From Alcanivorax sp. (lineage in GTDB: Bacteria > Pseudomonadota > Gammaproteobacteria > Pseudomonadales > Alcanivoracaceae), in contig JAIUME010000001.1 in the NCBI GenBank assembly GCA_022565695.1, forward strand, positions 434,001 through 498,000: DNA of 64,000 nucleotides, written 5' to 3'. Position 1 is the first letter of the stretch. Each line of letters opens with the position of its first letter. Under the pieces are notes generated by a model. It ran no database searches. It saw only the letters and a list, made by a program, of their open reading frames with translations, and was not told the DNA's origin. The translations under genes and the position numbers were made by a program. Of the stretch, positions 1 through 64,000 are shown piece by piece.

Positions 1-2
1 AT

Positions 3-3000
3 CGGGGGTTGGATCGAATTAGACTTCTGGTAGCTAGCGATTCACATCAGGAATTCCCACAAGAGTTCAGGGCGGACCCCGTCCACTCGATTACGTACTA
101 TCGCAACAATAACGAGCATGGGCTTGTTTATGTTGAAACTAAAGTAGAAAGCGATGAGCAAGGACTCAAAAACATCTTTACGCTAAGAGATGTGAACTTT
201 CTTGATGGAACGTTTGACGAAGATGGGAAGTTCAATGTCGCAGAGGAGATGGTCAAGCAGGCCATGAGGCACGCCGGTCTTCCTGGCTCTGGTGATAAAG
301 AGCTTTTGCAAGATAGGCTTGTGGAGGTTCTTCGAGAGCTCAATGCCGCCAGCATGACTGTTCCGGTTAGAAAGTTTGCAGGATTTGTGTTGGCCGCTGC
401 GGCCGAAGTGGTTGCCAGTGGCGATATTTACTCGCCAGAGGAAACAAACGCTCTAGTGGGGAGATGCCTTGTACATCTTGATATGTTCCCGGACGAGCTC
501 TGGCGCAATAATCCGGGGCGTGTGGCGCGACGTCTCTCTCTCAACGTTCTTAGGTCTGAGTTAGCTGCTTCGCCCTCCTCGGAGCTTGACGCAGAAAAAA
601 CTGCCCAAGATTGCATCAGGGCGAAATTCATAGACGAGAACGGGATACAGTATGGGTCTGAAGCTCAGCTAATATGGGGTCAGAGATGCGCTGACTATTG
701 TCGGGGCCCTTCCCGTGGCAAGCGCGAGCTTATTCCCTACAGGATATTCGAGCAAGTCTTCAGCAAAGATGTGAAAGGTTTGCCCCTCGGGCAGAGAGTG
801 TTGGAGGAAATTGTCGATAGTGCATCGGGAAGGAAGTCAGAGTTCGACAGTTTGGCCGTGGAAGCCGGCCTAAACAATCGATCTGCAGACGACGCTCGCA
901 GATTTCTAGAGAATGAACCAGCTGATTCCAATGTGCTTCCGTTAAAGGATTTCCTTTCTAAGCAAACGCTCCGCAGAATTGAAAAGCTTGCATCGCCAGC
1001 CGTTGAGAGAGTGCACAATCCCCTGATTAAGCTCGCACAGGTGGTTACCGACTTTCGCAGAGTACATGCGAATTTTGACGAAGGTGATATCAGGATTGAT
1101 GTACGTGCTGGCTCTGGTGTATCTGAGCAGCATTCGCCGAGTCTTGGATTGTTCGCATTCCTGTATGGAAGGTCATTGGGTGAAGTTAGTAGTTCCCTGG
1201 CGGATGGGCTGGGGTCTGTGCGTTTGAAAGTCGACAATCGCTTGGTAAGGCAAGGCTTGGTCCCTCCGCTTAAGGAAGACGTAGGACCTCACGGTGAAAG
1301 TGCTGACAGCGATTCATCCGAGGAAGAGGGAGTGGTTTGGTTGCCGGTTCCTCTCGAGTTCGTTCTGGTTAATGTGAAAGATGGCACTGAACTCGATCGA
1401 GAGGCTGATATTGAATGGCTGCCGGAAGATATTTGTTATCTCGCGCTATTCTGGATTTCTGTCTGCGGAGAGGATAGAGCTGATTTGGATGCTGATATTT
1501 ACACTCCGCCAAATCGGAACGGTGAGGAGTGGGTCAGGCAAGTCTCTCATCGCCTTCTAGCGTTCAGAAGCGAGAATGCGATACCTTTTCGGAAAGAGAT
1601 ACTAAGACACCCGATAGTCAACCAGCTCATCGATGTGCGCTCTAGGTTTAGGGCTGAAGCAGAAGAAAATGGCTTGTCCGCTGGGCTGATGAATAACGTA
1701 TTTGACGAATGGTCTTTACTTCTTACTGAGGCGCGCAAATCCTTTGTACCAGACGGTGATATTCCGGACGGAATGTTCGAATTTCTGAACGCTGATTGTC
1801 TCCAAGGATTTGATGACTCTGGAGTGCTAATGCTTCAGTCGCATCCGTTGAAACTGAGATGGATGGCCGCATACTTGGCGAAGTCATCTCAGCTTGTTTC
1901 TGATGCGATCGAGGGCGCGCTGAAACTGAACGAATTAAATGAGAGCTTTTACTTAAATTGGATACAAGACCTTTCGCCGCATCAGCAGCCTTCGATACAC
2001 ACAACGGCGGACGGGCATATTCTATTCGCCGCTGGAGAGCTTGGTTGGGCAGAGCATTTTCACAAAAATTCCTTGTCTAGTAGTACTGCGTCGGGGGATA
2101 GAATCCACGCAAGTCTCGTCGCCGAAATCGTACGGCAGATTATCGCATACCTCCATGCTCACCCTTACAAAGCAGACGGCCTAACAGTTCTTGTTATAAC
2201 CGGCGGTGCGAGTGGGCTTCCGGCAGATATAGTCCAAGGAGTTCGAAGCGGAGAGTTCAAGAAGCTTGCTATGACTATTGAGCTTGTTGCCCCCAGGGAA
2301 TGCTGGGAGGAGGCTGCCCGCCAGTTCGAACTAGTGGATACAGATAATCGCTTTGCAGGCGAAGGAGCCCTTTTTCCGCCTGTGCAGCTGAATCTTCATG
2401 ATTTCGAGAAAGTCAGGCAGGACGCGGACTCCGCGCTCGCAGGCTTGGTCTGCGATCTAGCAATAGTCCCTCAGTTTCTAGATGACAACATCAGTGTGGA
2501 CCCCAAGACTGAAGATGAAACAAAATCTCGTGGGAGATTTGACCCTCTTCTTGACGACCCTACTTATGTTGCTACTGGGACGGGTTCTTCCGCTTTAGGC
2601 GTTTCTCTAAGGCCAAAAATGCCGGACGCTGCTCTTTCTGGTTGGTCGACGCTTGTAGTCAGGCATGAACGGAGAAACCCAGTCGCTGCTGACCGCCCAG
2701 AAGCAATAGATTTCATAGATATCCGAATTAATTTTCATAGCACGGCGCGTCTTTTCGGAGCGCTTCATAAGATTTCTCATTGGGTCATCACAGTCGAACG
2801 GCATATCACTAGAAAGCAGATCGAAAACCTGGAAACACGCCCAGAGGTGCTGTCGCTGAGAGACGGCGTTGGGCCAGGCGGCCTGTTTACCCTCATTGTG
2901 TCTTCCAACGCTGGCAAGAAGTTTGTTATAGATCGCTTGACTCGGAAGCTAAAGCGGATAGCCGTCTCTATTGGGCGTGAAGATCAAGAAGAGATGCAAG

Positions 3001-4946
3001 CTGAGCAACTTGCCCAGAAGATCTATAATGAAGCCAAGCAGATTTCGCCGAGACTGACCCTCGATGCGCTTGGTATATCACGTGTTACCGAGGAAATTCT
3101 CGGGCTGAGCATCGCGAGGCAGGTCGCCAATCGAAAGATTCCAGCGGCTATCGATGACGGATTCATCGCCTGGATATCCCTCGACGAACATCCGGAATGG
3201 TTTGCCTCAGCGAATTCGATGCGTGCGGATATGATGAGATTGACAGTGAACCTAGGAGAAAATGGTCTCTCGGTAGGCATTCTCATCCTCGAAAGCAAGT
3301 TGCGGCGCACAGGCTATGAGGCGCATGGGGCAGAGCAGGTGCGCAGGACCCTAAAGATGTTCGATGCCGTTTTTCCGCAGAATTCCGATCAGGACCCAAT
3401 GGATGGAAGGCTCTGGAGGGATAAGATTCTTTCGGCGGTGGATACAGTCAGTGAAGATGCAGTTTCTATATCGACAGAGAAAAAAATAGATCAAATGCCT
3501 CGCCGGTCGAGGGTCTCGGATGAGATAAGAGCTAGATTCCGTGAGGGTGACTTTGCCTCTGTAGAGCTCGCTGGCTTGTACTCAATTTGCGAGTACTCAC
3601 ACTCCAGAGAGATGACAGCATCATCTTATGATGAAGATCCCCGGGTTCAGATTATCCAGACTGGGGCCAGTGCGCTGCTTGATCGGCCCTTTGGGTCTGC
3701 TGTTCTTGCGCCGATTGAACGTCAAGGCACCGCTCAATCCGATACTGAGAAAGCAGGAATGCCTTCGCCCCCTCAAGTCAGGGTCGAGAAGAGCGAAGAG
3801 GATCTAGTTGGGCCGAGTCCTCTTGACTATATGCCCGGCACTCAATCAGGACGGGAAAAAACGGTCCCCGTTGACGGTGGCGCTGAGCGAAAGCGCCTCA
3901 GTAGGGCCGAACTGGATCGCCGGTATCAAACAATACTTGATACATTTGGTCAGTACAGCATAAACGTCGGTAAAGCTGCAGCGGATGTCGAATATGCCAT
4001 TGAAGGTCCTGCATCTATCCTTTTCAGGGTTCGCCCCGGAAAGGGCGTGGCGCCGGGGAAGCTGTCTGCGCAGCACGATGCATTGAAACTGGCATTGGAG
4101 CTTGAGGCTTTTCAGGACATGACATTCGGTATCGACAAGGGGCATGTAACTATTGATGTGCCCAAGTTGGACCAAGATAGATACTTTGTTGCTGCAGAAG
4201 ATCTCTGGTCTCGCTGGGTGCGCCCTGAATTTGGGCTGAGGGTGCCCTTGGGAGAGGATCGCTTCGGGAATGTCGTGGATATCGACTTTACTTCCTCGAA
4301 TTCGCCTCACCTCCTGATAGGGGGCACTACGGGAAGCGGGAAATCCGAAGCGCTGAATACAATTCTAGCCGGTATTACTGAGCACTACTCACCAAGGGAG
4401 GTTAGGCTGCATCTAATTGACCCGAAAGGTACGGAGCTAGAGCATCTCGCGGAATCCGAGCATCTCGATGGGGAAATAGGTTGGGAGGAAGACGATGCGA
4501 TTGGAATTCTTTCCCGTGCAGTTGAGGAGATGCAAACCCGTTATGCCAAGTTCAAGAGTTCTAAGGTCAGGTCGCTCGATGACTACAACACCCAGGCTGC
4601 TGAGGGAGAGTGCTTGGCAAGGTGGGTGATCGTTCTTGATGAATATGCTGATCTGACATCAGAGCCTGAGGCGAAGAAGAAAATTGAAGGGCATTTGAAG
4701 CGGCTCGCTCAAAAATCTCGAGCTGCTGGAATACATGTAATTATCGCGACCCAGAAGCCGGATGCGACGGTGATAAGTACGAACTTGAGGTCCAACCTTC
4801 CAGCGCAAATTGCCTTGCGGGTAAAAAGCGCGACAGAAAGCCGGGTCATCATGGATGAGCCTGGAGCTGAGGCTTTAACAGGAAAGGGAGATGCATTCTT
4901 CAAGGAAAGTGGCGTATTGATCAGGGTCCAGTGCGCTAAAATTTAG
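3..4946 (+). CDS. Giant FtsK/HerA-like P-loop ATPase, 5' end cut by window (DptH-like candidate)
   Basis: The frame is open from base 3 with no convincing start (first possible one is TTG at 9), so the gene probably begins upstream. About 1,645 residues are visible. The C-terminal ~230 residues are an FtsK/SpoIIIE motor: Walker A GGTTGSGKS near residues 1438-1446, Walker B VIVLDEYADL with D1544/E1545, then the family block GIHVIIATQKP and a GKGDAFF segment. The first ~1,350 residues match no domain I can name. FtsK of cell division has N-terminal membrane segments; none is seen, so this is not the cell-division translocase. Large soluble proteins with a C-terminal FtsK motor occur in restriction systems such as DptH of the Dnd phosphorothioation system. 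The neighbouring methyltransferase and Vsr fit a defence role. ATPase call firm; DptH identity inferred. Confidence 0.7.
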   Translation, partial: RGLDRIRLLVASDSHQEFPQEFRADPVHSITYYRNNNEHGLVYVETKVESDEQGLKNIFTLRDVNFLDGTFDEDGKFNVAEEMVKQAMRHAGLPGSGDKELLQDRLVEVLRELNAASMTVPVRKFAGFVLAAAAEVVASGDIYSPEETNALVGRCLVHLDMFPDELWRNNPGRVARRLSLNVLRSELAASPSSELDAEKTAQDCIRAKFIDENGIQYGSEAQLIWGQRCADYCRGPSRGKRELIPYRIFEQVFSKDVKGLPLGQRVLEEIVDSASGRKSEFDSLAVEAGLNNRSADDARRFLENEPADSNVLPLKDFLSKQTLRRIEKLASPAVERVHNPLIKLAQVVTDFRRVHANFDEGDIRIDVRAGSGVSEQHSPSLGLFAFLYGRSLGEVSSSLADGLGSVRLKVDNRLVRQGLVPPLKEDVGPHGESADSDSSEEEGVVWLPVPLEFVLVNVKDGTELDREADIEWLPEDICYLALFWISVCGEDRADLDADIYTPPNRNGEEWVRQVSHRLLAFRSENAIPFRKEILRHPIVNQLIDVRSRFRAEAEENGLSAGLMNNVFDEWSLLLTEARKSFVPDGDIPDGMFEFLNADCLQGFDDSGVLMLQSHPLKLRWMAAYLAKSSQLVSDAIEGALKLNELNESFYLNWIQDLSPHQQPSIHTTADGHILFAAGELGWAEHFHKNSLSSSTASGDRIHASLVAEIVRQIIAYLHAHPYKADGLTVLVITGGASGLPADIVQGVRSGEFKKLAMTIELVAPRECWEEAARQFELVDTDNRFAGEGALFPPVQLNLHDFEKVRQDADSALAGLVCDLAIVPQFLDDNISVDPKTEDETKSRGRFDPLLDDPTYVATGTGSSALGVSLRPKMPDAALSGWSTLVVRHERRNPVAADRPEAIDFIDIRINFHSTARLFGALHKISHWVITVERHITRKQIENLETRPEVLSLRDGVGPGGLFTLIVSSNAGKKFVIDRLTRKLKRIAVSIGREDQEEMQAEQLAQKIYNEAKQISPRLTLDALGISRVTEEILGLSIARQVANRKIPAAIDDGFIAWISLDEHPEWFASANSMRADMMRLTVNLGENGLSVGILILESKLRRTGYEAHGAEQVRRTLKMFDAVFPQNSDQDPMDGRLWRDKILSAVDTVSEDAVSISTEKKIDQMPRRSRVSDEIRARFREGDFASVELAGLYSICEYSHSREMTASSYDEDPRVQIIQTGASALLDRPFGSAVLAPIERQGTAQSDTEKAGMPSPPQVRVEKSEEDLVGPSPLDYMPGTQSGREKTVPVDGGAERKRLSRAELDRRYQTILDTFGQYSINVGKAAADVEYAIEGPASILFRVRPGKGVAPGKLSAQHDALKLALELEAFQDMTFGIDKGHVTIDVPKLDQDRYFVAAEDLWSRWVRPEFGLRVPLGEDRFGNVVDIDFTSSNSPHLLIGGTTGSGKSEALNTILAGITEHYSPREVRLHLIDPKGTELEHLAESEHLDGEIGWEEDDAIGILSRAVEEMQTRYAKFKSSKVRSLDDYNTQAAEGECLARWVIVLDEYADLTSEPEAKKKIEGHLKRLAQKSRAAGIHVIIATQKPDATVISTNLRSNLPAQIALRVKSATESRVIMDEPGAEALTGKGDAFFKESGVLIRVQCAKI

Positions 4947-5063
4947 TGGCCCCATACAAGGCAAATGCATTTTATGAGAAGCGTCGATTTCCCTGCATGG
5001 AGCTAGATATGGCAGCGCTTATAGGAGGGGTTAGGAGGTCGCGCCTTCGCCCCATGCTATGCT

Positions 5064-6641
5064 TCAAGACATCAGATTCCAAACAATTTCAGCAAGCTGG
5101 TGGGCCAGGAACGGAGGCACCGCATTTCCGACCTGTACATACTGCTGTGTCCTGTTTCCCTCAAAAAAGTAGTTATCGGGGAAAGTCTGTATTCGTGCGG
5201 CTTCTCGCACCGTCAGGCTGCGGCACTGACGTGGGTCATAGTGAATAAAGTAGTGCCCATCTTTAGAGATATGACTGGTTATAGTCGTGGCCGGCCGCCC
5301 TTTCGCCTGAACCCGAAAGCGATCGGAAAAATGACCACTTTGCCAGTTGGCGTGTTGCGGAGCGAGGCAGGGCGGAAATTCGCTGGCCTTAGGGCTTGCG
5401 TTGTCTTTGTTGTGAGACGCATCCGCCCAGCTACTGCAAAATAAGTAGCGGCCGAGATCTGCTTCAATGTGACTGCGTGTTTCGTGGTTGGTGATCTCAT
5501 CAGGGCGGTCTCTTATAAGCCATTCACGTAGTCCATCGGGCAAACGCCGGCTGACTCCTTCCGAGTTTGAGTAATGCGTACTCCGACTTGGGGCATCTGA
5601 GTATAGTTTTGATACCGCCATATCCATGGCGCCGATTACATCGTGAAGGCGACTCGAGGCTAGTTGAGGTCGTATCCGGTTTGCTTGTCGCTCTACCGCA
5701 GTCTTCCATAGCTTGGGAGAATCCGCCTGTTTTGATAGGCGGGATCTTAACGGAGGAAGCCCGGTAAGCACTTGCTCGATATTTACCGACTTCAAGGGTT
5801 CGAGAAGGCGCGGTTCCCGCTGTAGTTCACTTGAAACGCCGAGTAGGATTACCCGATGTCGCGCCTGCGGCACTCCGAAGTTTTCGGCCCTTATGACGTA
5901 GTCGCTGTCGTTCGCGTAGTTTACCTGAAGCAAGTCATCACTATCAGGAGGGCATACGAGCGAGTAAATACGGTAGGTTTTTCCGCCTCGTCTATTACTA
6001 TTGCTGGTAGCGGCTTTGGGATTGGCAAGATCTTTAAGAATCGTGGGAAAAATTTTCTCTCCACCAACTCTCGATGTGAGGATGCCTTTTACGTTTTCCA
6101 TGACAAACACATCAGGTTGGATGATGGAGAGGACCTCCAGATATTCCTGATATAGGAAGTGCCGGCCGTCATTTTCGGGTTGGTAGCCGGCGACTCCCTT
6201 GTTGCGTGATCGGCCAGCAAGTGAGTAGGCTTGACATGGTGGGCCGCCGATCACCAGCCATGGCTCGCCGGCGTGATGACGCTTGAGTTGTCGTAGGCGC
6301 AAATGAATCCGTTCGTTGTCCTCCCCTAGAGCCTGAGGCGCAGCTAGAGTTTCATCATTTGCATCGCTCCAAGCGTCAGGAACTCTGTCAATCAACTCTC
6401 GTTTTTCGACTTTCCCGGTTACATAAGCCTTATAAAGAGCTTGATCGCCGTTGGAGGTAAGTAATCGGTACAGGGCGCGCAGGGTTAAAGTTTTGTGAGC
6501 GCTGGGTTCCTTTTCTACCGACATACGGATATGAAATGGCTTTTTGCCTGCAGAGGTCGGAAACGCAGAAAAGCCCTCGCCCAGACCGCCCGGGCCTGCA
6601 AAGAGATCTATCACATTGATTTTGCTTGCCATTTTCTTCAT
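5064..6641 (-). CDS. DNA (cytosine-5)-methyltransferase (Dcm family)
   Basis: A 525-residue m5C methyltransferase that transfers methyl from SAM to cytosine C5 in a specific DNA site. Motif I DLFAGPGGLGEGF lies near residues 12-24, motif IV GGPPCQAYS with catalytic Cys136, motif VI ENVK, motif VIII QARHR, and motifs IX/X (TVREAARIQTFP, QVGNAVPP) near the C terminus. The variable region before motif IX is the target-recognition domain; the recognised site cannot be read from sequence. I start at ATG 6641 (MKKMASKIN); a longer frame to 6950 would add 103 unrelated residues and run into vsr. It converges with the FtsK-like gene (117-bp gap) and diverges from vsr. It may be a protective methylase or a restriction partner. 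Confidence 0.93.
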   Translation of the reverse strand: MKKMASKINVIDLFAGPGGLGEGFSAFPTSAGKKPFHIRMSVEKEPSAHKTLTLRALYRLLTSNGDQALYKAYVTGKVEKRELIDRVPDAWSDANDETLAAPQALGEDNERIHLRLRQLKRHHAGEPWLVIGGPPCQAYSLAGRSRNKGVAGYQPENDGRHFLYQEYLEVLSIIQPDVFVMENVKGILTSRVGGEKIFPTILKDLANPKAATSNSNRRGGKTYRIYSLVCPPDSDDLLQVNYANDSDYVIRAENFGVPQARHRVILLGVSSELQREPRLLEPLKSVNIEQVLTGLPPLRSRLSKQADSPKLWKTAVERQANRIRPQLASSRLHDVIGAMDMAVSKLYSDAPSRSTHYSNSEGVSRRLPDGLREWLIRDRPDEITNHETRSHIEADLGRYLFCSSWADASHNKDNASPKASEFPPCLAPQHANWQSGHFSDRFRVQAKGRPATTITSHISKDGHYFIHYDPRQCRSLTVREAARIQTFPDNYFFEGNRTQQYVQVGNAVPPFLAHQLAEIVWNLMS

Positions 6642-6849
6642 GCCTGCAATTGTGAGGCTAGCATAGCAGGACCGGCCAAGAAAACCAGGGGCAACAATGA
6701 AATCATAAATGTGGGGGCATTGATCCTTGGTAATGTCGGTGGTTTGTAGTTGCCATGAGCCAAAAAAGGGGCCTGCGCGGTTTCCGATCGATTCCTGGTC
6801 GTGAAGCCGAAGTGGTAGACTTCCGACTTTGTTAATCCGCTTGTCACCT

Positions 6850-7320
6850 ATGACCGATATCGTTTCAGCCAAAACCCGGTCGCGAATGATGTCCGGCATC
6901 AAAGGCAAGGACACTTTGCCGGAGCGCATGCTGCGCTCTGCCTTGCACAAGAGGGGGCTGCGCTACCGTCTGCACTACAAGGGCTTGCCCGGTAAGCCGG
7001 ATATGGTTTTCCCTCGTTTCCGCGCGATCATCCTGATTCATGGTTGCTTCTGGCATGGCCACAACTGTCACCTGTTCAAATGGCCTGGCACTCGCCAGGA
7101 TTTCTGGCGACAAAAGATCGAATCGAACCGTGCCAGGGACCAAAGAAATCTCGCGCTCTACCATGAGCTTGGCTGGCGCACCCTGACGGTATGGGAATGC
7201 TCTCTCAAGGGTCGAACGAAGCTGGGCATTGACCAGGTTACGGAAATAGCGGCTCATTGGGTCCTGTTTGACGACCGGGATGCGGAGATCACTGGACGTG
7301 ACTTGAGCCTGACCTCATGA
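6850..7320 (+). CDS. vsr: Very short patch repair endonuclease Vsr
   Basis: Nicks DNA at T:G mismatches formed by deamination of 5-methylcytosine, starting very short patch repair. The 156-residue product has the usual family length, and key residues fall at the same numbers as in E. coli Vsr: catalytic Asp51 in GKPDMVF, and zinc ligands Cys66, His71, Cys73 (in HGCFWHGHNC) and Cys117 (in VWEC). I chose ATG 6850 over upstream TTG codons because it gives the canonical N terminus with the MSGIKGKDT motif. It is transcribed away from the methyltransferase across 208 bp, unlike E. coli where dcm and vsr overlap on one strand. It presumably repairs lesions made at the neighbour's methylation sites. 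Confidence 0.95.
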   Translation: MTDIVSAKTRSRMMSGIKGKDTLPERMLRSALHKRGLRYRLHYKGLPGKPDMVFPRFRAIILIHGCFWHGHNCHLFKWPGTRQDFWRQKIESNRARDQRNLALYHELGWRTLTVWECSLKGRTKLGIDQVTEIAAHWVLFDDRDAEITGRDLSLTS

Positions 7321-7368
7321 CTGTCTTTTTGTACAGTACAGATTCCGATGGAGAGATTCAAGAACGCA

Positions 7369-7650
7369 TCAAGACCAAACGAACTTCAGCACCTCATCCT
7401 TACTAAACCGTTGCAAATGTTCCGCCACCACGTCTTTCAGTTTCTCCACACCCTCCTGCTCCGGATGAACCACCTCAATATCCAGCCCCGAGGCAGAGGC
7501 CACCAACGTCGCCCTCTCCGTCTCACTGAACGGCACCACCAGGCGTCCGTCTTCCATCACCACATCAAACTTGTGCCCCCAATGCCGCCCCAGCCGGGTC
7601 ATCAGCCGCTGGGCCTGTTGGGTTTCGAGCCGTGCGTGGGTCGTTGCCAT
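7369..7650 (-). CDS. DUF2218 domain protein
   Basis: A 93-residue protein that fits DUF2218 over its whole length: N-terminal THARLETQQAQRLMTRLGRHWGHK, a central strand-rich part, and a C-terminal LKDVVAEHLQRFS helix. The function of the family is not established; members are often near metal or siderophore genes, but none is visible here. ATG 7650 is preceded by AGGAGA at good spacing. It stands alone on the minus strand after vsr and may mark the return to host-like composition. Confidence 0.75.
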   Translation of the reverse strand: MATTHARLETQQAQRLMTRLGRHWGHKFDVVMEDGRLVVPFSETERATLVASASGLDIEVVHPEQEGVEKLKDVVAEHLQRFSKDEVLKFVWS

Positions 7651-7733
7651 GGGAATCTCCTGAAATGAATAACGCGGAGATAGCTTGGCGTATTCGCAAA
7701 CAATATTGAATCTCGTTTACATTATGGGTTTGA

Positions 7734-8066
7734 TCAGATTATCTGATCTGCCTCTTCTGGCGCGCCGAGTTGCGACACGTCGAATTCCAGCGTGCACGGC
7801 GCTATGGAGTACTTGATCCGCTCCATCTCATGCAGCGCCATATCGCCATCGGCGTGACAACGATCAAAGTATGCCGTTGGCCACCCCAGCAGTTCAGGCT
7901 GCATATGCAGCGTGTTCGGGCGGCATTGCTGCTTTGCGAAGTGGCTTTTCAGTCGCTGGTAGGCGTCATAGGTGGACAAGCGTTTTTTGTTTGTCACTAC
8001 CACAGATACGCGGTTTTTGTTGTTGCTGGCATCACGATATACATAGCTGATTTCCAAATTCAGCAT
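7734..8066 (-). CDS. Hypothetical protein, divergent from an XRE regulator
   Basis: A 110-residue product that I cannot assign to a family. It begins MLNLEISYVYRDASNNKNRV and has mixed strand/helix character, no signal peptide, no membrane segment and two or three Cys. I chose ATG 8066 because a strong GGGAGG lies five bases upstream; in-frame ATGs at 8132 and 8156 give longer versions with weak or no ribosome site. It is transcribed away from the XRE regulator, a layout common for small regulated cargo genes in mobile regions. That it is coding is likely but not certain. Confidence 0.5.
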   Translation of the reverse strand: MLNLEISYVYRDASNNKNRVSVVVTNKKRLSTYDAYQRLKSHFAKQQCRPNTLHMQPELLGWPTAYFDRCHADGDMALHEMERIKYSIAPCTLEFDVSQLGAPEEADQII

Positions 8067-8213
8067 TGGGCCTCCCAAGGCGGCGGGTGTTGGGTGTGCT
8101 TTGGCTGTACTCCGGAAGTATTGATTTGCCATGCCTTGAATGTCAAGATAGTCCATACGACGGAAGTAAGGTAATTCCGTAGCTTGTGGGGGCTGACTAA
8201 CATCGAGGCCCCT

Positions 8214-8549
8214 ATGCCAGGCTTTCCTGAAAGACTGAAATCCGCCCGCCTGCGTTTGGGAATGACCCAGGAGCAGCTGGGCTATGAGTTAAACGTCACC
8301 AAAGCTTCCGTATCCGCATGGGAAAACGCTCGCGAGGCGCCAGGCTTCAGACTGTTGCCAAAGTTAAAACAAGTGCTGGGCGTTTCGCTGGATGAATTGC
8401 TCTGTGGATCTGCTGGAGAGAATCAGAGTGTTGCCAATAACCAGCTGCACGAGCTGACCACGCGCAATGAGGATGAAGCCGCTTTGCTGAAGGCCTTCCG
8501 GCGCATGCCACTCAAGCGACGTAAAGCCTTGCTGGAGGTGATTGAGTAA
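8214..8549 (+). CDS. XRE-family HTH transcriptional regulator
   Basis: A 111-residue DNA-binding protein. Residues ~5-60 form a Cro/C1-type helix-turn-helix (ARLRLGMTQEQLGYELNVTKASVSAWENAR) followed by the usual LPKLKQVLGVSLDELL helix pair. The C-terminal ~45 residues are helical (LLKAFRRMPLKRRKALLEVIE), typical of small phage-like repressors. ATG 8214 has GAGG seven bases upstream. It faces away from the 110-residue unknown gene across ~150 bp and probably controls that gene and itself; this is inferred from layout. Confidence 0.88.
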   Translation: MPGFPERLKSARLRLGMTQEQLGYELNVTKASVSAWENAREAPGFRLLPKLKQVLGVSLDELLCGSAGENQSVANNQLHELTTRNEDEAALLKAFRRMPLKRRKALLEVIE

Positions 8550-8672
8550 GCATCAATACAACGCCCTCCTGTGGCGCGGACGACATCGCGTTCAATCTGG
8601 TCGTGTGCAATGCTCGAAACGAAAGTGGTGTGCAGAGACATTTCCATTTCTTGCAGAAAATTTTTTCGCGCC

Positions 8673-10295
8673 CTATCTCGCACTCCCCACATGTCGCAAC
8701 GACACCGCCGCCAACACCGCCAGCCCCAAAATACACACCCCACTCACCGCTGCCGTCGTATTCAGCCCCTGCACAAACGCTTCCCGCGCTGCGTCCAGTG
8801 CGCCAGCGGGCAAGTCGTTGGCCACGCCGGTGGCGGCCCACAGGCTGTCGCTCAGGGCGTCCTGAGTGCTACTTATGCTGCTGCCTGTGCTGCCCGTGAC
8901 CATGCTCGCCATCTTCGTGCGATACAGCGCACTGGCCAGGCTGCCCAGCAAGGCGACGCCCAGTGCCACGCCCAGTTCCTGCACCATCTCGGACATGGCC
9001 GAGGCGGAGCCGGCGCGTTCCGGTGGTGCGGCGCCCACCACCAGATCGGTGCCCAGGGCGGCGATGGTGCCCAGCCCCAGATACACCAGTGAGAAGCCAG
9101 CCACGGCCTGGCTGACGTCGGAGGGGAACAGCCCCGGGAGCAAGGTGCCAGATGGGCTGACACCCAACCGCGCCAGCAGCAGGTAACCGCCGGTGGACAG
9201 CAGCAGTGCGCCCGCCACCACAAAGCCGGGGCGGATGCGCCGGGCGATCAGGGGCGCGGTGATGCCGGCGGCGACCATCATCAGGGCCGGTGGGCCCATC
9301 CACAGGCCGGCGGCCAGGGGCGAGAGATCGGCGACCAGCTGCAGGTATTGGGTCACCAGCAGCATGACGCCGGAGACGCCCACCAGGCCCACCAGCAACA
9401 CAATCAGGGCGGCCGTAAAGGTACGGCTGGCGAACAGCCGCATATCCAGCAGGGGGCTGGCCAGTTGCTGTTGGCGGCGCACAAACCAGAGGGTGCACAA
9501 GACCCCGGCGGCCAGCGCCAGCAGGGGCGCAACGGCCAGGCCGGCCTTGGCGAGTTCCTTGATGCCGTAGATGGCGGGCAGGATCGCAGCCAGGGACAGC
9601 ATCACGCTGAACAGGTCGAGGGGGCCGCTGTCGTCGGCGCGGTATTCCGGCAGCAGGCGCGGCGCCAGGATCAGCAGCAGCGCGATCACCGGCACCGCGG
9701 CCAGAAACGCCGCGCCCCACCAGAACCACGACAACAGTACGCCGCCCACCACCGGGCCGGCGGCCATGCCCAGGGCGAACATGGTGGCCCAGACGCCGAT
9801 GGCCATGCCGCGTTGGCGGGCGTCGGGGAACAGGTTGCTGATCAGGGCCAGGGTGGAGGGCATCAGTGTCGCGCCCGCCAGGCCGAGGGCGGCGCGGGCG
9901 GCAATCAGTGTCGAGGCGCTGGGCGCAAAGGCGGCCAGCACGGAGGCGGCGCCGAAGGCAGCGGCGCCGAGCATCAGCAAGCGCCGTCGCCCGATGCGGT
10001 CGCCCAGTGTGCCCATGGTGATCAGGAAGCCGGCGATCAGGAAGCCGTAGATGTCCATGATCCACAGGGCCTGGGTGCTGCTGGGCTGCAGGTCCGCCGC
10101 GATGGCGGGCAGGGCCAGGTACAGCAGCGTCACATCCAGCCCGAGCAGGAAGGTGGGCAGTGCCAGCACGGCCAGCCCGGCCCAGGCGCGGGCGTTGGCC
10201 AGGGCGGGCCTGTTGTGCGGCGTGGGGTGCGGTGCGTGATGCGGTATGTCGGGTGCCGTGCACAGCGGTGCATCGGACGGTGTTTGCGAGGCCAT
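8673..10295 (-). CDS. DHA2-family MFS multidrug efflux transporter
   Basis: A 540-residue inner-membrane drug:proton antiporter of the 14-helix DHA2 group (QacA/SmvA/LfrA type). After a Pro/His-rich N-terminal tail, helix 1 starts near residue 38 (WAGLAVLALPTFLLGLD, with the conserved D of motif D1). Motif A GTLGDRIGRRR lies between helices 2 and 3, and motif C (MAAGPVVGGVLL) is in helix 5. Likely substrates are cationic biocides or dyes, inferred only from the subfamily. ATG 10295 has GGAG five bases upstream. The divergent MmyB-type regulator next door is the probable controller. Confidence 0.9.
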   Translation of the reverse strand: MASQTPSDAPLCTAPDIPHHAPHPTPHNRPALANARAWAGLAVLALPTFLLGLDVTLLYLALPAIAADLQPSSTQALWIMDIYGFLIAGFLITMGTLGDRIGRRRLLMLGAAAFGAASVLAAFAPSASTLIAARAALGLAGATLMPSTLALISNLFPDARQRGMAIGVWATMFALGMAAGPVVGGVLLSWFWWGAAFLAAVPVIALLLILAPRLLPEYRADDSGPLDLFSVMLSLAAILPAIYGIKELAKAGLAVAPLLALAAGVLCTLWFVRRQQQLASPLLDMRLFASRTFTAALIVLLVGLVGVSGVMLLVTQYLQLVADLSPLAAGLWMGPPALMMVAAGITAPLIARRIRPGFVVAGALLLSTGGYLLLARLGVSPSGTLLPGLFPSDVSQAVAGFSLVYLGLGTIAALGTDLVVGAAPPERAGSASAMSEMVQELGVALGVALLGSLASALYRTKMASMVTGSTGSSISSTQDALSDSLWAATGVANDLPAGALDAAREAFVQGLNTTAAVSGVCILGLAVLAAVSLRHVGSAR

Positions 10296-10363
10296 GTCAT
10301 CTCCATGGTGCGCTGTCTGGTGTCAGCGGTGAAAGACAATGGCCGCATTCTGTGTTTGAATTT

Positions 10364-10406
10364 ATAGGGTTACAATATAGCCAGTTATCCTATTACTGCT
10401 GGTAAC
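10364..10406. promoter_or_regulatory. Candidate operator between efflux pump and its regulator
   Basis: The 137-bp divergent intergenic region has two overlapping imperfect inverted repeats: ATAGG (10364) with CCTAT (10389-10393), and GTTAC (10369) with GTAAC (10402-10406). This AT-rich patch stands out from its surroundings and is the most likely binding site for the 10433 regulator. No clear sigma-70 pair is seen. Confidence 0.35.
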
Positions 10407-10432
10407 ACGCTTGATCGAATGAAGAGGCTCCC

Positions 10433-11230
10433 ATGGCAGAGCGCACCCTGGCCCGCACGCGCAGCGAGCTGACGGATTTCCTGCTGCACCACCGCCACAA
10501 GCTGACGCCTGCGGACGTCGGCCTGCCGGTGACGGGGCGCCGTCGCACGCCGGGGTTGCGCCGGGAGGAGGTGGCGACCCTCGCCGGGGTCGGGCTGACC
10601 TGGTACACCTGGTTCGAACAGGGGCGCGACATCAGCGTGTCGGAGGGCTTCTTGCTCAATGTGTCCCGGGCGCTGAAGCTGGATGATGCCGAGTGCTGCC
10701 ATCTGTTCCTGCTGGCGCATCAGCGGCCGCCGCCGTCGGAGGGCTATCAGTTCCAGGGCATTCCGCCCCGGGTGCAGTGCCTGATGGATGATCTGGTGGC
10801 GCGCCCGGCCTATGTGATCAACATGCGTTGGGATGTGGTCGCCTGGAATGCGGCAGCGGATGCGTTGTTTGGTTTTGCAGGGCGGGATCGCGAAGGCCGG
10901 AACCTGCTGAGGATGTTGTTTGCCGACCCGGATCTGCGCCGCCGTTTACCGGCCTGGCACACGGAGGCGCCGAAGATGCTGACCCAGTTCCGGTGCGATC
11001 TGGCCATGGCTCCGGACGACCCTGCCCTGCTCGGCCTGATCGATGAACTGAAAGCGGTGTCGCCGGATTTCCGGCGCTGGTGGGAGACGCCGGCCATGGG
11101 CATATATATGCAGGGTGTCGGCACGATGCTGGATGATGAAGGCCGCACGCTGCACTTCGAGCATCAGGTGCTGACGGTGGATGAGCATCGGCATTTGTGG
11201 ATGCTGGTGTATTTTGCGCAGGCGGCTTGA
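10433..11230 (+). CDS. MmyB-like HTH regulator with ligand-binding domain
   Basis: A 265-residue regulator with an N-terminal XRE-type helix-turn-helix (TPGLRREEVATLAGVGLTWY and WFEQGRDISVS, residues ~35-75) and a C-terminal MmyB-type PAS-like ligand-binding domain (RPAYVINMRWDVVAWNAAADALFGF, residues ~120-145 onward). The RTPGLRREEVA signature is typical of this family. ATG 10433 has GAGG six bases upstream. It is divergent from the DHA2 efflux gene, a common pairing in which the regulator controls the transporter. The ligand is unknown; fatty-acid-like molecules have been proposed for MmyB domains. Confidence 0.88.
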   Translation: MAERTLARTRSELTDFLLHHRHKLTPADVGLPVTGRRRTPGLRREEVATLAGVGLTWYTWFEQGRDISVSEGFLLNVSRALKLDDAECCHLFLLAHQRPPPSEGYQFQGIPPRVQCLMDDLVARPAYVINMRWDVVAWNAAADALFGFAGRDREGRNLLRMLFADPDLRRRLPAWHTEAPKMLTQFRCDLAMAPDDPALLGLIDELKAVSPDFRRWWETPAMGIYMQGVGTMLDDEGRTLHFEHQVLTVDEHRHLWMLVYFAQAA

Positions 11231-11233
11231 GGC

Positions 11234-11617
11234 TTACTTTTCTTCTCCGCCGGCCTGGGCCCAGCCGGCTTGCACCGGCACGCAGGTCCCGGATTGCTGC
11301 ATCCGTAACACCACGTCGTGGGTCTCCCCTTCCCGTACTGTCTTGCGTGCGCCGTTTTCCCGGGGCACCGGCAATATCAATTCGTCGCCGCGCTGCATGA
11401 GCGCCGGGTTGTCGATATGCGTCAACCGCGTAGCGATGTAGTGATCGCCTACTTCCACCACTTCCACCTGGCCCGCCACCGGTTCCCCGTAAGTGCAGGG
11501 CCCGCCCACTTTGCCGCCGGCGTGACAGGCGCTCAGCAGTAATGCCATCAGGCAGGTCGCGGTCAGGCGGATAGTGGCCAGGCAATCAGGGGCGGTGCGC
11601 AGCGGTGTGGATGTCAT
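11234..11617 (-). CDS. Small hypothetical lipoprotein
   Basis: A 127-residue protein with a hydrophobic signal and lipobox LLLSAC near residues 27-32, so it is probably lipidated and exported. The mature part is polar and strand-rich (GQVEVVEVGDHYIATRLTHI) with two more Cys that could form a disulfide. No family recognised. It converges with the MmyB regulator with only three bases between stops, and ATG 11617 has no strong ribosome site. Confidence 0.6.
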   Translation of the reverse strand: MTSTPLRTAPDCLATIRLTATCLMALLLSACHAGGKVGGPCTYGEPVAGQVEVVEVGDHYIATRLTHIDNPALMQRGDELILPVPRENGARKTVREGETHDVVLRMQQSGTCVPVQAGWAQAGGEEK

Positions 11618-11764
11618 GGTGGCGTGCTCTTGTTCCGGGCTCGTCCAAGAAGCCTATACCCTGCCGAAGGGCGTCGTCACCTGTTGCTGTCAGGCTTGTC
11701 GCAACGTCGAGAGTGTGGAATAACGTCTATAGCAGCGCCGCTGCCTACAAGGGGGAAGATAATA

Positions 11765-12418
11765 ATGACAAATGACACGCAGGCGTCCTCGGCGGATGCC
11801 ATCACTAAAATCCAGACTTTTGTGCTTGAGCAGATCAAGGCCGGCACGGACAAGCCCGCCATCGCAACAGGTCTTGAAGAAATGGGCGTTGAACGAAATG
11901 AGGCCATGGAGATCGTGACCCATTTATACGATGACATCATGCGGGCCGCAAAGGCTGAGGCATTTTCTTCGGATGTCATGCCGGTTGCGATGCTGGCTGC
12001 GGTGTTCGCTGCGGTACTTGGCGGCGCGATCTGGGGAGCGCTCGTTATCTATACGGGCTACGAAGTGGGTTACGTGGCCTGGGGCCTCGGGTTTATGTCC
12101 GGTGGCCTGGTGGTGCTTGCTGCCCAGGGCAGGAAGGGGCGGCCGCTGCAAATTTTGGCGGTGGCATCGAGCCTGGCGGGTATCGCCATTGGCAAGTACG
12201 TCGGTTTCCACGATGCGTTGCAGACGTATGCGCTGTCGGAATTCGGCCCGGAGGTGGCCGCGAACTTTACGCTGCTTTCCGGTGAGGTGGCCCTGCTGTT
12301 CGCCGAGAATATCGGCGCCATGCTGGGCGGGTTCGATATTCTCTGGGTGCTGCTTGCGGTCATCACGGCCTGGCATATGCCCAAGGGGATGGGGATAGCG
12401 CCACCGAGACATCCATAG
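11765..12418 (+). CDS. Hypothetical membrane protein
   Basis: A 217-residue protein: a soluble helical N-terminal part (ITKIQTFVLEQIKAGTDKPAIATGLEEMGVERNEAMEIV, residues ~12-50), then hydrophobic segments near residues 72-92, 98-115, 125-143 and 190-208. The N-terminal part looks like a small helical module with spaced hydrophobic residues; I cannot name its family. ATG 11765 is preceded by a strong GGGGGAAG. It is followed 19 bp later by a small coiled-coil-like gene on the same strand, so the two may be co-transcribed. Confidence 0.7.
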   Translation: MTNDTQASSADAITKIQTFVLEQIKAGTDKPAIATGLEEMGVERNEAMEIVTHLYDDIMRAAKAEAFSSDVMPVAMLAAVFAAVLGGAIWGALVIYTGYEVGYVAWGLGFMSGGLVVLAAQGRKGRPLQILAVASSLAGIAIGKYVGFHDALQTYALSEFGPEVAANFTLLSGEVALLFAENIGAMLGGFDILWVLLAVITAWHMPKGMGIAPPRHP

Positions 12419-12437
12419 TGCCGCAAAGGGAAATGCC

Positions 12438-12683
12438 ATGAGCAAGTGCGGGAAGTACTGGAACAAGGTGCAATTGCTGGACGACGAGATCGCCGGCATT
12501 CTGCTCAAGATCGCTGACCTCGATAGACACCTGCAGTCGCCGGTGCCGAACCCGGCGCTGGAAAAACAGCGGCAGGCGCTGCAGGCCAAACTGCCGGAAC
12601 TGGGGAAGAAGCGTCACGCGGCAGAAGTGGCGGCCTCTGAGTGTGAATTCCGTGAGGATCAGAAAAAAACTTCGATGGAGTGA
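12438..12683 (+). CDS. Small hypothetical helical protein
   Basis: An 81-residue, mostly charged helical protein with heptad-like spacing (LLDDEIAGILLKIADLDRHL, then QRQALQAKLPELGKKRHAAE), suggesting a short coiled coil. It has two Cys and no signal or membrane segment. AAGGGA precedes ATG 12438. It lies 19 bp after the membrane-protein gene and just before a perfect hairpin, which suggests it ends that small operon. Function unknown. Confidence 0.55.
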   Translation: MSKCGKYWNKVQLLDDEIAGILLKIADLDRHLQSPVPNPALEKQRQALQAKLPELGKKRHAAEVAASECEFREDQKKTSME

Positions 12684-12690
12684 TCTGCTC

Positions 12691-12722
12691 GCAGCATGAC
12701 AGCTTGCGGCCTGTCATGCTGC
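12691..12722. repeat. Perfect 12-bp hairpin
   Basis: GCAGCATGACAG (12691-12702) and CTGTCATGCTGC (12711-12722) are exact reverse complements around an 8-base loop. It starts 8 bases after the stop of the small helical-protein gene. No U-run follows, so it is either a weak terminator or an operator for the downstream DUF3800 gene. Confidence 0.7.
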
Positions 12723-12773
12723 GTAGCCAGATTGCAGCAACGTCTATTGCGCGTGCTAACAAGGAGGTCATGG

Positions 12774-13646
12774 ATGAGCATGCCGGATAATCAGCAGCTC
12801 CCGCTGTTTGAGGATGAAGGAAGGGAGTATCCGCCAAGTAGCGGCGAAAGAGGTATCGTTGGTCCGGAGAGTTCGTTTGGCAAATACATAGTCTATGTGG
12901 ATGAAAGTGGCGACCATAGCCTGAAAACTATCGACGCAAACTATCCGGTGTTTGTTCTCGCCTTTTGTATCTTCCATAAACGGCATTACAGCGAGAAAGT
13001 TGTCCCAGCACTTGAGAAGTTCAAGTTCAACCATTTCGGACATGATCAGATTGTATTGCATGAGCACGAGATACGAAAAGAGCGTGGAGCATTCAATATA
13101 TTTCGCAGCCGAGATGAACAACTTAATTTCATGGCAGAGCTGACAACTATCATTGAACGAAGCAACTTCATCCTGGTTAGCTGCGTGATAGACAAGCGCG
13201 ATCTTTCAGAAAAAACAGGTACAGCGGAGAATCCCTATCATATTGCTTTGGGATTCTGTCTGGAAACGCTATATGAGTTTCTTGAGGAGAAGGGTCAGCA
13301 TCAGAAGCGTACACATGTTGTCGTGGAGCGCAGGGGCAATAAGGAAGACAATGAGCTTGAGCTGGAGTTTCGTAGATTCTGCGATGGAAGCAACAAGTTC
13401 TCCGCGATCCTGCCCTTTGAGGTGCTGTTTTCTGACAAGAGGGCGATGTCATCAGGCCTGCAGCTGGCAGACCTGGTTGCTCGCCCTATAGGGCTGCATG
13501 TGCTCAGGCCGGACCAGGGCAATCGTGCTTTCGATGTGTTGAGGCGAAAATTCTATTGCGATGGCGGGCGAGAGAATGTCGGGCAGGGCTATGAGAATAT
13601 GGGCCTGAAGATTTACCCTCGGCCAGAAAGCGAAAAGCCCCGATGA
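12774..13646 (+). CDS. DUF3800 domain protein
   Basis: A 290-residue protein with the DUF3800 hallmarks: YVDESGDHS near residues 42-50, conserved acidic residues in the middle (VVERRGNKEDNELE), and the C-terminal LQLADLVA helix. DUF3800 is predicted to have an RNase H-like fold with acidic active-site residues; its role is unsettled, though members occur in mobile and defence regions. I start at ATG 12774, six bases after a perfect AAGGAGG. Base composition is more AT-rich than in the neighbours, a hint of transfer. It stands alone after the perfect hairpin and has no obvious partner. Confidence 0.82.
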   Translation: MSMPDNQQLPLFEDEGREYPPSSGERGIVGPESSFGKYIVYVDESGDHSLKTIDANYPVFVLAFCIFHKRHYSEKVVPALEKFKFNHFGHDQIVLHEHEIRKERGAFNIFRSRDEQLNFMAELTTIIERSNFILVSCVIDKRDLSEKTGTAENPYHIALGFCLETLYEFLEEKGQHQKRTHVVVERRGNKEDNELELEFRRFCDGSNKFSAILPFEVLFSDKRAMSSGLQLADLVARPIGLHVLRPDQGNRAFDVLRRKFYCDGGRENVGQGYENMGLKIYPRPESEKPR

Positions 13647-13739
13647 CACTCACCGAGGCTGTAACGCCGACTGGGCACCCCCAATCCACTTGCCGGGAAT
13701 TGTAGCGAAGTTTGCGATATCGGCGCAAGACACCATCAA

Positions 13740-14735
13740 TTACTGTCGCAATACTGCCTCCGCCAACGCTTCAGTTGACAAGGGCGCGCTCCCCTCCGCC
13801 TTGTTGCTCAAGGTCACATAGGCTTTCTGCCCTCGCCCCACCGTGCCGGCGATCACTTTCGCCAGTGCGTGGCGCGTGGGCAAATCGGGGTCCACCAGTT
13901 TATTGAACGGGGAATACTTGTCCCGCGCCTGTTCATAACCAAAGGCGCCATGGATCGGATTGACGTTCCAGCGGCATACCAGTGGCCCCGGCCACAGGGC
14001 GCGCAGGATGGGCAGTTGTTCGTCGATGGGCGGCATCTTGGGGTGCAGGCCCAGGCAATAGGTGGCGCCGGTGTCTTTCAGTGCGGCGGTAAAATCCGGT
14101 GTCAGCCATTCCGGGTCGCGCACTTCCACGGCCACCACCGCATCCGGTGCCTGCGCCTTCAGATCAGGCAGTGCGCGCAGCAGGCGATGCAGGGCCTCGA
14201 TCAGTCCCGGCATTTCGCCCAGGGCGTGGCGCGGGAGTGGGCTGATCTGGAAAACCAGCGCGCCGAGTCTGGGGCCGAGCCCGGCGAGGGCTGGCGCGAC
14301 GAAGGTCTCCACGGCGGTGGTCGCATCCAGAAACAGCGGATTGGGTTCTTGCCCCTTGCCCCCGGCCCCGCGCACCAGCGCATCGGTCACCTGCGCGGGC
14401 GCCTTGATCACAAAACGGAAATCCTCCGGTACCTGCGCCGCGTGTGCAGCGTACTGCGCCAGCGTCAACGGCGTGTAGAAACCACGATCCACGCCCACGG
14501 TACGAAACAGCGGATGCTGCGCGTAGGCAGGCAACCCATCGCGGGACAGCTGCGCCTCGGTGTAAATCTTGTCCCACACCAGCGCTGCCCAGCCGGGGTA
14601 ATGCCAGGACGAAGTGCCCAGATACAGCCCGTTCGGCAACTGCTCAGCAAGCGCCTGCAGTCCTGCCGCATGCGCTGCCGGGCGTACCGCAGAGCCAGCG
14701 GAATCGGGTGTGTCGGGGAACAGGGAGGGCTGCAT
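13740..14735 (-). CDS. DUF72 (YecE-like) family protein
   Basis: A 331-residue TIM-barrel-like protein of the DUF72/YecE family. Family blocks are GTSSWHYPGW near residues 40-49, DRGFYTPLT near 83-91, FRFVIKAP near 106-113 and AVEVRDPEWL. The biochemical role is not established. ATG 14735 is used; the gene is followed on the same strand by nothing obvious and preceded, 6 bases away, by the fitB toxin gene, so it may be read from the fitAB promoter. It converges with the DUF3800 gene across 93 bp, in which I see nothing. Confidence 0.9.
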   Translation of the reverse strand: MQPSLFPDTPDSAGSAVRPAAHAAGLQALAEQLPNGLYLGTSSWHYPGWAALVWDKIYTEAQLSRDGLPAYAQHPLFRTVGVDRGFYTPLTLAQYAAHAAQVPEDFRFVIKAPAQVTDALVRGAGGKGQEPNPLFLDATTAVETFVAPALAGLGPRLGALVFQISPLPRHALGEMPGLIEALHRLLRALPDLKAQAPDAVVAVEVRDPEWLTPDFTAALKDTGATYCLGLHPKMPPIDEQLPILRALWPGPLVCRWNVNPIHGAFGYEQARDKYSPFNKLVDPDLPTRHALAKVIAGTVGRGQKAYVTLSNKAEGSAPLSTEALAEAVLRQ

Positions 14736-14741
14736 CGGGGT

Positions 14742-15161
14742 TTATGCCTCCCAGGGATTGATGACCTCGATCCCGCATCCCGCAAAATCCTTCACATTGC
14801 GTGTCGCCAGCGCCGCGCCGCGCGAGGCGGCGATGGCCGCAATCATGGCATCGAACTGGGAGATGGGGTTGCCGTCGCGGCGTCGTGATGCAGCGATGTG
14901 GGCATAAGCTTCTGCGGCGGTGTGATCGAAAGGCAGCAAACGGGTGTTGAAGTGAGTGGCCAGAATCTGACGCACTGTGTCTTCCAATGCGCGCTTGCGC
15001 TCGCCTTCCGGCAGTATGGCGACGCCATAGAGCAGTTCGCCCTGAGTCACGGTGGTGGTAAACAGTGCGCTCTGTGGCTGCCGGTCTGTCCAGGTTGTGA
15101 CGCCAGTGTCGGGCAACGGGCGCATCAGTTCTGACAGCACATTGGTGTCCAGAATGATCAT
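14742..15161 (-). CDS. fitB: PIN-domain toxin, FitB/VapC type
   Basis: A 139-residue PIN-domain ribonuclease, the toxin of a type II pair. The first catalytic Asp lies in MIILDTNVLSE (D5), Glu in QGELLYGV near residue 42, and the later acidic cluster in SQFDAMIAAIA near residue 104, followed by LATRNVKDF, the usual metal-site segment. The start overlaps the antitoxin stop by four bases (ATGA), so translation is coupled. FitB of Neisseria is the closest family I recognise; the cleaved RNA is not predictable. Confidence 0.92.
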   Translation of the reverse strand: MIILDTNVLSELMRPLPDTGVTTWTDRQPQSALFTTTVTQGELLYGVAILPEGERKRALEDTVRQILATHFNTRLLPFDHTAAEAYAHIAASRRRDGNPISQFDAMIAAIAASRGAALATRNVKDFAGCGIEVINPWEA

Positions 15162-15406
15162 GATTCCAGATCCACCGGATCACGGATCGGTTCGCGCGGC
15201 GGTATCGCCAGTTCCACGCCGCCCAGGGGGGCCAGGCGGGCCCGAATGGCGGCAGCGAGGGGCAGCGTGTCACCCGCTTCTTTGGAAAGCGCCGTGCGCA
15301 GAATGTCCCGGGCTTCATCCTCCATGGAGCGCCCGTGCTCAGCGGCGCGGACGCGAAGCCGTGCCTTGAGTTGGTCATCCAGATTGCGGATGGTCATGGT
15401 GGCCAT
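15158..15406 (-). CDS. fitA: Ribbon-helix-helix antitoxin, FitA type
   Basis: An 82-residue antitoxin. The N-terminal ~45 residues are an Arc/MetJ-like ribbon-helix-helix: strand MTIRNLDDQLKARL, then RAAEHGRSMEDEARDIL. The C-terminal tail should occupy the PIN toxin active site, as in FitAB. ATG 15406 has AGGAGA nine bases upstream. It is the first gene of the pair and probably autorepresses through the direct repeats in its promoter. Confidence 0.92.
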   Translation of the reverse strand: MATMTIRNLDDQLKARLRVRAAEHGRSMEDEARDILRTALSKEAGDTLPLAAAIRARLAPLGGVELAIPPREPIRDPVDLES

Positions 15407-15436
15407 GGTGCTGCTCTCCTGCGGATTTGCGGACCT

Positions 15437-15480
15437 TTAGTCATTGAAGGCATATTAGTCATTGACTGCACACAGAGCAA
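15437..15480 (-). promoter_or_regulatory. fitAB promoter with two direct operator repeats
   Basis: On the minus strand, -35 TTGCTC (15480-15475), a 17-base spacer and -10 TAATAT (15457-15452) form a good sigma-70 promoter. TTAGTCATTGA occurs twice, at 15437-15447 and 15455-15465, 18 bp apart, overlapping the -10 and the likely start site. That is the expected arrangement for FitA autorepression. Confidence 0.7.
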
Positions 15481-15549
15481 GCATCGGTCCACAAGTCGCG
15501 GGCGGCACGCAAATGATCTAGATTCCAGAATGATTCATTGCAAACGGAT

Positions 15550-17157
15550 ATGCCTATGCTCCGCCCGCTATGCACCACCGGCCTTACCGTGGCCACGCTG
15601 TTCTTCGCGTTCTCCCTTACTCCCAGCCTGGTGCCCCGCCCTTTCGTGGCGCAGGGCCTGATTTCCGGATTGTCGTTTACGGCGGGCTATGCGCTGGGCG
15701 TGTGGGCCTTGTGGCTGTGGGGCTGGCTGGGTATTCCGCAGTTGCGTGGGAGGGTGGCGCTCTGGCTCCGGGTGGCTACGGCCGTGCTTTGTGTGCTGGT
15801 GGCGATGGTGTTTCTGTGGCGGGCCGCCGGGTGGCAGAACGATCTGCGCGGGTTGATGGGCATGCCCGAGGATGCCGGGGTACGGCCCTTCGGGATTGGT
15901 GTTATCACGGTGCTGTTGTTTGTCGGGGTGCTGTGTGTGGCGCGGTTGTTCCGGCTGGTGTTCGGGCTGATTGCGAAGCAGCTGCGGCGGGTGATTCCGC
16001 CGCGTATTGCCCATGGTGTGGGGCTGGTGCTGGCGTTCATGTTGTTCTGGTCGGTGGGTAACGGGGTGCTGTTTTCCATGGCGTTGCGTGGGGCGGATGC
16101 CAGTTATCACAACTGGCATATCACCGTGCAGCCGGAGCAGTCGCCGCCGTCTGATCCGCTGCGCACGGGCAGTGAGGCGTCGCTGATCAGTTGGGAAGAC
16201 TTGGGCCAGCGTGGCCGGGACTATATTTCAAGTACGCCGTCTGGTGACGGGCTGGCGCAGGAGCCGATCCGGGTCTATGTGGGCCTGGGCGCGGCGGAAA
16301 CGCCGGAGGAGCGGGCCGCACTGGCGGTGCAGGAAATGCAGCGTGTCGGTGCGTTTGAACGCTCTACTCTGCTGCTGGTCACGCCCACCGGCACCGGCTG
16401 GGTGGACCCGGTGGCGCAGCTGTCAGCGGAGTATCTGTTGCGCGGTGATGTGGCCTCGGTGACGGCGCAGTATTCCTATCTGCCCAGTTTTCTGGCGCTG
16501 CTGGTGGAGAGTGAATACGGCAAGCAGTCAGCGCAAGCGCTGTTTCAGGCGGTGTATGGGTATTGGCGCACGCTGCCCCGGGATGAGCGGCCGGACCTGT
16601 ATCTGTATGGCCTGAGCCTGGGTGCGCTGAACAGCAGCCGGGCGTTTGATGCCCATGACATCATTGGCGATCCGTTCCATGGCGCCCTGTGGAGTGGCCC
16701 GCCGTTCCGGAGTGAAGTGTGGCGGGATCTCACTGCGCAGCGGCGGTCCAGTTCGCCGGTGTGGTTGCCGCGTTTTCGGGATGGCTCGGTGATCCGTTTC
16801 ATGAATCAGGACGGTGGGCTGGAGCGTGGTGATGCGGAATGGGGGCCATACCGTATTGCGTATCTGCAATATGCCAGTGATCCGGTGACGTTTTTCAGCC
16901 CGGACATTTTCTGGCGCAGCCCGGAATGGTTACAGGACCCGCGTGGCCCGGATGTGTCACCGGCGTTGCGCTGGTTCCCGATTGTCACCGGCCTGCAATT
17001 GCTGGCGGATATCTGGGCCGGTGATGCGCCGCGTGGCTACGGGCATGAATATTCCATGGCGGATTACATTACGGCCTGGCATGCCTTGATGGCGCCGGAA
17101 GGGTGGGATGAGGAAAGTCTGGCGCGGTTGCGGGACACGCTGGAAGCAACGCGGTAA
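15550..17157 (+). CDS. Membrane-anchored alpha/beta-hydrolase (Abhydrolase_9 type)
   Basis: A 535-residue protein with four or five N-terminal membrane helices (residues ~10-195) and a C-terminal alpha/beta-hydrolase domain. The nucleophile elbow is GLSLG in LYLYGLSLGALNSSR, near residue 360, preceded by a TPTGTGW block. The pairing of an N-terminal membrane region with this hydrolase matches the Abhydrolase_9 family; substrate unknown. I use ATG 15550; ATG 15556 and TTG 15538 are also possible and none has a good ribosome site. It diverges from fitA across ~140 bp. Confidence 0.85.
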   Translation: MPMLRPLCTTGLTVATLFFAFSLTPSLVPRPFVAQGLISGLSFTAGYALGVWALWLWGWLGIPQLRGRVALWLRVATAVLCVLVAMVFLWRAAGWQNDLRGLMGMPEDAGVRPFGIGVITVLLFVGVLCVARLFRLVFGLIAKQLRRVIPPRIAHGVGLVLAFMLFWSVGNGVLFSMALRGADASYHNWHITVQPEQSPPSDPLRTGSEASLISWEDLGQRGRDYISSTPSGDGLAQEPIRVYVGLGAAETPEERAALAVQEMQRVGAFERSTLLLVTPTGTGWVDPVAQLSAEYLLRGDVASVTAQYSYLPSFLALLVESEYGKQSAQALFQAVYGYWRTLPRDERPDLYLYGLSLGALNSSRAFDAHDIIGDPFHGALWSGPPFRSEVWRDLTAQRRSSSPVWLPRFRDGSVIRFMNQDGGLERGDAEWGPYRIAYLQYASDPVTFFSPDIFWRSPEWLQDPRGPDVSPALRWFPIVTGLQLLADIWAGDAPRGYGHEYSMADYITAWHALMAPEGWDEESLARLRDTLEATR

Positions 17158-17182
17158 ACGGGCTGGGCAAAAAAACAGATAT

Positions 17183-17216
17183 AAAAAAGCCGCGGCGGAT
17201 AATGATCCGCCGCGGC
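17183..17216 (-). terminator. katG terminator
   Basis: GCCGCGGCGGAT (17189-17200), loop AATG, ATCCGCCGCGGC (17205-17216): a perfect 12-bp stem. Read on the minus strand it is followed by six U (A-run 17183-17188), a textbook intrinsic terminator 36 bases after the katG stop. It may also stop the converging hydrolase transcript. Confidence 0.9.
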
Positions 17217-17252
17217 TGCTTGGCACACATTCAATGTGTCATGTGCGCGGGT

Positions 17253-19741
<2,489 letters not shown>

Positions 19742-21853
19742 ATGCGTGACCTGGCAAGTGGATTGGGGTGGATGATCGGGGGCATCATCCTGCTGTTTTC
19801 GAGCAGCAATGTACTGGCGGGCGGCGGTGACTGCGGCCCGCCGGAGCGGGTGATTGATCGACAAGACCTGTACTGCGGCGGCTATTCCCTGCCGTTCCTG
19901 TCGCCCGGCAATGACAGCCGTTTCAATCTGCTATTGATGATGTGGGCGCATCATGGCGTGTCGGTTTCCGGGGCGCAAACGGAGGGCGAGTATGCGCCGC
20001 CCTCAGAGCCGCCATACGTGCATCACGATTTCCGTTGGCATCGCTATGATCAGTGGCGTGAGATGCAGCAGCAGGAATCCGACAGGCTGTCGACGGTCGC
20101 CGCATCAATCGGTGTTGCGCCACAACAGTTGGTGACAGTGCGAGAGCGCCTTGACGGTTATCTCTGGGGGCTTTGTGCCAGTAATGGTTATCGTGCATCG
20201 GCGGACTATCTTGAGGCGCTGCGGGATGCGGACATGCCAGAGGAAGACCGGATGGCCCTGGCCCATGCGCGACTGAGCATGGCCGGTCTCTGCACTGATC
20301 AACTTGACGAGGTATCTCTGCCCGACGTTTCAAAAGACGAGAATGCGATAGCGTTCAGTGAGTACCTGCGTGGCGTCGACTATTTTTACCGCGAACACCA
20401 TGCTGACGCGGCGGATACGTTTGCCAGGGCGAAAGACGCCTCGGCACCCTGGGTCGCGGAAACGGCAACCTATATGCAGGCCCGTGCGAGTCTGAATCTG
20501 GCCCAGCAAAGCGCCATCGAGCAGTGGCATTTCCAGCGTGAAAAGGCGGACAGAGACGAGCTGAGCCGGACGCACGCGTTGTTCGAGGCGTACCTGGCGG
20601 CGTTCCCTGACGGGCGATACGCCGCGTCGGCTGACGGGCTGTTCCGTCGCATTTACTGGCTGCAGGATGATCAGGTTGCTGCCGGGAAGGCCTATGCCGA
20701 GGCGCTGCTCAGTGCGGCGCCTGGCGAGCTGACCGCACTGGTGAGCGAGATTGATCTGCGCTATCTCGCCTATCAGGATGCGCTGGCGCCCATGCCGCTG
20801 CCGGCGCTCATGACGGCGCGGCAGCTGCAGGCGCTCCGCTCATGGTCCAGGCCCGATGAGCCGTTGTCTGCGGAGGGCATAAAGGAAAGTTACGCCGGTT
20901 TGTCTGACGCGGAGGCGCTGAGCGATCTGGTGGTGCTGGCCTGGTATCTTTTTTCACAGGAAGCCTACGACGCGGTGATTGCGCAGACAGACAATGACGA
21001 GTTGGATGCGCTCGACCTGGTGGGTTTCAGCAGAGCCATGTATCGGGGCATCGCGTTGCATCGTGAAGGCCGGTGGGCGCAGGCGGAGCAACATTGGCTG
21101 GCGCTGGCGGAGGTTGTCCGGGATGAACTGCCGTGGATGCAAGCCGTTGAACTGGGCCTGGCGATAGCGCTGGAAGGCGGCGAGCGCCTGCACGTGATGT
21201 TCGGGCCGGACTCGCCGGTACAGGAGCCGTCTTACCGTTTGCCCGCGATCTATTACACGGCGCCTGCAGAGGTCCTTGGACAGGTTATTGCAAACAGCGA
21301 TAACGTTGTCGAGCGTCGCGTTGCGAGGGCCCGCTTGCTGCGTGAACATCTTGCGCGGGGACAGTATCAGGCGTACCTGGCGGCGCGTGCCATTCCAGAA
21401 GACCCGGAAGATGCGGCGCACTGGAGCCGGTCCCATGAGGTGGTCGATGAGGATTATCCCTGCCCTGATACCCTCGCACTTGCTGAGCAATTGAGCGACA
21501 CGCCGCAAGCGCCGCGCCTGCTCAATTGCCTGGCGAATGTCATCGACCCTCGCAGAAACGACTCGCCCTTTACCTATCGCCCCCGTGGCCACAGTCCGGG
21601 GGGATTCCCGGATCAGTTTGCGGGATCACCCCGCAGCGCCATGAGTGTGTACATGGCAGTCATAGAGCGTGATGATGCCGCGCCAGACGACGAGGCGTAT
21701 GCATTGTATCGTGCGATCAATTGTTATCTCCGTGGCAGCAACAGGTGCGGTACCGAGCAAGTTGAACAGGCCACGCGGGCACGCTGGTTCTCGCGTTTGA
21801 AGAACCGGCATGCCGACACAGTCTGGGCCGAGCGTCAGAAGTACTACTGGTGA
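19742..21853 (+). CDS. Large hypothetical secreted/periplasmic helical-repeat protein
   Basis: A 703-residue protein with an N-terminal signal (GWMIGGIILLFSSSNVLAG, cleavage near residue 26) and a long, alanine-rich helical body with TPR-like rhythm (YFYREHHADAADTFARAKDA; LEAYLAAFPDGRYAASADGLFRRIYWL). Several Cys could pair in the periplasm. I cannot name a family. ATG 19742 has GAGGGAAG just upstream. Its stop overlaps the next gene's ATG (TGATG), so the two are translationally coupled and probably work together. Confidence 0.78.
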   Translation: MRDLASGLGWMIGGIILLFSSSNVLAGGGDCGPPERVIDRQDLYCGGYSLPFLSPGNDSRFNLLLMMWAHHGVSVSGAQTEGEYAPPSEPPYVHHDFRWHRYDQWREMQQQESDRLSTVAASIGVAPQQLVTVRERLDGYLWGLCASNGYRASADYLEALRDADMPEEDRMALAHARLSMAGLCTDQLDEVSLPDVSKDENAIAFSEYLRGVDYFYREHHADAADTFARAKDASAPWVAETATYMQARASLNLAQQSAIEQWHFQREKADRDELSRTHALFEAYLAAFPDGRYAASADGLFRRIYWLQDDQVAAGKAYAEALLSAAPGELTALVSEIDLRYLAYQDALAPMPLPALMTARQLQALRSWSRPDEPLSAEGIKESYAGLSDAEALSDLVVLAWYLFSQEAYDAVIAQTDNDELDALDLVGFSRAMYRGIALHREGRWAQAEQHWLALAEVVRDELPWMQAVELGLAIALEGGERLHVMFGPDSPVQEPSYRLPAIYYTAPAEVLGQVIANSDNVVERRVARARLLREHLARGQYQAYLAARAIPEDPEDAAHWSRSHEVVDEDYPCPDTLALAEQLSDTPQAPRLLNCLANVIDPRRNDSPFTYRPRGHSPGGFPDQFAGSPRSAMSVYMAVIERDDAAPDDEAYALYRAINCYLRGSNRCGTEQVEQATRARWFSRLKNRHADTVWAERQKYYW

Positions 21854-22602
21854 TGTGGCATCGGGCGGGCCTGCTGGTGTGTGCCGTCCTCCTGTTGGCG
21901 GGGTGTGCGCCGCCTGATGCGCCTCCCGGACATGTCGAGGCGGAGCGTTACGCTGCCTTCTGGCTTTGGGCAGGTGTGGCGCCCCAGGCCGTTGTGGACA
22001 CAGCCGAACGTCTCTACCTGTTGCAGGGGGAGCGTGTCCTTCACCGCGGTGAGGGGGTGATGCAGCCATTGGGGCCTTTGCCGCATGCTATGACCCACGA
22101 CTCGGTATGGTTGGTGTTTCGGTCGGAGACCATTGATCAGACAGATGAGAAAGTGCAGTTTTTTGTCAGCGCCATGCTGGGTGCAGCGCAGCGTTGGGAA
22201 CATCTCGGTACAGACATCGAAGGCGTACAGATCGACTTCGACGCGCGTACCTATGCGCTGGATGAGTATGCAGATTTCCTGCGCCGCGTGCGTGCCGCGC
22301 TGCCGGCGCGCTACAAGCTGAGTATTACCGGCCTGATGGACTGGGCCAGCACAGGCGGCGTCGAGACGCTGAACGATCTGGAAGGTGTGCTGGATGAGGT
22401 GGTCGTGCAAACGTATCAGGGCTGGCACACGGTGCCGGACTATGCGGCCTATCTTCCGGCTCTGACGAGGCTGACATTGCCCTTTCGCGTCGGCCTGATT
22501 CAGCATGGTCAGTGGGACCCCGCATGGGAGGCCCGGCTGGCCCGTAACCCGGCTTTCCGGGGCTGTGTTGTTTTCCTTATCAATGACGTTCCTGGCGAAT
22601 GA
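21853..22602 (+). CDS. DUF3142 lipoprotein
   Basis: A 249-residue exported protein with lipobox LLLAGC near residues 13-18. The mature part fits DUF3142: FWLWAGV near residue 38, VQIDFDARTYALDEYADFLRRV near 130-150, then KLSITGLMDW and DEVVVQTYQGW. The alternating strand-helix pattern and the IDFDA strand end resemble a TIM barrel with carboxylates at the active site, as in glycoside hydrolases, but no activity is established. Start ATG 21853 overlaps the upstream stop by one base (GTG 21850 is the alternative). Confidence 0.8.
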   Translation: MWHRAGLLVCAVLLLAGCAPPDAPPGHVEAERYAAFWLWAGVAPQAVVDTAERLYLLQGERVLHRGEGVMQPLGPLPHAMTHDSVWLVFRSETIDQTDEKVQFFVSAMLGAAQRWEHLGTDIEGVQIDFDARTYALDEYADFLRRVRAALPARYKLSITGLMDWASTGGVETLNDLEGVLDEVVVQTYQGWHTVPDYAAYLPALTRLTLPFRVGLIQHGQWDPAWEARLARNPAFRGCVVFLINDVPGE

Positions 22603-22630
22603 TTTTCCTGACCAGGCACAAGGAGCAGGT

Positions 22631-23182
22631 ATGAAACAGGGCAAGGTGCGTATGGCCATGGCGGCCGCTATGACAATCAGCATGGCGCTGGCGCCTGTCG
22701 CGCTGGCGGATCGACCGATCAGCCAGGGGCAGATCTATGCCGGCGCGCTGGTGTCGCAGTTCACGCTGGATGTGGACGGCATCAGTGACCGGCCACGCCC
22801 GCTCGGGGTGGTGGGTCGGCTGGGGTACTTTCTGACCGACCAGATCGCGCTGGAGGCGCGGGCGGGTACCGGGTTCGAGAAGGACCGGGTCAGTGGCATC
22901 AATACGGGGCTGGATCGGCTCTATGGCGGTTACCTGCTCGGGTTGCTGCCCTTGGGGGAGAGCTCGGCCTTCTATTGGGTGGCCGGTTACTCCGATGCCA
23001 GGGTGTCACTGTCTGGCGGTGGTGTGTCAGAGAAGGACTCCGCAGACGGGTTTTCCTACGGTGCGGGCTTTGATTTCTTTGCCTCTGACGGCATCGGTCT
23101 GAGTGCGGAGTACATCCGCTATCTGGACAAGGATGACTACGATCTGTACGCCATCAGCCTGGGTATGCGCTACAGCTTCTGA
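22631..23182 (+). CDS. Outer-membrane beta-barrel protein
   Basis: A 183-residue protein with a signal peptide (MAMAAAMTISMALAPVALA) and about eight amphipathic strands ending in YAISLGMRYSF, the terminal-Phe signature used by the BAM complex. It resembles the small OmpA-barrel/porin family. ATG 22631 has AAGGAG five bases upstream. It follows the DUF3142 gene by 28 bp and may be the third gene of that unit. The role is probably structural or adhesive and cannot be set from sequence. Confidence 0.82.
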   Translation: MKQGKVRMAMAAAMTISMALAPVALADRPISQGQIYAGALVSQFTLDVDGISDRPRPLGVVGRLGYFLTDQIALEARAGTGFEKDRVSGINTGLDRLYGGYLLGLLPLGESSAFYWVAGYSDARVSLSGGGVSEKDSADGFSYGAGFDFFASDGIGLSAEYIRYLDKDDYDLYAISLGMRYSF

Positions 23183-23304
23183 CGGTATACAGCCTGATTG
23201 GCCCTGCCGCCCCGCCAGGAAGGCATGACGGTCAGTCCGTTCTGCCTGCCTCGATTGTTACATTGACCGATGTAATAATCACAAGATGCTTGCAGGAGCC
23301 GCGT

Positions 23305-24453
23305 ATGTTGGGCCGACTCGACCCGGACAGGGTATTGAGACTGAAAAAATGGGGTTATCTGGCGTTCTGGCTGACGGTACTGCCGATTCTGCCTATGAGC
23401 GCGATGATTGGCCGCGAATCCGGCACCCAGGATTACTGGGCCTGGTTCATCTATGTGGTCATCTTCGGCATCGTGCCGATTCTGGATTACATCGTCGGCA
23501 AGGACCCGTCCAACCCGAACGAAGAGGTTCAGGTGCCTGCCATGACGGAAGAGCGCATCTATCGTGTGCTGACGTTGTTGATGGTGCCGATCTGGTTTGG
23601 CGTGCTGTTCTACAGCGGCTGGGTCTTTATCAACAACGATTACAGCTGGTTCGGCAAGTTGGGCTGGATCGTGTCCATCGGTACGGTCGGTGGTGTGATT
23701 GCCATCAACCTGGCGCATGAGCTGATTCACAAGGACCCGAAGATCGAGAACTGGGCCGGCGGGTTGCTGCTGGCCAGTGTGACCTATGCAGGGTTCAAGG
23801 TGGAGCATGTGCGTGGGCACCATGTCACCGTGTCCACGCCGGAAGATGCGTCTTCGTCCCGTTATGATCAGGGCGTTTACGCGTTTCTGTTGCGTGCCTT
23901 CCCGCACAACTTCGTCAATGCCTGGAAGCTCGAGGCGGCGTATCTGAAGCGCAAGGGCAAGCAGGTCATCAGCCGTCACAACGAGCTGATCTGGTGGTAT
24001 GCGATTTCTGCGGGCATGGCCGTGCTGTTCGGGCTGTTTTTCGGCTGGCTGGGTGTGGTGTTCTTCCTGGGTCAGAGTTTTGTGGCGGCGTTTACACTGG
24101 AAGTGATCAACTATATCGAGCACTACGGGCTGCATCGCCGGGTGCTGGAGAACGGTCGCTACGAGCGGGTGACGCCAGCGCACAGCTGGAATTCCAATTA
24201 CTTCCTCACCAATCTGGCGCTGTTCCAGTTGCAGCGGCACAGTGATCACCATGCCTATGCCAAGCGTCGCTATCAGGTGCTGCGGCATTATGAGGAAAGC
24301 CCGCAGCTGCCTGGCGGGTATGCCAGCATGTATGTCCTGGCGCTGTTCCCGCCGCTGTGGAAAAAGGTCATGAACCCCCGCGTCGCCGCCTACTACGAAG
24401 GCGAGATGGACCAGTTGTTCCGCAACAGCAAGCGAGTAAACAACATCGCCTGA
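23305..24453 (+). CDS. alkB: Alkane 1-monooxygenase AlkB
   Basis: An integral-membrane di-iron hydroxylase that converts n-alkanes to 1-alkanols with electrons from rubredoxin. The 382-residue product has six predicted helices and all histidine boxes: HELIH 138-142, EHVRGHH 167-173, NYIEHYG 269-275 (the hydrocarbon-hydroxylase signature) and RHSDHH 311-316. ATG 23305 has AGGAG upstream. No rubredoxin, rubredoxin reductase or AlkS-like regulator is adjacent, so electrons come from proteins encoded elsewhere. This is the main metabolic marker of the window. Confidence 0.97.
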   Translation: MLGRLDPDRVLRLKKWGYLAFWLTVLPILPMSAMIGRESGTQDYWAWFIYVVIFGIVPILDYIVGKDPSNPNEEVQVPAMTEERIYRVLTLLMVPIWFGVLFYSGWVFINNDYSWFGKLGWIVSIGTVGGVIAINLAHELIHKDPKIENWAGGLLLASVTYAGFKVEHVRGHHVTVSTPEDASSSRYDQGVYAFLLRAFPHNFVNAWKLEAAYLKRKGKQVISRHNELIWWYAISAGMAVLFGLFFGWLGVVFFLGQSFVAAFTLEVINYIEHYGLHRRVLENGRYERVTPAHSWNSNYFLTNLALFQLQRHSDHHAYAKRRYQVLRHYEESPQLPGGYASMYVLALFPPLWKKVMNPRVAAYYEGEMDQLFRNSKRVNNIA

Positions 24454-24463
24454 CCGCCAATGT

Positions 24464-24505
24464 GGTGCGCTTCCGTAGGGTGTGCTGAGCAAAGCGAAGC
24501 GCACC
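24464..24505. repeat. GGTGCGC intergenic repeat, copy A
   Basis: A 42-bp element bounded by perfect 10-bp inverted ends GGTGCGCTTC and GAAGCGCACC. Inside it CCGTAGGGTGTGCTGAGC is the reverse complement of the core seen in copies B and D. It lies 10 bases after the alkB stop. Confidence 0.75.
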
Positions 24506-24550
24506 GGCGTGCAGGATCTGCTTGGCCCTTGGCAGCGCGCCGAACTCTCT

Positions 24551-24619
24551 GGTGCGCTTCGCCGTTGGCTCAGCGCACCCTACGGGGGCTGCGCCAACGG
24601 CGAATCGGACTGGCGCACC
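24551..24619. repeat. GGTGCGC intergenic repeat, copy B (long form)
   Basis: Starts GGTGCGCTTCGCCGTTGG and ends with CCAACGGCGAA, eight other bases, then GCGCACC, so the arms pair over TTCGCCGTTGG/CCAACGGCGAA (11 bp perfect) plus GGTGCGC/GCGCACC. The first 35 bp match copy D at 34 positions. It can fold into a long cruciform or RNA hairpin. Confidence 0.75.
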
Positions 24620-24728
24620 TGACCACGCCGCACGCACCGCACCAACTACTTCTCCCGACTATTTCTCCCAACCGCTTCCCCCGGCCTTCTCTCCCGGCTT
24701 TGTGCTGTGCGCTTGGAGGTCCCCGGGG

Positions 24729-24763
24729 TGTGTTGAGCCAAGGGCGAATCAGACTGGCGCACC
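24729..24763. repeat. GGTGCGC intergenic repeat, copy C (half)
   Basis: Only the right half is present: TGTGTTGAGCCAAGGGCGAA followed by TCAGACTGGCGCACC. It closely matches the right arm of copy B (CGAATCGGACTGGCGCACC). Confidence 0.6.
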
Positions 24764-24842
24764 AGTGCACAGGCGCGCTGCACCTTCCTTGAAGGGCTTC
24801 CCCATTGTTTTTCCTGGCTTGGGCAGTGTACGGAAACTTTCT

Positions 24843-24877
24843 GGTGCGCTTCGCCGTTGGCTCAGCACACCCTACGG
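24843..24877. repeat. GGTGCGC intergenic repeat, copy D
   Basis: Matches copy B at 34 of 35 positions. It runs into the 3' end of the DUF5924 gene and supplies that gene's TAG stop (24874-24872 on the minus strand). Together copies A-D fill most of the 418-bp gap between alkB and the next gene; I see no coding sequence there. Confidence 0.75.
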
Positions 24878-25933
24878 CGGGGTTGGGGCCGGGGTCGGGG
24901 TTGCGGGTGGGGCGACGCGGAAGCGGAGGATGCCCAGGAGTTGGCCGCCTTCGGTGACGATCTGCACTTGCCAGCGGCCGGTGGGGTCGGCGGGGAAGTG
25001 GCGTTTGCGGGTCCAGGCGCGGTAGCCGGCTTCGCGGCCGCCGCGGATATCCAGTGCGATCTTGTCCACTTGTTGCCCTTCATGCCGCCAGACATGGTAG
25101 ATGCGTTCGTTGAGGCCCCGTGGGGCGTTGACGGCGGTGTAGGCGAACAGCCCGTTGTGTTGCAATGCGTCGGCGCTGATGTGGTTGATGCGCTCGCCCG
25201 GTGTGCGTTGCTGATTATCCAGTTCCGTGGTGATGGCCACATCGGTCAGACGCAGTGTTGCGGGCGGCACCCAGAGTTGTGCGGCCCACATGGTCACGCC
25301 CAGGCTGCCCAGCATCAGCGCCAGCAGGGGCACGCGCCACCAGCGTTTCAGGGGCACAGTCTGGGACAGGCTGGGGAACGACAGCAGCAGTGTGATGACC
25401 ATGGCCAGCACGTAGCTCTGGGAGGTGGTCAGGTGGATGATGATGGGCAGCGCGGTCAGCAGCACCGCGAACAATGTCAGGCTGTGGAAGCCGAGATAGA
25501 CCCAGCGCCGCTTGCTCAGCCACTTGTAGTAGAGCGGATCGATGATGGATACCAGCGCGCCAATAATGAGCAACCCGGTAAAGACGATCTGGCCGCTGGC
25601 CCAGGTGGTGCTGAAAAAGAAGAAGGGCAGCACGAAAAACAGGCTTTCCTGGTGCACCAGCTGGGTGGCAAATTTCAGCACCACGGGGGGCAGATCGAAG
25701 CCGAAGCGGCGGGCAATACCATCGCGCAGCAGGTTCTCCAGGGTCAGCCAGACCCAGCTTGCCAGCATCAGTGCTGCGATGACTTTGGCCAGCCCGGCCT
25801 GGCGATCCACCAGAATGAAGCTGGCCACCCCGGACAGGAAACCGAATAGCGCAAGCGTGCCCGGGTAGCGCTCGGCGAGCGCGACCAGACGCAGTACAAG
25901 GGGCCTTACGATAGCGGCGATGCGTGTCGACAT
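24872..25933 (-). CDS. DUF5924 family membrane protein with DUF2914 domain
   Basis: A 353-residue protein with about seven hydrophobic segments in residues ~25-240 (for example ESLFFVLPFFFFSTTWASGQ and IVFTGLLIIGALVSIIDPLYY) and a C-terminal soluble DUF2914 domain (IYHVWRHEGQQVDKIALDI, YRAWTRKRHFPADPTGRWQVQ split around residue 310). Function unknown. I start at ATG 25933 (MSTRIAAIVRPL); no strong ribosome site is seen. The C-terminal PPATPTPAPTPP tail and the TAG stop lie at or inside a repeat element, suggesting that the repeat trimmed or replaced the original end. Confidence 0.8.
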   Translation of the reverse strand: MSTRIAAIVRPLVLRLVALAERYPGTLALFGFLSGVASFILVDRQAGLAKVIAALMLASWVWLTLENLLRDGIARRFGFDLPPVVLKFATQLVHQESLFFVLPFFFFSTTWASGQIVFTGLLIIGALVSIIDPLYYKWLSKRRWVYLGFHSLTLFAVLLTALPIIIHLTTSQSYVLAMVITLLLSFPSLSQTVPLKRWWRVPLLALMLGSLGVTMWAAQLWVPPATLRLTDVAITTELDNQQRTPGERINHISADALQHNGLFAYTAVNAPRGLNERIYHVWRHEGQQVDKIALDIRGGREAGYRAWTRKRHFPADPTGRWQVQIVTEGGQLLGILRFRVAPPATPTPAPTPP

Positions 25934-26163
25934 GGCGCCATCATAGGGCAGTCTGCCCGCCCCGGCGCGCCCCACCTCACCCTTTTACGAAAGTTTTGTG
26001 CAGGCTCGTCACGGGCAGTCTCGTTGCAAGCGCTTGTACGCATGGGATGTTCGGGGTGGCATACAGTACGGTATTGAAGGTTGCACTGAAGGTGGCACTG
26101 AGCGTGCCGGAGCGGCATCATAGGCGCCCTATCGTTACAGCGTGGGCGCAGGGGTTCAGAGTC

Positions 26164-27144
26164 ATGCCGGATATTGTGGTGATGTTTTTCGTGCTGGGGC
26201 TGGTGGCCGGTCTGGCGCGGTCCGATCTGAGCATTCCGAAAGCCGCCTACGACATTCTCAGCCTGCTGCTGATGCTGACCATTGGTCTCAAAGGTGGCAT
26301 GGCGCTGCATGGCAATCTCACCTGGGTGCTGGTGCCGCAACTGCTGGGCGTGTTGCTGCTCGGGCTGACGTTGCCATTACTGCTGTTCCCGATCCTGACC
26401 CGGGTGGTGGGCCTGAGCCTGGCTAACAGCGCCAGCCTTACTGCCCATTACGGTTCGGTCAGTGCCGGCACCTTTGCGGTGGCGCTGGCGTTCGCGGAAA
26501 CCCAGCGGATGGAAATCGCCGGTGAAGTGACCCTGTATCTGGTACTGCTGGAACTGCCGGCGATTCTGATGGCGATGATGCTGTATCGCCACTTCCGTGA
26601 TCGTCGCGGCGGTGTCGGCGTGGCAACCGGCGCCGGTGAAGCAGTGCCGGAAGGCCAGCATCGGGGCGTGTCGCTCTGGCGCGAGGCCTTTACCAACCAG
26701 AGTGTGATCCTGCTGGTGGGCGGCGTGGTGATCGGCTGGATGTATGGCCCGCAGCAGGGCGCGCTGGTGACGGATCTGTTTACCGGGGGCTTCAAGGCAG
26801 TACTGGCGTTGTTTCTGCTGGAGATGGGGCTGGTAGCGTCGGGAACGTTGAGCAAATTGTCCCGGGGTGATACGCGGCTGGTGGTGTTCGCGCTGGTGGC
26901 GCCGATGCTGTTGGCGATACCGGGGATTCTGGTCGGGCACTGGCTGGGTCTGTCGCCGGGGTCGGTGCTGATTCTTGCCAGCCTCACGGCCAGCGCCTCC
27001 TACATCGCCGCACCCACGGCGGTGCGGAGTGCGATCCCGGAGGCGGATATCGGCCTGGCGATGTTGGCGGCGCTGGGCGTAACCTTCCCGTTCAATGTGA
27101 TTATCGGTATTCCGCTGTACTACCAGATCATTCAGTTGCTCTGA
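26164..27144 (+). CDS. SbtA-like sodium-dependent permease
   Basis: A 326-residue inner-membrane protein with about ten helices in two inverted halves. It fits the sodium-dependent bicarbonate permease (SbtA) family: IGLKGGMALHGN near residues 38-49, NSASLTAHYGSVSAGTFAVALAF near 87-109, and in the second half LASLTASASYIAAPTAVR. In cyanobacteria SbtA imports bicarbonate; in heterotrophs the substrate is not proven. ATG 26164 is used because the family starts here; 80 extra upstream residues are implausible. No SbtB/PII-like partner is adjacent. Confidence 0.85.
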   Translation: MPDIVVMFFVLGLVAGLARSDLSIPKAAYDILSLLLMLTIGLKGGMALHGNLTWVLVPQLLGVLLLGLTLPLLLFPILTRVVGLSLANSASLTAHYGSVSAGTFAVALAFAETQRMEIAGEVTLYLVLLELPAILMAMMLYRHFRDRRGGVGVATGAGEAVPEGQHRGVSLWREAFTNQSVILLVGGVVIGWMYGPQQGALVTDLFTGGFKAVLALFLLEMGLVASGTLSKLSRGDTRLVVFALVAPMLLAIPGILVGHWLGLSPGSVLILASLTASASYIAAPTAVRSAIPEADIGLAMLAALGVTFPFNVIIGIPLYYQIIQLL

Positions 27145-27188
27145 GCGCGGGCCCACAGGCAGGGCCGCGCGCGACTGCGCAGTGCCTG

Positions 27189-28316
27189 TCAGGACAGCTG
27201 CGTGAGTGCCTCGCGCAAACGCAGCACGGTACCGTCGATATCGTTAAGTTTGTCGAGGCCGAACAGGCCGACGCGGAAGGTCTTGAATCCTGCCGGCTCG
27301 TCACACATCAGCGGGACACCTGCAGCGGTCTGCAGGCCCTTGGCCAGAAACGCCTTGCCGGTGTGGATGGCGTCATCGTCGGTGTAACACACCACCACGC
27401 CGGGCGCTTCAAATCCGGTGGCGGCAACACTCTGGAAACCATGCTCTGCCATCATCGCCCGCACCTGACGGCCCAGGGTGCGCTGGGCTTCGGCGATCTT
27501 GTCGAGGCCGAGGGTGCGGGTTTCCAGCATGCTGTCGCGGAACTGCGTCAGGGCATCGGTGGGCATGGTGGCGTGATAGGCGTGGCCGCCGTTCTCATAG
27601 GCCTGCATGATCTGCAGCCACTTCTTCAGGTCGCAGGCGAAGCTGCTGCTGGTGGTGTCGTCGATGCGCGCCAGGGCTTTCTTGCTGAGCATGACCAGGG
27701 CGCTACAGGGTGAGGCACTCCAGCCTTTTTGCGGTGCGCTGATCAGCACATCCACGCCGGTGGCCTGCATGTCCACCCACAGGGTGCCGGAGGCGATGCA
27801 GTCCAGTACCAGCAAGCCGCCGACGGCGTGCACGGCATCGGCCATGGTGCGGAGGTAGTCGTCCGGCAGCAGCAGCCCGGCAGAGGTTTCCACGTGGGGG
27901 GCAAAGACCAGGTCCGGTTTGTTGGCGTGGATGCTGGCCACGACTTCGTCGATGGGCGCGGGCGCAAACGGAGCCCGTTCGTCCGCAGATATCTGGCGCG
28001 CCTTGAGCACGGTTTCCTCGGCGGGAATGTTGCCCATGTCGAAGATCTGGCTCCAGCGGTAGCTGAACCAGCCGTTGCGCACGACCAGGCAGTTGGCGTC
28101 GTTGGCGAATTGCCGGGCCACCGCTTCCATACCGTAGGTGCCGCCACCGGGCACCACCACTACGGCCTCGGCCTTGTACACGTCCTTGAGGTTGCTGGCG
28201 ATATCCCGCATCACCTGCTGGAAGGTCTGGGACATGTGGTTCAGGGAGCGGTCGTTGAAGACCACGGAATATTCGAGCAGACCGTCGGGGTCGACGCCGG
28301 GGAACTGGCGGGACAT
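27189..28316 (-). CDS. Class V PLP-dependent aminotransferase (alanine-glyoxylate type)
   Basis: A 375-residue fold-type I enzyme. PGGGTYGMEAVARQF near residues 55-70 binds the cofactor phosphate, LVLDCIASGTLWVDM carries the Asp that contacts the PLP nitrogen, and ISAPQKGWSASP carries the Schiff-base Lys. It is nearest to the alanine-glyoxylate / serine-pyruvate aminotransferase group; the amino donor and acceptor cannot be fixed from sequence. ATG 28316 has AGGAGA seven bases upstream. It lies downstream of recG on the same strand with a 95-bp gap that holds nothing obvious. Confidence 0.88.
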   Translation of the reverse strand: MSRQFPGVDPDGLLEYSVVFNDRSLNHMSQTFQQVMRDIASNLKDVYKAEAVVVVPGGGTYGMEAVARQFANDANCLVVRNGWFSYRWSQIFDMGNIPAEETVLKARQISADERAPFAPAPIDEVVASIHANKPDLVFAPHVETSAGLLLPDDYLRTMADAVHAVGGLLVLDCIASGTLWVDMQATGVDVLISAPQKGWSASPCSALVMLSKKALARIDDTTSSSFACDLKKWLQIMQAYENGGHAYHATMPTDALTQFRDSMLETRTLGLDKIAEAQRTLGRQVRAMMAEHGFQSVAATGFEAPGVVVCYTDDDAIHTGKAFLAKGLQTAAGVPLMCDEPAGFKTFRVGLFGLDKLNDIDGTVLRLREALTQLS

Positions 28317-28411
28317 TGTTTTTCTCCTGACAACAGACGTGTGAAAGCGACAGCAATGATGCCGGTTTTCACCGGGCAGGGCCAATCAGACGTCGGCCCA
28401 GGGCGTCAGCC

Positions 28412-30487
28412 TTAAACGTCGGCGTAACCTTCGGCACCCTTGAGCCAGCGGTGGATCAGCGCCTCGGCGCTGGCGGGGTGTTCGGCGAGCACGCGCTCGG
28501 CCATGTCGCGGGCGGGCTCCATAAGGGCTTCATCGCGCATCAGGTCGGCGATGCGGAAGGCCAGGTCGCCGGTCTGCCGGGTGCCCAGCCATTCGCCGGG
28601 GCCGCGCAGGCGCAGGTCTTCTTCGGCGATGCGGAAGCCGTCGCCGGTCTCACGCATGACCGCGAGCCGGCGTTTGGCGGTGTGTGACAGGGGGGTCTGG
28701 TAGAGCAGCACGCAGTAGCTCTTGTTGCCGCCGCGCCCTACCCGGCCGCGCAGCTGGTGCAGCTGCGACAGCCCCAGGCGTTCGGCATTTTCCATCACCA
28801 TCAGGGTGGCGTTGGGCACATCCACGCCGACTTCGATCACGGTGGTGGCCACCAGCACCTGGGCCTCGCCGCTGGCGAAACGGGCCATGGCGGCGGCCTT
28901 GTCCTTGGCTTTCATGCGGCCGTGCACCAGTTCCACGTTGAGATCTGGCAGGGCTTCCCTGAGGCTCTCCCAGGTCGCTTCGGCCGCCTGTGCCTGCAGG
29001 GCATCGGATTCCTCGATCAGGGTGCAGACCCAATAGACCTGAGTGCCCTGGGCGGCGGAGGCGTGCACCCGCTCGATCACGGCGGGGCGGCGGCTGGCGG
29101 GCAGCGCCAGGGTGTCGATGGTCTGTCGCCCCGGCGGCAGTTCATCAATCACCGAGGTGTCCAGGTCGCCGTACAGGCTCATGGCCAGGGTGCGTGGAAT
29201 CGGTGTGGCGGTGAGCACCAGCTGGTGGGGAATCTGTGTGTCCTGCCGGCCTTTCTCGCGCAGGGCCAGGCGTTGATGCACGCCGAACCGGTGCTGCTCA
29301 TCGATGATGGTCAGCCCAAGACGATGAAAGGCGACGGCCTCCTGGAACAGGGCGTGGGTGCCCACCACCATGGCGGCCTCACCGTTGGCCAGCAGCGCTT
29401 GCGTGTCGCGTCGGGTTTTCGGGGTCAGGCTGCCAGCCAGCCAGTGGACGTCGATGCCCAGGGGCGCAAGCCAATGGCGGAAGTTGGCCAGGTGCTGTTC
29501 CGCCAGCAACTCGGTGGGCGCCATCAGGGCCACCTGATAGCCGGCGCGAATGGCCATCAGGGCGGCGGCGGCCGCCACCAGGGTTTTGCCGCTGCCGACA
29601 TCGCCCTGCACCAGCCGCAACATGGGTGAGGGAATGGCCAGGTCAGCGGCTATCTCGTGAATGACGCGCTGCTGGGCGCCGGTGAGCTGGAACGGCAAGG
29701 CGGCGCGCAGCGTCGTGACCAGGGTGTCGTCGGTGAATACTGGCGCGCTGTGGGCTTTCTGGCCGGCGCGGCGGCTGAGCATGCCCAGCTGATGGGCGAC
29801 CATCTCTTCCATCACCAGGCGCTGCACGGCGGGATGGCTGCCAGTGAGCAACATGTCCACCGGATCGTCCGGGTTCGGGGCATGCAGTTTCAGCAATGCT
29901 TCGCGCAGTGTCGGCAGGCTGGCGTCATCCAGCAGGGCTTTCGGCAGCAGGTCCCGGGGCGGGTAGCGCTCCAGCAAGCCCAGAGCCTGGTGCATCAGGT
30001 TGCGCAGGGTTTTCTGGTGCACGCCTTCGGTGGTGGGGTAAACCGGCGTCAGACGCTTGTCCAGCGGGGGCAGTACGCCGTCGCTGGCGATCTCGTATTC
30101 CGGGTGATAGAACTCGAGCCCGGTGCCGCCGGCGCGCACTTCGCCGTAGATGCGCACCTTGGTGCCGCGCTCCAGGTTGTTTTTCTGCGCGGCGGTAAAA
30201 TGAAAAAAGCGCAGGGCGATCATGCCGGTGCCGTCGCCCACCTTGCACAACAAGCTTCGGCGGCGGCCGAAGACGATATCGGCGGCCAGCACCTCGCCTT
30301 CGATGACCACATGGGTTTCCGGACGCAGGCGGCCGATGGGCTGGATCTGAGTGCGGTCTTCGTAGCGGAACGGCAGGTGGAAGAGCAGGTCTTCCACATT
30401 GTGCAGGCCGAGTTTGGCCAGCCGTTCGGCGCCCCGGGGACCGACGCCCTTGAGGCCGCTGAGACTGCGTGCGGCGAGCTCACTCAT
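28412..30487 (-). CDS. recG: ATP-dependent DNA helicase RecG
   Basis: A 691-residue branch-migration helicase that regresses stalled forks and processes Holliday junctions. The N-terminal wedge/OB domain (residues ~55-160) is followed by the superfamily 2 motor: Walker A GDVGSGKT with Lys301, DEQH box in IIDEQHRFG, motif III TATPIPRT and motif VI QLRGRVGRGG. Length is normal. It starts 33 bases after the oxyR stop, so oxyR-recG is one operon, as in Pseudomonas, linking peroxide sensing to DNA repair. Confidence 0.98.
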   Translation of the reverse strand: MSELAARSLSGLKGVGPRGAERLAKLGLHNVEDLLFHLPFRYEDRTQIQPIGRLRPETHVVIEGEVLAADIVFGRRRSLLCKVGDGTGMIALRFFHFTAAQKNNLERGTKVRIYGEVRAGGTGLEFYHPEYEIASDGVLPPLDKRLTPVYPTTEGVHQKTLRNLMHQALGLLERYPPRDLLPKALLDDASLPTLREALLKLHAPNPDDPVDMLLTGSHPAVQRLVMEEMVAHQLGMLSRRAGQKAHSAPVFTDDTLVTTLRAALPFQLTGAQQRVIHEIAADLAIPSPMLRLVQGDVGSGKTLVAAAAALMAIRAGYQVALMAPTELLAEQHLANFRHWLAPLGIDVHWLAGSLTPKTRRDTQALLANGEAAMVVGTHALFQEAVAFHRLGLTIIDEQHRFGVHQRLALREKGRQDTQIPHQLVLTATPIPRTLAMSLYGDLDTSVIDELPPGRQTIDTLALPASRRPAVIERVHASAAQGTQVYWVCTLIEESDALQAQAAEATWESLREALPDLNVELVHGRMKAKDKAAAMARFASGEAQVLVATTVIEVGVDVPNATLMVMENAERLGLSQLHQLRGRVGRGGNKSYCVLLYQTPLSHTAKRRLAVMRETGDGFRIAEEDLRLRGPGEWLGTRQTGDLAFRIADLMRDEALMEPARDMAERVLAEHPASAEALIHRWLKGAEGYADV

Positions 30488-30520
30488 GGGTTTCTCCCGA
30501 GGCGCTGTGGCGCAATGGCC

Positions 30521-31438
30521 TCAGGCGGCATCCGAGCGGCTGGTGAGACCCAGACGGGGAACGGCCTGGCGCAGCACTTCGATGGCCTTGGGGCGCGGGA
30601 AGCTGTCACGCCATACCAGGGCGATGGTGCGGGTCGGGGCCGGTTTCACGAAGGGGCGCACGGCAAAGGCGTTTTCCCGGTAGCCGCTGTGGCGCAGGGC
30701 CGAGTCGGGCAGGATGGTGATGCCCAGGCCGCCGGCCACCATGTGGCGCAGGGTTTCCAGTGAGCCGCCTTCGATCTGGACCAGGTGTTTCTGCTTTTCG
30801 GAATCGATGGCCGGGCACAGCTCCAGCACCTGGTCGCGGAAGCAGTGGCCTTCGCCGAGCAGCAGCAGGGTTTCTTCCAGCAGCTGTTCCGGGCGGATGG
30901 CTTTCTGTTTTTCCCAGGGATGCCCGGCGGGCAGCAGTACGGAAAAGGACTCCTCGTACATCTTGGCCCGCACCAGGCCGCCGCCGGAGAAAGGCAGCGC
31001 GACGATGATGGCATCCAGTTCGCCGCGGTCGAGTTTGCCGCGCAGCACGTGGGTATAATTTTCTTCGATGAACAGCGGCATGTCCGGTGCGCCCTTGCGC
31101 ACCTTGGGCACCATTTCCGGGAACAGATACGGGGCCACGGTGAAGATGGCGCCGACGCGCAGTGGCGCGCCCAACTGATCACGCTGGGTGTCGGCGAGCT
31201 GCTCCAGCAGTTCCACCTGCTCCAGCACGCGCTGGGCCTGGGCAATGATCGGTTCGGCGTCGACGGTGACACGCACTTCCCGGGGGCGACGTTCGAACAG
31301 ACTCAGCCCGAGGTGTTCCTCAAGCTTGCGAATTGCCGCGCTCAGTGTCGGCTGGCTGACGTGGCAGGCGTCAGCGGCGCGGCCAAAATGTTTTTCCCGT
31401 GCGAGCGCCACCAGGTAGCGCAGTTCTGTTAATGTCAT
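30521..31438 (-). CDS. oxyR: LysR-type peroxide sensor OxyR
   Basis: A 305-residue regulator, the same length as E. coli OxyR. The N-terminal winged helix-turn-helix is FGRAADACHVSQPTLSAAIRKLE; the redox pair falls exactly at Cys199 (GEGHCFRDQ) and Cys208 (LELCPAID), which form a disulfide with peroxide and switch on katG and similar genes. I use ATG 31438 (MTLTELRYL), which matches the family N terminus. It is the first gene of an operon with recG, and a palindromic half-site array lies just upstream, overlapping its likely promoter, which suggests autoregulation. Confidence 0.97.
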   Translation of the reverse strand: MTLTELRYLVALAREKHFGRAADACHVSQPTLSAAIRKLEEHLGLSLFERRPREVRVTVDAEPIIAQAQRVLEQVELLEQLADTQRDQLGAPLRVGAIFTVAPYLFPEMVPKVRKGAPDMPLFIEENYTHVLRGKLDRGELDAIIVALPFSGGGLVRAKMYEESFSVLLPAGHPWEKQKAIRPEQLLEETLLLLGEGHCFRDQVLELCPAIDSEKQKHLVQIEGGSLETLRHMVAGGLGITILPDSALRHSGYRENAFAVRPFVKPAPTRTIALVWRDSFPRPKAIEVLRQAVPRLGLTSRSDAA

Positions 31439-31467
31439 AACAATCCCGTCTGGCCACGTTCTCTCTT

Positions 31468-31504
31468 TGATCAATAGTAGCTATTGATCAGCGTAAATCA
31501 ATAG
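31468..31504 (-). promoter_or_regulatory. oxyR promoter with three OxyR-like half-sites
   Basis: TGATCAATAG (31468-31477) and CTATTGATCA (31481-31490) form a perfect 10-bp palindrome with a 3-base centre. A third half-site ATCAATAG (31497-31504) pairs with CTATTGAT across 8 bases. On the minus strand a -35 TTGATT (31501-31496), 16-base spacer and -10 TACTAT (31479-31474) overlap all three. Binding by OxyR itself is inferred. Confidence 0.65.
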
Positions 31505-31557
31505 CTGTGGTCGTAATGTGAACCGGGAAGAAAGACAACGAAATCCTTGGAGCAGAT

Positions 31558-32388
31558 ATGGCACATGTGCTGATTGCAGGGCTGGGGGATCTGGGCACGG
31601 CGCTGGCCCGGCGCTGGCTGGATCAGGGCGCGCAGGTCAGTGGCATCCGGCGGCGTCAGGAAAGCCCTGCGGGCGTTGATCTGTATGCCCAGGATCTGGC
31701 GGAAGGCCCGGTGCTGTTGCCGCCGGATCCGGTGGATCTGCTGTATATCATCATGACACCCGCCAGCCGCGACGAGGCCGGTTATCACAGGGCCTATATC
31801 ACGGCGCCGCTGCGCCTGCTTGAGGCGCTGGCGGCGCAGCAGCCGTTGCCGCCGGTCATATTTGTGTCCAGTACAGCGGTTTACGGTGAGGTCAGCGCTG
31901 ATGTGCCCGGGTGGGTCGATGAGGACACACCGCCCACGCCAACGCGTTTCAACGGTCGCATCATGCTGGCGGCGGAGGAAGAGATTTCCCTGCGCGGTCT
32001 GGCCACCAGTGTGCGGTTCTCCGGTATTTACGGGCAAGGCAGGCCACGCCTGTTGCGCATGGTCGAGCGCATCGCCGCTGGTGAGGCGCCGCCGGCGCCG
32101 GTGTATGGCAACCGCATCAACAGCGTGGACTGTGTTGGCCTGCTGCATCACCTCGGCCAGCGCTGGCTCACCAATGATGCGCCGCCGCCGGTGGTGATCG
32201 GCACGGATCAGGCGCCGGTGGCCAACTACGAAGTGTTGAACTGGCTGGGGGAGCGCATGGGATTGCCGCTGAAGCTGGCAGTGCCCGAGACGATACCGGG
32301 CAAGCGGTTACGCAGTCAGTATCTGGCGCGGGGGCATTATGCGCTGGCGTACCCGAGCTACCGGGAAGGATACGGGGCAGTCGTCTGA
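31558..32388 (+). CDS. NAD(P)-dependent SDR epimerase-like protein (YeeZ type)
   Basis: A 276-residue extended/atypical SDR. The Rossmann motif is GLGDLGTALARRW (residues 7-19), VSSTAVYGE near 103-111 holds the SDR Ser and Tyr, and RFSGIYGQGRPRLL follows. The usual YxxxK Lys is not obvious, as in YeeZ-like members, so activity is uncertain. It diverges from oxyR across the half-site array and could be under OxyR control. It converges with ridA with seven bases between stops. Confidence 0.85.
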   Translation: MAHVLIAGLGDLGTALARRWLDQGAQVSGIRRRQESPAGVDLYAQDLAEGPVLLPPDPVDLLYIIMTPASRDEAGYHRAYITAPLRLLEALAAQQPLPPVIFVSSTAVYGEVSADVPGWVDEDTPPTPTRFNGRIMLAAEEEISLRGLATSVRFSGIYGQGRPRLLRMVERIAAGEAPPAPVYGNRINSVDCVGLLHHLGQRWLTNDAPPPVVIGTDQAPVANYEVLNWLGERMGLPLKLAVPETIPGKRLRSQYLARGHYALAYPSYREGYGAVV

Positions 32389-32395
32389 GGCGCGC

Positions 32396-32782
32396 TTACT
32401 CGAGGATCAGCACGCCATCCATTTCCACTTCGGCGCCTTTGGGCAGCGCGGCAACGCCGATGGCGGCGCGGGCCGGGTAAGGCTCGTGGAAGTACTGGGC
32501 CATGATCTCGTTGACGGTGGCGAAGTGGCTCAGGTCAGTGAGGAAAATATTGAGTTTGACGATCGCCTGCAGGTTGCCGCCGGCGGCCTCGCACACGGCG
32601 CTGAGGTTGTCGAACACGCGGCGAATCTGCACGGCGATATCGCCCTCTACCAGCGTCATCGTCGCAGGGTCCAGCGGGATCTGGCCGCTGAGGTAGACGG
32701 TGCTGCCGACCTTGATGGCCTGGGAATAGGTGCCAATGGCGGCAGGGGCCTTGTCGGTGCTGATGGTCGAGCGGTTTGGCAT
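32396..32782 (-). CDS. ridA: 2-iminobutanoate/2-iminopropanoate deaminase RidA
   Basis: A 128-residue protein that hydrolyses reactive enamine/imine intermediates made by PLP enzymes such as threonine dehydratase. It carries the RidA signature: [10 protein letters not shown] near residues 17-26, LSGQIPLDP near 32-40, and the substrate-binding Arg in [20 protein letters not shown]. Length is normal. It follows spoT by 52 bases on the same strand, the order seen in Pseudomonas. Confidence 0.96.
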
Positions 32783-32834
32783 GGTCTTTCTCGGTGTAGG
32801 TTTTCTCGGTTGAATGGGTCAATACGCCAGCAGG

Positions 32835-34955
32835 TCAGCCGGTCAGGCGGCTGATGCGAATGACGTTCTCCAGTTTGCGCAGGCGTTTGATCAGCCGGGC
32901 AAAATGAATCCGGTCGCGCACGGTCACGTTGGCATTGATGACCGTTACCGTAGCATCTTTTTCGGCCATGGTGATGGTTTCGATATTCGAGCCCAGTTCC
33001 GAGAAGGCCGTGGCCAGGGTGGCCAGCACCCCTTTCTTGTTCACCAGCTCGATGCGGATACCCGCAGAGAAGTCCTGGGCTACTTCCCGGTCCCAGTACA
33101 GGGCAATGCATTTTTCCGGGTTGCTGCGCATTTCGTTGAGCAGATTCTTGCAGGTGTCGCGGTGTACCACGATGCCCCGGCCGGCACTGAGGTGGCCGAG
33201 CACGGCATCGCCGGGCAGTGGGTGGCAGCACTTGGCATAGCTCACCAGCAGGCCCTCGGTGCCACGGATCGCCAGGGGTTTGCGGTCATCCGCCGGGTCG
33301 CGCTCGGTTTCTTCACGATTGCCGGCCAGTTTGCGCGCGACCAGCGGCGCCAGGCGATTGCCCAGGCCGATGTCCTCCAGCAGGTCATCCAGCGCCGGAT
33401 AATTGTTGGCCGCCAGTTCTGCGATGACGCGTTCGATGGCCAGGTCGTTCATGGTCAGGCCGTAGCCCGCCAAGGCCTTTTCCAGCAGACGCTCGCCCAG
33501 CTGCACGGAGTCTTCCCGGCGCTGGTGCTTGAGGAAGTGGCGGATGTTGGAGCGCGCCTTGCCGGTAATGACATAGTTCAGCCACGACGGGTTGGGCGTC
33601 GCGGTGGGGGCGGTGATGATGCGAATGGTCTGGCCGGATTCCAGCGGCGTGGACAGGGCCGCCAGCTTGCCGTCAATACGCACCGCCACGCAGGTGTTGC
33701 CCACTTTGGTATGCACGGCGTAGGCGAAATCCACGGCGGTGGCGCCCACTGGCAGTTCCTTGATCTCACCCTTGGGCGTGAAGACGTAGACTTCATCGGG
33801 GAACAGATCGACCTTCACGTTCTCGATGAATTCCATGGAATTGCCGGCTTTCTGCTGCATTTCCAGCAGCCGCCCCATCCAGGCCTGGGCGCGGGTGGAG
33901 GTCGGCGTGTTGGCGCCATCGGCATCGGCTTTATACAGCCAGTGGGCGGCGATGCCGTTGTTGGCCATGGCTTCCATTTCTTCGGTACGAATCTGGATCT
34001 CCAGCGGTACTCCGCTGCGCGCCTTGAGGGTGGTGTGCAGGCTCTGGTACCCATTGGCCTTGGGAATGGCCACGTAATCCTTGAACCGGCCGGGGATCGG
34101 AGTGAAGTAGTTGTGCACCGCGCCGAGTACCCGGTAACAGGTATCCACCTTGTCCACGATAATGCGGAAGCCGTACACATCCATGATTTCATTGAGCGGC
34201 TTGTGTTGCTCTTTCATCTTCATGTAGATGCTGTACAGGTGCTTCTCGCGGCCGAGGATGCGGGCCTGGATGCCCTCCTCTTCCAGGCAGTGCTCGATGC
34301 TGGATTTCAGCGTCGAGAGAATTTCCTTGCGGTGGCCACGGGCGGCTTTCACGGCTTTGGAGATCAGGTCGGCGCGCATCGGGTAGATGGCGTTGAAGCC
34401 CAGGTCTTCGTATTCGACGCGAATGTTGTACATGCCCAGGCGGTTGGCGATGGGCGCGTAGATTTCCAGGGTTTCCGTGGCGATGCGTTTGCGTTTTTCC
34501 GCCGGCATGGAATGCAGAGTACGCATGTTGTGCAGGCGGTCGGCCAGTTTGACCAGGATGACGCGGATATCGCGGGTCATGGCCAGCATCATCTTGCGCA
34601 GGTTCTCGGCCTGCTGCTCGGCCTTGGATTCGAACTTGATCTGGGCGATCTTCGAGACGCCGTCCACCAGCTCTGCCACGCCGGGGCTGAACATCTCGGC
34701 CAGCTGTTCCTTGCTTACGCCGGTATCTTCGATCACGTCATGCAGCATGGCAGCCATCAGGCTCTCATGGTCCATGTGCATGTCAGTGAGGATGTTGGCC
34801 ACCGCCAGGGGGTGTGTGATGTAGGGATCACCGGTGCGGCGATACTGCCCTTCGTGGGCGTGCTCGGCAAACTCGTAAGCGCGCACCACCTGGCCGATCT
34901 GGTCATCGTCCAGATAGCTCTTGAGCCGTTTGACCAATGTGTTGATGGTGGGCAA
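32835..34955 (-). CDS. spoT: Bifunctional (p)ppGpp synthase/hydrolase SpoT
   Basis: A 706-residue stringent-response enzyme that makes and degrades (p)ppGpp. The HD hydrolase domain covers residues ~20-180 with His72-Asp73 in MLHDVIED, as in E. coli; the synthetase domain follows (GREKHLYSIYMKM, DVYGFRIIVD, PKANGYQSLHTT), then TGS (~385-450) and a C-terminal ACT domain. The start is TTG 34955: N-terminal alignment with E. coli and Pseudomonas SpoT puts residue 1 exactly there, with AAGGCG upstream and no nearby in-frame ATG. A rare start may hold expression down. Confidence 0.96.
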   Translation of the reverse strand: MPTINTLVKRLKSYLDDDQIGQVVRAYEFAEHAHEGQYRRTGDPYITHPLAVANILTDMHMDHESLMAAMLHDVIEDTGVSKEQLAEMFSPGVAELVDGVSKIAQIKFESKAEQQAENLRKMMLAMTRDIRVILVKLADRLHNMRTLHSMPAEKRKRIATETLEIYAPIANRLGMYNIRVEYEDLGFNAIYPMRADLISKAVKAARGHRKEILSTLKSSIEHCLEEEGIQARILGREKHLYSIYMKMKEQHKPLNEIMDVYGFRIIVDKVDTCYRVLGAVHNYFTPIPGRFKDYVAIPKANGYQSLHTTLKARSGVPLEIQIRTEEMEAMANNGIAAHWLYKADADGANTPTSTRAQAWMGRLLEMQQKAGNSMEFIENVKVDLFPDEVYVFTPKGEIKELPVGATAVDFAYAVHTKVGNTCVAVRIDGKLAALSTPLESGQTIRIITAPTATPNPSWLNYVITGKARSNIRHFLKHQRREDSVQLGERLLEKALAGYGLTMNDLAIERVIAELAANNYPALDDLLEDIGLGNRLAPLVARKLAGNREETERDPADDRKPLAIRGTEGLLVSYAKCCHPLPGDAVLGHLSAGRGIVVHRDTCKNLLNEMRSNPEKCIALYWDREVAQDFSAGIRIELVNKKGVLATLATAFSELGSNIETITMAEKDATVTVINANVTVRDRIHFARLIKRLRKLENVIRISRLTG

Positions 34956-35125
34956 TTGGGCGCCTTGGTGGTTGCCTGAGTAGTCGCTGGCCTGCAGTTG
35001 CGAGCGTGTTACTCAAGCCTAAAGGCTGTGGCGCGGGCTTGTCTACGGCACTGTCTTACAAAAGCACTGTGAGTGATTGAAATATCGGGGGAAATTCGGC
35101 GGGAAAGCGCGGGCGGGGAAATCGA

Positions 35126-35147
35126 GGCGGGGGAAGGCTCCCCCGCC
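35126..35147 (-). terminator. Hairpin between rpoZ and spoT
   Basis: GGCGGGGGA (35126-35134), loop AGGC, TCCCCCGCC (35139-35147): a perfect 9-bp GC-rich stem eight bases after the rpoZ stop. On the minus strand only a weak U-rich stretch follows, so it may partly terminate or attenuate read-through into spoT, 171 bases further on. Confidence 0.6.
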
Positions 35148-35154
35148 GCAGGCG

Positions 35155-35418
35155 TTACTCGCCGAAGGATTCGGTCAGCAGGGCCAGCTCGTCGATTTCG
35201 CTGCTGCGGTCGCTGAGATCGTTGTCCACGGAGTCGCGGGTCACGAAGCCTTCAGCGATTTCACGCAGGGCAACGACGGTGGGCTTGTCGTTTTCCCAGG
35301 CGACGCGGGGCTCTTTGCCACCGGTCTGCAGTTGGCGCGCGCGCTTGCCGGCGACCAGCACCAGCTCAAAGCGGTTATCGAGTTTTTCCAGACAGTCTTC
35401 TACCGTGACGCGTGCCAT
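35155..35418 (-). CDS. rpoZ: RNA polymerase omega subunit
   Basis: An 87-residue omega subunit that helps assemble RNA polymerase and forms part of a ppGpp-binding site. [20 protein letters not shown] matches the family start, and the Ala-Arg-rich [15 protein letters not shown] helix and [10 protein letters not shown] segment are conserved. ATG 35418 has GAGGTGG six bases upstream; a start at 35427 would add three residues. It lies between gmk and spoT in the usual order. Confidence 0.97.
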
Positions 35419-35474
35419 GTGTACCACCTCGTGTTCGCAGGGAGCTACCGGCCGGGGCCGGTGAGCCGGGCATT

Positions 35475-36696
<1,222 letters not shown>

Positions 36697-36697
36697 G

Positions 36698-37009
36698 TCA
36701 GTCACCCTGTTTTGCGTAACGTTTGCACAATGTGTCGTATTCCCCGTGCGGTACGATGTGCTTTACGTACAGCCGGCTGTGACGAAACTCGATGAAGGCT
36801 ATCAGGCGGAGATTGTTTCCGCCGATATCGATGACCCACCATCTGTCCTTGTACCGGAAGTTGTCCAACGACGGAAAAAGGGCGCGTAACGCCTCGGGGG
36901 CGGTGAACTCGCCGGCGCGAAGCGCCCTGTAAGTACGTTGAAGCGCTTCGGCATCGTTCGGGTACAGCCGCGCCGCGTCGTTGAACGGCTTCCTGGAAAT
37001 GACGTGCAT
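36698..37009 (-). CDS. higB: HigB-type mRNA interferase toxin
   Basis: A 103-residue RelE-fold toxin of the HigB_toxin family. Family blocks are MHVISRKPFNDAARLYPND, SLDNFRYKDRWWVIDIGGNN and YVKHIVPHGEYDTL, the last with the conserved His and Tyr near the C terminus. Such toxins cut mRNA on the ribosome. It lies in the gap between yicC and gmk, two genes that adjoin in related genomes, so the pair looks inserted. It is driven by a strong promoter at 37036-37063. Confidence 0.93.
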   Translation of the reverse strand: MHVISRKPFNDAARLYPNDAEALQRTYRALRAGEFTAPEALRALFPSLDNFRYKDRWWVIDIGGNNLRLIAFIEFRHSRLYVKHIVPHGEYDTLCKRYAKQGD

Positions 37010-37035
37010 GTAACAATCCCTGTCTGCAAGTCTCT

Positions 37036-37064
37036 ATGATAGGCCGAGTTGCCAAATTGTCAAC
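37036..37064 (-). promoter_or_regulatory. higBA promoter and palindromic operator
   Basis: On the minus strand a perfect -35 TTGACA (37063-37058), 16-base spacer and -10 TATCAT (37041-37036) form the best promoter in the window. The 17-bp near-palindrome GTTGCCAAATTGTCAAC (37048-37064) covers the -35, the expected position for a HigA autorepression site. Confidence 0.8.
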
Positions 37065-37073
37065 TTTGGCGAA

Positions 37074-37943
37074 TTACTCGATATTCTGGATCTGCTCCCG
37101 CATCTGTTCGATCAGCACCTTCAATTCCACGGCCGCCTGGGTGGTTTCCGTGTCCACGGATTTTGACGCCAGGGTGTTGGCTTCCCGGTTGAGTTCCTGC
37201 ATCAGGAAGTCGAGGCGGCGGCCAACGTGACCCCCCTCGGCCAGGGCGCGGCGGACTTCCGTGACGTGGGCTTCCAGGCGGTCCAATTCTTCGGCGACGT
37301 CCATTTTCTGGGCCAGCAGCACCAGTTCCTGCTCCAGGCGCTCCGGGTCTGGGCTGGCGAGGACATCTTCGACGCGCTTCTTCAGGCGTGTGCGCAGGCC
37401 ATCCAGAATCAATGGCAGGGCGTTGCGGGTGCGCCCGACCTGGACCAGGATGCCGTCGAGGCGTTCTTCCACCATCTTCGCCAGTGCGGCGCCTTCACGG
37501 GCACGGGTGTCCACCAGGCTGGTCAGGGCCTCGTCGAGCAGTGCCATGGCGGGCCCGGTCAGGGCGTTGAAATCCACTTCCTTCATCTGCAGTACGCCGG
37601 GCATGCGCAGGATTTCGGTGGGGCTGACCGGGGCCGGGTGGTGGATCAGCTCGCCGACCCGGTGCAGGGCTTGGCCGAGTTGCCGGACCAGCGGTTCGTC
37701 CAGGCTGATGCTGGTCTCTCCGGCGTCGGCCTGGTAGCGCAGGCCGATCTCGATCTTGCCGCGATTCAGGCGTTTGCGGCACAACTCGCGCACCGGGCCG
37801 TCCAGCTCGCGGAAGGCGTCCGGCAGGCGCGGGCTGACTTCCAGGTAGCGGTGGTTTACCGATTTCAGTTCCCACACCAGGGTGGTGTGCTGGGCGTCGA
37901 TATGCCGGTCGCTGCGGGCAAAGGCGGTCATGCTCTGAATCAT
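37074..37943 (-). CDS. yicC: YicC-family endoribonuclease
   Basis: A 289-residue YicC/YloC protein; E. coli YicC is an endoribonuclease involved in small-RNA turnover. The N-terminal IQSMTAFAR, middle VNHRYLEVSPRLPDAFRELD and C-terminal GRRLDFLMQELNREANTLASK (split near residue 245) are family hallmarks. ATG 37943 has AAGGA six bases upstream. It diverges from rph across 162 bp and ends just before the higBA promoter. Confidence 0.96.
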   Translation of the reverse strand: MIQSMTAFARSDRHIDAQHTTLVWELKSVNHRYLEVSPRLPDAFRELDGPVRELCRKRLNRGKIEIGLRYQADAGETSISLDEPLVRQLGQALHRVGELIHHPAPVSPTEILRMPGVLQMKEVDFNALTGPAMALLDEALTSLVDTRAREGAALAKMVEERLDGILVQVGRTRNALPLILDGLRTRLKKRVEDVLASPDPERLEQELVLLAQKMDVAEELDRLEAHVTEVRRALAEGGHVGRRLDFLMQELNREANTLASKSVDTETTQAAVELKVLIEQMREQIQNIE

Positions 37944-38105
37944 GGAGGGTCCTTTCGACTGACTATGGCGGGGGCGCAATGGGAAAAAGTGGGAGGTCTT
38001 TGAGTTTAACGTGGCAGTGGGTCGGTAGCCAGCAGCGCAGCCCAGCGCGCGCTGGCTATGCTAGAATCGCCGATCATTCAATGATTGCCCTACCAAGGAG
38101 TCTCC

Positions 38106-38822
38106 ATGCGTCCCTCAGGCCGAGCCCCTGATCAGTTGCGCGATATCCGTTTTACGCGCCAATTCACCAAACATGCCGAGGGCAGTGTGCTGGTGGAATT
38201 TGGTGAAACCCGGGTGCTGTGCACAGCGTCGGTGGAAGAGGGCGTGCCGCGCTTCCTGAAAGGCAAGGGCCAGGGCTGGATCACGGCAGAATACGGCATG
38301 CTGCCGCGCTCGACCCACACCCGGAACCAGCGTGAATCGGCCCGCGGCAAACAAGGGGGCCGCACGCTGGAAATCCAGCGCCTGATCGGCCGCTCCCTGC
38401 GGGCGGCGGTGGACATGAAGAAGCTGGGCGAGAACACCATCCTGATTGACTGTGATGTGCTGCAGGCCGATGGCGGCACGCGCACGGCGTCCATCTCCGG
38501 TGCCTGTGTGGCGCTGGTGGATGCGCTGAGCTTCCTGCTGGAGAAGAAGCGCATCAAGGATGATCCGCTGGAGTGTCTGATCGCGTCGGTGTCGGTGGGG
38601 CTGTACAAGGGCACGCCGGTGCTGGATCTGGATTACGCGGAAGACTCCACGGCCGACACTGACATGAATGTGGTCATGACCCAGCATGGTGGCTTTGTGG
38701 AGATCCAGGGCACGGCAGAGGCTGCGCCCTTCACCATGGCCCAGCAGCAGGACATGCTGACGCTGGCGGACGAGGGCATTCAGAACATCCTGCGCCAGCA
38801 GCAAGCGGCGCTGGGCTGGTAA
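38106..38822 (+). CDS. rph: Ribonuclease PH
   Basis: A 238-residue phosphorolytic 3'-to-5' exoribonuclease that trims tRNA 3' ends. Conserved blocks are [34 protein letters not shown] (phosphate-binding arginines), [18 protein letters not shown] and [20 protein letters not shown] 38106 has AAGGAG six bases upstream. pyrE follows after 12 bases, the same pair as in E. coli. Unlike E. coli K-12, no rph frameshift is present. Confidence 0.98.
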
Positions 38823-38834
38823 GGAGTGGCGTTG

Positions 38835-39476
38835 ATGCAGCCCTATCAGAAAGCGTTTATTGAATTTGCCCTGGGCCGTGAGGCGCTGAAGTTTGGTGAA
38901 TTCACGCTGAAGTCAGGCCGGGTGAGCCCCTACTTTTTCAATGCCGGGACGTTTCATACCGGTGAGGCGTTGTCGCGGCTGGGGCGCTTTTATGCGGCGG
39001 CCATCGTCGATGCTGGCATTGAGTTCGATATGCTGTTCGGGCCGGCTTACAAAGGCATTCCGCTGGTGGCGGCGGTTGCCGTAGCGCTGGCGGAGCATCA
39101 CGGGATCGACAAGCCCTGGGCGTTCAACCGCAAGGAAGCCAAGGATCACGGTGAAGGCGGCCTGATCGTCGGCGCACCACTGGCGGGTCGGGCGCTGGTC
39201 ATTGATGATGTGATCACGGCAGGCACGGCAATCCGTGAAGTGGCGGCCTTGTTTGATGGCAGTCCGGCGGAGATGGCTGGTGTGGTGGTGGCGCTGGATC
39301 GCCAGGAGCGTGGTCAGGGCGACAAGTCTGCAATTCAGGACGTCGAGCACAGTCTGGGTGTGCGGGTGCACAGTATCGTCAGCATGTCGCATATCATCGA
39401 CTATCTGGCGGGTACGCAACATGAGACCCACCTGGCGGCGATGCGGGCGTATCGCAGCGAGTATGGGGTGGCATGA
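38835..39476 (+). CDS. pyrE: Orotate phosphoribosyltransferase
   Basis: A 213-residue enzyme, the E. coli length, that makes OMP from orotate and PRPP in pyrimidine synthesis. [10 protein letters not shown] and the PRPP motif [11 protein letters not shown] are present, and [12 protein letters not shown] is the catalytic loop. I use ATG 38835 (MQPYQKAF), eight bases after AAGGAG that overlaps the rph stop; GTG 38826 is the alternative. The intact rph upstream suggests normal translation coupling. Confidence 0.98.
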
Positions 39477-39498
39477 AACGGGGCATGGCGTGCGTGTG

Positions 39499-40134
39499 AT
39501 GAAGTCTCTGCAAATAATCTGCCTGGGTGTGGCGCTGCTCCTGGCGCCGCCGACGTTGCTGGCGCGTAGCGGCAAGGCGGCGGAACCGGAGGCCCTGCCC
39601 CCGGGTGCGGTGTACCGCTATATCAATGCCCAGGGCAGTCTGGTGATGAGCCACACATTGCCCCAGGAAGGCATTCATGCCGGCTATGAAATCATTGATG
39701 GTCAGGGGCGAGTCATCCGTCAGGTTGAGGCGGCGCCACCGGAGCAGCAGCAACTGTTGCGCGAGCGCGGGCAGCAGGCGCGTGAGGCAGAAATGCAGGT
39801 CAGGCGTGATCGGGAGTTGCTGCGCATGTATGCGGAACCCGACGACGCCGAGCGAGCGCGTGACCGCCAGTTGGCGGCGCTGCAACTGAACATCGATTAT
39901 GCCCGGGGCAATATTTCCCAGCTACGTAGTCGCCTTGATGCGGAAATCAGCAATGCGGCGCGCACCGAGCGCAGTGGCCGCGAGGTCCCTGAGGCGACAA
40001 CGGTGGTGATCGAGCGCTACGGCCGTCAGATCAGCGATCTGGAGCAGGAAATTCTCCAGCACGAGGCGGATATGGTGCAGGTGCGGGAAAACTTCGCACC
40101 GATCATCGAGCGGTTGCACCAGATCACACAATAA
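39499..40134 (+). CDS. Secreted coiled-coil protein with DUF4124-like N terminus
   Basis: A 211-residue exported protein: signal peptide ending near residue 22 (LLLAPPTLLARS), then a short DUF4124-like strand module (VYRYINAQGSLVMSHTLP, residues ~39-56), then a long charged coiled coil (residues ~75-205) that probably lies in the periplasm. Function unknown; envelope-linked roles are common for this architecture. It follows pyrE by 22 bases and ends five bases from the slmA stop. Confidence 0.8.
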   Translation: MKSLQIICLGVALLLAPPTLLARSGKAAEPEALPPGAVYRYINAQGSLVMSHTLPQEGIHAGYEIIDGQGRVIRQVEAAPPEQQQLLRERGQQAREAEMQVRRDRELLRMYAEPDDAERARDRQLAALQLNIDYARGNISQLRSRLDAEISNAARTERSGREVPEATTVVIERYGRQISDLEQEILQHEADMVQVRENFAPIIERLHQITQ

Positions 40135-40139
40135 TCGCT

Positions 40140-40730
40140 TCAGCTGCGAAAAATCACCGCAGCGAGCAAAGGCCACTGATCCGCCCAGCCCTGGGTTGGC
40201 GACTGTTTGAATCCGGAACGCACGAACTGGGCGATACGCCCTTCCACAACGGCCAGCAGCAGATTGGCTGTGGCGGTGGGTGTAGTTTCGGTGCGCAGCC
40301 CCTGTTTGAATTCCGCATCACGCAGTAACTGGCGCAACTGGCTTTCCACGCGTTCGAAGAACTGCTGGATACGCAGGCGCAGTCGCTCGTTTTCGCCGGT
40401 CAGTGCGTCACCGGTCAGCAGCCGGGTGATGCCCGGGTTGCGTTCGGTAAAGCCCAGCAACAGATCCATGATGCGTTTGGTCTGGTCCAGTGCATCCGGC
40501 GTTTCCTGCACGATGCGGTTCACATTGGTGAAGACCGCGTCTTCGACAAAGTTGATCAGCCCTTCGAACATCTTCGCCTTGCTGGGAAAATGCCGGTACA
40601 GCGCCGCTTCGGAGACCCCCACCTCCCGCGCCAGCCCGGCGGTGGTGATGCGGCCGCCCGGCTCTGCTTCCAGCATGTGTGCCAGTGCTTGCAGGATCTG
40701 ATCCTTGCGTGACACTTTTTCTTCGCTCAT
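40140..40730 (-). CDS. slmA: Nucleoid occlusion factor SlmA
   Basis: A 196-residue TetR-fold protein that binds chromosomal sites and blocks FtsZ ring assembly over the nucleoid. The helix-turn-helix is RITTAGLAREVGVSEAALYRHF near residues 27-48; FPSKAKMFEGLINFVED and GLRTETTPTATANLLLAVVEG match SlmA rather than drug-type TetR proteins. The position next to argB, dut and pyrE agrees with E. coli slmA. Confidence 0.95.
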   Translation of the reverse strand: MSEEKVSRKDQILQALAHMLEAEPGGRITTAGLAREVGVSEAALYRHFPSKAKMFEGLINFVEDAVFTNVNRIVQETPDALDQTKRIMDLLLGFTERNPGITRLLTGDALTGENERLRLRIQQFFERVESQLRQLLRDAEFKQGLRTETTPTATANLLLAVVEGRIAQFVRSGFKQSPTQGWADQWPLLAAVIFRS

Positions 40731-40767
40731 AGCCCCTTCCCACGTGTCGTTGCGTTTTATATGCCCG

Positions 40768-41676
<909 letters not shown>

Positions 41677-44187
41677 CTAAAAAGGTAGTTTCAGTTTCGG
41701 TTCAATACTTTGCAGCTCTGTGCGAAACAGGGCAACGATGCGTTGCAATGCCGCCTTGTCGCGCCCTTCGAAGCGTGCCGTCAGTGCTGGTGTGGTGTTG
41801 GAGGCGCGTACCAGGCCCCAGCCGTCCTCGAAGTCTACGCGCAGACCGTCCAGCGTGGAGATGCTGCCATCGTTGAAGGCGGCTTGTCGTGCAATCAGGC
41901 GTTCCACCAGTGCGAACTTGCTCTGCTCGCTGGCAGGAATCAACAGCTCCGGGGTGGTCACACCGGTCGTCAGGCGGTCAAACAGTACGTCGGCGCTGTT
42001 GCTTTCCAGGGCCAGGATTTCCAGCAGGCGGGCGGCGGCATAGAGTGCGTCGTCAAAGCCATGCCAGCGATCCGCAAAGAACATGTGGCCGCTCATCTCC
42101 CCCGCCAGCGGCGCGCCGGTTTCCCGCAGGCGTGCTTTCATCAGGGCATGCCCGGATTTGCACATCAGGGGACGGCCGCCCATGCGGCTGATCAGTTTGG
42201 CCAGTTCGCGGCTGCACTTCACATCGAACAGGATGTCGGCGCCGGGTGAGCGGGACAGCAGATCCCGGGCAAACAGCATCAGCAGTCTGTCAGGCCAGAT
42301 GATCTCGCCTTTGGGGGTGACGATGCCAAGGCGGTCGCCGTCGCCGTCGAAGGCGATGCCAATGTCGGCCTGGTGTTGTTTCACGGCCTGTATCAATGCA
42401 TGCAGGTTTTCGGGGCGGCTCGGGTCCGGATGATGGTTCGGGAAGTGGCCGTCCACCTCGGCAAACAGGGGCAGCACCTCGCAGCCGAGACTGCGGAACA
42501 GCTGCGGTGCAATGGTGCCAGTGATGCCGTTGCCGCAATCGATCACGACTTTCAACGGGCGTGCCAGGGCGATGTCTTCGGTCAGGGCATGCTGATAGCG
42601 CTCGCGGATATCCCGCTGGTCGGCGCGGCCCTGCCCCTCACTGAAACGGTCTTCGGTGATGCGCTGATACAGTTGACGAATGCGCTCACCGCAGAGGGTC
42701 TCACCGGCGATGACGATCTTGACGCCATTATAAGTGGATGGATTGTGGCTGCCGGTCACGACAACACCGGATTGCACGTCCATCACGGCCGTACCGTAGT
42801 AGAGCACCGGTGTGGGCACCGCACCGATGTCGATCACATCGCGGCCGCTGGCAAGCAGGCCACGGGTCAGTGCCTCGGTGAGTTCGTCGGAAGAGGTCCG
42901 GCCGTCCCGCGCCACCAGCAGTGTCTGCTGACCGGCCTCCCCGGCTTCCGAGCCGATGGCGCGCCCGATCAGGGTCATGATTTCGGCGTTGAGTGTCTTG
43001 CCGACTATGCCGCGGATGTCGTATTCCCGGAAGATCTCCTCCGGCACCTGGGGCCGCGGTGGGGCGGCAGCCTCGGCTGAGCCGTCCTCGATCAGCAGGC
43101 CGGTGTCTTCCTCCACCAGGATATCCATGAAGGCATCCACGGCAGCGGCGGGTCGGCGGTTGTCGCCGTTGCGCGCAGCAGTGCTGGTCTGGCTGGCTGC
43201 ACGTTTGTCGAGTGCCGCCCTGGCGTCAGCGAGGGCACTGAAAGTAAATCGCGGCGAGCCAGGGACGCTGAGCAGGCCAGCATCGCGGGTGATACGGTGG
43301 CCGATGTCACGCACGATCATCACGATGGCGGCAAGCAGCAGTATCAGAGCGGTCCCGGCAACGATCAGGAAGAGCGGGCGTGATGTATTGATCGGTGCGG
43401 GCTGGCCGCGATAGGTCAGGGTCAGCTCGCCGCTGGCGCGTCGGGTTGCGAGGGTGTCACCGGCGGGCTGGCCGATGGACATCAGCACGGTGCTGTTGCC
43501 ATCCTGACGAATCTCGATGCCGCCGCCGTTCAGAGTCATGCGCCGCAGCTGCGAAGCCAGCGTGTCGAAGGATTGCTCCATCAGCACGATGCCCAGCGCC
43601 GTGCCATTGCTGTCCTCGGCCACGCGCGCGGCCAGCAGGCGCAAGGGCGTGCCCGGGAGGAGCACCATCGGGGGTGCCGGGTTGGCACGGGCCTGGGTGA
43701 CCATGTCACGGGCGCTGAAGGACAGCGTGCCGATGATCTGCGCGTTCTGATCCGGAACCAGCGTGATACGCGTGTTGGGCAACTGCTGGCTCAGGCGTAA
43801 CGCGGTGGTTTCCGGGTCGCCGCTGGCCAGGGCCTGCCGCACGGTATGGCTGGTGACCAGCGCTGCCAGTTGTGCCTCGCTGAGGGCCATCTGCTGGTTG
43901 ATCAGTGCGGCGGGTTGCAGCAGCAGTGTGTCGGCCAGGGCTTCGTTACGCTGGGTCTGCTCCGGGCCGTACAGCAGCCAGGCGCTGGCAGCGGCCATGG
44001 CGCCCATAACCACGAGTACGCTCACGGCGGCGGCGGCAAGATGGTTCGTGAGGCCGCCGGTGACGGCTGATGCGGCGCGCGGGGCCCTTTTGTCGCCCTT
44101 CTTGCCGCCCTTCTTCTTTTGCTTGCTGTCGGCAGCCGGGTCCGGTTTTACCGGCTTCTTGCTGGCGGCCTTGTCTTTTTTGCTCAT
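41677..44187 (-). CDS. algC: Phosphomannomutase/phosphoglucomutase AlgC, long membrane form
   Basis: An 836-residue protein. The C-terminal ~464 residues are the AlgC enzyme, which interconverts 1- and 6-phosphates of mannose and glucose for polysaccharide and LPS: phosphoserine Ser480 in VVTGSHNPS (Ser108 in the short enzyme), metal loop DGDGDRLG. The first ~372 residues are an extra module: a Lys-rich cytoplasmic tail, a membrane helix near 49-73, a ~200-residue periplasmic domain and a second helix near 275-297. A long AlgC with this layout is known in Pseudomonas. The extension may anchor the enzyme or sense a periplasmic ligand; this is inferred. Confidence 0.93.
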   Translation of the reverse strand: MSKKDKAASKKPVKPDPAADSKQKKKGGKKGDKRAPRAASAVTGGLTNHLAAAAVSVLVVMGAMAAASAWLLYGPEQTQRNEALADTLLLQPAALINQQMALSEAQLAALVTSHTVRQALASGDPETTALRLSQQLPNTRITLVPDQNAQIIGTLSFSARDMVTQARANPAPPMVLLPGTPLRLLAARVAEDSNGTALGIVLMEQSFDTLASQLRRMTLNGGGIEIRQDGNSTVLMSIGQPAGDTLATRRASGELTLTYRGQPAPINTSRPLFLIVAGTALILLLAAIVMIVRDIGHRITRDAGLLSVPGSPRFTFSALADARAALDKRAASQTSTAARNGDNRRPAAAVDAFMDILVEEDTGLLIEDGSAEAAAPPRPQVPEEIFREYDIRGIVGKTLNAEIMTLIGRAIGSEAGEAGQQTLLVARDGRTSSDELTEALTRGLLASGRDVIDIGAVPTPVLYYGTAVMDVQSGVVVTGSHNPSTYNGVKIVIAGETLCGERIRQLYQRITEDRFSEGQGRADQRDIRERYQHALTEDIALARPLKVVIDCGNGITGTIAPQLFRSLGCEVLPLFAEVDGHFPNHHPDPSRPENLHALIQAVKQHQADIGIAFDGDGDRLGIVTPKGEIIWPDRLLMLFARDLLSRSPGADILFDVKCSRELAKLISRMGGRPLMCKSGHALMKARLRETGAPLAGEMSGHMFFADRWHGFDDALYAAARLLEILALESNSADVLFDRLTTGVTTPELLIPASEQSKFALVERLIARQAAFNDGSISTLDGLRVDFEDGWGLVRASNTTPALTARFEGRDKAALQRIVALFRTELQSIEPKLKLPF

Positions 44188-44188
44188 G

Positions 44189-44247
44189 ACTGTCTTCCCC
44201 GCATGGCTCTTTCCCCCACTGTCTTCCCCACTGTCTTCCCCGCATGG
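44189..44247. repeat. Tandem ACTGTCTTCCCC repeat before algC
   Basis: ACTGTCTTCCCC occurs three times (44189, 44218, 44230), twice followed by GCATGG. It fills the leader of algC and includes its ribosome site (GGGGAAGACAGT on the minus strand). The rest of the 141-bp gap to dut shows nothing else. Confidence 0.75.
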
Positions 44248-44328
44248 CCGTCGTTCCCATGACGGTCTTTCCCGGTGATGCCCTTGTTTGCTATCGGGTC
44301 TGCTATCGGGCGTCCGGCCGTTGTCGAC

Positions 44329-44778
44329 TCAGCGCCCGGTGTGGCCGAAGCCGCCACTGCCGCGCTCGCTGGCGTCAAACTGTTCCACCTGCTCCAGGGC
44401 GACCTGCATGACCGGCACGATGACCAGTTGCGCCAGGCGGTCGCCGGGCTCCAGGGTGAAGGCGGTGTGGCCCCGGTTCCAGCAGGACACCATCAGTTCG
44501 CCCTGATAATCCGAATCAATCAGCCCCACCAGATTGCCCAGCACGATGCCGTGCTTGTGGCCCAGTCCTGAGCGCGGCAGTACAAGGCCGGCATAGCCCG
44601 GATCGGCGATGTGGATCGCCAGCCCGGTGGGAATCAGTACGGTCTGCCCCGGTTCGATGATCAGGGAGGCGTCCACCATGGCCCGCAGGTCGAGCCCGGC
44701 GGAGCCATCGGTGGCGTAAGCTGGCAGCGGAAAGGTGTCGCCGAGCAGGGGGTTGAGCACTTTGTATTGCAGTTTCAT
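44329..44778 (-). CDS. dut: dUTP diphosphatase
   Basis: A 149-residue trimeric dUTPase that makes dUMP and keeps uracil out of DNA. The five motifs are in order: [11 protein letters not shown] (24-34), [10 protein letters not shown] (near 71), [14 protein letters not shown] (near 82, catalytic Asp), GDRLAQLVI (near 113) and the C-terminal [10 protein letters not shown] that closes the active site. It follows coaBC by five bases. Confidence 0.98.
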
Positions 44779-44783
44779 TCAGG

Positions 44784-45983
44784 TCACCGTTTGTAGCGAA
44801 TGGCGATCAGCTCGATCAGCTGCTTGGCGATCTGCCGCTTGGCGGCCAGCGGCAGTACCTTGTGGCCACCGGGCCAGATCACCGTCAGCGCGTTGTTATC
44901 GCTGTTGAAGCCGACGTTCTCCCCCGAGACGTCGTTGGTGGCAATCATGTCCAGTTTCTTGTTTTCCAGCTTGGCTCGCGCATAGGTCATCACGTCGCGG
45001 GTTTCTGCCGCGAAGCCAACGGTAAACGGGCGCCGGTCGTGGGCGGATACCGAGGCGACGATGTCCCGGTTCTTGACCAGCGTCAGGTGGATTTCTTCGG
45101 TGGATTTCTTGATCTTGTGGTCAGCGGTGACGGTGGGCCGGTAGTCGGCGACCGCCGCTGTGGCGATGAAGATATCGCAGCCCTTGTCCACGGCGCTGAG
45201 GCAGGCGTCAAACATCTCTTCAGCGCGTACCACGTCCAGCCGGTTGACCCGGGTGGGCGTGGGCAGGTTGACCGGTCCGCTGATCAGGGTCACGCGGGCG
45301 CCGGCTTCCGCCGCCGCTTCGGCGATGGCAAAGCCCATCTTGCCGGAGCTCTGGTTGGTGATGTAGCGCACCGGGTCGATGGCTTCGCGGGTGGGGCCGG
45401 CATTGATGACGACATGCAGACCGGTGAGCAGGTCGTGGTCGAACACTTCAGCCGCCATCTGCGCGATCTCGGCGGGCTCGAGCATGCGGCCGGGGCCGAC
45501 CTCGCCGCAGGCCTGGCTGCCGGAGCCGGGCCCGAACATGCGCACGCCCTTCTCTTGCAGGATCAGCAGGTTCTTCTGTGTGGCGGTATCCGCCCACATC
45601 TGCTGGTTCATCGCTGGCGCCAGGGCGATCGGTGCGCCGGTGGCCAGACACAGGGTGGTGAGCAGATCATTGCCATGCCCATGGGCCATGCGCGCCATGA
45701 AATTGGCGGAGGCCGGCGCGATCAGCACCAGGTCGGCCCAGCGTGCCAGCTCGATATGCCCCATCGCGGCTTCGGCGCGGGGGTCCAGCAGATCGGTGTG
45801 TACCGTGTGGCCCGACAGGGCCTGCATGGTCAGCGGTGTGATGAATTCGCAAGCGCCCGCGGTCATGACCACACGGACTTCAGCCCCGGCATCCTGCAGA
45901 CGGCGGACCAGATCGGCGCTCTTGTAGGCGGCAATACCGCCCGTGACACCCAGCAGGATGCGTTTGTTGACCAGTCGTTCCAT
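44784..45983 (-). CDS. coaBC: Bifunctional CoaBC (PPC synthetase/decarboxylase)
   Basis: A 399-residue flavoprotein with two steps of coenzyme A synthesis. The N-terminal CoaC domain has [35 protein letters not shown] and the [10 protein letters not shown] loop; the CoaB domain starts near residue 185 with [25 protein letters not shown] (split). I use ATG 45983 ([12 protein letters not shown]); the longer frame lacks family similarity. It is the first gene of coaBC-dut-algC-argB and diverges from radC. Confidence 0.97.
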
Positions 45984-46092
45984 AGTGCCTATTGTCTCCG
46001 ATACTGCGCCACGGAAGGCGCCAAGCGTAGCACCGTTAGCCGGAGGAGTAACTGCCCACTCCCGCCGTGCGTGACAACACAAGGAATGTGAT

Positions 46093-46773
46093 ATGTCGAT
46101 TCATACCTGGCCCGAGAGCCAACGCCCCCGAGAAAAGCTGCTGACCCGTGGCGCCGCCGTCCTCAGTGATGCCGAGCTGCTGGCCCTGTTTCTGGGTTCC
46201 GGCCTGCCCGGCTGCAACGCCGTTGAGACGGCCCGCCGTCTGCTTCACGAGGCTGGCGGGCTGCGCAGGTTGCTGGAGATGCCGCCGCCTCAGCAGCGGC
46301 GCCTGCCAGGTATCGGCCTTGCCCGGCAAGCGCTGCTGGCGGCCTCGCTGGAGCTGGGGCGCCGATATCTGGGGGAGGCTCTGACGCGCGGAGACGCCCT
46401 GAAGCAGCCTGCAGATGCCGCGCACTACCTCTGTGCGTGCCTGCGGGGCCATCGGCATGAGGTGTTTGCCTGCCTGTTTCTGGACAACAAGCACCGTATG
46501 CTGGCGTTCGAGGAGATTTTTCAGGGCACCATCGACAGCGCTGCGGTCTACCCCCGGGAGGTGCTGCGCCGGGCGATGGCCCACAATGCGGCGGCGGTGA
46601 TACTGGCGCACAACCACCCTTCCGGCGTGGCGGAGCCCAGCGAGGCAGACCGGCGCATCACGGAAAAGCTGATTCGGGCGCTGGATCTGGTGGATGTCCG
46701 GGTGCTGGACCACCTGATCATTGGAGACAGTGTCTGGACATCGTTGCGCGAGCGCGACTGGCCGGTCTGTTGA
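46093..46773 (+). CDS. radC: RadC family JAB/MPN-domain protein
   Basis: A 226-residue protein with an N-terminal UPF0758 helical part and a C-terminal JAB metal domain: [11 protein letters not shown] with the Glu, then HNHPSG and SEADR supplying the zinc ligands. The biochemical role is unresolved despite the old DNA-repair name. ATG 46093 has AAGGA seven bases upstream. The position between coaBC and rpmBG is conserved in gammaproteobacteria. Confidence 0.95.
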
Positions 46774-46856
46774 GCCGGTTGGTACATGCCGTCAGTGGAC
46801 GGACGGCCCCCGAACGGCTTTTTTGGGTCGCTTTGGCCTTATTTGGGTGGATAACC

Positions 46857-46885
46857 TTGCCTGTGGCGGCGGCCTCTGGTATAAA
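46857..46885 (+). promoter_or_regulatory. rpmBG promoter
   Basis: -35 TTGCCT (46857-46862), a 17-base spacer and -10 TATAAA (46880-46885), about 72 bases before rpmB. Spacing is ideal and the GC-rich tail after the -10 fits a growth-rate-controlled ribosomal promoter. Confidence 0.75.
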
Positions 46886-46957
46886 TCGCCGCCTTATTCC
46901 GCAGTGGGGCTGAGCTATGCCTGCCGCTGCGAGCACACGATTCTCTGGAGCAAGATC

Positions 46958-47194
46958 ATGTCCAAGGTTTGCCAGGTTACCGGTAAGCGCCCCATTACGG
47001 GTAACAACGTATCGCACGCCAACAACAAGACGAAGCGTCGTTTCGAGCCGAATCTGCACTACCACCGTTTCTGGGTGGAAGCAGAGAAGCGTTTCGTGCG
47101 TCTGCGGGTGTCAGCCAAGGGCATGCGGATCATTGATAAAGTCGGTATCGACAAAGTGTTGGCGGACGTTCGCGCCAGCGGCCAGAAAGTCTGA
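46958..47194 (+). CDS. rpmB: 50S ribosomal protein L28
   Basis: A 78-residue ribosomal protein beginning [20 protein letters not shown], the L28 signature, with the basic [12 protein letters not shown] segment. ATG 46958 has GGAG eight bases upstream. It is the first gene of rpmB-rpmG and has its own promoter at 46857-46885. Confidence 0.99.
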
Positions 47195-47208
47195 CGGAGG
47201 CCTGAGTC

Positions 47209-47379
47209 ATGGCGGGTAAAGCAGTTCGCGAGAAGATCAAGCTCGTGTCCAGTGCGGGCACAGGGCACTACTACACCACCACCAAGAACAAGCGGAATCA
47301 TCCCGAGAAAATCGAGACCCGCAAGTATGATCCGGTGGTGCGTCAGCACGTCGCCTACAAGGAAGCCAAGATCAAGTAA
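47209..47379 (+). CDS. rpmG: 50S ribosomal protein L33
   Basis: A 56-residue protein ([20 protein letters not shown]...YKEAKIK) that matches L33. It has no Cys, so it is the zinc-free form, as usual in gammaproteobacteria. ATG 47209 follows GGAGG at eight bases and the rpmB stop by 14. A strong terminator follows. Confidence 0.98.
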
Positions 47380-47403
47380 GTATTGATCTGTGTGGCAACC
47401 CTG

Positions 47404-47430
47404 AAAACCCGGCCTTGGCCGGGTTTTTTT
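47404..47430 (+). terminator. rpmBG intrinsic terminator
   Basis: AAAACCCGGCC (47404-47414), loop TT, GGCCGGGTTTT (47417-47427) with a run of seven T. A textbook terminator 24 bases after the rpmG stop. Confidence 0.95.
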
Positions 47431-47728
47431 GTGCCCGCAGACTGGCTGGAAGCTTTGCTGGAAGCCAGGCGCGGCGGCGGGCCGGGAGCGCGGGCCAGGT
47501 CGCAGGCTGCAGCGCCAGCGGGCATGAGGAAACAGGTTGTTGACTGGCGCCAGAATGCGGTTAAGTTAGACAATAGTGGACGCTGGGTTGCCTGATTGTC
47601 ACCAACTGCCACTGTGCGGTGACGTTTTGAAAACATAACGAAACTGTGAGCTGAGTCATATTTCTTTACACTCTCGGGCAGGTTTGATAGAAAGTAACTA
47701 GTGATTGACTACGAAAAAGGGGTTAGCC
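47431..47728 (+). promoter_or_regulatory. Tad locus leader with candidate promoter
   Basis: This ~300-bp gap has no supported gene. A sigma-70-like promoter, -35 TTTACA (47665-47670), 17 bases, -10 TAGAAA (47688-47693), lies 36 bases before the pilin ATG. Further upstream an inverted pair GTCACC (47598-47603) / GGTGAC (47618-47623) could bind a regulator. The region between is otherwise plain. Confidence 0.5.
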
Positions 47729-47953
47729 ATGGACAAGCAATCCGTACTCACGTCAGGACAGCCGGACGCTGTAACAACCGCATCCAGAGCTGTGGGACGA
47801 GAGTCTCAAAAGGGGGCCAGTGCAATCGAATACGTCATGATCATTGCGGTGATTGTGATTGCTATAGCACTGGCGTTCACCCAGACGGGCCTGGGCCCTG
47901 CGGTGACCTCTGTGTTCTCCGAGATGGGAGACCAGCTCGACACCTCGGAATAA
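47729..47953 (+). CDS. flp: Flp-type IVb pilin
   Basis: A 74-residue prepilin, the main subunit of the Tad pilus. After a long hydrophilic leader, the cleavage site is KG followed by ASAIEYVMI, with Glu+5 and Tyr+6 of the Flp motif, then a hydrophobic helix of ~20 residues. A short soluble tail follows. ATG 47729 has AAGGGG seven bases upstream. It is the first gene of the pilus locus; the pilin is usually made in excess of the machinery. Confidence 0.93.
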   Translation: MDKQSVLTSGQPDAVTTASRAVGRESQKGASAIEYVMIIAVIVIAIALAFTQTGLGPAVTSVFSEMGDQLDTSE

Positions 47954-48042
47954 GAGCCGGCCTGGTGTCCTGCGCAGCAAATAGTGTGGCGTGCGTTCGC
48001 GCGTCTGATCCGGCCCGCCATCCGGCGCCGGAGCCCGGACTG

Positions 48043-48504
48043 ATGCCGGCATCCCGGCATCAGAGGGGTGCTGCAGCGCTGGAATTCGTGCTGCTGTTTC
48101 CTTTTTTCATACTTGTAGTGCTGGGCGCGCTTTATTTTGCGTCGGCGTTTAACACGCAGCGTGGCCTGCTATTTGCCGCCCAGAGTGGTGGCGATGCAGC
48201 GTTACGGGTGGACCGGAGTCAATTTGCCTTGCCGGGCGATGCTACCTTGTATGTGGATCGGGTGCGGGCGGAAGCCTGCCCTGTGATCACAGCGGCGCTG
48301 CGGCGCCAGTCGCGGGATGTGGCGGAGAAGCTGGGTGAGTCGAACTGTGGTGAAGAGGGGGGCGATGTTGATTTCGTCAGCATTTCCCTGGATGCCGCGC
48401 AGCCGGCTATTCTCATCGCCATCGCTTACGAACCGGATTGGCGACCGCCCCTGTTGGGGCAGTTTGTACCGCGCATTTCAGCCACGGCGACCGTGCCTTT
48501 CTGA
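48043..48504 (+). CDS. tadE: TadE-like pseudopilin
   Basis: A 153-residue minor pilin-like protein. RGAAALEFVLLFPFFILVV near residues 8-26 has the TadE motif with Glu+5 after the predicted cleavage at Gly, followed by one membrane helix and a soluble domain with two Cys. ATG 48043 has GGAG upstream. It lies 89 bases after flp; TadF is not seen next to it. TadE normally needs the same prepilin peptidase as Flp. Confidence 0.85.
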   Translation: MPASRHQRGAAALEFVLLFPFFILVVLGALYFASAFNTQRGLLFAAQSGGDAALRVDRSQFALPGDATLYVDRVRAEACPVITAALRRQSRDVAEKLGESNCGEEGGDVDFVSISLDAAQPAILIAIAYEPDWRPPLLGQFVPRISATATVPF

Positions 48505-48539
48505 AGGGTCAGCTGAAAGGCCAGCTGAAGGGCCAGCTG
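48504..48539 (+). repeat. Three 12-bp tandem units after tadE
   Basis: AAGGGTCAGCTG, AAAGGCCAGCTG and AAGGGCCAGCTG run head to tail from the last base of the tadE stop. Each holds the palindrome CAGCTG. The remaining ~140 bp to cpaB show no other signal. Confidence 0.85.
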
Positions 48540-48679
48540 ATAGTGCCGGGGGTTTGACAGGCCGCAGGCCGGGTCACCGGATGACAAAGGCTTGTCTGTC
48601 GGAGCAAATTCCGGCAGCGTTTCACATAAACAGGGATGATAATGAACGGCGTTGCTGAAACCATGACGCCAGCGAGGGA

Positions 48680-49591
48680 ATGATGTCATCTTCAAGAGCC
48701 ATCTATATGTTGCCGGCACTGATTCTCAGTGTACTGGCGATCGTGCTTGCCATCGTCGGCCTGAGCCGGGACCCGGCGCCGCAGGCCCCGGAAACGGTAT
48801 TGCAGGTTGGTGATCCAGCGTCCAGGGCAGCCGGCGAGGAAGCCCCGCAGGAATATCGTTACTGGGCGCTGTCGCAATCCGTGGAGGCCGGTGCCGAACT
48901 GACGGAAGAGCAACTGCTGGTGATGCGCTCTCCGCAGGTCATCCCCGGAGCGATGAGCGCGGACGACGAGGTTGTCGGGCTGGCCGTGCGGCGTAATGTC
49001 CGTGCAGGTGAAATGCTCTCTGTCCGTCATCTCGAAGCCGGTGGCCCCCTGGCCAATGCCCTGCTGCCCGGTTTCCGGGCTATTGCCCTTCCCGTAGATG
49101 ATGTCTCTGCCGTCGGTGGCTTGCTTGAGCCGGGTGACATGGTGGATGTGCTGGCGACGTTCCGCGCGGCGGAGGATCAGCGCGGTGATCCTACCGCCAT
49201 GCTGCTGATGCGCGACGTGGAGCTGCTGGCGATTGGTGGCCTTATGGAAGGTGCCGATGCAGACCCGGCCAATCGTGACCGCCGGGGACGTGGCAATACT
49301 GCCGTGCTGGCAGTGCCGGAAAAAACGGTGCCGCGATTGCTGCTGGCGGCCGCCAACGGTTCCCTCCGCCTGAGTGCCGTATCTGCCCGTGACATGGCCG
49401 ACATGGATGGCATGACGGATATGGACGAGCGCATCGAACGGGTGGCGGTCGAGCCTGGCGAAGGGCTGGTCCGCTATCGTGAACTGTTCCCTGCACCCGC
49501 ACCGCCGCCGCGCGCCGCGCCGCGACCTCGCGGGCAGCAGGTGGAAATCATCGAGGGTTCGGAAACAAGGAGTGTCAATGTACGCCCGTGA
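48680..49591 (+). CDS. cpaB: Flp pilus assembly protein CpaB/RcpC
   Basis: A 303-residue periplasmic assembly factor. One N-terminal membrane helix (MLPALILSVLAIVLAIVGL), a SAF domain near residues 60-125 (LSQSVEAGAELTEEQLLV, RRNVRAGEMLSVRHL), and an RcpC domain with LEPGDMVDVLAT near 155. The Pro/Arg-rich tail is low complexity. Two in-frame ATGs (48680, 48683) follow AGGGA. Its end overlaps cpaC by 14 bases. Confidence 0.93.
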   Translation: MMSSSRAIYMLPALILSVLAIVLAIVGLSRDPAPQAPETVLQVGDPASRAAGEEAPQEYRYWALSQSVEAGAELTEEQLLVMRSPQVIPGAMSADDEVVGLAVRRNVRAGEMLSVRHLEAGGPLANALLPGFRAIALPVDDVSAVGGLLEPGDMVDVLATFRAAEDQRGDPTAMLLMRDVELLAIGGLMEGADADPANRDRRGRGNTAVLAVPEKTVPRLLLAAANGSLRLSAVSARDMADMDGMTDMDERIERVAVEPGEGLVRYRELFPAPAPPPRAAPRPRGQQVEIIEGSETRSVNVRP

Positions 49592-50777
49592 CCGCACTGC
49601 CCATTATTCTGCCGCCCGCCGTTACGGCGCCGCCTGCCTGGCTTCGCTGACAGCGCTGCTGGCGCTCTGTTATCCGACGTTGCTGCTGGCCAGTGAGGGC
49701 AGTGTGGACACACTGCGCCTCGCCAGTGGTGAGCAGCAGATACTGTTTTATCCCGACGGCATCAGCAAGGTGGCGACGTCTGCGCCGGAGGTACTGGCCG
49801 TGACGGTCAGCCAGACCCGTGAGCTGGTGCTGACCGGCAAGGAGCAGGGCTCTGCGATTCTGTCTGTGTGGCCGCGTGGCGCGGACCGCCCGGAGCGCAC
49901 GACCGTCGTGGTGTCGCCCACCAGTGGCGCAAGAATGCCCTTCGGCACGCAAGTGCAGACCGACATCCGCATTGTGGAAGTCAGCCGCACGCAGCTTAAT
50001 GCTGCGGGCATTTCCTACGGTAAGACACGCGGTGGCAGAGAGTTCGGCATTTCTGCTCCCGGTGGTAATTTTCTTCTCGAGGATGCGGACGTATCCCCGC
50101 TTGGCGGTGACACCTTCAACATCTTCCGCATCGGAGGCAGCAGCCGGATGGCCATTTCCGCGCTGGAAGCTGGCGGCTTCGCCTACACACTGGCGGAGCC
50201 CAGCCTGACCAGTCTCAGCGGCCAGAGCGCGACCTTCCTGTCGGGGGGGGAGTTTCCGGTGCCGACACGCAGTGATGTATCCGGCACACAGATCGAATTC
50301 AAGGAGTTCGGCGTCGGCCTGGCGCTGACGCCCACGGTGATCAGTGCCGACCAGATCATTCTGCGGGTGGCGCCGGAAGTCAGTGAGCTGGATTTCAGTG
50401 CCGGTATCGCATCCGGCGGCGTGCAAGTGCCGGCGCTGCGTGTGCGTCGTTCGGAAACCACGGTGTCCCTGGCGCCGGGTGAGACCTTCATCATCAGCGG
50501 GCTGGTCAGCCGTAACACCATCAGTGCCAGTGATCGCCTGCCGGGGCTGGGCAATCTGCCAATTCTGGGTGCGTTCTTCCGCTCCAGTCGTATTGAGCGG
50601 GAAGACAAGGAGCTGATCATGCTGGTGACGCCCTACATCGTGTCGCCAGCCGAGGTGGGCGCGCCGCCGCCATCGCTGCCGGGTGCTGCTGAGGATGCCA
50701 GCAGCATGGGCTGGCTGGACATGATGCTGGAGACACAACGCGGGTCGAAGCCGGTTCGCCACGGACTGAGTTGGTAA
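49578..50777 (+). CDS. cpaC: Tad secretin CpaC/RcpA
   Basis: A 399-residue outer-membrane secretin that forms the pilus exit channel. Signal peptide to about residue 37, an N-terminal BON-like part (VDTLRLASGEQQILFYPDGI), then the secretin core: LSGQSATFLSGGEFPVP, EFKEFGVGLALTPTV, and SLAPGETFIISGLVSR to KELIMLVTPYIV. ATG 49578 has AAGGAG six bases upstream and overlaps cpaB, so the two are coupled. Confidence 0.95.
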   Translation: MYARDRTAHYSAARRYGAACLASLTALLALCYPTLLLASEGSVDTLRLASGEQQILFYPDGISKVATSAPEVLAVTVSQTRELVLTGKEQGSAILSVWPRGADRPERTTVVVSPTSGARMPFGTQVQTDIRIVEVSRTQLNAAGISYGKTRGGREFGISAPGGNFLLEDADVSPLGGDTFNIFRIGGSSRMAISALEAGGFAYTLAEPSLTSLSGQSATFLSGGEFPVPTRSDVSGTQIEFKEFGVGLALTPTVISADQIILRVAPEVSELDFSAGIASGGVQVPALRVRRSETTVSLAPGETFIISGLVSRNTISASDRLPGLGNLPILGAFFRSSRIEREDKELIMLVTPYIVSPAEVGAPPPSLPGAAEDASSMGWLDMMLETQRGSKPVRHGLSW

Positions 50778-50808
50778 TCGCCATGCAGGACTATCGCCAT
50801 GCAGGATT
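50777..50808 (+). repeat. 16-bp tandem duplication over the tadZ start
   Basis: ATCGCCATGCAGGACT (50777-50792) is followed directly by ATCGCCATGCAGGATT (50793-50808), one mismatch. Each copy has an ATG. The first ATG opens only a 9-codon frame (MQDYRHAGL, then stop); the second starts tadZ and its AGGA comes from the first copy. Confidence 0.9.
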
Positions 50809-52001
50809 ATGATGTTGTACTCGGAGTGCTCGATGACGAGGGTCTGCGCGGCTGGCTGAAGGGGCTGTTTGACGAAAGCCTGCGGCTTGAGGAAGTGTCG
50901 CGTTCGGATATCTCTCGCATTCTGCGCATGCTGGAAGCCACCAATGCGCATATCGCCATGGTGGAAGTGGACGAGGCGGGCCTCAATCAGGCACTGGCCA
51001 TCATCATGGCCATCAGTACCGCGCGCCCCTGGGTGACGGTCGTGGCAGTGTGCCGCTCCCCGCACCAGGACATCCTGTTGCAGTGCATGCGCGCCGGCGC
51101 CCGGGATTGTCTGACGGCGGGCACGGATGCGGCAGAAGTGCGCGAGCGCCTTCGTCGGCACCAGCTGGTGCGGCCGCCCTCCCTGACCGCCCATGCCAGC
51201 ACCAGTAATCTGATCGTTGTGTCTGGCGCGGATGCGTTGGTGGATACCGGCTTCTTTACCCAGAATCTGGCCGTCGCACTGGCGGCGCGGGTGCGCGGGC
51301 AGCGCACGCTGGCGATTGATGCGGTACCCCGTGGTAACGGTCTGTTCTATGTGGATGCGCGTACGGATTTCGGCCTCGAAAACCTGTTGGCGAATCCGGA
51401 ATCCCTTGATGAAAAAATGATTGATACCGCGCTGGATGAATTCCGGCCCGGTTTGCGTTTGTTGCATGGTGGCGTGGAGCGCGCCCACGTGTCCGGTGAC
51501 CGGGCCGCTGATCTGTTCATCGCGCTCAACCGCCTCATGAATGTGTTTGATGTGGTGTTGATCAACGCAGGTGGTCCTGGGCAATGCAGCTGGATTCATC
51601 ACCTTGGTATTCACACACGCCAGCTGATACTGCTGGCGACGCCTGAGGTGCATCAGATCCAGCGGTTGCGGGGCATTGCCAACGACTGGAAACCGCATTT
51701 GTCCGCGACCACCGAGATGAGTCTGGTACTGGATGGCTACGAGCCGACCATCACGCCGACCAACGACGAGATAACCGAACTGACCGGTGTCGGCATTGCG
51801 GCCAGGTTGCCGATGGACTGGCGTCACCGTCTGGAAGCCATGAATCTGGGTTTGCCGATGTGTGAGACCGCGTCCCGATCCACCTACTGCCGGCAACTGG
51901 AAACACTGGTGGACAGTATTACCGGTACCCGGCTGAGCGGCAGTCTGCTGGATCGCATCAAAGGGTCTGTCGGCAAACGGCAGGCGGGTGGCAGTCAGTG
52001 A
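50799..52001 (+). CDS. tadZ: TadZ/CpaE-like pilus localisation protein
   Basis: A 400-residue MinD/ParA-related protein that places the Tad machine at the pole. An N-terminal receiver-like domain (~1-125, AIMAISTARPWVTVVAVCRS; MRAGARDCLTAGTD) is followed by the ATPase-like domain. The P-loop is degenerate: VVSGADALVDTGFFTQNLA has no GKGG...GKS/T, so ATP binding is doubtful. ATG 50799 is the second of two duplicated starts. It lies between the secretin and the TadA ATPase, the usual order. Confidence 0.9.
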   Translation: MQDYDVVLGVLDDEGLRGWLKGLFDESLRLEEVSRSDISRILRMLEATNAHIAMVEVDEAGLNQALAIIMAISTARPWVTVVAVCRSPHQDILLQCMRAGARDCLTAGTDAAEVRERLRRHQLVRPPSLTAHASTSNLIVVSGADALVDTGFFTQNLAVALAARVRGQRTLAIDAVPRGNGLFYVDARTDFGLENLLANPESLDEKMIDTALDEFRPGLRLLHGGVERAHVSGDRAADLFIALNRLMNVFDVVLINAGGPGQCSWIHHLGIHTRQLILLATPEVHQIQRLRGIANDWKPHLSATTEMSLVLDGYEPTITPTNDEITELTGVGIAARLPMDWRHRLEAMNLGLPMCETASRSTYCRQLETLVDSITGTRLSGSLLDRIKGSVGKRQAGGSQ

Positions 52002-52032
52002 GTCAGTGACGAATGGCCCGGTAACCAAAACA

Positions 52033-52066
52033 CAGTCAAGCGAGTAATGCAGTCAAGCGAGTAATG
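52033..52066 (+). repeat. 17-bp perfect tandem duplication before tadA
   Basis: CAGTCAAGCGAGTAATG occurs twice in a row (52033-52049, 52050-52066), ending two bases before the tadA ATG. Each copy has its own ATG and a weak AGCGAG ribosome-like site. Confidence 0.92.
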
Positions 52067-52068
52067 TA

Positions 52069-53247
52069 ATGGCGGGACGGATCGACGACGAATATCAGGC
52101 GCTCAAGGCCCGTGCTCATCAGATGGTCGTGGAGCGGCTGGACGAAGAAGGCATTGAAGTAGGCCGTGTATCCCGCGAGCGCCTGGTGGAGTTCATTCGC
52201 GCGGCAGCCAGTAAATATATCGCCCAGAGCCGCATTCCCCTGAGTAATCGCGATGTCAGCCAGCTCAGCAATGATCTGGTGGATGAAGTGACCGGCTATG
52301 GCCCCCTCGAGCCGCTGCTGTCGGACCCTCGCGTCAACGATATTCTCGTCAATGGCCCGGATTCAGTTTACACGGAAGTGTCCGGTGTACTGCACAAGGC
52401 GGCGGTCCGCTTTATCGATGATGACCATGTGATGCGCATCATTCGCCGGATTCTGGCGCCATTGGGCCGGCGTCTGGATGAATCCAGCCCCATGGTTGAT
52501 GCACGATTGCCGGACGGCTCTCGGGTCAACGCCATCATTCCGCCACTGGCGCTGGATGGCCCTTCCATTTCCATCCGGAAGTTTTCACAGGACATGCTGA
52601 CGGCGGATCAGCTGCTGGCGAATGGCTCCATGACCCAGGAATGCCTGCAAGTCCTCAAGCAGGCTGTCGAAGGGCGACGCAATATCATCATCAGCGGCGG
52701 TACCGGTACCGGCAAGACCACCATGCTGAACATGATCAGCCATTACATTCCCCGCAACGAACGCATTCTGACCATCGAGGACTCGGCTGAGCTGAGCTTG
52801 CGCCATCCCCATGTGGTGCGGCTGGAAACGCGCCCGCCCAATACCGAAGGCAAGGGGCGTGTCACGTCCCGGGATCTGGTGGTCAATGCTCTGCGTATGC
52901 GGCCGGACCGCATCATTGTCGGTGAGGTACGATCCAGCGAAATCATCGAACTGCTGCAGGCCATGAACACGGGGCACGACGGGTCCATGAGCACGCTGCA
53001 TGCCAACAGTTCCCGCGATGCGCTGGTGCGTATTGAAACCTTGCTGGCAATCAGTGGCTATGAAGCCAGCGAGCAATCCATCTCGCGGCTTATTGCATCG
53101 GCGGTAGATCTCATCGTGCAGCTTGTGCGTACCGCAGATGGTCGACGGATGGTCAGAGAGGTCGTGGCGGTGGAGCAGGATGACCAGTTCCGCTGTGTAC
53201 TCAAGCCTATCTACCGGAGTGAGGATGACACGCGAATGGTTTCTTGA
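52069..53247 (+). CDS. tadA: Tad pilus ATPase TadA/CpaF
   Basis: A 392-residue secretion ATPase that powers pilus extension and retraction. N-terminal helical domain (~1-90), [23 protein letters not shown], Walker [10 protein letters not shown] with Lys216, Asp box LTIEDSAEL, Walker [13 protein letters not shown] and His box [13 protein letters not shown]. Length is a little short of average because the N terminus is compact. The 3' end overlaps tadB by 23 bases. Confidence 0.97.
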
Positions 53248-54163
53248 TTCGGCGGTGACCCTCGCGGTACTGGCGGGGGCGCTGATACTGGTGCAGCTGG
53301 TCTGGACGCTGTTCCGGGACAGCCATGCCCGACGCACTCGCGTGAGCGCCCGGGTGGGCGCGGTGCCGATGACCGACGATCTGTCCGGCGATGGCGATAG
53401 TGCCCCCCGCAAGCTGGTGACCGATTCCCGCCTGCAGCGCATCATGTTGCGCGGCAATATCACGGTAACGGAATCCCTGTTTCGCGCGTTGCTGTTTACG
53501 GCGCTGTCATCGGTGGTGCTGGTACTGCTGATTTGGGGCCTGATTGCTGCGGTGCTGTTTATCAGCACGGCGGGCGTCGCGCTCTGGGTGTACTGGTATC
53601 GTCGCTACAGCGCCCGGCGGCTGGAAATCAACGAGACATTACCCGGCATTGCTGACGCCATGGTGCGGGCGATGAATGCGGGTCGTACGCTGGATAATGC
53701 CGTCGTGCGCGCGCTGGATGAGGCGCCGGCCATTTATGCGCCTCTGGCATTCCGGGTGCGCTCTGCGGTGGAGGCCGGCAGGGATTACGTTGATCTGTTT
53801 GAAGATTTTGCTGATCTGTACCAGACCCCTGCCCTGCTGCAGATATCCATCGCGCTGGCCACGGGGCAACGCCAGGGTGCGTCCATACGGCCGGTGCTGG
53901 AGCAGCTGTCAGAAGGCCTGCGAGGGCAGCAGCAGCTGCGCCGGGATTTCATGGCCATGACCGGCGAGACGCGCGTCAGCGCGGTGTTGTTTGCCGTGGT
54001 GCCCATTGTGCTGGGCGCCTACCTGATGCTGGCCAATGAAGAATATCTGCAGGTGCTTCTGTATACGTCCCAGGGCAACAAGATGCTCTTTGCTGCGGTG
54101 ATGTTCGAAGTTGTCGGCGTGATCTGGTTGTACCGTATGGTGCAGGGGGTGGGCCGTGTCTGA
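53225..54163 (+). CDS. tadB: Tad inner-membrane platform protein TadB
   Basis: A 312-residue GspF-type membrane protein, half of the TadB/TadC platform on which TadA acts. Helices near residues 8-28, 95-125, 255-275 and 285-305 flank a cytoplasmic helical T2SSF domain (LPGIADAMVRAMNAGRTLDNAV). ATG 53225 has GGAGTGAGG upstream and starts inside the tadA end, so expression is coupled. It overlaps tadC by eight bases. Confidence 0.93.
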   Translation: MTREWFLDSAVTLAVLAGALILVQLVWTLFRDSHARRTRVSARVGAVPMTDDLSGDGDSAPRKLVTDSRLQRIMLRGNITVTESLFRALLFTALSSVVLVLLIWGLIAAVLFISTAGVALWVYWYRRYSARRLEINETLPGIADAMVRAMNAGRTLDNAVVRALDEAPAIYAPLAFRVRSAVEAGRDYVDLFEDFADLYQTPALLQISIALATGQRQGASIRPVLEQLSEGLRGQQQLRRDFMAMTGETRVSAVLFAVVPIVLGAYLMLANEEYLQVLLYTSQGNKMLFAAVMFEVVGVIWLYRMVQGVGRV

Positions 54164-55037
54164 CGTTGTCTGGTTTGCGCTTTCCGGCGCCCTGGCCTTG
54201 CTGTCTATCTGGGCCGTTTTTTATCTGGCGCCCGCCTGGGCGCGGCGGGACCGGATCAGTCGACGCATGATGCGTCATCAGGGGCTTTCTGGAGAAGGTG
54301 AATCGGCCGAGGGTGATGGTTGGCTACTGCGCTTTTCGGAGCGCGCGCTGGGTACCGGGTTTTTTGCCAGTGACTTCAAGGAAATTGATGAAGCCTTGTC
54401 GCTGACGGCCATGCCGCGAGAGCGGATTGTGGGCATCTATGCGCTGGTGTGCTGGGTGTTGCCGTTTGCTGCCGGTGTGCTGATGCTCATGCTGTATGGC
54501 GGCTTGCAGGGTATCGCAGTGCTGGCGCTGTTGTTCGTGCTGGTGAGACGTTTTATTCGTTCCCACGGGCGTCAGGCGGAAGCGCAGATGAACAGGGAAG
54601 CTGTGGCGCTGTGTCAGCTGATGCGGATGTTCCTGGAAACCGGGATGACGCTGGAGCGCAGCCTGCGCATCGTGGCGCAGCAGGCGGGCGCGCTGATGCC
54701 TGTATTGATCCGCCATATCGATACCTTCAATCGGCGTGTGGACGCCGGGGTGGATCGCAGTGCCGCGCTGGTGGAGCTGGGCAGTAATCGCAATGTGCCG
54801 GTGTTGCATGACCTGACAGTGATATTACGGCAGACGGGTATTCTGGGTACGGGTGCGGGGGATGCCATCAACGCACTGATCCGTCAGGCCAATGATATGG
54901 AGCGTTCACGGCTGCAGGAAGCGGCCAGCAAGGTGAGCGCAAAAATGTCAGCGGTGATGGTGCTGTGCATGTTGCCGGCATTGATGATTCTCATAGCGGG
55001 GCCCGGACTGGTTTCTCTTTCCGAGTTGCTCAGATAA
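54156..55037 (+). CDS. tadC: Tad inner-membrane platform protein TadC
   Basis: A 293-residue partner of TadB. Helices near residues 1-22, 95-130 and 265-288; the T2SSF helical domain holds LCQLMRMFLETGMTLERSLRIV near residue 152 and GILGTGAGDAINALIRQANDM near 228. The start is GTG 54156, inside the tadB stop region; a later ATG would remove the first helix. The GTG start and overlap suggest translation only with tadB. Confidence 0.92.
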   Translation: MSDVVWFALSGALALLSIWAVFYLAPAWARRDRISRRMMRHQGLSGEGESAEGDGWLLRFSERALGTGFFASDFKEIDEALSLTAMPRERIVGIYALVCWVLPFAAGVLMLMLYGGLQGIAVLALLFVLVRRFIRSHGRQAEAQMNREAVALCQLMRMFLETGMTLERSLRIVAQQAGALMPVLIRHIDTFNRRVDAGVDRSAALVELGSNRNVPVLHDLTVILRQTGILGTGAGDAINALIRQANDMERSRLQEAASKVSAKMSAVMVLCMLPALMILIAGPGLVSLSELLR

Positions 55038-55053
55038 AGAGGCAGACAAGACA

Positions 55054-55731
55054 ATGATGAAGCGCGTAGGGATACCGTTGCTGGGATTGGCTCTGACAGG
55101 CTGCGCCAGCATGAGCAATCTGGTCAGCCATTCGGACGACGGGCTGCCGGGACGTATCAGTTGCAGTGATCGGGTGCAGCCAGCTGACCGGGTGCATCTG
55201 GAGCTGGTGGACAGTCAGTCTGCAGAGGGGCGCCGTTACGCGGCCCTGGCGCAACTGGAAAGTCGTCCGCTGTCTGCCCTGCCCCACTGGCTGCGCTACG
55301 GGCAGTTGAAGGCGGGGGTTGGTGAACTGGATCAGGCAGAGCATGTCTTCCAGCAACTTGTGCGGCGTTGCGGTGCTGGCGAAGCCTATCACGGTCTCGG
55401 GCTGGTGATGTTGAAAATGGAAAATCGCGGCGCGGGTCTCGGCAACTTGCAGCAGGCGCGGCAGCTGCTGCCGGCTTCGGCAAACATCCGCAATGATCTG
55501 GGCTATGCCCTGATGCTGGAAGGTGATTATGAGGGTGCGGAGCGTGAGCTCTGGACTGCGCTGGAGCTGAGCGATGGCAATGGCCCCGCCCGGCAGAATC
55601 TGCTCACCAATTATTTCCTCATGGGTGAGCGCGACAGCCTCGCGTCGTTCATTCGCAGTCAGAAAATACCGGAAAACGAAGTGCAGCAGGCGCAGACCCT
55701 GGCTGCCAGCATACGTGGAGGCTCACTATGA
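55054..55731 (+). CDS. tadD: TadD-like TPR lipoprotein
   Basis: A 225-residue lipoprotein (lipobox LALTGC near residues 12-17) with TPR-like helices: AYHGLGLVMLKMENRGAGLG and NDLGYALMLEGDYEGAERELW. It probably acts as the pilotin that helps the secretin to insert into the outer membrane, as proposed for TadD. Two ATGs at 55054/55057. Its stop overlaps the next gene by four bases (ATGA). Confidence 0.9.
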   Translation: MMKRVGIPLLGLALTGCASMSNLVSHSDDGLPGRISCSDRVQPADRVHLELVDSQSAEGRRYAALAQLESRPLSALPHWLRYGQLKAGVGELDQAEHVFQQLVRRCGAGEAYHGLGLVMLKMENRGAGLGNLQQARQLLPASANIRNDLGYALMLEGDYEGAERELWTALELSDGNGPARQNLLTNYFLMGERDSLASFIRSQKIPENEVQQAQTLAASIRGGSL

Positions 55732-56030
55732 AGAGGTCCATTATGAAAAAAGCAGCACTGTATATGGCCGCCGCCGCGATACTGGCGTTGACCGGGTCGG
55801 CACTGGCCGGCCCCGAATCCGGCAGTGCAACGGCCGGTTTTTCTGATCAGGTTGTCCGCTCTGAACCGCGCACCGAAACCTCGCGCCTGCTCGAACGGCA
55901 GCGCAGTTCCGAGGCGCCGGAAGAAAGCGAAGTGCCCGCTTCTGTCTATGTGGATTCGCAGCAGCGTCTGACGGAAACCTTCCGCCGGCCGGTGCCGGAT
56001 ACGCTGCGGGAAGAGACCACCCGGCGGTGA
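55728..56030 (+). CDS. Small exported protein in Tad locus (DUF3613-like)
   Basis: A 100-residue protein with a signal peptide (MAAAAILALTGSALAG) and a polar mature part ending in VYVDSQQRLTETFRRPVPD, which resembles the end of DUF3613. DUF3613 genes often lie beside tadD/tadG in Pseudomonas and Burkholderia tad loci. ATG 55728 overlaps the tadD stop and ATG 55743 is an alternative; the stop overlaps the tadG GTG (GTGA). The tight overlaps show it belongs to the operon. Function unknown. Confidence 0.75.
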   Translation: MKRSIMKKAALYMAAAAILALTGSALAGPESGSATAGFSDQVVRSEPRTETSRLLERQRSSEAPEESEVPASVYVDSQQRLTETFRRPVPDTLREETTRR

Positions 56031-57778
56031 ATATCGCGCGCCGTAGCCAGCGAGGAGCGTTCAGCTTCCTGTTTCTGGTGATTCTGATCGCTGGCGGCCT
56101 GATGGTGTTCGCGCTCGCGGCGGATGGCGCGCGTCTGTATGCGCAGCAACGTATTCTGCAGCAGCACGCTGACGCGGCGGCATTGGGTGCGGCGCAAGGC
56201 ACGCAGGCATGCGGCGGCCAGGGCGTCACGACTGCTGATATCTGTGCTCGCGCAAGCATGGCTGCGGAAGCCGCAGGGTTTGAGGGTGAACTGGTTTGTG
56301 AGGGAGTCACAACTGGCGTGCTGGAAACCGGTGTGGATGGCATTTCCCGTTTCCGGGTGGCGGGGCTGGTACAGAGCAATGCCGTCAGGGCGCGTCTGGA
56401 GCGCTCGGTGCCGCGATCGTTGCTGCTGCCGGGTGGTATAGCCGGGAGCGTCGTGTTGAGCGCGGATGCGGTCGCACAGAAAGAAGTGATTGCGACCTTC
56501 TCCGGTGGTGGCAGCACGGCGGTGGTGGGTTCCAGCACCGGGGCGGCATCGCTGCTCGGTGATCTGCTCGGGGTTATTCTGCTGGGGCCAGGGAACAGTT
56601 TTGCGATCAATCCGACAGATCTCGATAGCCTGGCGAATACAACAGTGGCGCTGGGCGACTTGCTTGCGGAGTTAGGGGTCAATTCTCTGGCGGAGCTGCT
56701 GCCGCTCACAGGCGGTGATCTGGCTCAGGCATTGGGTGCGGTAGCAACGCTGGGCGGCAACGCCACCAGCATTCTGGATGCCGTCATTGCCAATGCCGGT
56801 ATCGACACTGTGGCGCTGACAGATGTCATCAATGTGGTGGGTGATGCCTCGGTGCCGCCGAACAGCGAATTTCCGATTTATGACCTGTTGATGTCGCTGG
56901 TGTTGAACCTGGCGGAAGATCAGCTGTTCAATTTGCCGCAGACGCGCATCAATATTCCGGGTGTGACCTCCGAGATTGATATCTTTATTCAGAGCGCGCC
57001 CGCCATCGTGATTGGCCCCGCACGACAAGATCAGGATGGGCGCTGGGTAACACGTCTGGAAGCGCCAGACATTCGGCTGGCGCTGAACAATAACATCAGC
57101 TTGGGTCCTGCGATCTCGATTCCCCTTGTGGGCAGCATTCAGCTTGGCGAGGTGGACCTGCCGCTGGTCGTCGACACAGGCACTGGTACGGGCGAACTGA
57201 TCGCCGCTGATTGCTCGGCGGGTCTGAGTAACGATGTAAATTTCATGCTGGACGCCAGCGTTTCTGTGGCCCGTATCGGTACGGGCTCGGTAGATGCTTC
57301 CGGCAACACACTGGTCGGCCCGATCAGTGTCGATATTGGCCGGCTGGTGCTGTTGCCCTTGCTTGGTGGCATCACCATTGACCCGGTGCTTGGGTTGTCG
57401 ACGGGGCTTGATCTGTCGATCCCCGGCGCCTCGGAAGATTTCGTATTTCCGGCTGTACTGGTCGCTGACCCGACGGACAAGACGGCGGGCAACGGCTACT
57501 TCACAGAGCAGTTCATTCCCGGTGGCGCCGACGGTCTGGATCTCACTTTTCAGCCGCCACCAAGCCTGGTCGCGTTGGGTGGTCCGCCGCTACCTCTTGG
57601 CGCCCTGACCGGCACGATCACGGGGATCCTCAACCCGGTGTTGAGTAGTCTTGTGCAGTTGGTGGTGACACCGCTGCTGCAAACGCTGGGCGTTGAGCTG
57701 GGTGGATTCTCGGCGATGCTCACGGATGCCAGTCAGGATTCCGTGCGCTTGATCCGGGATGTGGAGTTCGTTGATTGA
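56027..57778 (+). CDS. tadG: TadG-like pilus-associated protein
   Basis: A 583-residue protein with a TadG/Tad N terminus (RGAFSFLFLVILIAGGLMVFALAADGARLYAQQRILQQHADAAAL, split near residue 30) that anchors it in the inner membrane. The long exported part is Leu/Gly/Val-rich with repeated LLGDLLG, LGDLLAELG and LLPLLGG motifs, and no von Willebrand A domain (DxSxS) is seen, unlike many TadG. GTG 56027 overlaps the previous stop by four bases. It is the last gene; a hairpin follows. Confidence 0.85.
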   Translation: MNIARRSQRGAFSFLFLVILIAGGLMVFALAADGARLYAQQRILQQHADAAALGAAQGTQACGGQGVTTADICARASMAAEAAGFEGELVCEGVTTGVLETGVDGISRFRVAGLVQSNAVRARLERSVPRSLLLPGGIAGSVVLSADAVAQKEVIATFSGGGSTAVVGSSTGAASLLGDLLGVILLGPGNSFAINPTDLDSLANTTVALGDLLAELGVNSLAELLPLTGGDLAQALGAVATLGGNATSILDAVIANAGIDTVALTDVINVVGDASVPPNSEFPIYDLLMSLVLNLAEDQLFNLPQTRINIPGVTSEIDIFIQSAPAIVIGPARQDQDGRWVTRLEAPDIRLALNNNISLGPAISIPLVGSIQLGEVDLPLVVDTGTGTGELIAADCSAGLSNDVNFMLDASVSVARIGTGSVDASGNTLVGPISVDIGRLVLLPLLGGITIDPVLGLSTGLDLSIPGASEDFVFPAVLVADPTDKTAGNGYFTEQFIPGGADGLDLTFQPPPSLVALGGPPLPLGALTGTITGILNPVLSSLVQLVVTPLLQTLGVELGGFSAMLTDASQDSVRLIRDVEFVD

Positions 57779-57798
57779 CGGGGCACTTGTGTGCCCCG
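57779..57798 (+). terminator. Hairpin after tadG
   Basis: CGGGGCAC (57779-57786), loop TTGT, GTGCCCCG (57791-57798): a perfect 8-bp stem starting right at the tadG stop. There is no U-run, so termination is likely but not certain. It also lies 22 bases after the converging barrel gene. Confidence 0.65.
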
Positions 57799-57820
57799 AG
57801 CCGATATTCAAAGCGGCCGA

Positions 57821-58438
57821 TCAGATTTTTACGAGCAGGCCGGCCTGGAACAGGCTTTCTTCCGGCTCGAAACCGATGCTGAAACCCGGGGCCGAGAAGT
57901 ACGTTTCTTCGCTGTACCAGGTGCGGCTCCAGTCCAGTCGCAGGATCAGGCCGTTGTCCAGGGGTAATTCGGCGCCGAGGCCAAGGCGGACGCCGCTATG
58001 GGTTTCATCTCTGGAATCTGAAAAGCCCGTATCGGAGATGGATATTTTATAGTTTGTCATCTGGTATCCCAGACGGCCATAGACAGCGCCATCTCCCAGG
58101 CGGGTTCCCAACAGGGCGGCAACCCCATAGCCTGTTTCCTGCTCGGCCTTGAATCTGAATGTCTCGAACTTGTCTTCGGCTTTTGCTGTGGACAGGGCCA
58201 CATTGGCTTCGAATGACAGAAAGAGATCACCGCTGAGCTCTACGCGGTATCCGCCAAACAGAGAGGCCGCAGGGCCAGACACGCCAATGTCTGTGTTGAC
58301 ATCGCCAAAGCCATCCTCTTTCTCGATGTAGGTGTACTGTGTATCGGACCACCCCAGACCCGCCCCAACATATGGCCCGGCGGCAGCAGCGATGGATGAA
58401 GCTGCCATCAGGATTGTTGCAATAATTACTCTATTCAT
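57821..58438 (-). CDS. Outer-membrane beta-barrel protein
   Basis: A 205-residue porin-family protein. Signal peptide MNRVIIATILMAASSIAAAA, then alternating strands (GPYVGAGLGWSDTQYTYIE; YRVELSGDLFLSFEANVAL; GVRLGLGAELPLDNGLILRLDW split). It ends LLVKI rather than the usual Phe, close to the accepted Ile/aromatic range for barrel insertion. ATG 58438 has GAGGGGAAG upstream. It converges with tadG and its function is unknown. Confidence 0.82.
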   Translation of the reverse strand: MNRVIIATILMAASSIAAAAGPYVGAGLGWSDTQYTYIEKEDGFGDVNTDIGVSGPAASLFGGYRVELSGDLFLSFEANVALSTAKAEDKFETFRFKAEQETGYGVAALLGTRLGDGAVYGRLGYQMTNYKISISDTGFSDSRDETHSGVRLGLGAELPLDNGLILRLDWSRTWYSEETYFSAPGFSIGFEPEESLFQAGLLVKI

Positions 58439-58619
58439 TATCTTCCCCTCGTTTTGCCTTTTATGAATCAAGCACCACCATCCAGTTGGTGGCCGGGGGA
58501 TAAAACGCTATTGATGGAGGGGTGTCAAGGCGTCTATGCCCCGCGTCAGGGGCCGCCGTATCGGGGTCTTCGGCACTGGCCGATCGTTGCGGTATTGAGA
58601 TGAGGGTGGGCTCGAGGTT

Positions 58620-58654
58620 TCAGGGGCAATCTGTGTGATGCAGATTGCCCCTGA
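58620..58654 (-). terminator. Perfect 14-bp hairpin after desA
   Basis: TCAGGGGCAATCTG (58620-58633) and CAGATTGCCCCTGA (58641-58654) are exact reverse complements around a 7-base loop. It starts five bases after the desA stop (58660) on the minus strand. No U-run is present, so it may also protect the mRNA 3' end. Confidence 0.7.
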
Positions 58655-58659
58655 GTTAT

Positions 58660-59850
58660 TCAGGCACTGACCGGCGCCGCGGGAGGTACTGTATAAGCCC
58701 GGAGTTTGGCCGCGAACTCCTGCAACGCGCGAATACCGCTTTGCTCGGCTTCGTGACACCACTGCTTGAGCGCTTCCAGCATTTCTGCAGAGTTGCGGCT
58801 GGTGCGTGACCAGATTTCCTGCAGGCGCAGACGATGCTGGTAGATGGTGGCCAGGGTTTCATTCTCGGCGGTCAGGCGCTCAAGCCGTGCGCGGTGATGC
58901 TCGGTGATCAGGGTGTCATCACGGTGCAGCAGCTTGCGTGCACGGGTGAACAGGTCGCGGGTGGCATCGCAGGCGCGCTGCTTCTCGTCGCGGAATACCG
59001 GCGTAATCACTTCCTTGCGGTAACGTGCCATGACCTGGAAGCGATTGGCCATCAGGGCGCGGAGCGTATCCAGATCAAGCACCGTCTTGTCGGCAGCAAT
59101 CACCGGTCTCGGCGGTACCTTGTTGACCTTGGCAAGACGCAGGGTCTCCAGCACACGAATCCAGAACCAGCCGGCATCGAATTCGAAACGACGTACAGAC
59201 AGTTTGGCAGAGTTGGGATAGGTGTGGTGGTTGTTGTGCAGCTCCTCACCGCCGATCAGCAGGCCGATGGGGGAAATGTTGCGCGAGGCGTCCTTGCTTT
59301 CGAAGTTGCGGTAACCCCAGTAGTGCCCCAGCCCGTTGATTACGCCAGCGGCGAAAACCGGAATCCACAGCATCTGTACGGCCCATACGGTGATGCCGAT
59401 GGCGCCGAAGCTCAGCAGGTTGATCGCCAGCATCAGGTAGATACCGACGTAGGTGTGGCGGGTGTAGACGTTGCGTTCCAGCCAGTCGTCCGGTGTGCCG
59501 GCGCCGTAGCGGTCCAGGGTTTCCTGATTGGCGGCCTCTGCGCGATACAGTTCGGCGCCTTCGCGCAGGACTTTACCGATACCGAAGTAGACCGGGCTAT
59601 GGGGATCTTCCGGCGTTTCACAGCGTGCGTGGTGCTTGCGGTGAATGGCAGTCCACTCTTTGGTCACCGTGGCGGTGGTCAGCCACAACCAGAAGCGGAA
59701 AAAATGCGCGACTGCCGGATGCAGATCCAGCGCTCTGTGGGCGCTGTGACGATGCAGATAAACCGTGACGCTGATGATGGTCACGTGGGTCAGCGCCAGC
59801 GTGATCAAGATCAGCTGCCAGATAGAGGGGTCAAACAGGCCGTTCCACAT
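58660..59850 (-). CDS. desA: DesA-type fatty acyl desaturase
   Basis: A 396-residue membrane di-iron desaturase that makes cis double bonds in acyl chains of membrane lipids, by analogy with Pseudomonas DesA (delta-9). Histidine boxes are HRHSAH (33-38), HRKHH (70-74) and HNNHH (205-209); helices lie near residues 10-32, 45-62 and 135-185. The C-terminal ~150 residues are a helical, charged extension (LRALMANRFQVMARYRKEV). Its start at ATG 59850 is followed upstream by 159 bp with nothing recognised. Confidence 0.95.
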   Translation of the reverse strand: MWNGLFDPSIWQLILITLALTHVTIISVTVYLHRHSAHRALDLHPAVAHFFRFWLWLTTATVTKEWTAIHRKHHARCETPEDPHSPVYFGIGKVLREGAELYRAEAANQETLDRYGAGTPDDWLERNVYTRHTYVGIYLMLAINLLSFGAIGITVWAVQMLWIPVFAAGVINGLGHYWGYRNFESKDASRNISPIGLLIGGEELHNNHHTYPNSAKLSVRRFEFDAGWFWIRVLETLRLAKVNKVPPRPVIAADKTVLDLDTLRALMANRFQVMARYRKEVITPVFRDEKQRACDATRDLFTRARKLLHRDDTLITEHHRARLERLTAENETLATIYQHRLRLQEIWSRTSRNSAEMLEALKQWCHEAEQSGIRALQEFAAKLRAYTVPPAAPVSA

Positions 59851-60009
59851 ACTGTGCTCTCATGACTTCGAAATCGGTGTAATAGGTCATTCTAACCCTC
59901 GTGGCCGCCGGGGCACAGGGTCGTTCGCGCCGTTCTGCGGGCGCGGCGGTCACCCCGACCGGGTCTGTGACCGCTGCGCCGATGTGAAAGTTGCTCACAG
60001 GGGGGCTTC

Positions 60010-62013
60010 TCATGCTGGTTTTTGCGACCGCTGGAGCAGCAGGTCCCCGCTGTCGAGGCAGCGAAGCTCCCAGCCAGGCGCGACCCAGGTTGTGGCCACG
60101 GCCTCCGTGACAATCAAAGGGCCGCAAAGGGGGTACAGATGATGGTCAGGCGGCGGCAGGGAGGCTCTGGCCCACACCGGCACGCTTGTTGTCGAAAGCC
60201 CGCCAGGTCTCGTCACCTCAGTGGTGCCGGGCTCGCCGGGTGCCGTCGCATCCGGGGGCGGCAGGTCCGGCAGGGGCTCGCGCGAAGTGACGCGTGCGCG
60301 CACGTTGATCCAGGCGACCGGCAGTGTCAGGCGGTGGCCGTAGCGGGCCTCGTGCAAGGTATGGAACGTGGCTTCGGCGGCTGCCGGGTCGCCGGTCCAG
60401 GGCACGCTGAGGGGGAAGGACTGGCCGCTGTAGCAGAGATCCACCTGCACCCCCGTGGCCAGGTCGTGCTCGCTGACCCCTTCAGACGTCAGCGCCTCAC
60501 GGCCTTGTGCCAGCAGTGCCCCGGCAAGCGCTTCCACGGTGGCCGGATCGGCCTCTGCAGGCAGTGCCCGAATCAGCTCCCGTTGCCGTGGTGCGCGAAC
60601 CAGCCCCTGTGCTGACAGCACGCCGCTGTTGCGGGGCACCAGCGCCTGGCGGGTGCCGAGCATGTCGGCCAGCGCGCAGACATGAAGCCCACCAGCGCCG
60701 CCGAAGCTCATCAGCACGAAGTCTGCGGGGTCATAGCCCTTCTGGATCGATATGACCCGCAATGCCTGGGCCATGTGTTCGTTGGCCAGCGCCAGCACGC
60801 CAAGAGCGGCCTCCTGTGCTGAACAGCCAAGCCGGGTCGCCAGGACGTCCAGGGCGGCGCAGGCGGCGGCGCGATCCAGCGCCATATGCCCACCGAGAGT
60901 CTGGGTGTCGGGCAAGTGGCCCAGCACCAGGTTGGCATCGGTGACGGTGACTGCGGTGCCGCCACGGCCGTAGCAGGCCGGGCCGGGGTCGGCGCCGGCG
61001 GACTCCGGGCCCACGTGCAGCATGCCCGCCGCGTCCACGCGCGCCAGGGAGCCGCCGCCGGCGCCGATGGTGTGCATGTCGACCATGGGCACCGCGACCG
61101 GCCAGTGGCCGATGCGGCCCTCCAGCGTCAGGCGGAAGCCGTTGTCCAGCAGCGCCACATCGGAGGAGGTGCCGCCCATGTCAAACGTCATCAGACGCGG
61201 CATGTTCAGTTGCTCACCAATCGCCCGGGCAGCGTTGAGCCCGCCAGCGGGGCCGGACAGCAGCAGGTTTACTGCCCGCCGCGCGGCTGCATCCAGTGAC
61301 AGGGTGCCGCCGCTGGACTGCATGAGGCTGACCTGGCTGGGGGCGGCGCCCTGGCCCAGACGGTCCAGATAATCTGCCACGCCGGGGCCGAGCCAGGCAT
61401 TGAGCCAGGTGGCGAGGCCGCGTTCGTACTCGCCCGCCAGCGGCAGCACCTCGGCGGAGTGGCAGACAAATGCACCGCAGTCCGCCAACGCCGCGCGCAG
61501 GGCTTCCTCATGGGCCGGATTGAGATAGCTGAACAGCAGGTTGATCGCCACAGCTTCGGGTTTCAGCGCCTTGATGCGGGCGACCAGTTCGGCGATGGCG
61601 CTCGCAGGCAGTGGCCGGATTTCCCGGCCTTGTGCGTCCAGGCGGCCGGTTACGGCGAGAATGTCCTCGCGCTGGACAGGCCCCGGCTGGGCCGTCGGAG
61701 TAAGATCATAGAGCGCCTGGCGGGTCTGGCGACCGATCAGCAACACATCCTCCAGGCCTTCATTGGTCACCAGCACAGTGCGGGCGCCCTTGCCTTCCAG
61801 CGCGGCATTGGTGGCCACGGTCGTGCCGTGCACAATGACCAGCTCGCCGGCGGCCAGAGCTGCTGACAGGCCCAGCTCCCTGATGCCCTGAAAGATGGCC
61901 TGCTCCGGGGCGTGAGGCGTTGACAGTACTTTATGGATACGCTGGCTATTGTCGCCGAGCACTACGAAATCGGTGAAGGTGCCACCGGTATCGACACCGA
62001 GCCAGAATGACAT
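60010..62013 (-). CDS. Hydantoinase/oxoprolinase A-type protein
   Basis: A 667-residue ATP-dependent HyuA-type enzyme of the ASKHA fold. GVDTGGTFTDFVV near residues 6-18, HGTTVATNAALEGKG near 62-76, DMGGTSSDVALL near 270 and PACYGRGGTAVTVTDANLVLG (split) near 325 are family hallmarks. Family members hydrolyse hydantoins or 5-oxoproline, or carboxylate acetone, usually with a HyuB partner. No HyuB gene is next to it, so it may act alone or with a distant partner. Start ATG 62013; the longer frame overlaps mutM. Confidence 0.9.
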   Translation of the reverse strand: MSFWLGVDTGGTFTDFVVLGDNSQRIHKVLSTPHAPEQAIFQGIRELGLSAALAAGELVIVHGTTVATNAALEGKGARTVLVTNEGLEDVLLIGRQTRQALYDLTPTAQPGPVQREDILAVTGRLDAQGREIRPLPASAIAELVARIKALKPEAVAINLLFSYLNPAHEEALRAALADCGAFVCHSAEVLPLAGEYERGLATWLNAWLGPGVADYLDRLGQGAAPSQVSLMQSSGGTLSLDAAARRAVNLLLSGPAGGLNAARAIGEQLNMPRLMTFDMGGTSSDVALLDNGFRLTLEGRIGHWPVAVPMVDMHTIGAGGGSLARVDAAGMLHVGPESAGADPGPACYGRGGTAVTVTDANLVLGHLPDTQTLGGHMALDRAAACAALDVLATRLGCSAQEAALGVLALANEHMAQALRVISIQKGYDPADFVLMSFGGAGGLHVCALADMLGTRQALVPRNSGVLSAQGLVRAPRQRELIRALPAEADPATVEALAGALLAQGREALTSEGVSEHDLATGVQVDLCYSGQSFPLSVPWTGDPAAAEATFHTLHEARYGHRLTLPVAWINVRARVTSREPLPDLPPPDATAPGEPGTTEVTRPGGLSTTSVPVWARASLPPPDHHLYPLCGPLIVTEAVATTWVAPGWELRCLDSGDLLLQRSQKPA

Positions 62014-62110
62014 GGCGCAGAATCCTGAAAATGAGGGTGTGCGCAGACTATCATGCCAGCGCATGCCGGCGAGAAAACATGTTGTCGACAGGATATGAGA
62101 GAGGCCTGCC

Positions 62111-62920
62111 ATGCCCGAATTGCCCGAAGTCGAGACCACGCGACGCGGCATCACCCCCCACCTGCATGAGCGCAGTATCGCCCGCGTGGTGTTGCGTCAG
62201 CGTCAGCTGCGCTGGCCGGTGCCGGACGAGGTGGCAGGTCTGCGCCATGCGGCGGTGGGTGCCGTAACCCGGCGGGCCAAGTTTCTGCTGGTGGATCTGC
62301 CTGGCGGGCAGATGCTGATGCACCTGGGTATGTCCGGGACCTTGCGGGTGCTGCCGGCGGACACGCCGCCGGGCAAGCATGATCATGCGGATTTCCTGCT
62401 CGATAGTGGCCGCATGCTGCGTTTTAACGACCCGCGCCGTTTCGGTGCGCTGCTGTGGACCGCAACGCCGGGCCAGCATCCGTTGCTGGACCACCTTGGC
62501 CCGGAGCCGCTTGGCCCGGACTTTGATGGCGCGTTGCTGTACCGGCTCTCCCGGGGACGCAGGCAAGGCATCAAGACCTTCATCATGGACAATCGTATTG
62601 TCGTCGGGGTGGGCAATATCTACGCGCAGGAAAGTCTTTTCCTGGCCGGGATTCACCCCTCTCGTCCCGCCGGGCGGATCAGTGCCGCGCGCTATGAGCA
62701 GTTGGCGGGTGCTATACGAGACGTGCTGACCCGTGCGATCGCTGCAGGTGGCACGACATTGCGTGATTTCAGCAGCGCGGAAGGCAAGCCGGGCTATTTC
62801 AGCCAGGCGCTGGCCGTGTACGGTCGCGAAGGGCAGGCCTGTGTCCGCTGTGGCGCGGTCTTGCGGCTGGCGCGTCATGGTCAGCGCAGCACGACCTACT
62901 GTGCGGGTTGTCAGACCTGA
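62111..62920 (+). CDS. mutM: Formamidopyrimidine-DNA glycosylase
   Basis: A 269-residue bifunctional glycosylase/lyase that removes 8-oxoguanine and Fapy lesions. The N terminus PELPEVE gives catalytic Pro2 and Glu3; Lys57 (RRAKF) is also conserved. NRIVVGVGNIYAQESL is the helix-two-turn-helix, and the zinc finger C-x2-C...C-x2-C is at about residues 243-267. ATG 62111 has GAGG six bases upstream. It diverges from the HyuA-like gene. Confidence 0.98.
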   Translation: MPELPEVETTRRGITPHLHERSIARVVLRQRQLRWPVPDEVAGLRHAAVGAVTRRAKFLLVDLPGGQMLMHLGMSGTLRVLPADTPPGKHDHADFLLDSGRMLRFNDPRRFGALLWTATPGQHPLLDHLGPEPLGPDFDGALLYRLSRGRRQGIKTFIMDNRIVVGVGNIYAQESLFLAGIHPSRPAGRISAARYEQLAGAIRDVLTRAIAAGGTTLRDFSSAEGKPGYFSQALAVYGREGQACVRCGAVLRLARHGQRSTTYCAGCQT

Positions 62921-63087
62921 AGCGAGCCTGAGGGCGGGTAAGCCGGTTTTCGGGGGTGCGGTTGCCGGTTTCACACCAAAGGTGTAGATTGTGACGCAAT
63001 TGCCTGTATATTAACCACTTAGCTGTCACACTGATGGCAACACTTTAACTATAACAAGCATTTAACAGACATTAAGAGGGATTGATC

Positions 63088-63447
63088 ATGCAGCGAGCCA
63101 AGCGCCCGGTCCTCTCCGGCATTCTTGCCGCCTCCCTGATCATGGTGGGAATGGCTCCGATAGCCGGACAAGCGGGGTCGGTGTATGCCGAAGATCGCCC
63201 CGGTGAAATAGCAACGATTGGCGACGCGGTATTCGTCCGGCCGGTCATGCTGGTGGTAACCGGTCTCGGCCTGGTTGCGTTCACCGCGTCGCTGCCGTTC
63301 AGTGCGCTCGGTGGCAATATTGAAGAGGCTGGTGAGACGCTGGTCAAGGCGCCTGCCCGTTCGACTTTTTTGCGCTGCCTGGGCTGCACCCCTGCTCAGC
63401 ATGAACAACGCGCATCAGAAAAAAGAACCCGAAACGCTAACCGATAA
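63088..63447 (+). CDS. Small exported hydrophobic protein
   Basis: A 119-residue protein with a signal peptide (LAASLIMVGMAPIAGQAGS), then a second hydrophobic stretch FVRPVMLVVTGLGLVAFTASLPFSALGGN near residues 50-78 and an ETLVKAPARSTFLRCLGC block near 82-100. Similar small proteins in Pseudomonas are called multidrug transporter without evidence; real function unknown. GAGGG lies eight bases before ATG 63088. It is followed 67 bases later by a barrel protein gene. Confidence 0.75.
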   Translation: MQRAKRPVLSGILAASLIMVGMAPIAGQAGSVYAEDRPGEIATIGDAVFVRPVMLVVTGLGLVAFTASLPFSALGGNIEEAGETLVKAPARSTFLRCLGCTPAQHEQRASEKRTRNANR

Positions 63448-63514
63448 TAAAGAAGCAGCTTGCCTGCTCTCGTCGTGGGTTGCCCCACACGGGAGATGCT
63501 GAGGAGAACTGGGT

Positions 63515-64000
63515 ATGAAGAAGTACTGTATAAAAAAGTACTGCGCGGCGTTGGTGCTGTCTCTGGTCGGGGTGTCCGGTACGGCACAGGCGGACGCGCC
63601 GTATCAGGGTTATATCGGGATCAGTTACGCACAGCTTGAACAGTATGACCGCTTTTTTGGCGGAGACCGGTTTGATACAGGTGAAGTGTTTGTCCGTCTT
63701 GGCGGACGCTTGACTGATATTTTTGATTCGGAAATCAGGCTGGGGTCCACTATTCAGACCCAGAGCAATGCCGTTTTCGAGTTTCGGCACGATTATATCA
63801 TCACCGGCTTGTTGCGCGCGGGATACTCGTTCGGCGCATTTCGTCCCTACATAGCTGCCGGGTACACATTTGGGCAGGAGCGTTTGAAGATCGGGAGCGA
63901 TGAAGTAACCGACACGTTCCGTGATGTCTCATACGGTGGTGGTGTTGATGTCAGCCTCGGGGAGCGCTTGGGGCTTAATGTCGAGATGCTCAACTATTAT
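63515..64000 (+). CDS. Outer-membrane beta-barrel protein, 3' end cut by window
   Basis: 162 codons visible with no stop. A signal peptide (CAALVLSLVGVSGTAQA) is followed by alternating barrel-like strands (YQGYIGISYAQLEQY; EVFVRLGGRLTDIFDSEIRLG split; FRPYIAAGYTFGQERL). GAGGAGA precedes ATG 63515. The N terminus holds a near-duplicate KKYC-I-KKYC (MKKYCIKKYC). It resembles the porin-family gene at 57.8 kb in type but not in obvious sequence. Confidence 0.8.
   Translation, partial: MKKYCIKKYCAALVLSLVGVSGTAQADAPYQGYIGISYAQLEQYDRFFGGDRFDTGEVFVRLGGRLTDIFDSEIRLGSTIQTQSNAVFEFRHDYIITGLLRAGYSFGAFRPYIAAGYTFGQERLKIGSDEVTDTFRDVSYGGGVDVSLGERLGLNVEMLNYY

What the first reader, a model, noticed from the sequence alone, without database searches (positions are those of the whole stretch)
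3..7320. Giant FtsK-type ATPase beside a divergent methyltransferase-Vsr pair: possible defence system cut by the window edge
A ~1,645-residue protein with only a C-terminal FtsK motor lies tail-to-tail with an m5C methyltransferase, which is divergent from Vsr. The ~1,350-residue N-terminal part has no domain I recognise. DptH of Dnd restriction has a similar plan, but Dnd marks DNA by phosphorothioation, not m5C, so a methyl-linked variant would be new.
Basis: partly seen in the sequence, partly recalled or inferred. Interest (0 to 1): 0.75.

Follow-up and report, generated by a model that had tools for sequence, protein, structure and literature searches.

The report
Cytosine-methylation-linked FtsK-motor restriction locus
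The giant motor protein is the third gene of a three-gene DNA-restriction machine of the kind that usually guards sulphur-marked DNA, but here it travels with a cytosine methyltransferase and a repair nuclease instead, a pairing kept in distant bacteria, so the same machine seems able to work with a different self-mark.

Summary
Upstream lie two more genes: the giant protein is gene 3 of an F-G-H operon matching PADLOC SspF/SspG/SspH, the restriction module of a phosphorothioate (PT) system. No SspD or DndC match was found in the host genome. Instead an m5C methyltransferase (MTase) and a Vsr lie against the operon. A scan with F alone gave 16 further loci. With the window, an m5C MTase lies beside FGH in 14 of 17; the other three stop at contig ends. 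Vsr is intact in 12 of 17. None of 13 distant FGH loci shows either; most of those are PT-linked or MADS-like. F, G and H coevolve (r 0.99), but MTase and Vsr are exchanged: FGH modules about 90% identical carry MTases 45% identical. Best reading: a 5mC+Vsr variant of the Ssp/Dnd/MADS FGH family. Defence, methylated site and how self is read are untested. FGH with a methyltransferase is not itself new (MADS); the 5mC+Vsr form was not found in the papers searched.

The parts
1..4946 (+). H (SspH/DptH-like), 3' 1,647 codons of a 1,701-aa gene whose ATG lies 160 bases before the window (G000:C1:433841). F (C1:430667-432520) and G (C1:432523-433827) lie just upstream, outside the window.
3228..3299 (+). 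Candidate PD-(D/E)xK nuclease motif of H (D1130 ... E1151-x-K1153 of the full protein), identical in 14 of 14 H proteins aligned; the name of the motif is recalled, not from a call
4230..4760 (+). FtsK/SpoIIIE motor of H; Walker A GTTGSGKS and Walker B VLDEYAD invariant in 14 of 14
5064..6632 (-). m5C DNA methyltransferase, 522 aa; GGPPCQ and ENVKG motifs invariant in 12 of 12 aligned relatives; best PADLOC model DrmMII
6850..7320 (+). Vsr mismatch endonuclease, divergent from the MTase
1..8500 (.). Window part of a low-GC island (45-54% GC per kb against 59-68% in most neighbouring kb) that begins about 5.2 kb before the window, after the gene I call prlC; three small ORFs at 7369-8549 lie in its right end

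Best explanation
The locus is a five-gene, island-borne restriction system: an SspFGH/DndFGH-type effector (F = P-loop NTPase, G = probable DNA-binding subunit, H = nuclease plus FtsK motor) that uses 5-methylcytosine as the host mark in place of phosphorothioate. The 522-aa MTase methylates its own site in the chromosome. The F-G-H complex loads on DNA, the FtsK motor moves along it, and the H nuclease nicks or cuts DNA that lacks the mark. Vsr repairs the T:G mismatches that arise when 5mC deaminates. The MTase-Vsr pair is a replaceable cassette: nearly identical FGH modules carry MTases with unlike target-recognition regions. Self-recognition is therefore more likely a general response to 5mC, or contact with the MTase, than a fixed target sequence read by FGH. 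Shown here: gene content, linkage, conserved motifs, exchange of the cassette, no detectable SspD/DndC in the host genome. Inferred: defence, direction of discrimination, motor and nuclease action, different MTase sites, role of Vsr.
For: F, G and H match PADLOC SspF 1.9e-45, SspG 4.6e-15, SspH 8.3e-86. Scan with F alone: 16 loci. With the window, m5C MTase beside FGH in 14 of 17 (12 of one >500-aa subfamily, 2 of other kinds); the other 3 stop at contig ends. In the 12 loci where both sides of a complete FGH are visible, it is 12 of 12. Intact Vsr in 12 of 17, plus a broken remnant in one. Cassette within 162 bases of FGH, or overlapping it, in 12 of 14. None of 13 more distant FGH loci shows an m5C MTase or Vsr in the stretches fetched; Fisher p 5e-6 for 14/17 vs 0/13, 5e-8 for 14/14 vs 0/13. 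F/G/H distances correlate at 0.99, H with MTase at 0.46. L021 and L023: F 89%, G 94%, H 90%, MTase 45%, Vsr 46%, cassette on opposite sides. Nuclease motif, both H motor motifs and the F Walker A invariant.
Against: No experiment; no methylome. The MTase subfamily is not dedicated to FGH: none of the 11 non-window cases in the order sample has FGH in the stretch fetched. The 14 loci are related, so not 14 independent events, and MTase distance still follows FGH weakly (Mantel p 0.003). L020 and L022 have no Vsr match anywhere in the genome, so Vsr is not essential. Genomes of L026 and L027 have no MTase of the subfamily and no full Vsr. In L018 the MTase has its own AspBHI-like REase. A strong SspD is present in the genome of L027 and a DndC-like hit in that of L019. 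The absence of PT genes rests on SspD and DndC alone; SspB, SspC, DndD and DndE were not sought, and the DndC search had no positive control among my own genomes. The G model gave no PDB fold match.
Confidence: 0.68

Rival explanations
1. Neighbours, not partners: FGH is a standalone counter-invader system (the Rakesh, Aravind and Krishnan 2024 view), and the MTase-Vsr pair is a separate 5mC repair or epigenetic cassette that collects in the same defence islands.
For: MTase distances follow FGH only weakly; the same MTase subfamily occurs without FGH in 11 of 12 order-sample genomes, with a Vsr match in 6 of those 11 (one of them broken), and scanned neighbours include GHKL, Z1 and AIPR proteins; PMC10853773 argues for standalone DndFGH.
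Against: 14 of 17 loci (12 of 12 with both sides visible) against 0 of 13 distant FGH loci; gaps of 162 bases or less in 12 of 14; after exchange the newcomer is again mostly an MTase of the same subfamily with a Vsr; about 0.0002 such MTases expected per neighbourhood, assuming 4-Mb genomes.
Confidence: 0.22
2. A PT-dependent SspFGH whose modification genes lie elsewhere in the genome; the MTase is incidental.
For: The nearest named family, SspFGH, is PT-coupled; an SspD gene exists in the genome of L027 and a DndC-like one in that of L019.
Against: No SspD match (E 0.001) or DndC match (E 1e-10) in the window's genome; no SspD match in 11 of 18 genomes searched, namely G000 and those of L013-L018, L021, L023, L026 and L028. 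The SspD positive control G197 was found.
Confidence: 0.04
3. Modification-dependent action: FGH is switched on, not held off, by 5mC, as SspE is by PT, for example using the host mark as a licence to act on replicating phage DNA.
For: SspE is PT-stimulated (abstract start of PMC8092258); the present data fix only the link to 5mC, not its sign.
Against: The closest relative tested, SspFGH, damages non-PT DNA and is toxic without PT (passages of PMC8092258).
Confidence: 0.06

Closest known systems
SspABCD-SspFGH (Vibrio anguillarum FF-93; Wang et al. 2021, PMC8092258, passages read)
   Same: Three-gene F-G-H order, Walker A in F, FtsK-like C-terminus in H, PADLOC SspF/G/H matches.
   Different: Mark is PT made by SspBCD; no m5C MTase or Vsr match beside the 6 PT-linked loci of my H tree or beside two more. 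Identity to G197's PT-linked H is 22-34% over parts.
DndFGH/DptFGH (PMC10853773: abstract, listed passages and sections 12, 19-22 and 25 read)
   Same: H plan: nuclease, methyltransferase-like Rossmann domain, FtsK motor. Folds nearest the N-terminal H model are class I SAM methyltransferases, including M.BseCI (E 0.003 to 0.04, weak). FtsK-alpha in H is weak (0.001, under Pfam's cut-off).
   Different: No PADLOC DndF match better than 2e-4, no DndG or DndH match at the cut-offs used. The paper treats DndFGH as lacking an inbuilt modification module and speaks of cytosine methylases for DndDE/CxC systems; 'vsr' does not occur in its main text.
MADS (mad1-8; Maestri et al. 2024, not held; known here from PADLOC labels, a review passage and recall)
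   Same: Plasmid MADS-like loci carry F homologues and PADLOC mad6 and mad8 (L060) or mad7 and mad5 (L068) beside an N-6 DNA methylase: already an FGH-like effector with a base methyltransferase.
   Different: L060 and L068 have a kinase-annotated F protein; L068 also a specificity subunit and a PP2C phosphatase. The window has an m5C MTase and Vsr instead, and its F has no mad6 match.
m5C MTase + Vsr with GHKL/MORC, Z1 and AIPR genes (Iyer et al. 2008 PMC2292703; Bellieny-Rabelo et al. 2021 PMC8011034, passages read)
   Same: Same kind of MTase-Vsr cassette; in the order sample, GHKL, Z1 or AIPR proteins were found by Pfam beside the window's MTase subfamily in 4 of the 6 loci scanned (L046, L047, L048, L055).
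   Different: Effector is FGH; 'FtsK' and 'HerA' do not occur in PMC2292703 and 'FtsK' not in PMC8011034.

Membership tests
SspFGH/DndFGH-type restriction module | Adjacent F-G-H genes in that order | tested here: met
   same order in all 14 loci long enough to show all three
SspFGH/DndFGH-type restriction module | F with P-loop Walker A (a cysteine-rich insert occurs in some DndF) | tested here: met
   GDAGHGKT invariant in 15 of 15; CxxC...C in 15 of 15
SspFGH/DndFGH-type restriction module | H with C-terminal FtsK/HerA motor | tested here: met
   PF01580 1.1e-32; Walker motifs invariant in 14 of 14
SspFGH/DndFGH-type restriction module | H with intact nuclease motif | tested here: met
   D...ExK invariant in 14 of 14; read as a nuclease motif by recall; no Pfam nuclease match in H; activity not tested
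SspFGH/DndFGH-type restriction module | H with catalytically dead adenine-MTase-like domain | tested here: inconclusive
   methyltransferase folds are the best matches but E at best 0.003, pLDDT 66.9; no [NDS]PP[FYWH] in residues 1-1300 of 14 of 14
SspFGH/DndFGH-type restriction module | G with triple winged helix | tested here: inconclusive
   model of the L013 G protein pLDDT 81.7, no PDB match with E below 1
PT-based Ssp or Dnd system as a whole | SspD/DndC sulphur-insertion genes in the genome | tested here: not met
   no match in G000: SspD at E 0.001, DndC at E 1e-10
MADS | Kinase-fused F (mad6) and HsdM/HsdS-type genes | tested here: not met
   F is 617 aa with no mad6 match; the adjacent MTase is m5C type
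DISARM class 2 | DrmA/DrmB/DrmC beside a DrmMII-type m5C MTase | tested here: not met
   MTase best model is DrmMII 5.8e-92, but F, G and H match no Drm model
Type II R-M with Vsr | A cognate Type II restriction enzyme beside the MTase | tested here: inconclusive
   none recognised; the ORFs at 7369-7650 and 7734-8156 were not scanned against any library
Any defence system | Protects against phage or plasmid | not testable with these tools
   needs phage challenge

The most novel reading that the evidence does not exclude
FGH is a mark-independent restriction engine. Related F-G-H machines are coupled to three chemistries (phosphorothioate, adenine methylation and, here, 5-methylcytosine). In the 5mC branch one nearly unchanged FGH works with MTases of different sequence specificity, so it reads 'is this DNA marked' through generic 5mC sensing or through the MTase itself, unlike a Type II enzyme tied to one site.
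Probability: 0.35. Interest if true: 0.82.

Novelty: new variant of a known kind. Interest (0 to 1): 0.62.

Why it matters
How DndFGH/SspFGH tells self from non-self is unsettled: only 10-15% of consensus sites are PT-marked (passages of PMC10853773 and PMC8092258). A branch that uses 5mC, a mark that is easy to make, map and swap, makes the question testable: keep FGH fixed, change the MTase, and see whether protection follows. It would also show that modification and effector modules of prokaryotic restriction are exchangeable parts, one MTase-Vsr cassette serving FGH as well as GHKL-, Z1- or AIPR-containing neighbourhoods.

Tried and rejected
PT genes elsewhere in the genome: SspD and DndC searched and not found in G000. 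Phage or viral carriage: tblastn of F in phages gave nothing at E 0.001; in the viral-contig scan 88 stretches matched a pattern but none encoded F. Sequence search for solved structures of F, G and the N-terminal part of H gave nothing useful. Foldseek with the G model gave no match. A hypervariable target-recognition segment in H that tracks the MTase: looked for by sliding identity, not seen; only the linker at about H 1261-1345 is strongly variable, with milder dips at about 481-600 of H and 121-240 of F. Prediction of the methylated site was not attempted, for lack of a reference set. The MTase as a 628-aa protein was rejected: the first 106 residues are antisense to Vsr or lie before the conserved start.

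Full report
What is there. The window is G000:C1:434001-498000. Reading upstream shows that the giant protein is the last gene of a tight operon: F (C1:430667-432520, 617 aa), G (432523-433827, 434 aa) and H (433841-438946, 1,701 aa), the end of H lying at window 4946. Convergent to H, after 117 bases, is an m5C methyltransferase (window 5064-6632, minus strand, 522 aa from its conserved ATG), and divergent from that is Vsr (about 6850-7320). Against PADLOC, F is SspF (1.9e-45), G is SspG (4.6e-15), H is SspH (8.3e-86; also mad8 2.4e-26 over the motor), Vsr is Vsr (1.9e-42), and the MTase is best matched by DrmMII (5.8e-92).

Setting. The locus is a low-GC island. 1-kb windows are 45-54% GC from about 5.2 kb before the window to about 8.5 kb into it, against 59-68% in the neighbouring windows shown, apart from one at 12.5 kb (50.6%). 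It begins directly after a gene I take from its sequence to be prlC (name recalled). Seven relatives have that gene; in the four whose stretches I took, the nucleotide match stops soon after it, so the place looks like a variable insertion spot.

Is the association real? In 390 genomes of the same order the N-terminal part of H matched 3 at E 1e-8: the window, G121 and G197. G121 is the genome of L018 (same 119,092-base contig, 100% identical proteins) and is counted once. An alignment of F from the window and G121 was then used alone to scan the collection of 84,980 species genomes; 115 stretches matched a pattern and 16 loci encoded F. Nothing about the MTase or Vsr entered that search; being pattern-based, it will miss relatives. 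With the window that makes 17 loci. An m5C MTase lies beside FGH in 14: 12 of one subfamily of 506-548 aa (window, L013-L017, L021-L025, L028), and 2 of other kinds (L018, together with an AspBHI-like restriction enzyme; L020). The other three (L019, L026, L027) stop at a contig end next to or within the operon. L016 and L023 are also cut but show the cassette on the visible side, so 14 of 14 would be a biased count; in the 12 loci with a complete FGH and both sides visible it is 12 of 12. L019 keeps only a broken Vsr remnant at its contig end, and its genome has an MTase-Vsr pair on a separate 10-kb contig. Intact Vsr lies beside FGH in 12 of 17; the genomes of L020, L022 and L026 gave no Vsr match, that of L027 only a partial one. 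The MTase subfamily is in 13 of the 17 host genomes.

Distances and order. The cassette is within 162 bases of FGH or overlaps it in 12 of 14 loci, 2.4 kb away in L016 and 1.0 kb away in L020. It lies downstream and convergent in the window, L013, L014, L015, L017, L018, L022 and L023 (Vsr pointing back in L018 and L023), and upstream in L016, L020, L021, L024, L025 and L028. In L021 and L028 all five genes run the same way.

Control. Thirteen more distant FGH loci were examined: G197/L010, the ten plasmid matches, and two from class-level sampling. None shows an m5C MTase or Vsr match in the stretches fetched (for eleven, with the full MTase and Vsr query set; for two, with the window and G121 queries). 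Fisher p is 5e-6 for 14/17 against 0/13 and 5e-8 for 14/14 against 0/13. Eight of the thirteen have SspC/SspD-type genes beside them (L010, L062, L063, L064, L067, L069, G996, G879); for L069 this rests on recognising unannotated frames by eye, and for L062 on one annotated PAPS-reductase neighbour. Three look like MADS: L060 and L068 by annotation and PADLOC, L065 by its frames alone. L066 has two other DNA methyltransferase genes, L061 none annotated. In a quick tree of the N-terminal part of H (25 rows; G996 and G879 not included) the 5mC-, PT- and m6A-linked proteins each form one side of a branch (support 100, 100, 99). The 5mC clade was sampled by closeness to the window, so its unity is partly by construction; long branches join the groups.

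Random samples. A profile of G matched 2 of 398 genomes of the phylum (the window and G679, which from its coordinates appears to be the genome of L015) and 3 of 369 of the class (the window and the two PT-linked loci above) at E 1e-5. The clade is rare.

PT genes. SspD was sought in 18 genomes: strong only in the control G197 and in G404 (host of L027), weak in five others, none in the remaining 11, G000 among them; the weak matches mean little, since the same model rings in 7 of 14 well-known control genomes. DndC (E 1e-10) matched only in G396 (host of L019). Other PT genes were not sought.

Exchange of the mark. Pairwise distances of F, G and H correlate at 0.99 (14 loci). H with MTase correlates at 0.46 (11 loci, permutation p 0.003), MTase with Vsr at 0.55, H with Vsr at 0.15 (p 0.15). 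So the cassette follows FGH only weakly. The clearest case is L021 (Hydrogenophaga) against L023 (Rubrivivax): F 89%, G 94%, H 90%, but MTase 45% and Vsr 46%, with the cassette upstream in one and downstream in the other. In the sliding comparison the central MTase region (windows starting at 271-331, taken here as the target-recognition region) is 15-28% identical, while H shows no comparable divergent segment apart from the linker before the FtsK part (52-73%); the first half of F is somewhat more variable (75-88%) than the second. I read this as replacement of the MTase-Vsr cassette while FGH stayed. That the two MTases have different sites is inferred.

The cassette elsewhere. In the 390-genome sample the MTase subfamily occurs in 12 genomes (E 1e-40), 11 besides the window. 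None of the 11 stretches fetched has an F, G or H match; a Vsr match is beside 6 of the 11, one of them split over two frames. Of ten neighbouring proteins given to Pfam (nine of them from six of these loci), GHKL ATPases, Z1 or AIPR proteins turned up in four loci (L046, L047, L048, L055) and nothing in two (L050, L051). Such settings are reported in PMC2292703 and PMC8011034 (passages). So the cassette is a shared modification module.

Integrity of parts. In 14 H proteins the D...ExK motif and both Walker motifs are invariant; in 15 F proteins the Walker A motif is; in 12 MTases the motifs GGPPCQ and ENVKG are; in 12 Vsr proteins 24 positions are invariant, including D58 and H76 of the window protein. 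An AlphaFold2 model of H residues 55-1234 has mean pLDDT 66.9; its nearest folds are class I SAM methyltransferases, M.BseCI among them (all E above 0.001). No [NDS]PP[FYWH] motif occurs in residues 1-1300 of any of 14 H proteins. This agrees with the inactive methyltransferase domain described for DndH (PMC10853773 section 21) but does not prove it. A model of the L013 G protein (pLDDT 81.7) matched nothing.

How it probably works. By analogy with SspFGH, which damages DNA lacking its mark and is toxic in cells without the mark (PMC8092258 passages), the MTase protects the chromosome and FGH attacks unmarked DNA, the FtsK motor supplying movement and the H nuclease the nick or cut. Vsr would limit C-to-T mutation at methylated sites; it seems dispensable, since L020 and L022 lack it. 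Because FGH appears to tolerate MTases with unlike recognition regions, I favour generic reading of 5mC or reading through the MTase. The sign of the response (held off or switched on by 5mC) is not settled by sequence.

What is new. Searches of the open-licence PMC library (listings of at most 20 papers each) showed no paper that, by title, abstract start or the passages I opened, describes FGH with an m5C MTase and Vsr. The fullest comparative study (PMC10853773) has no occurrence of 'vsr' in its main text and speaks of cytosine methylases for DndDE/CxC systems. Its supplements, preprints and most subscription papers were not available, the MADS paper among them. An FGH-like module joined to a methyltransferase is already known in MADS, so this is a new variant, not a new kind.

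Noticed in passing
L018:18220-20942 (also L008): In Marinobacter pelagius the FGH operon adjoins a different m5C MTase with an AspBHI-like/Mrr restriction enzyme and a Vsr: a complete R-M-like set beside FGH.
   Followed up: partly
L046-L056: The window's MTase subfamily occurs without FGH beside other genes; GHKL, Z1 or AIPR proteins were found by Pfam in L046, L047, L048 and L055, so it looks like a general modification cassette.
   Followed up: partly
L060, L065, L068: Plasmid MADS-like loci: proteins matching mad6, mad7 and mad8 look like kinase-fused F, G and H, which would unite MADS with Dnd/Ssp restriction modules.
   Followed up: partly
L061 and L066 (Rhizobium plasmids): FGH with NERD-annotated F proteins; one beside two other DNA methyltransferase genes, one with no annotated modification gene.
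   Followed up: no
L087:8940-11144: The genome of L023 has a second MTase-Vsr pair of the same kind beside other, unidentified genes.
   Followed up: no
L019:94-269: Broken Vsr remnant just upstream of F, while an MTase-Vsr pair lies on another small contig of that genome (L086).
   Followed up: partly
L026:9977-11125: F frame of 382 aa lacking the middle of the protein, near a contig end; possibly a decayed system or an assembly fault.
   Followed up: no
just after the gene taken to be prlC (L002:12031-14112), about 5.2 kb before the window: Variable insertion spot: the four relatives examined carry different DNA after this gene.
   Followed up: partly
window 12696-13646: DUF3800 protein in a low-GC kilobase (50.6%), possibly a second small insertion.
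   Followed up: no
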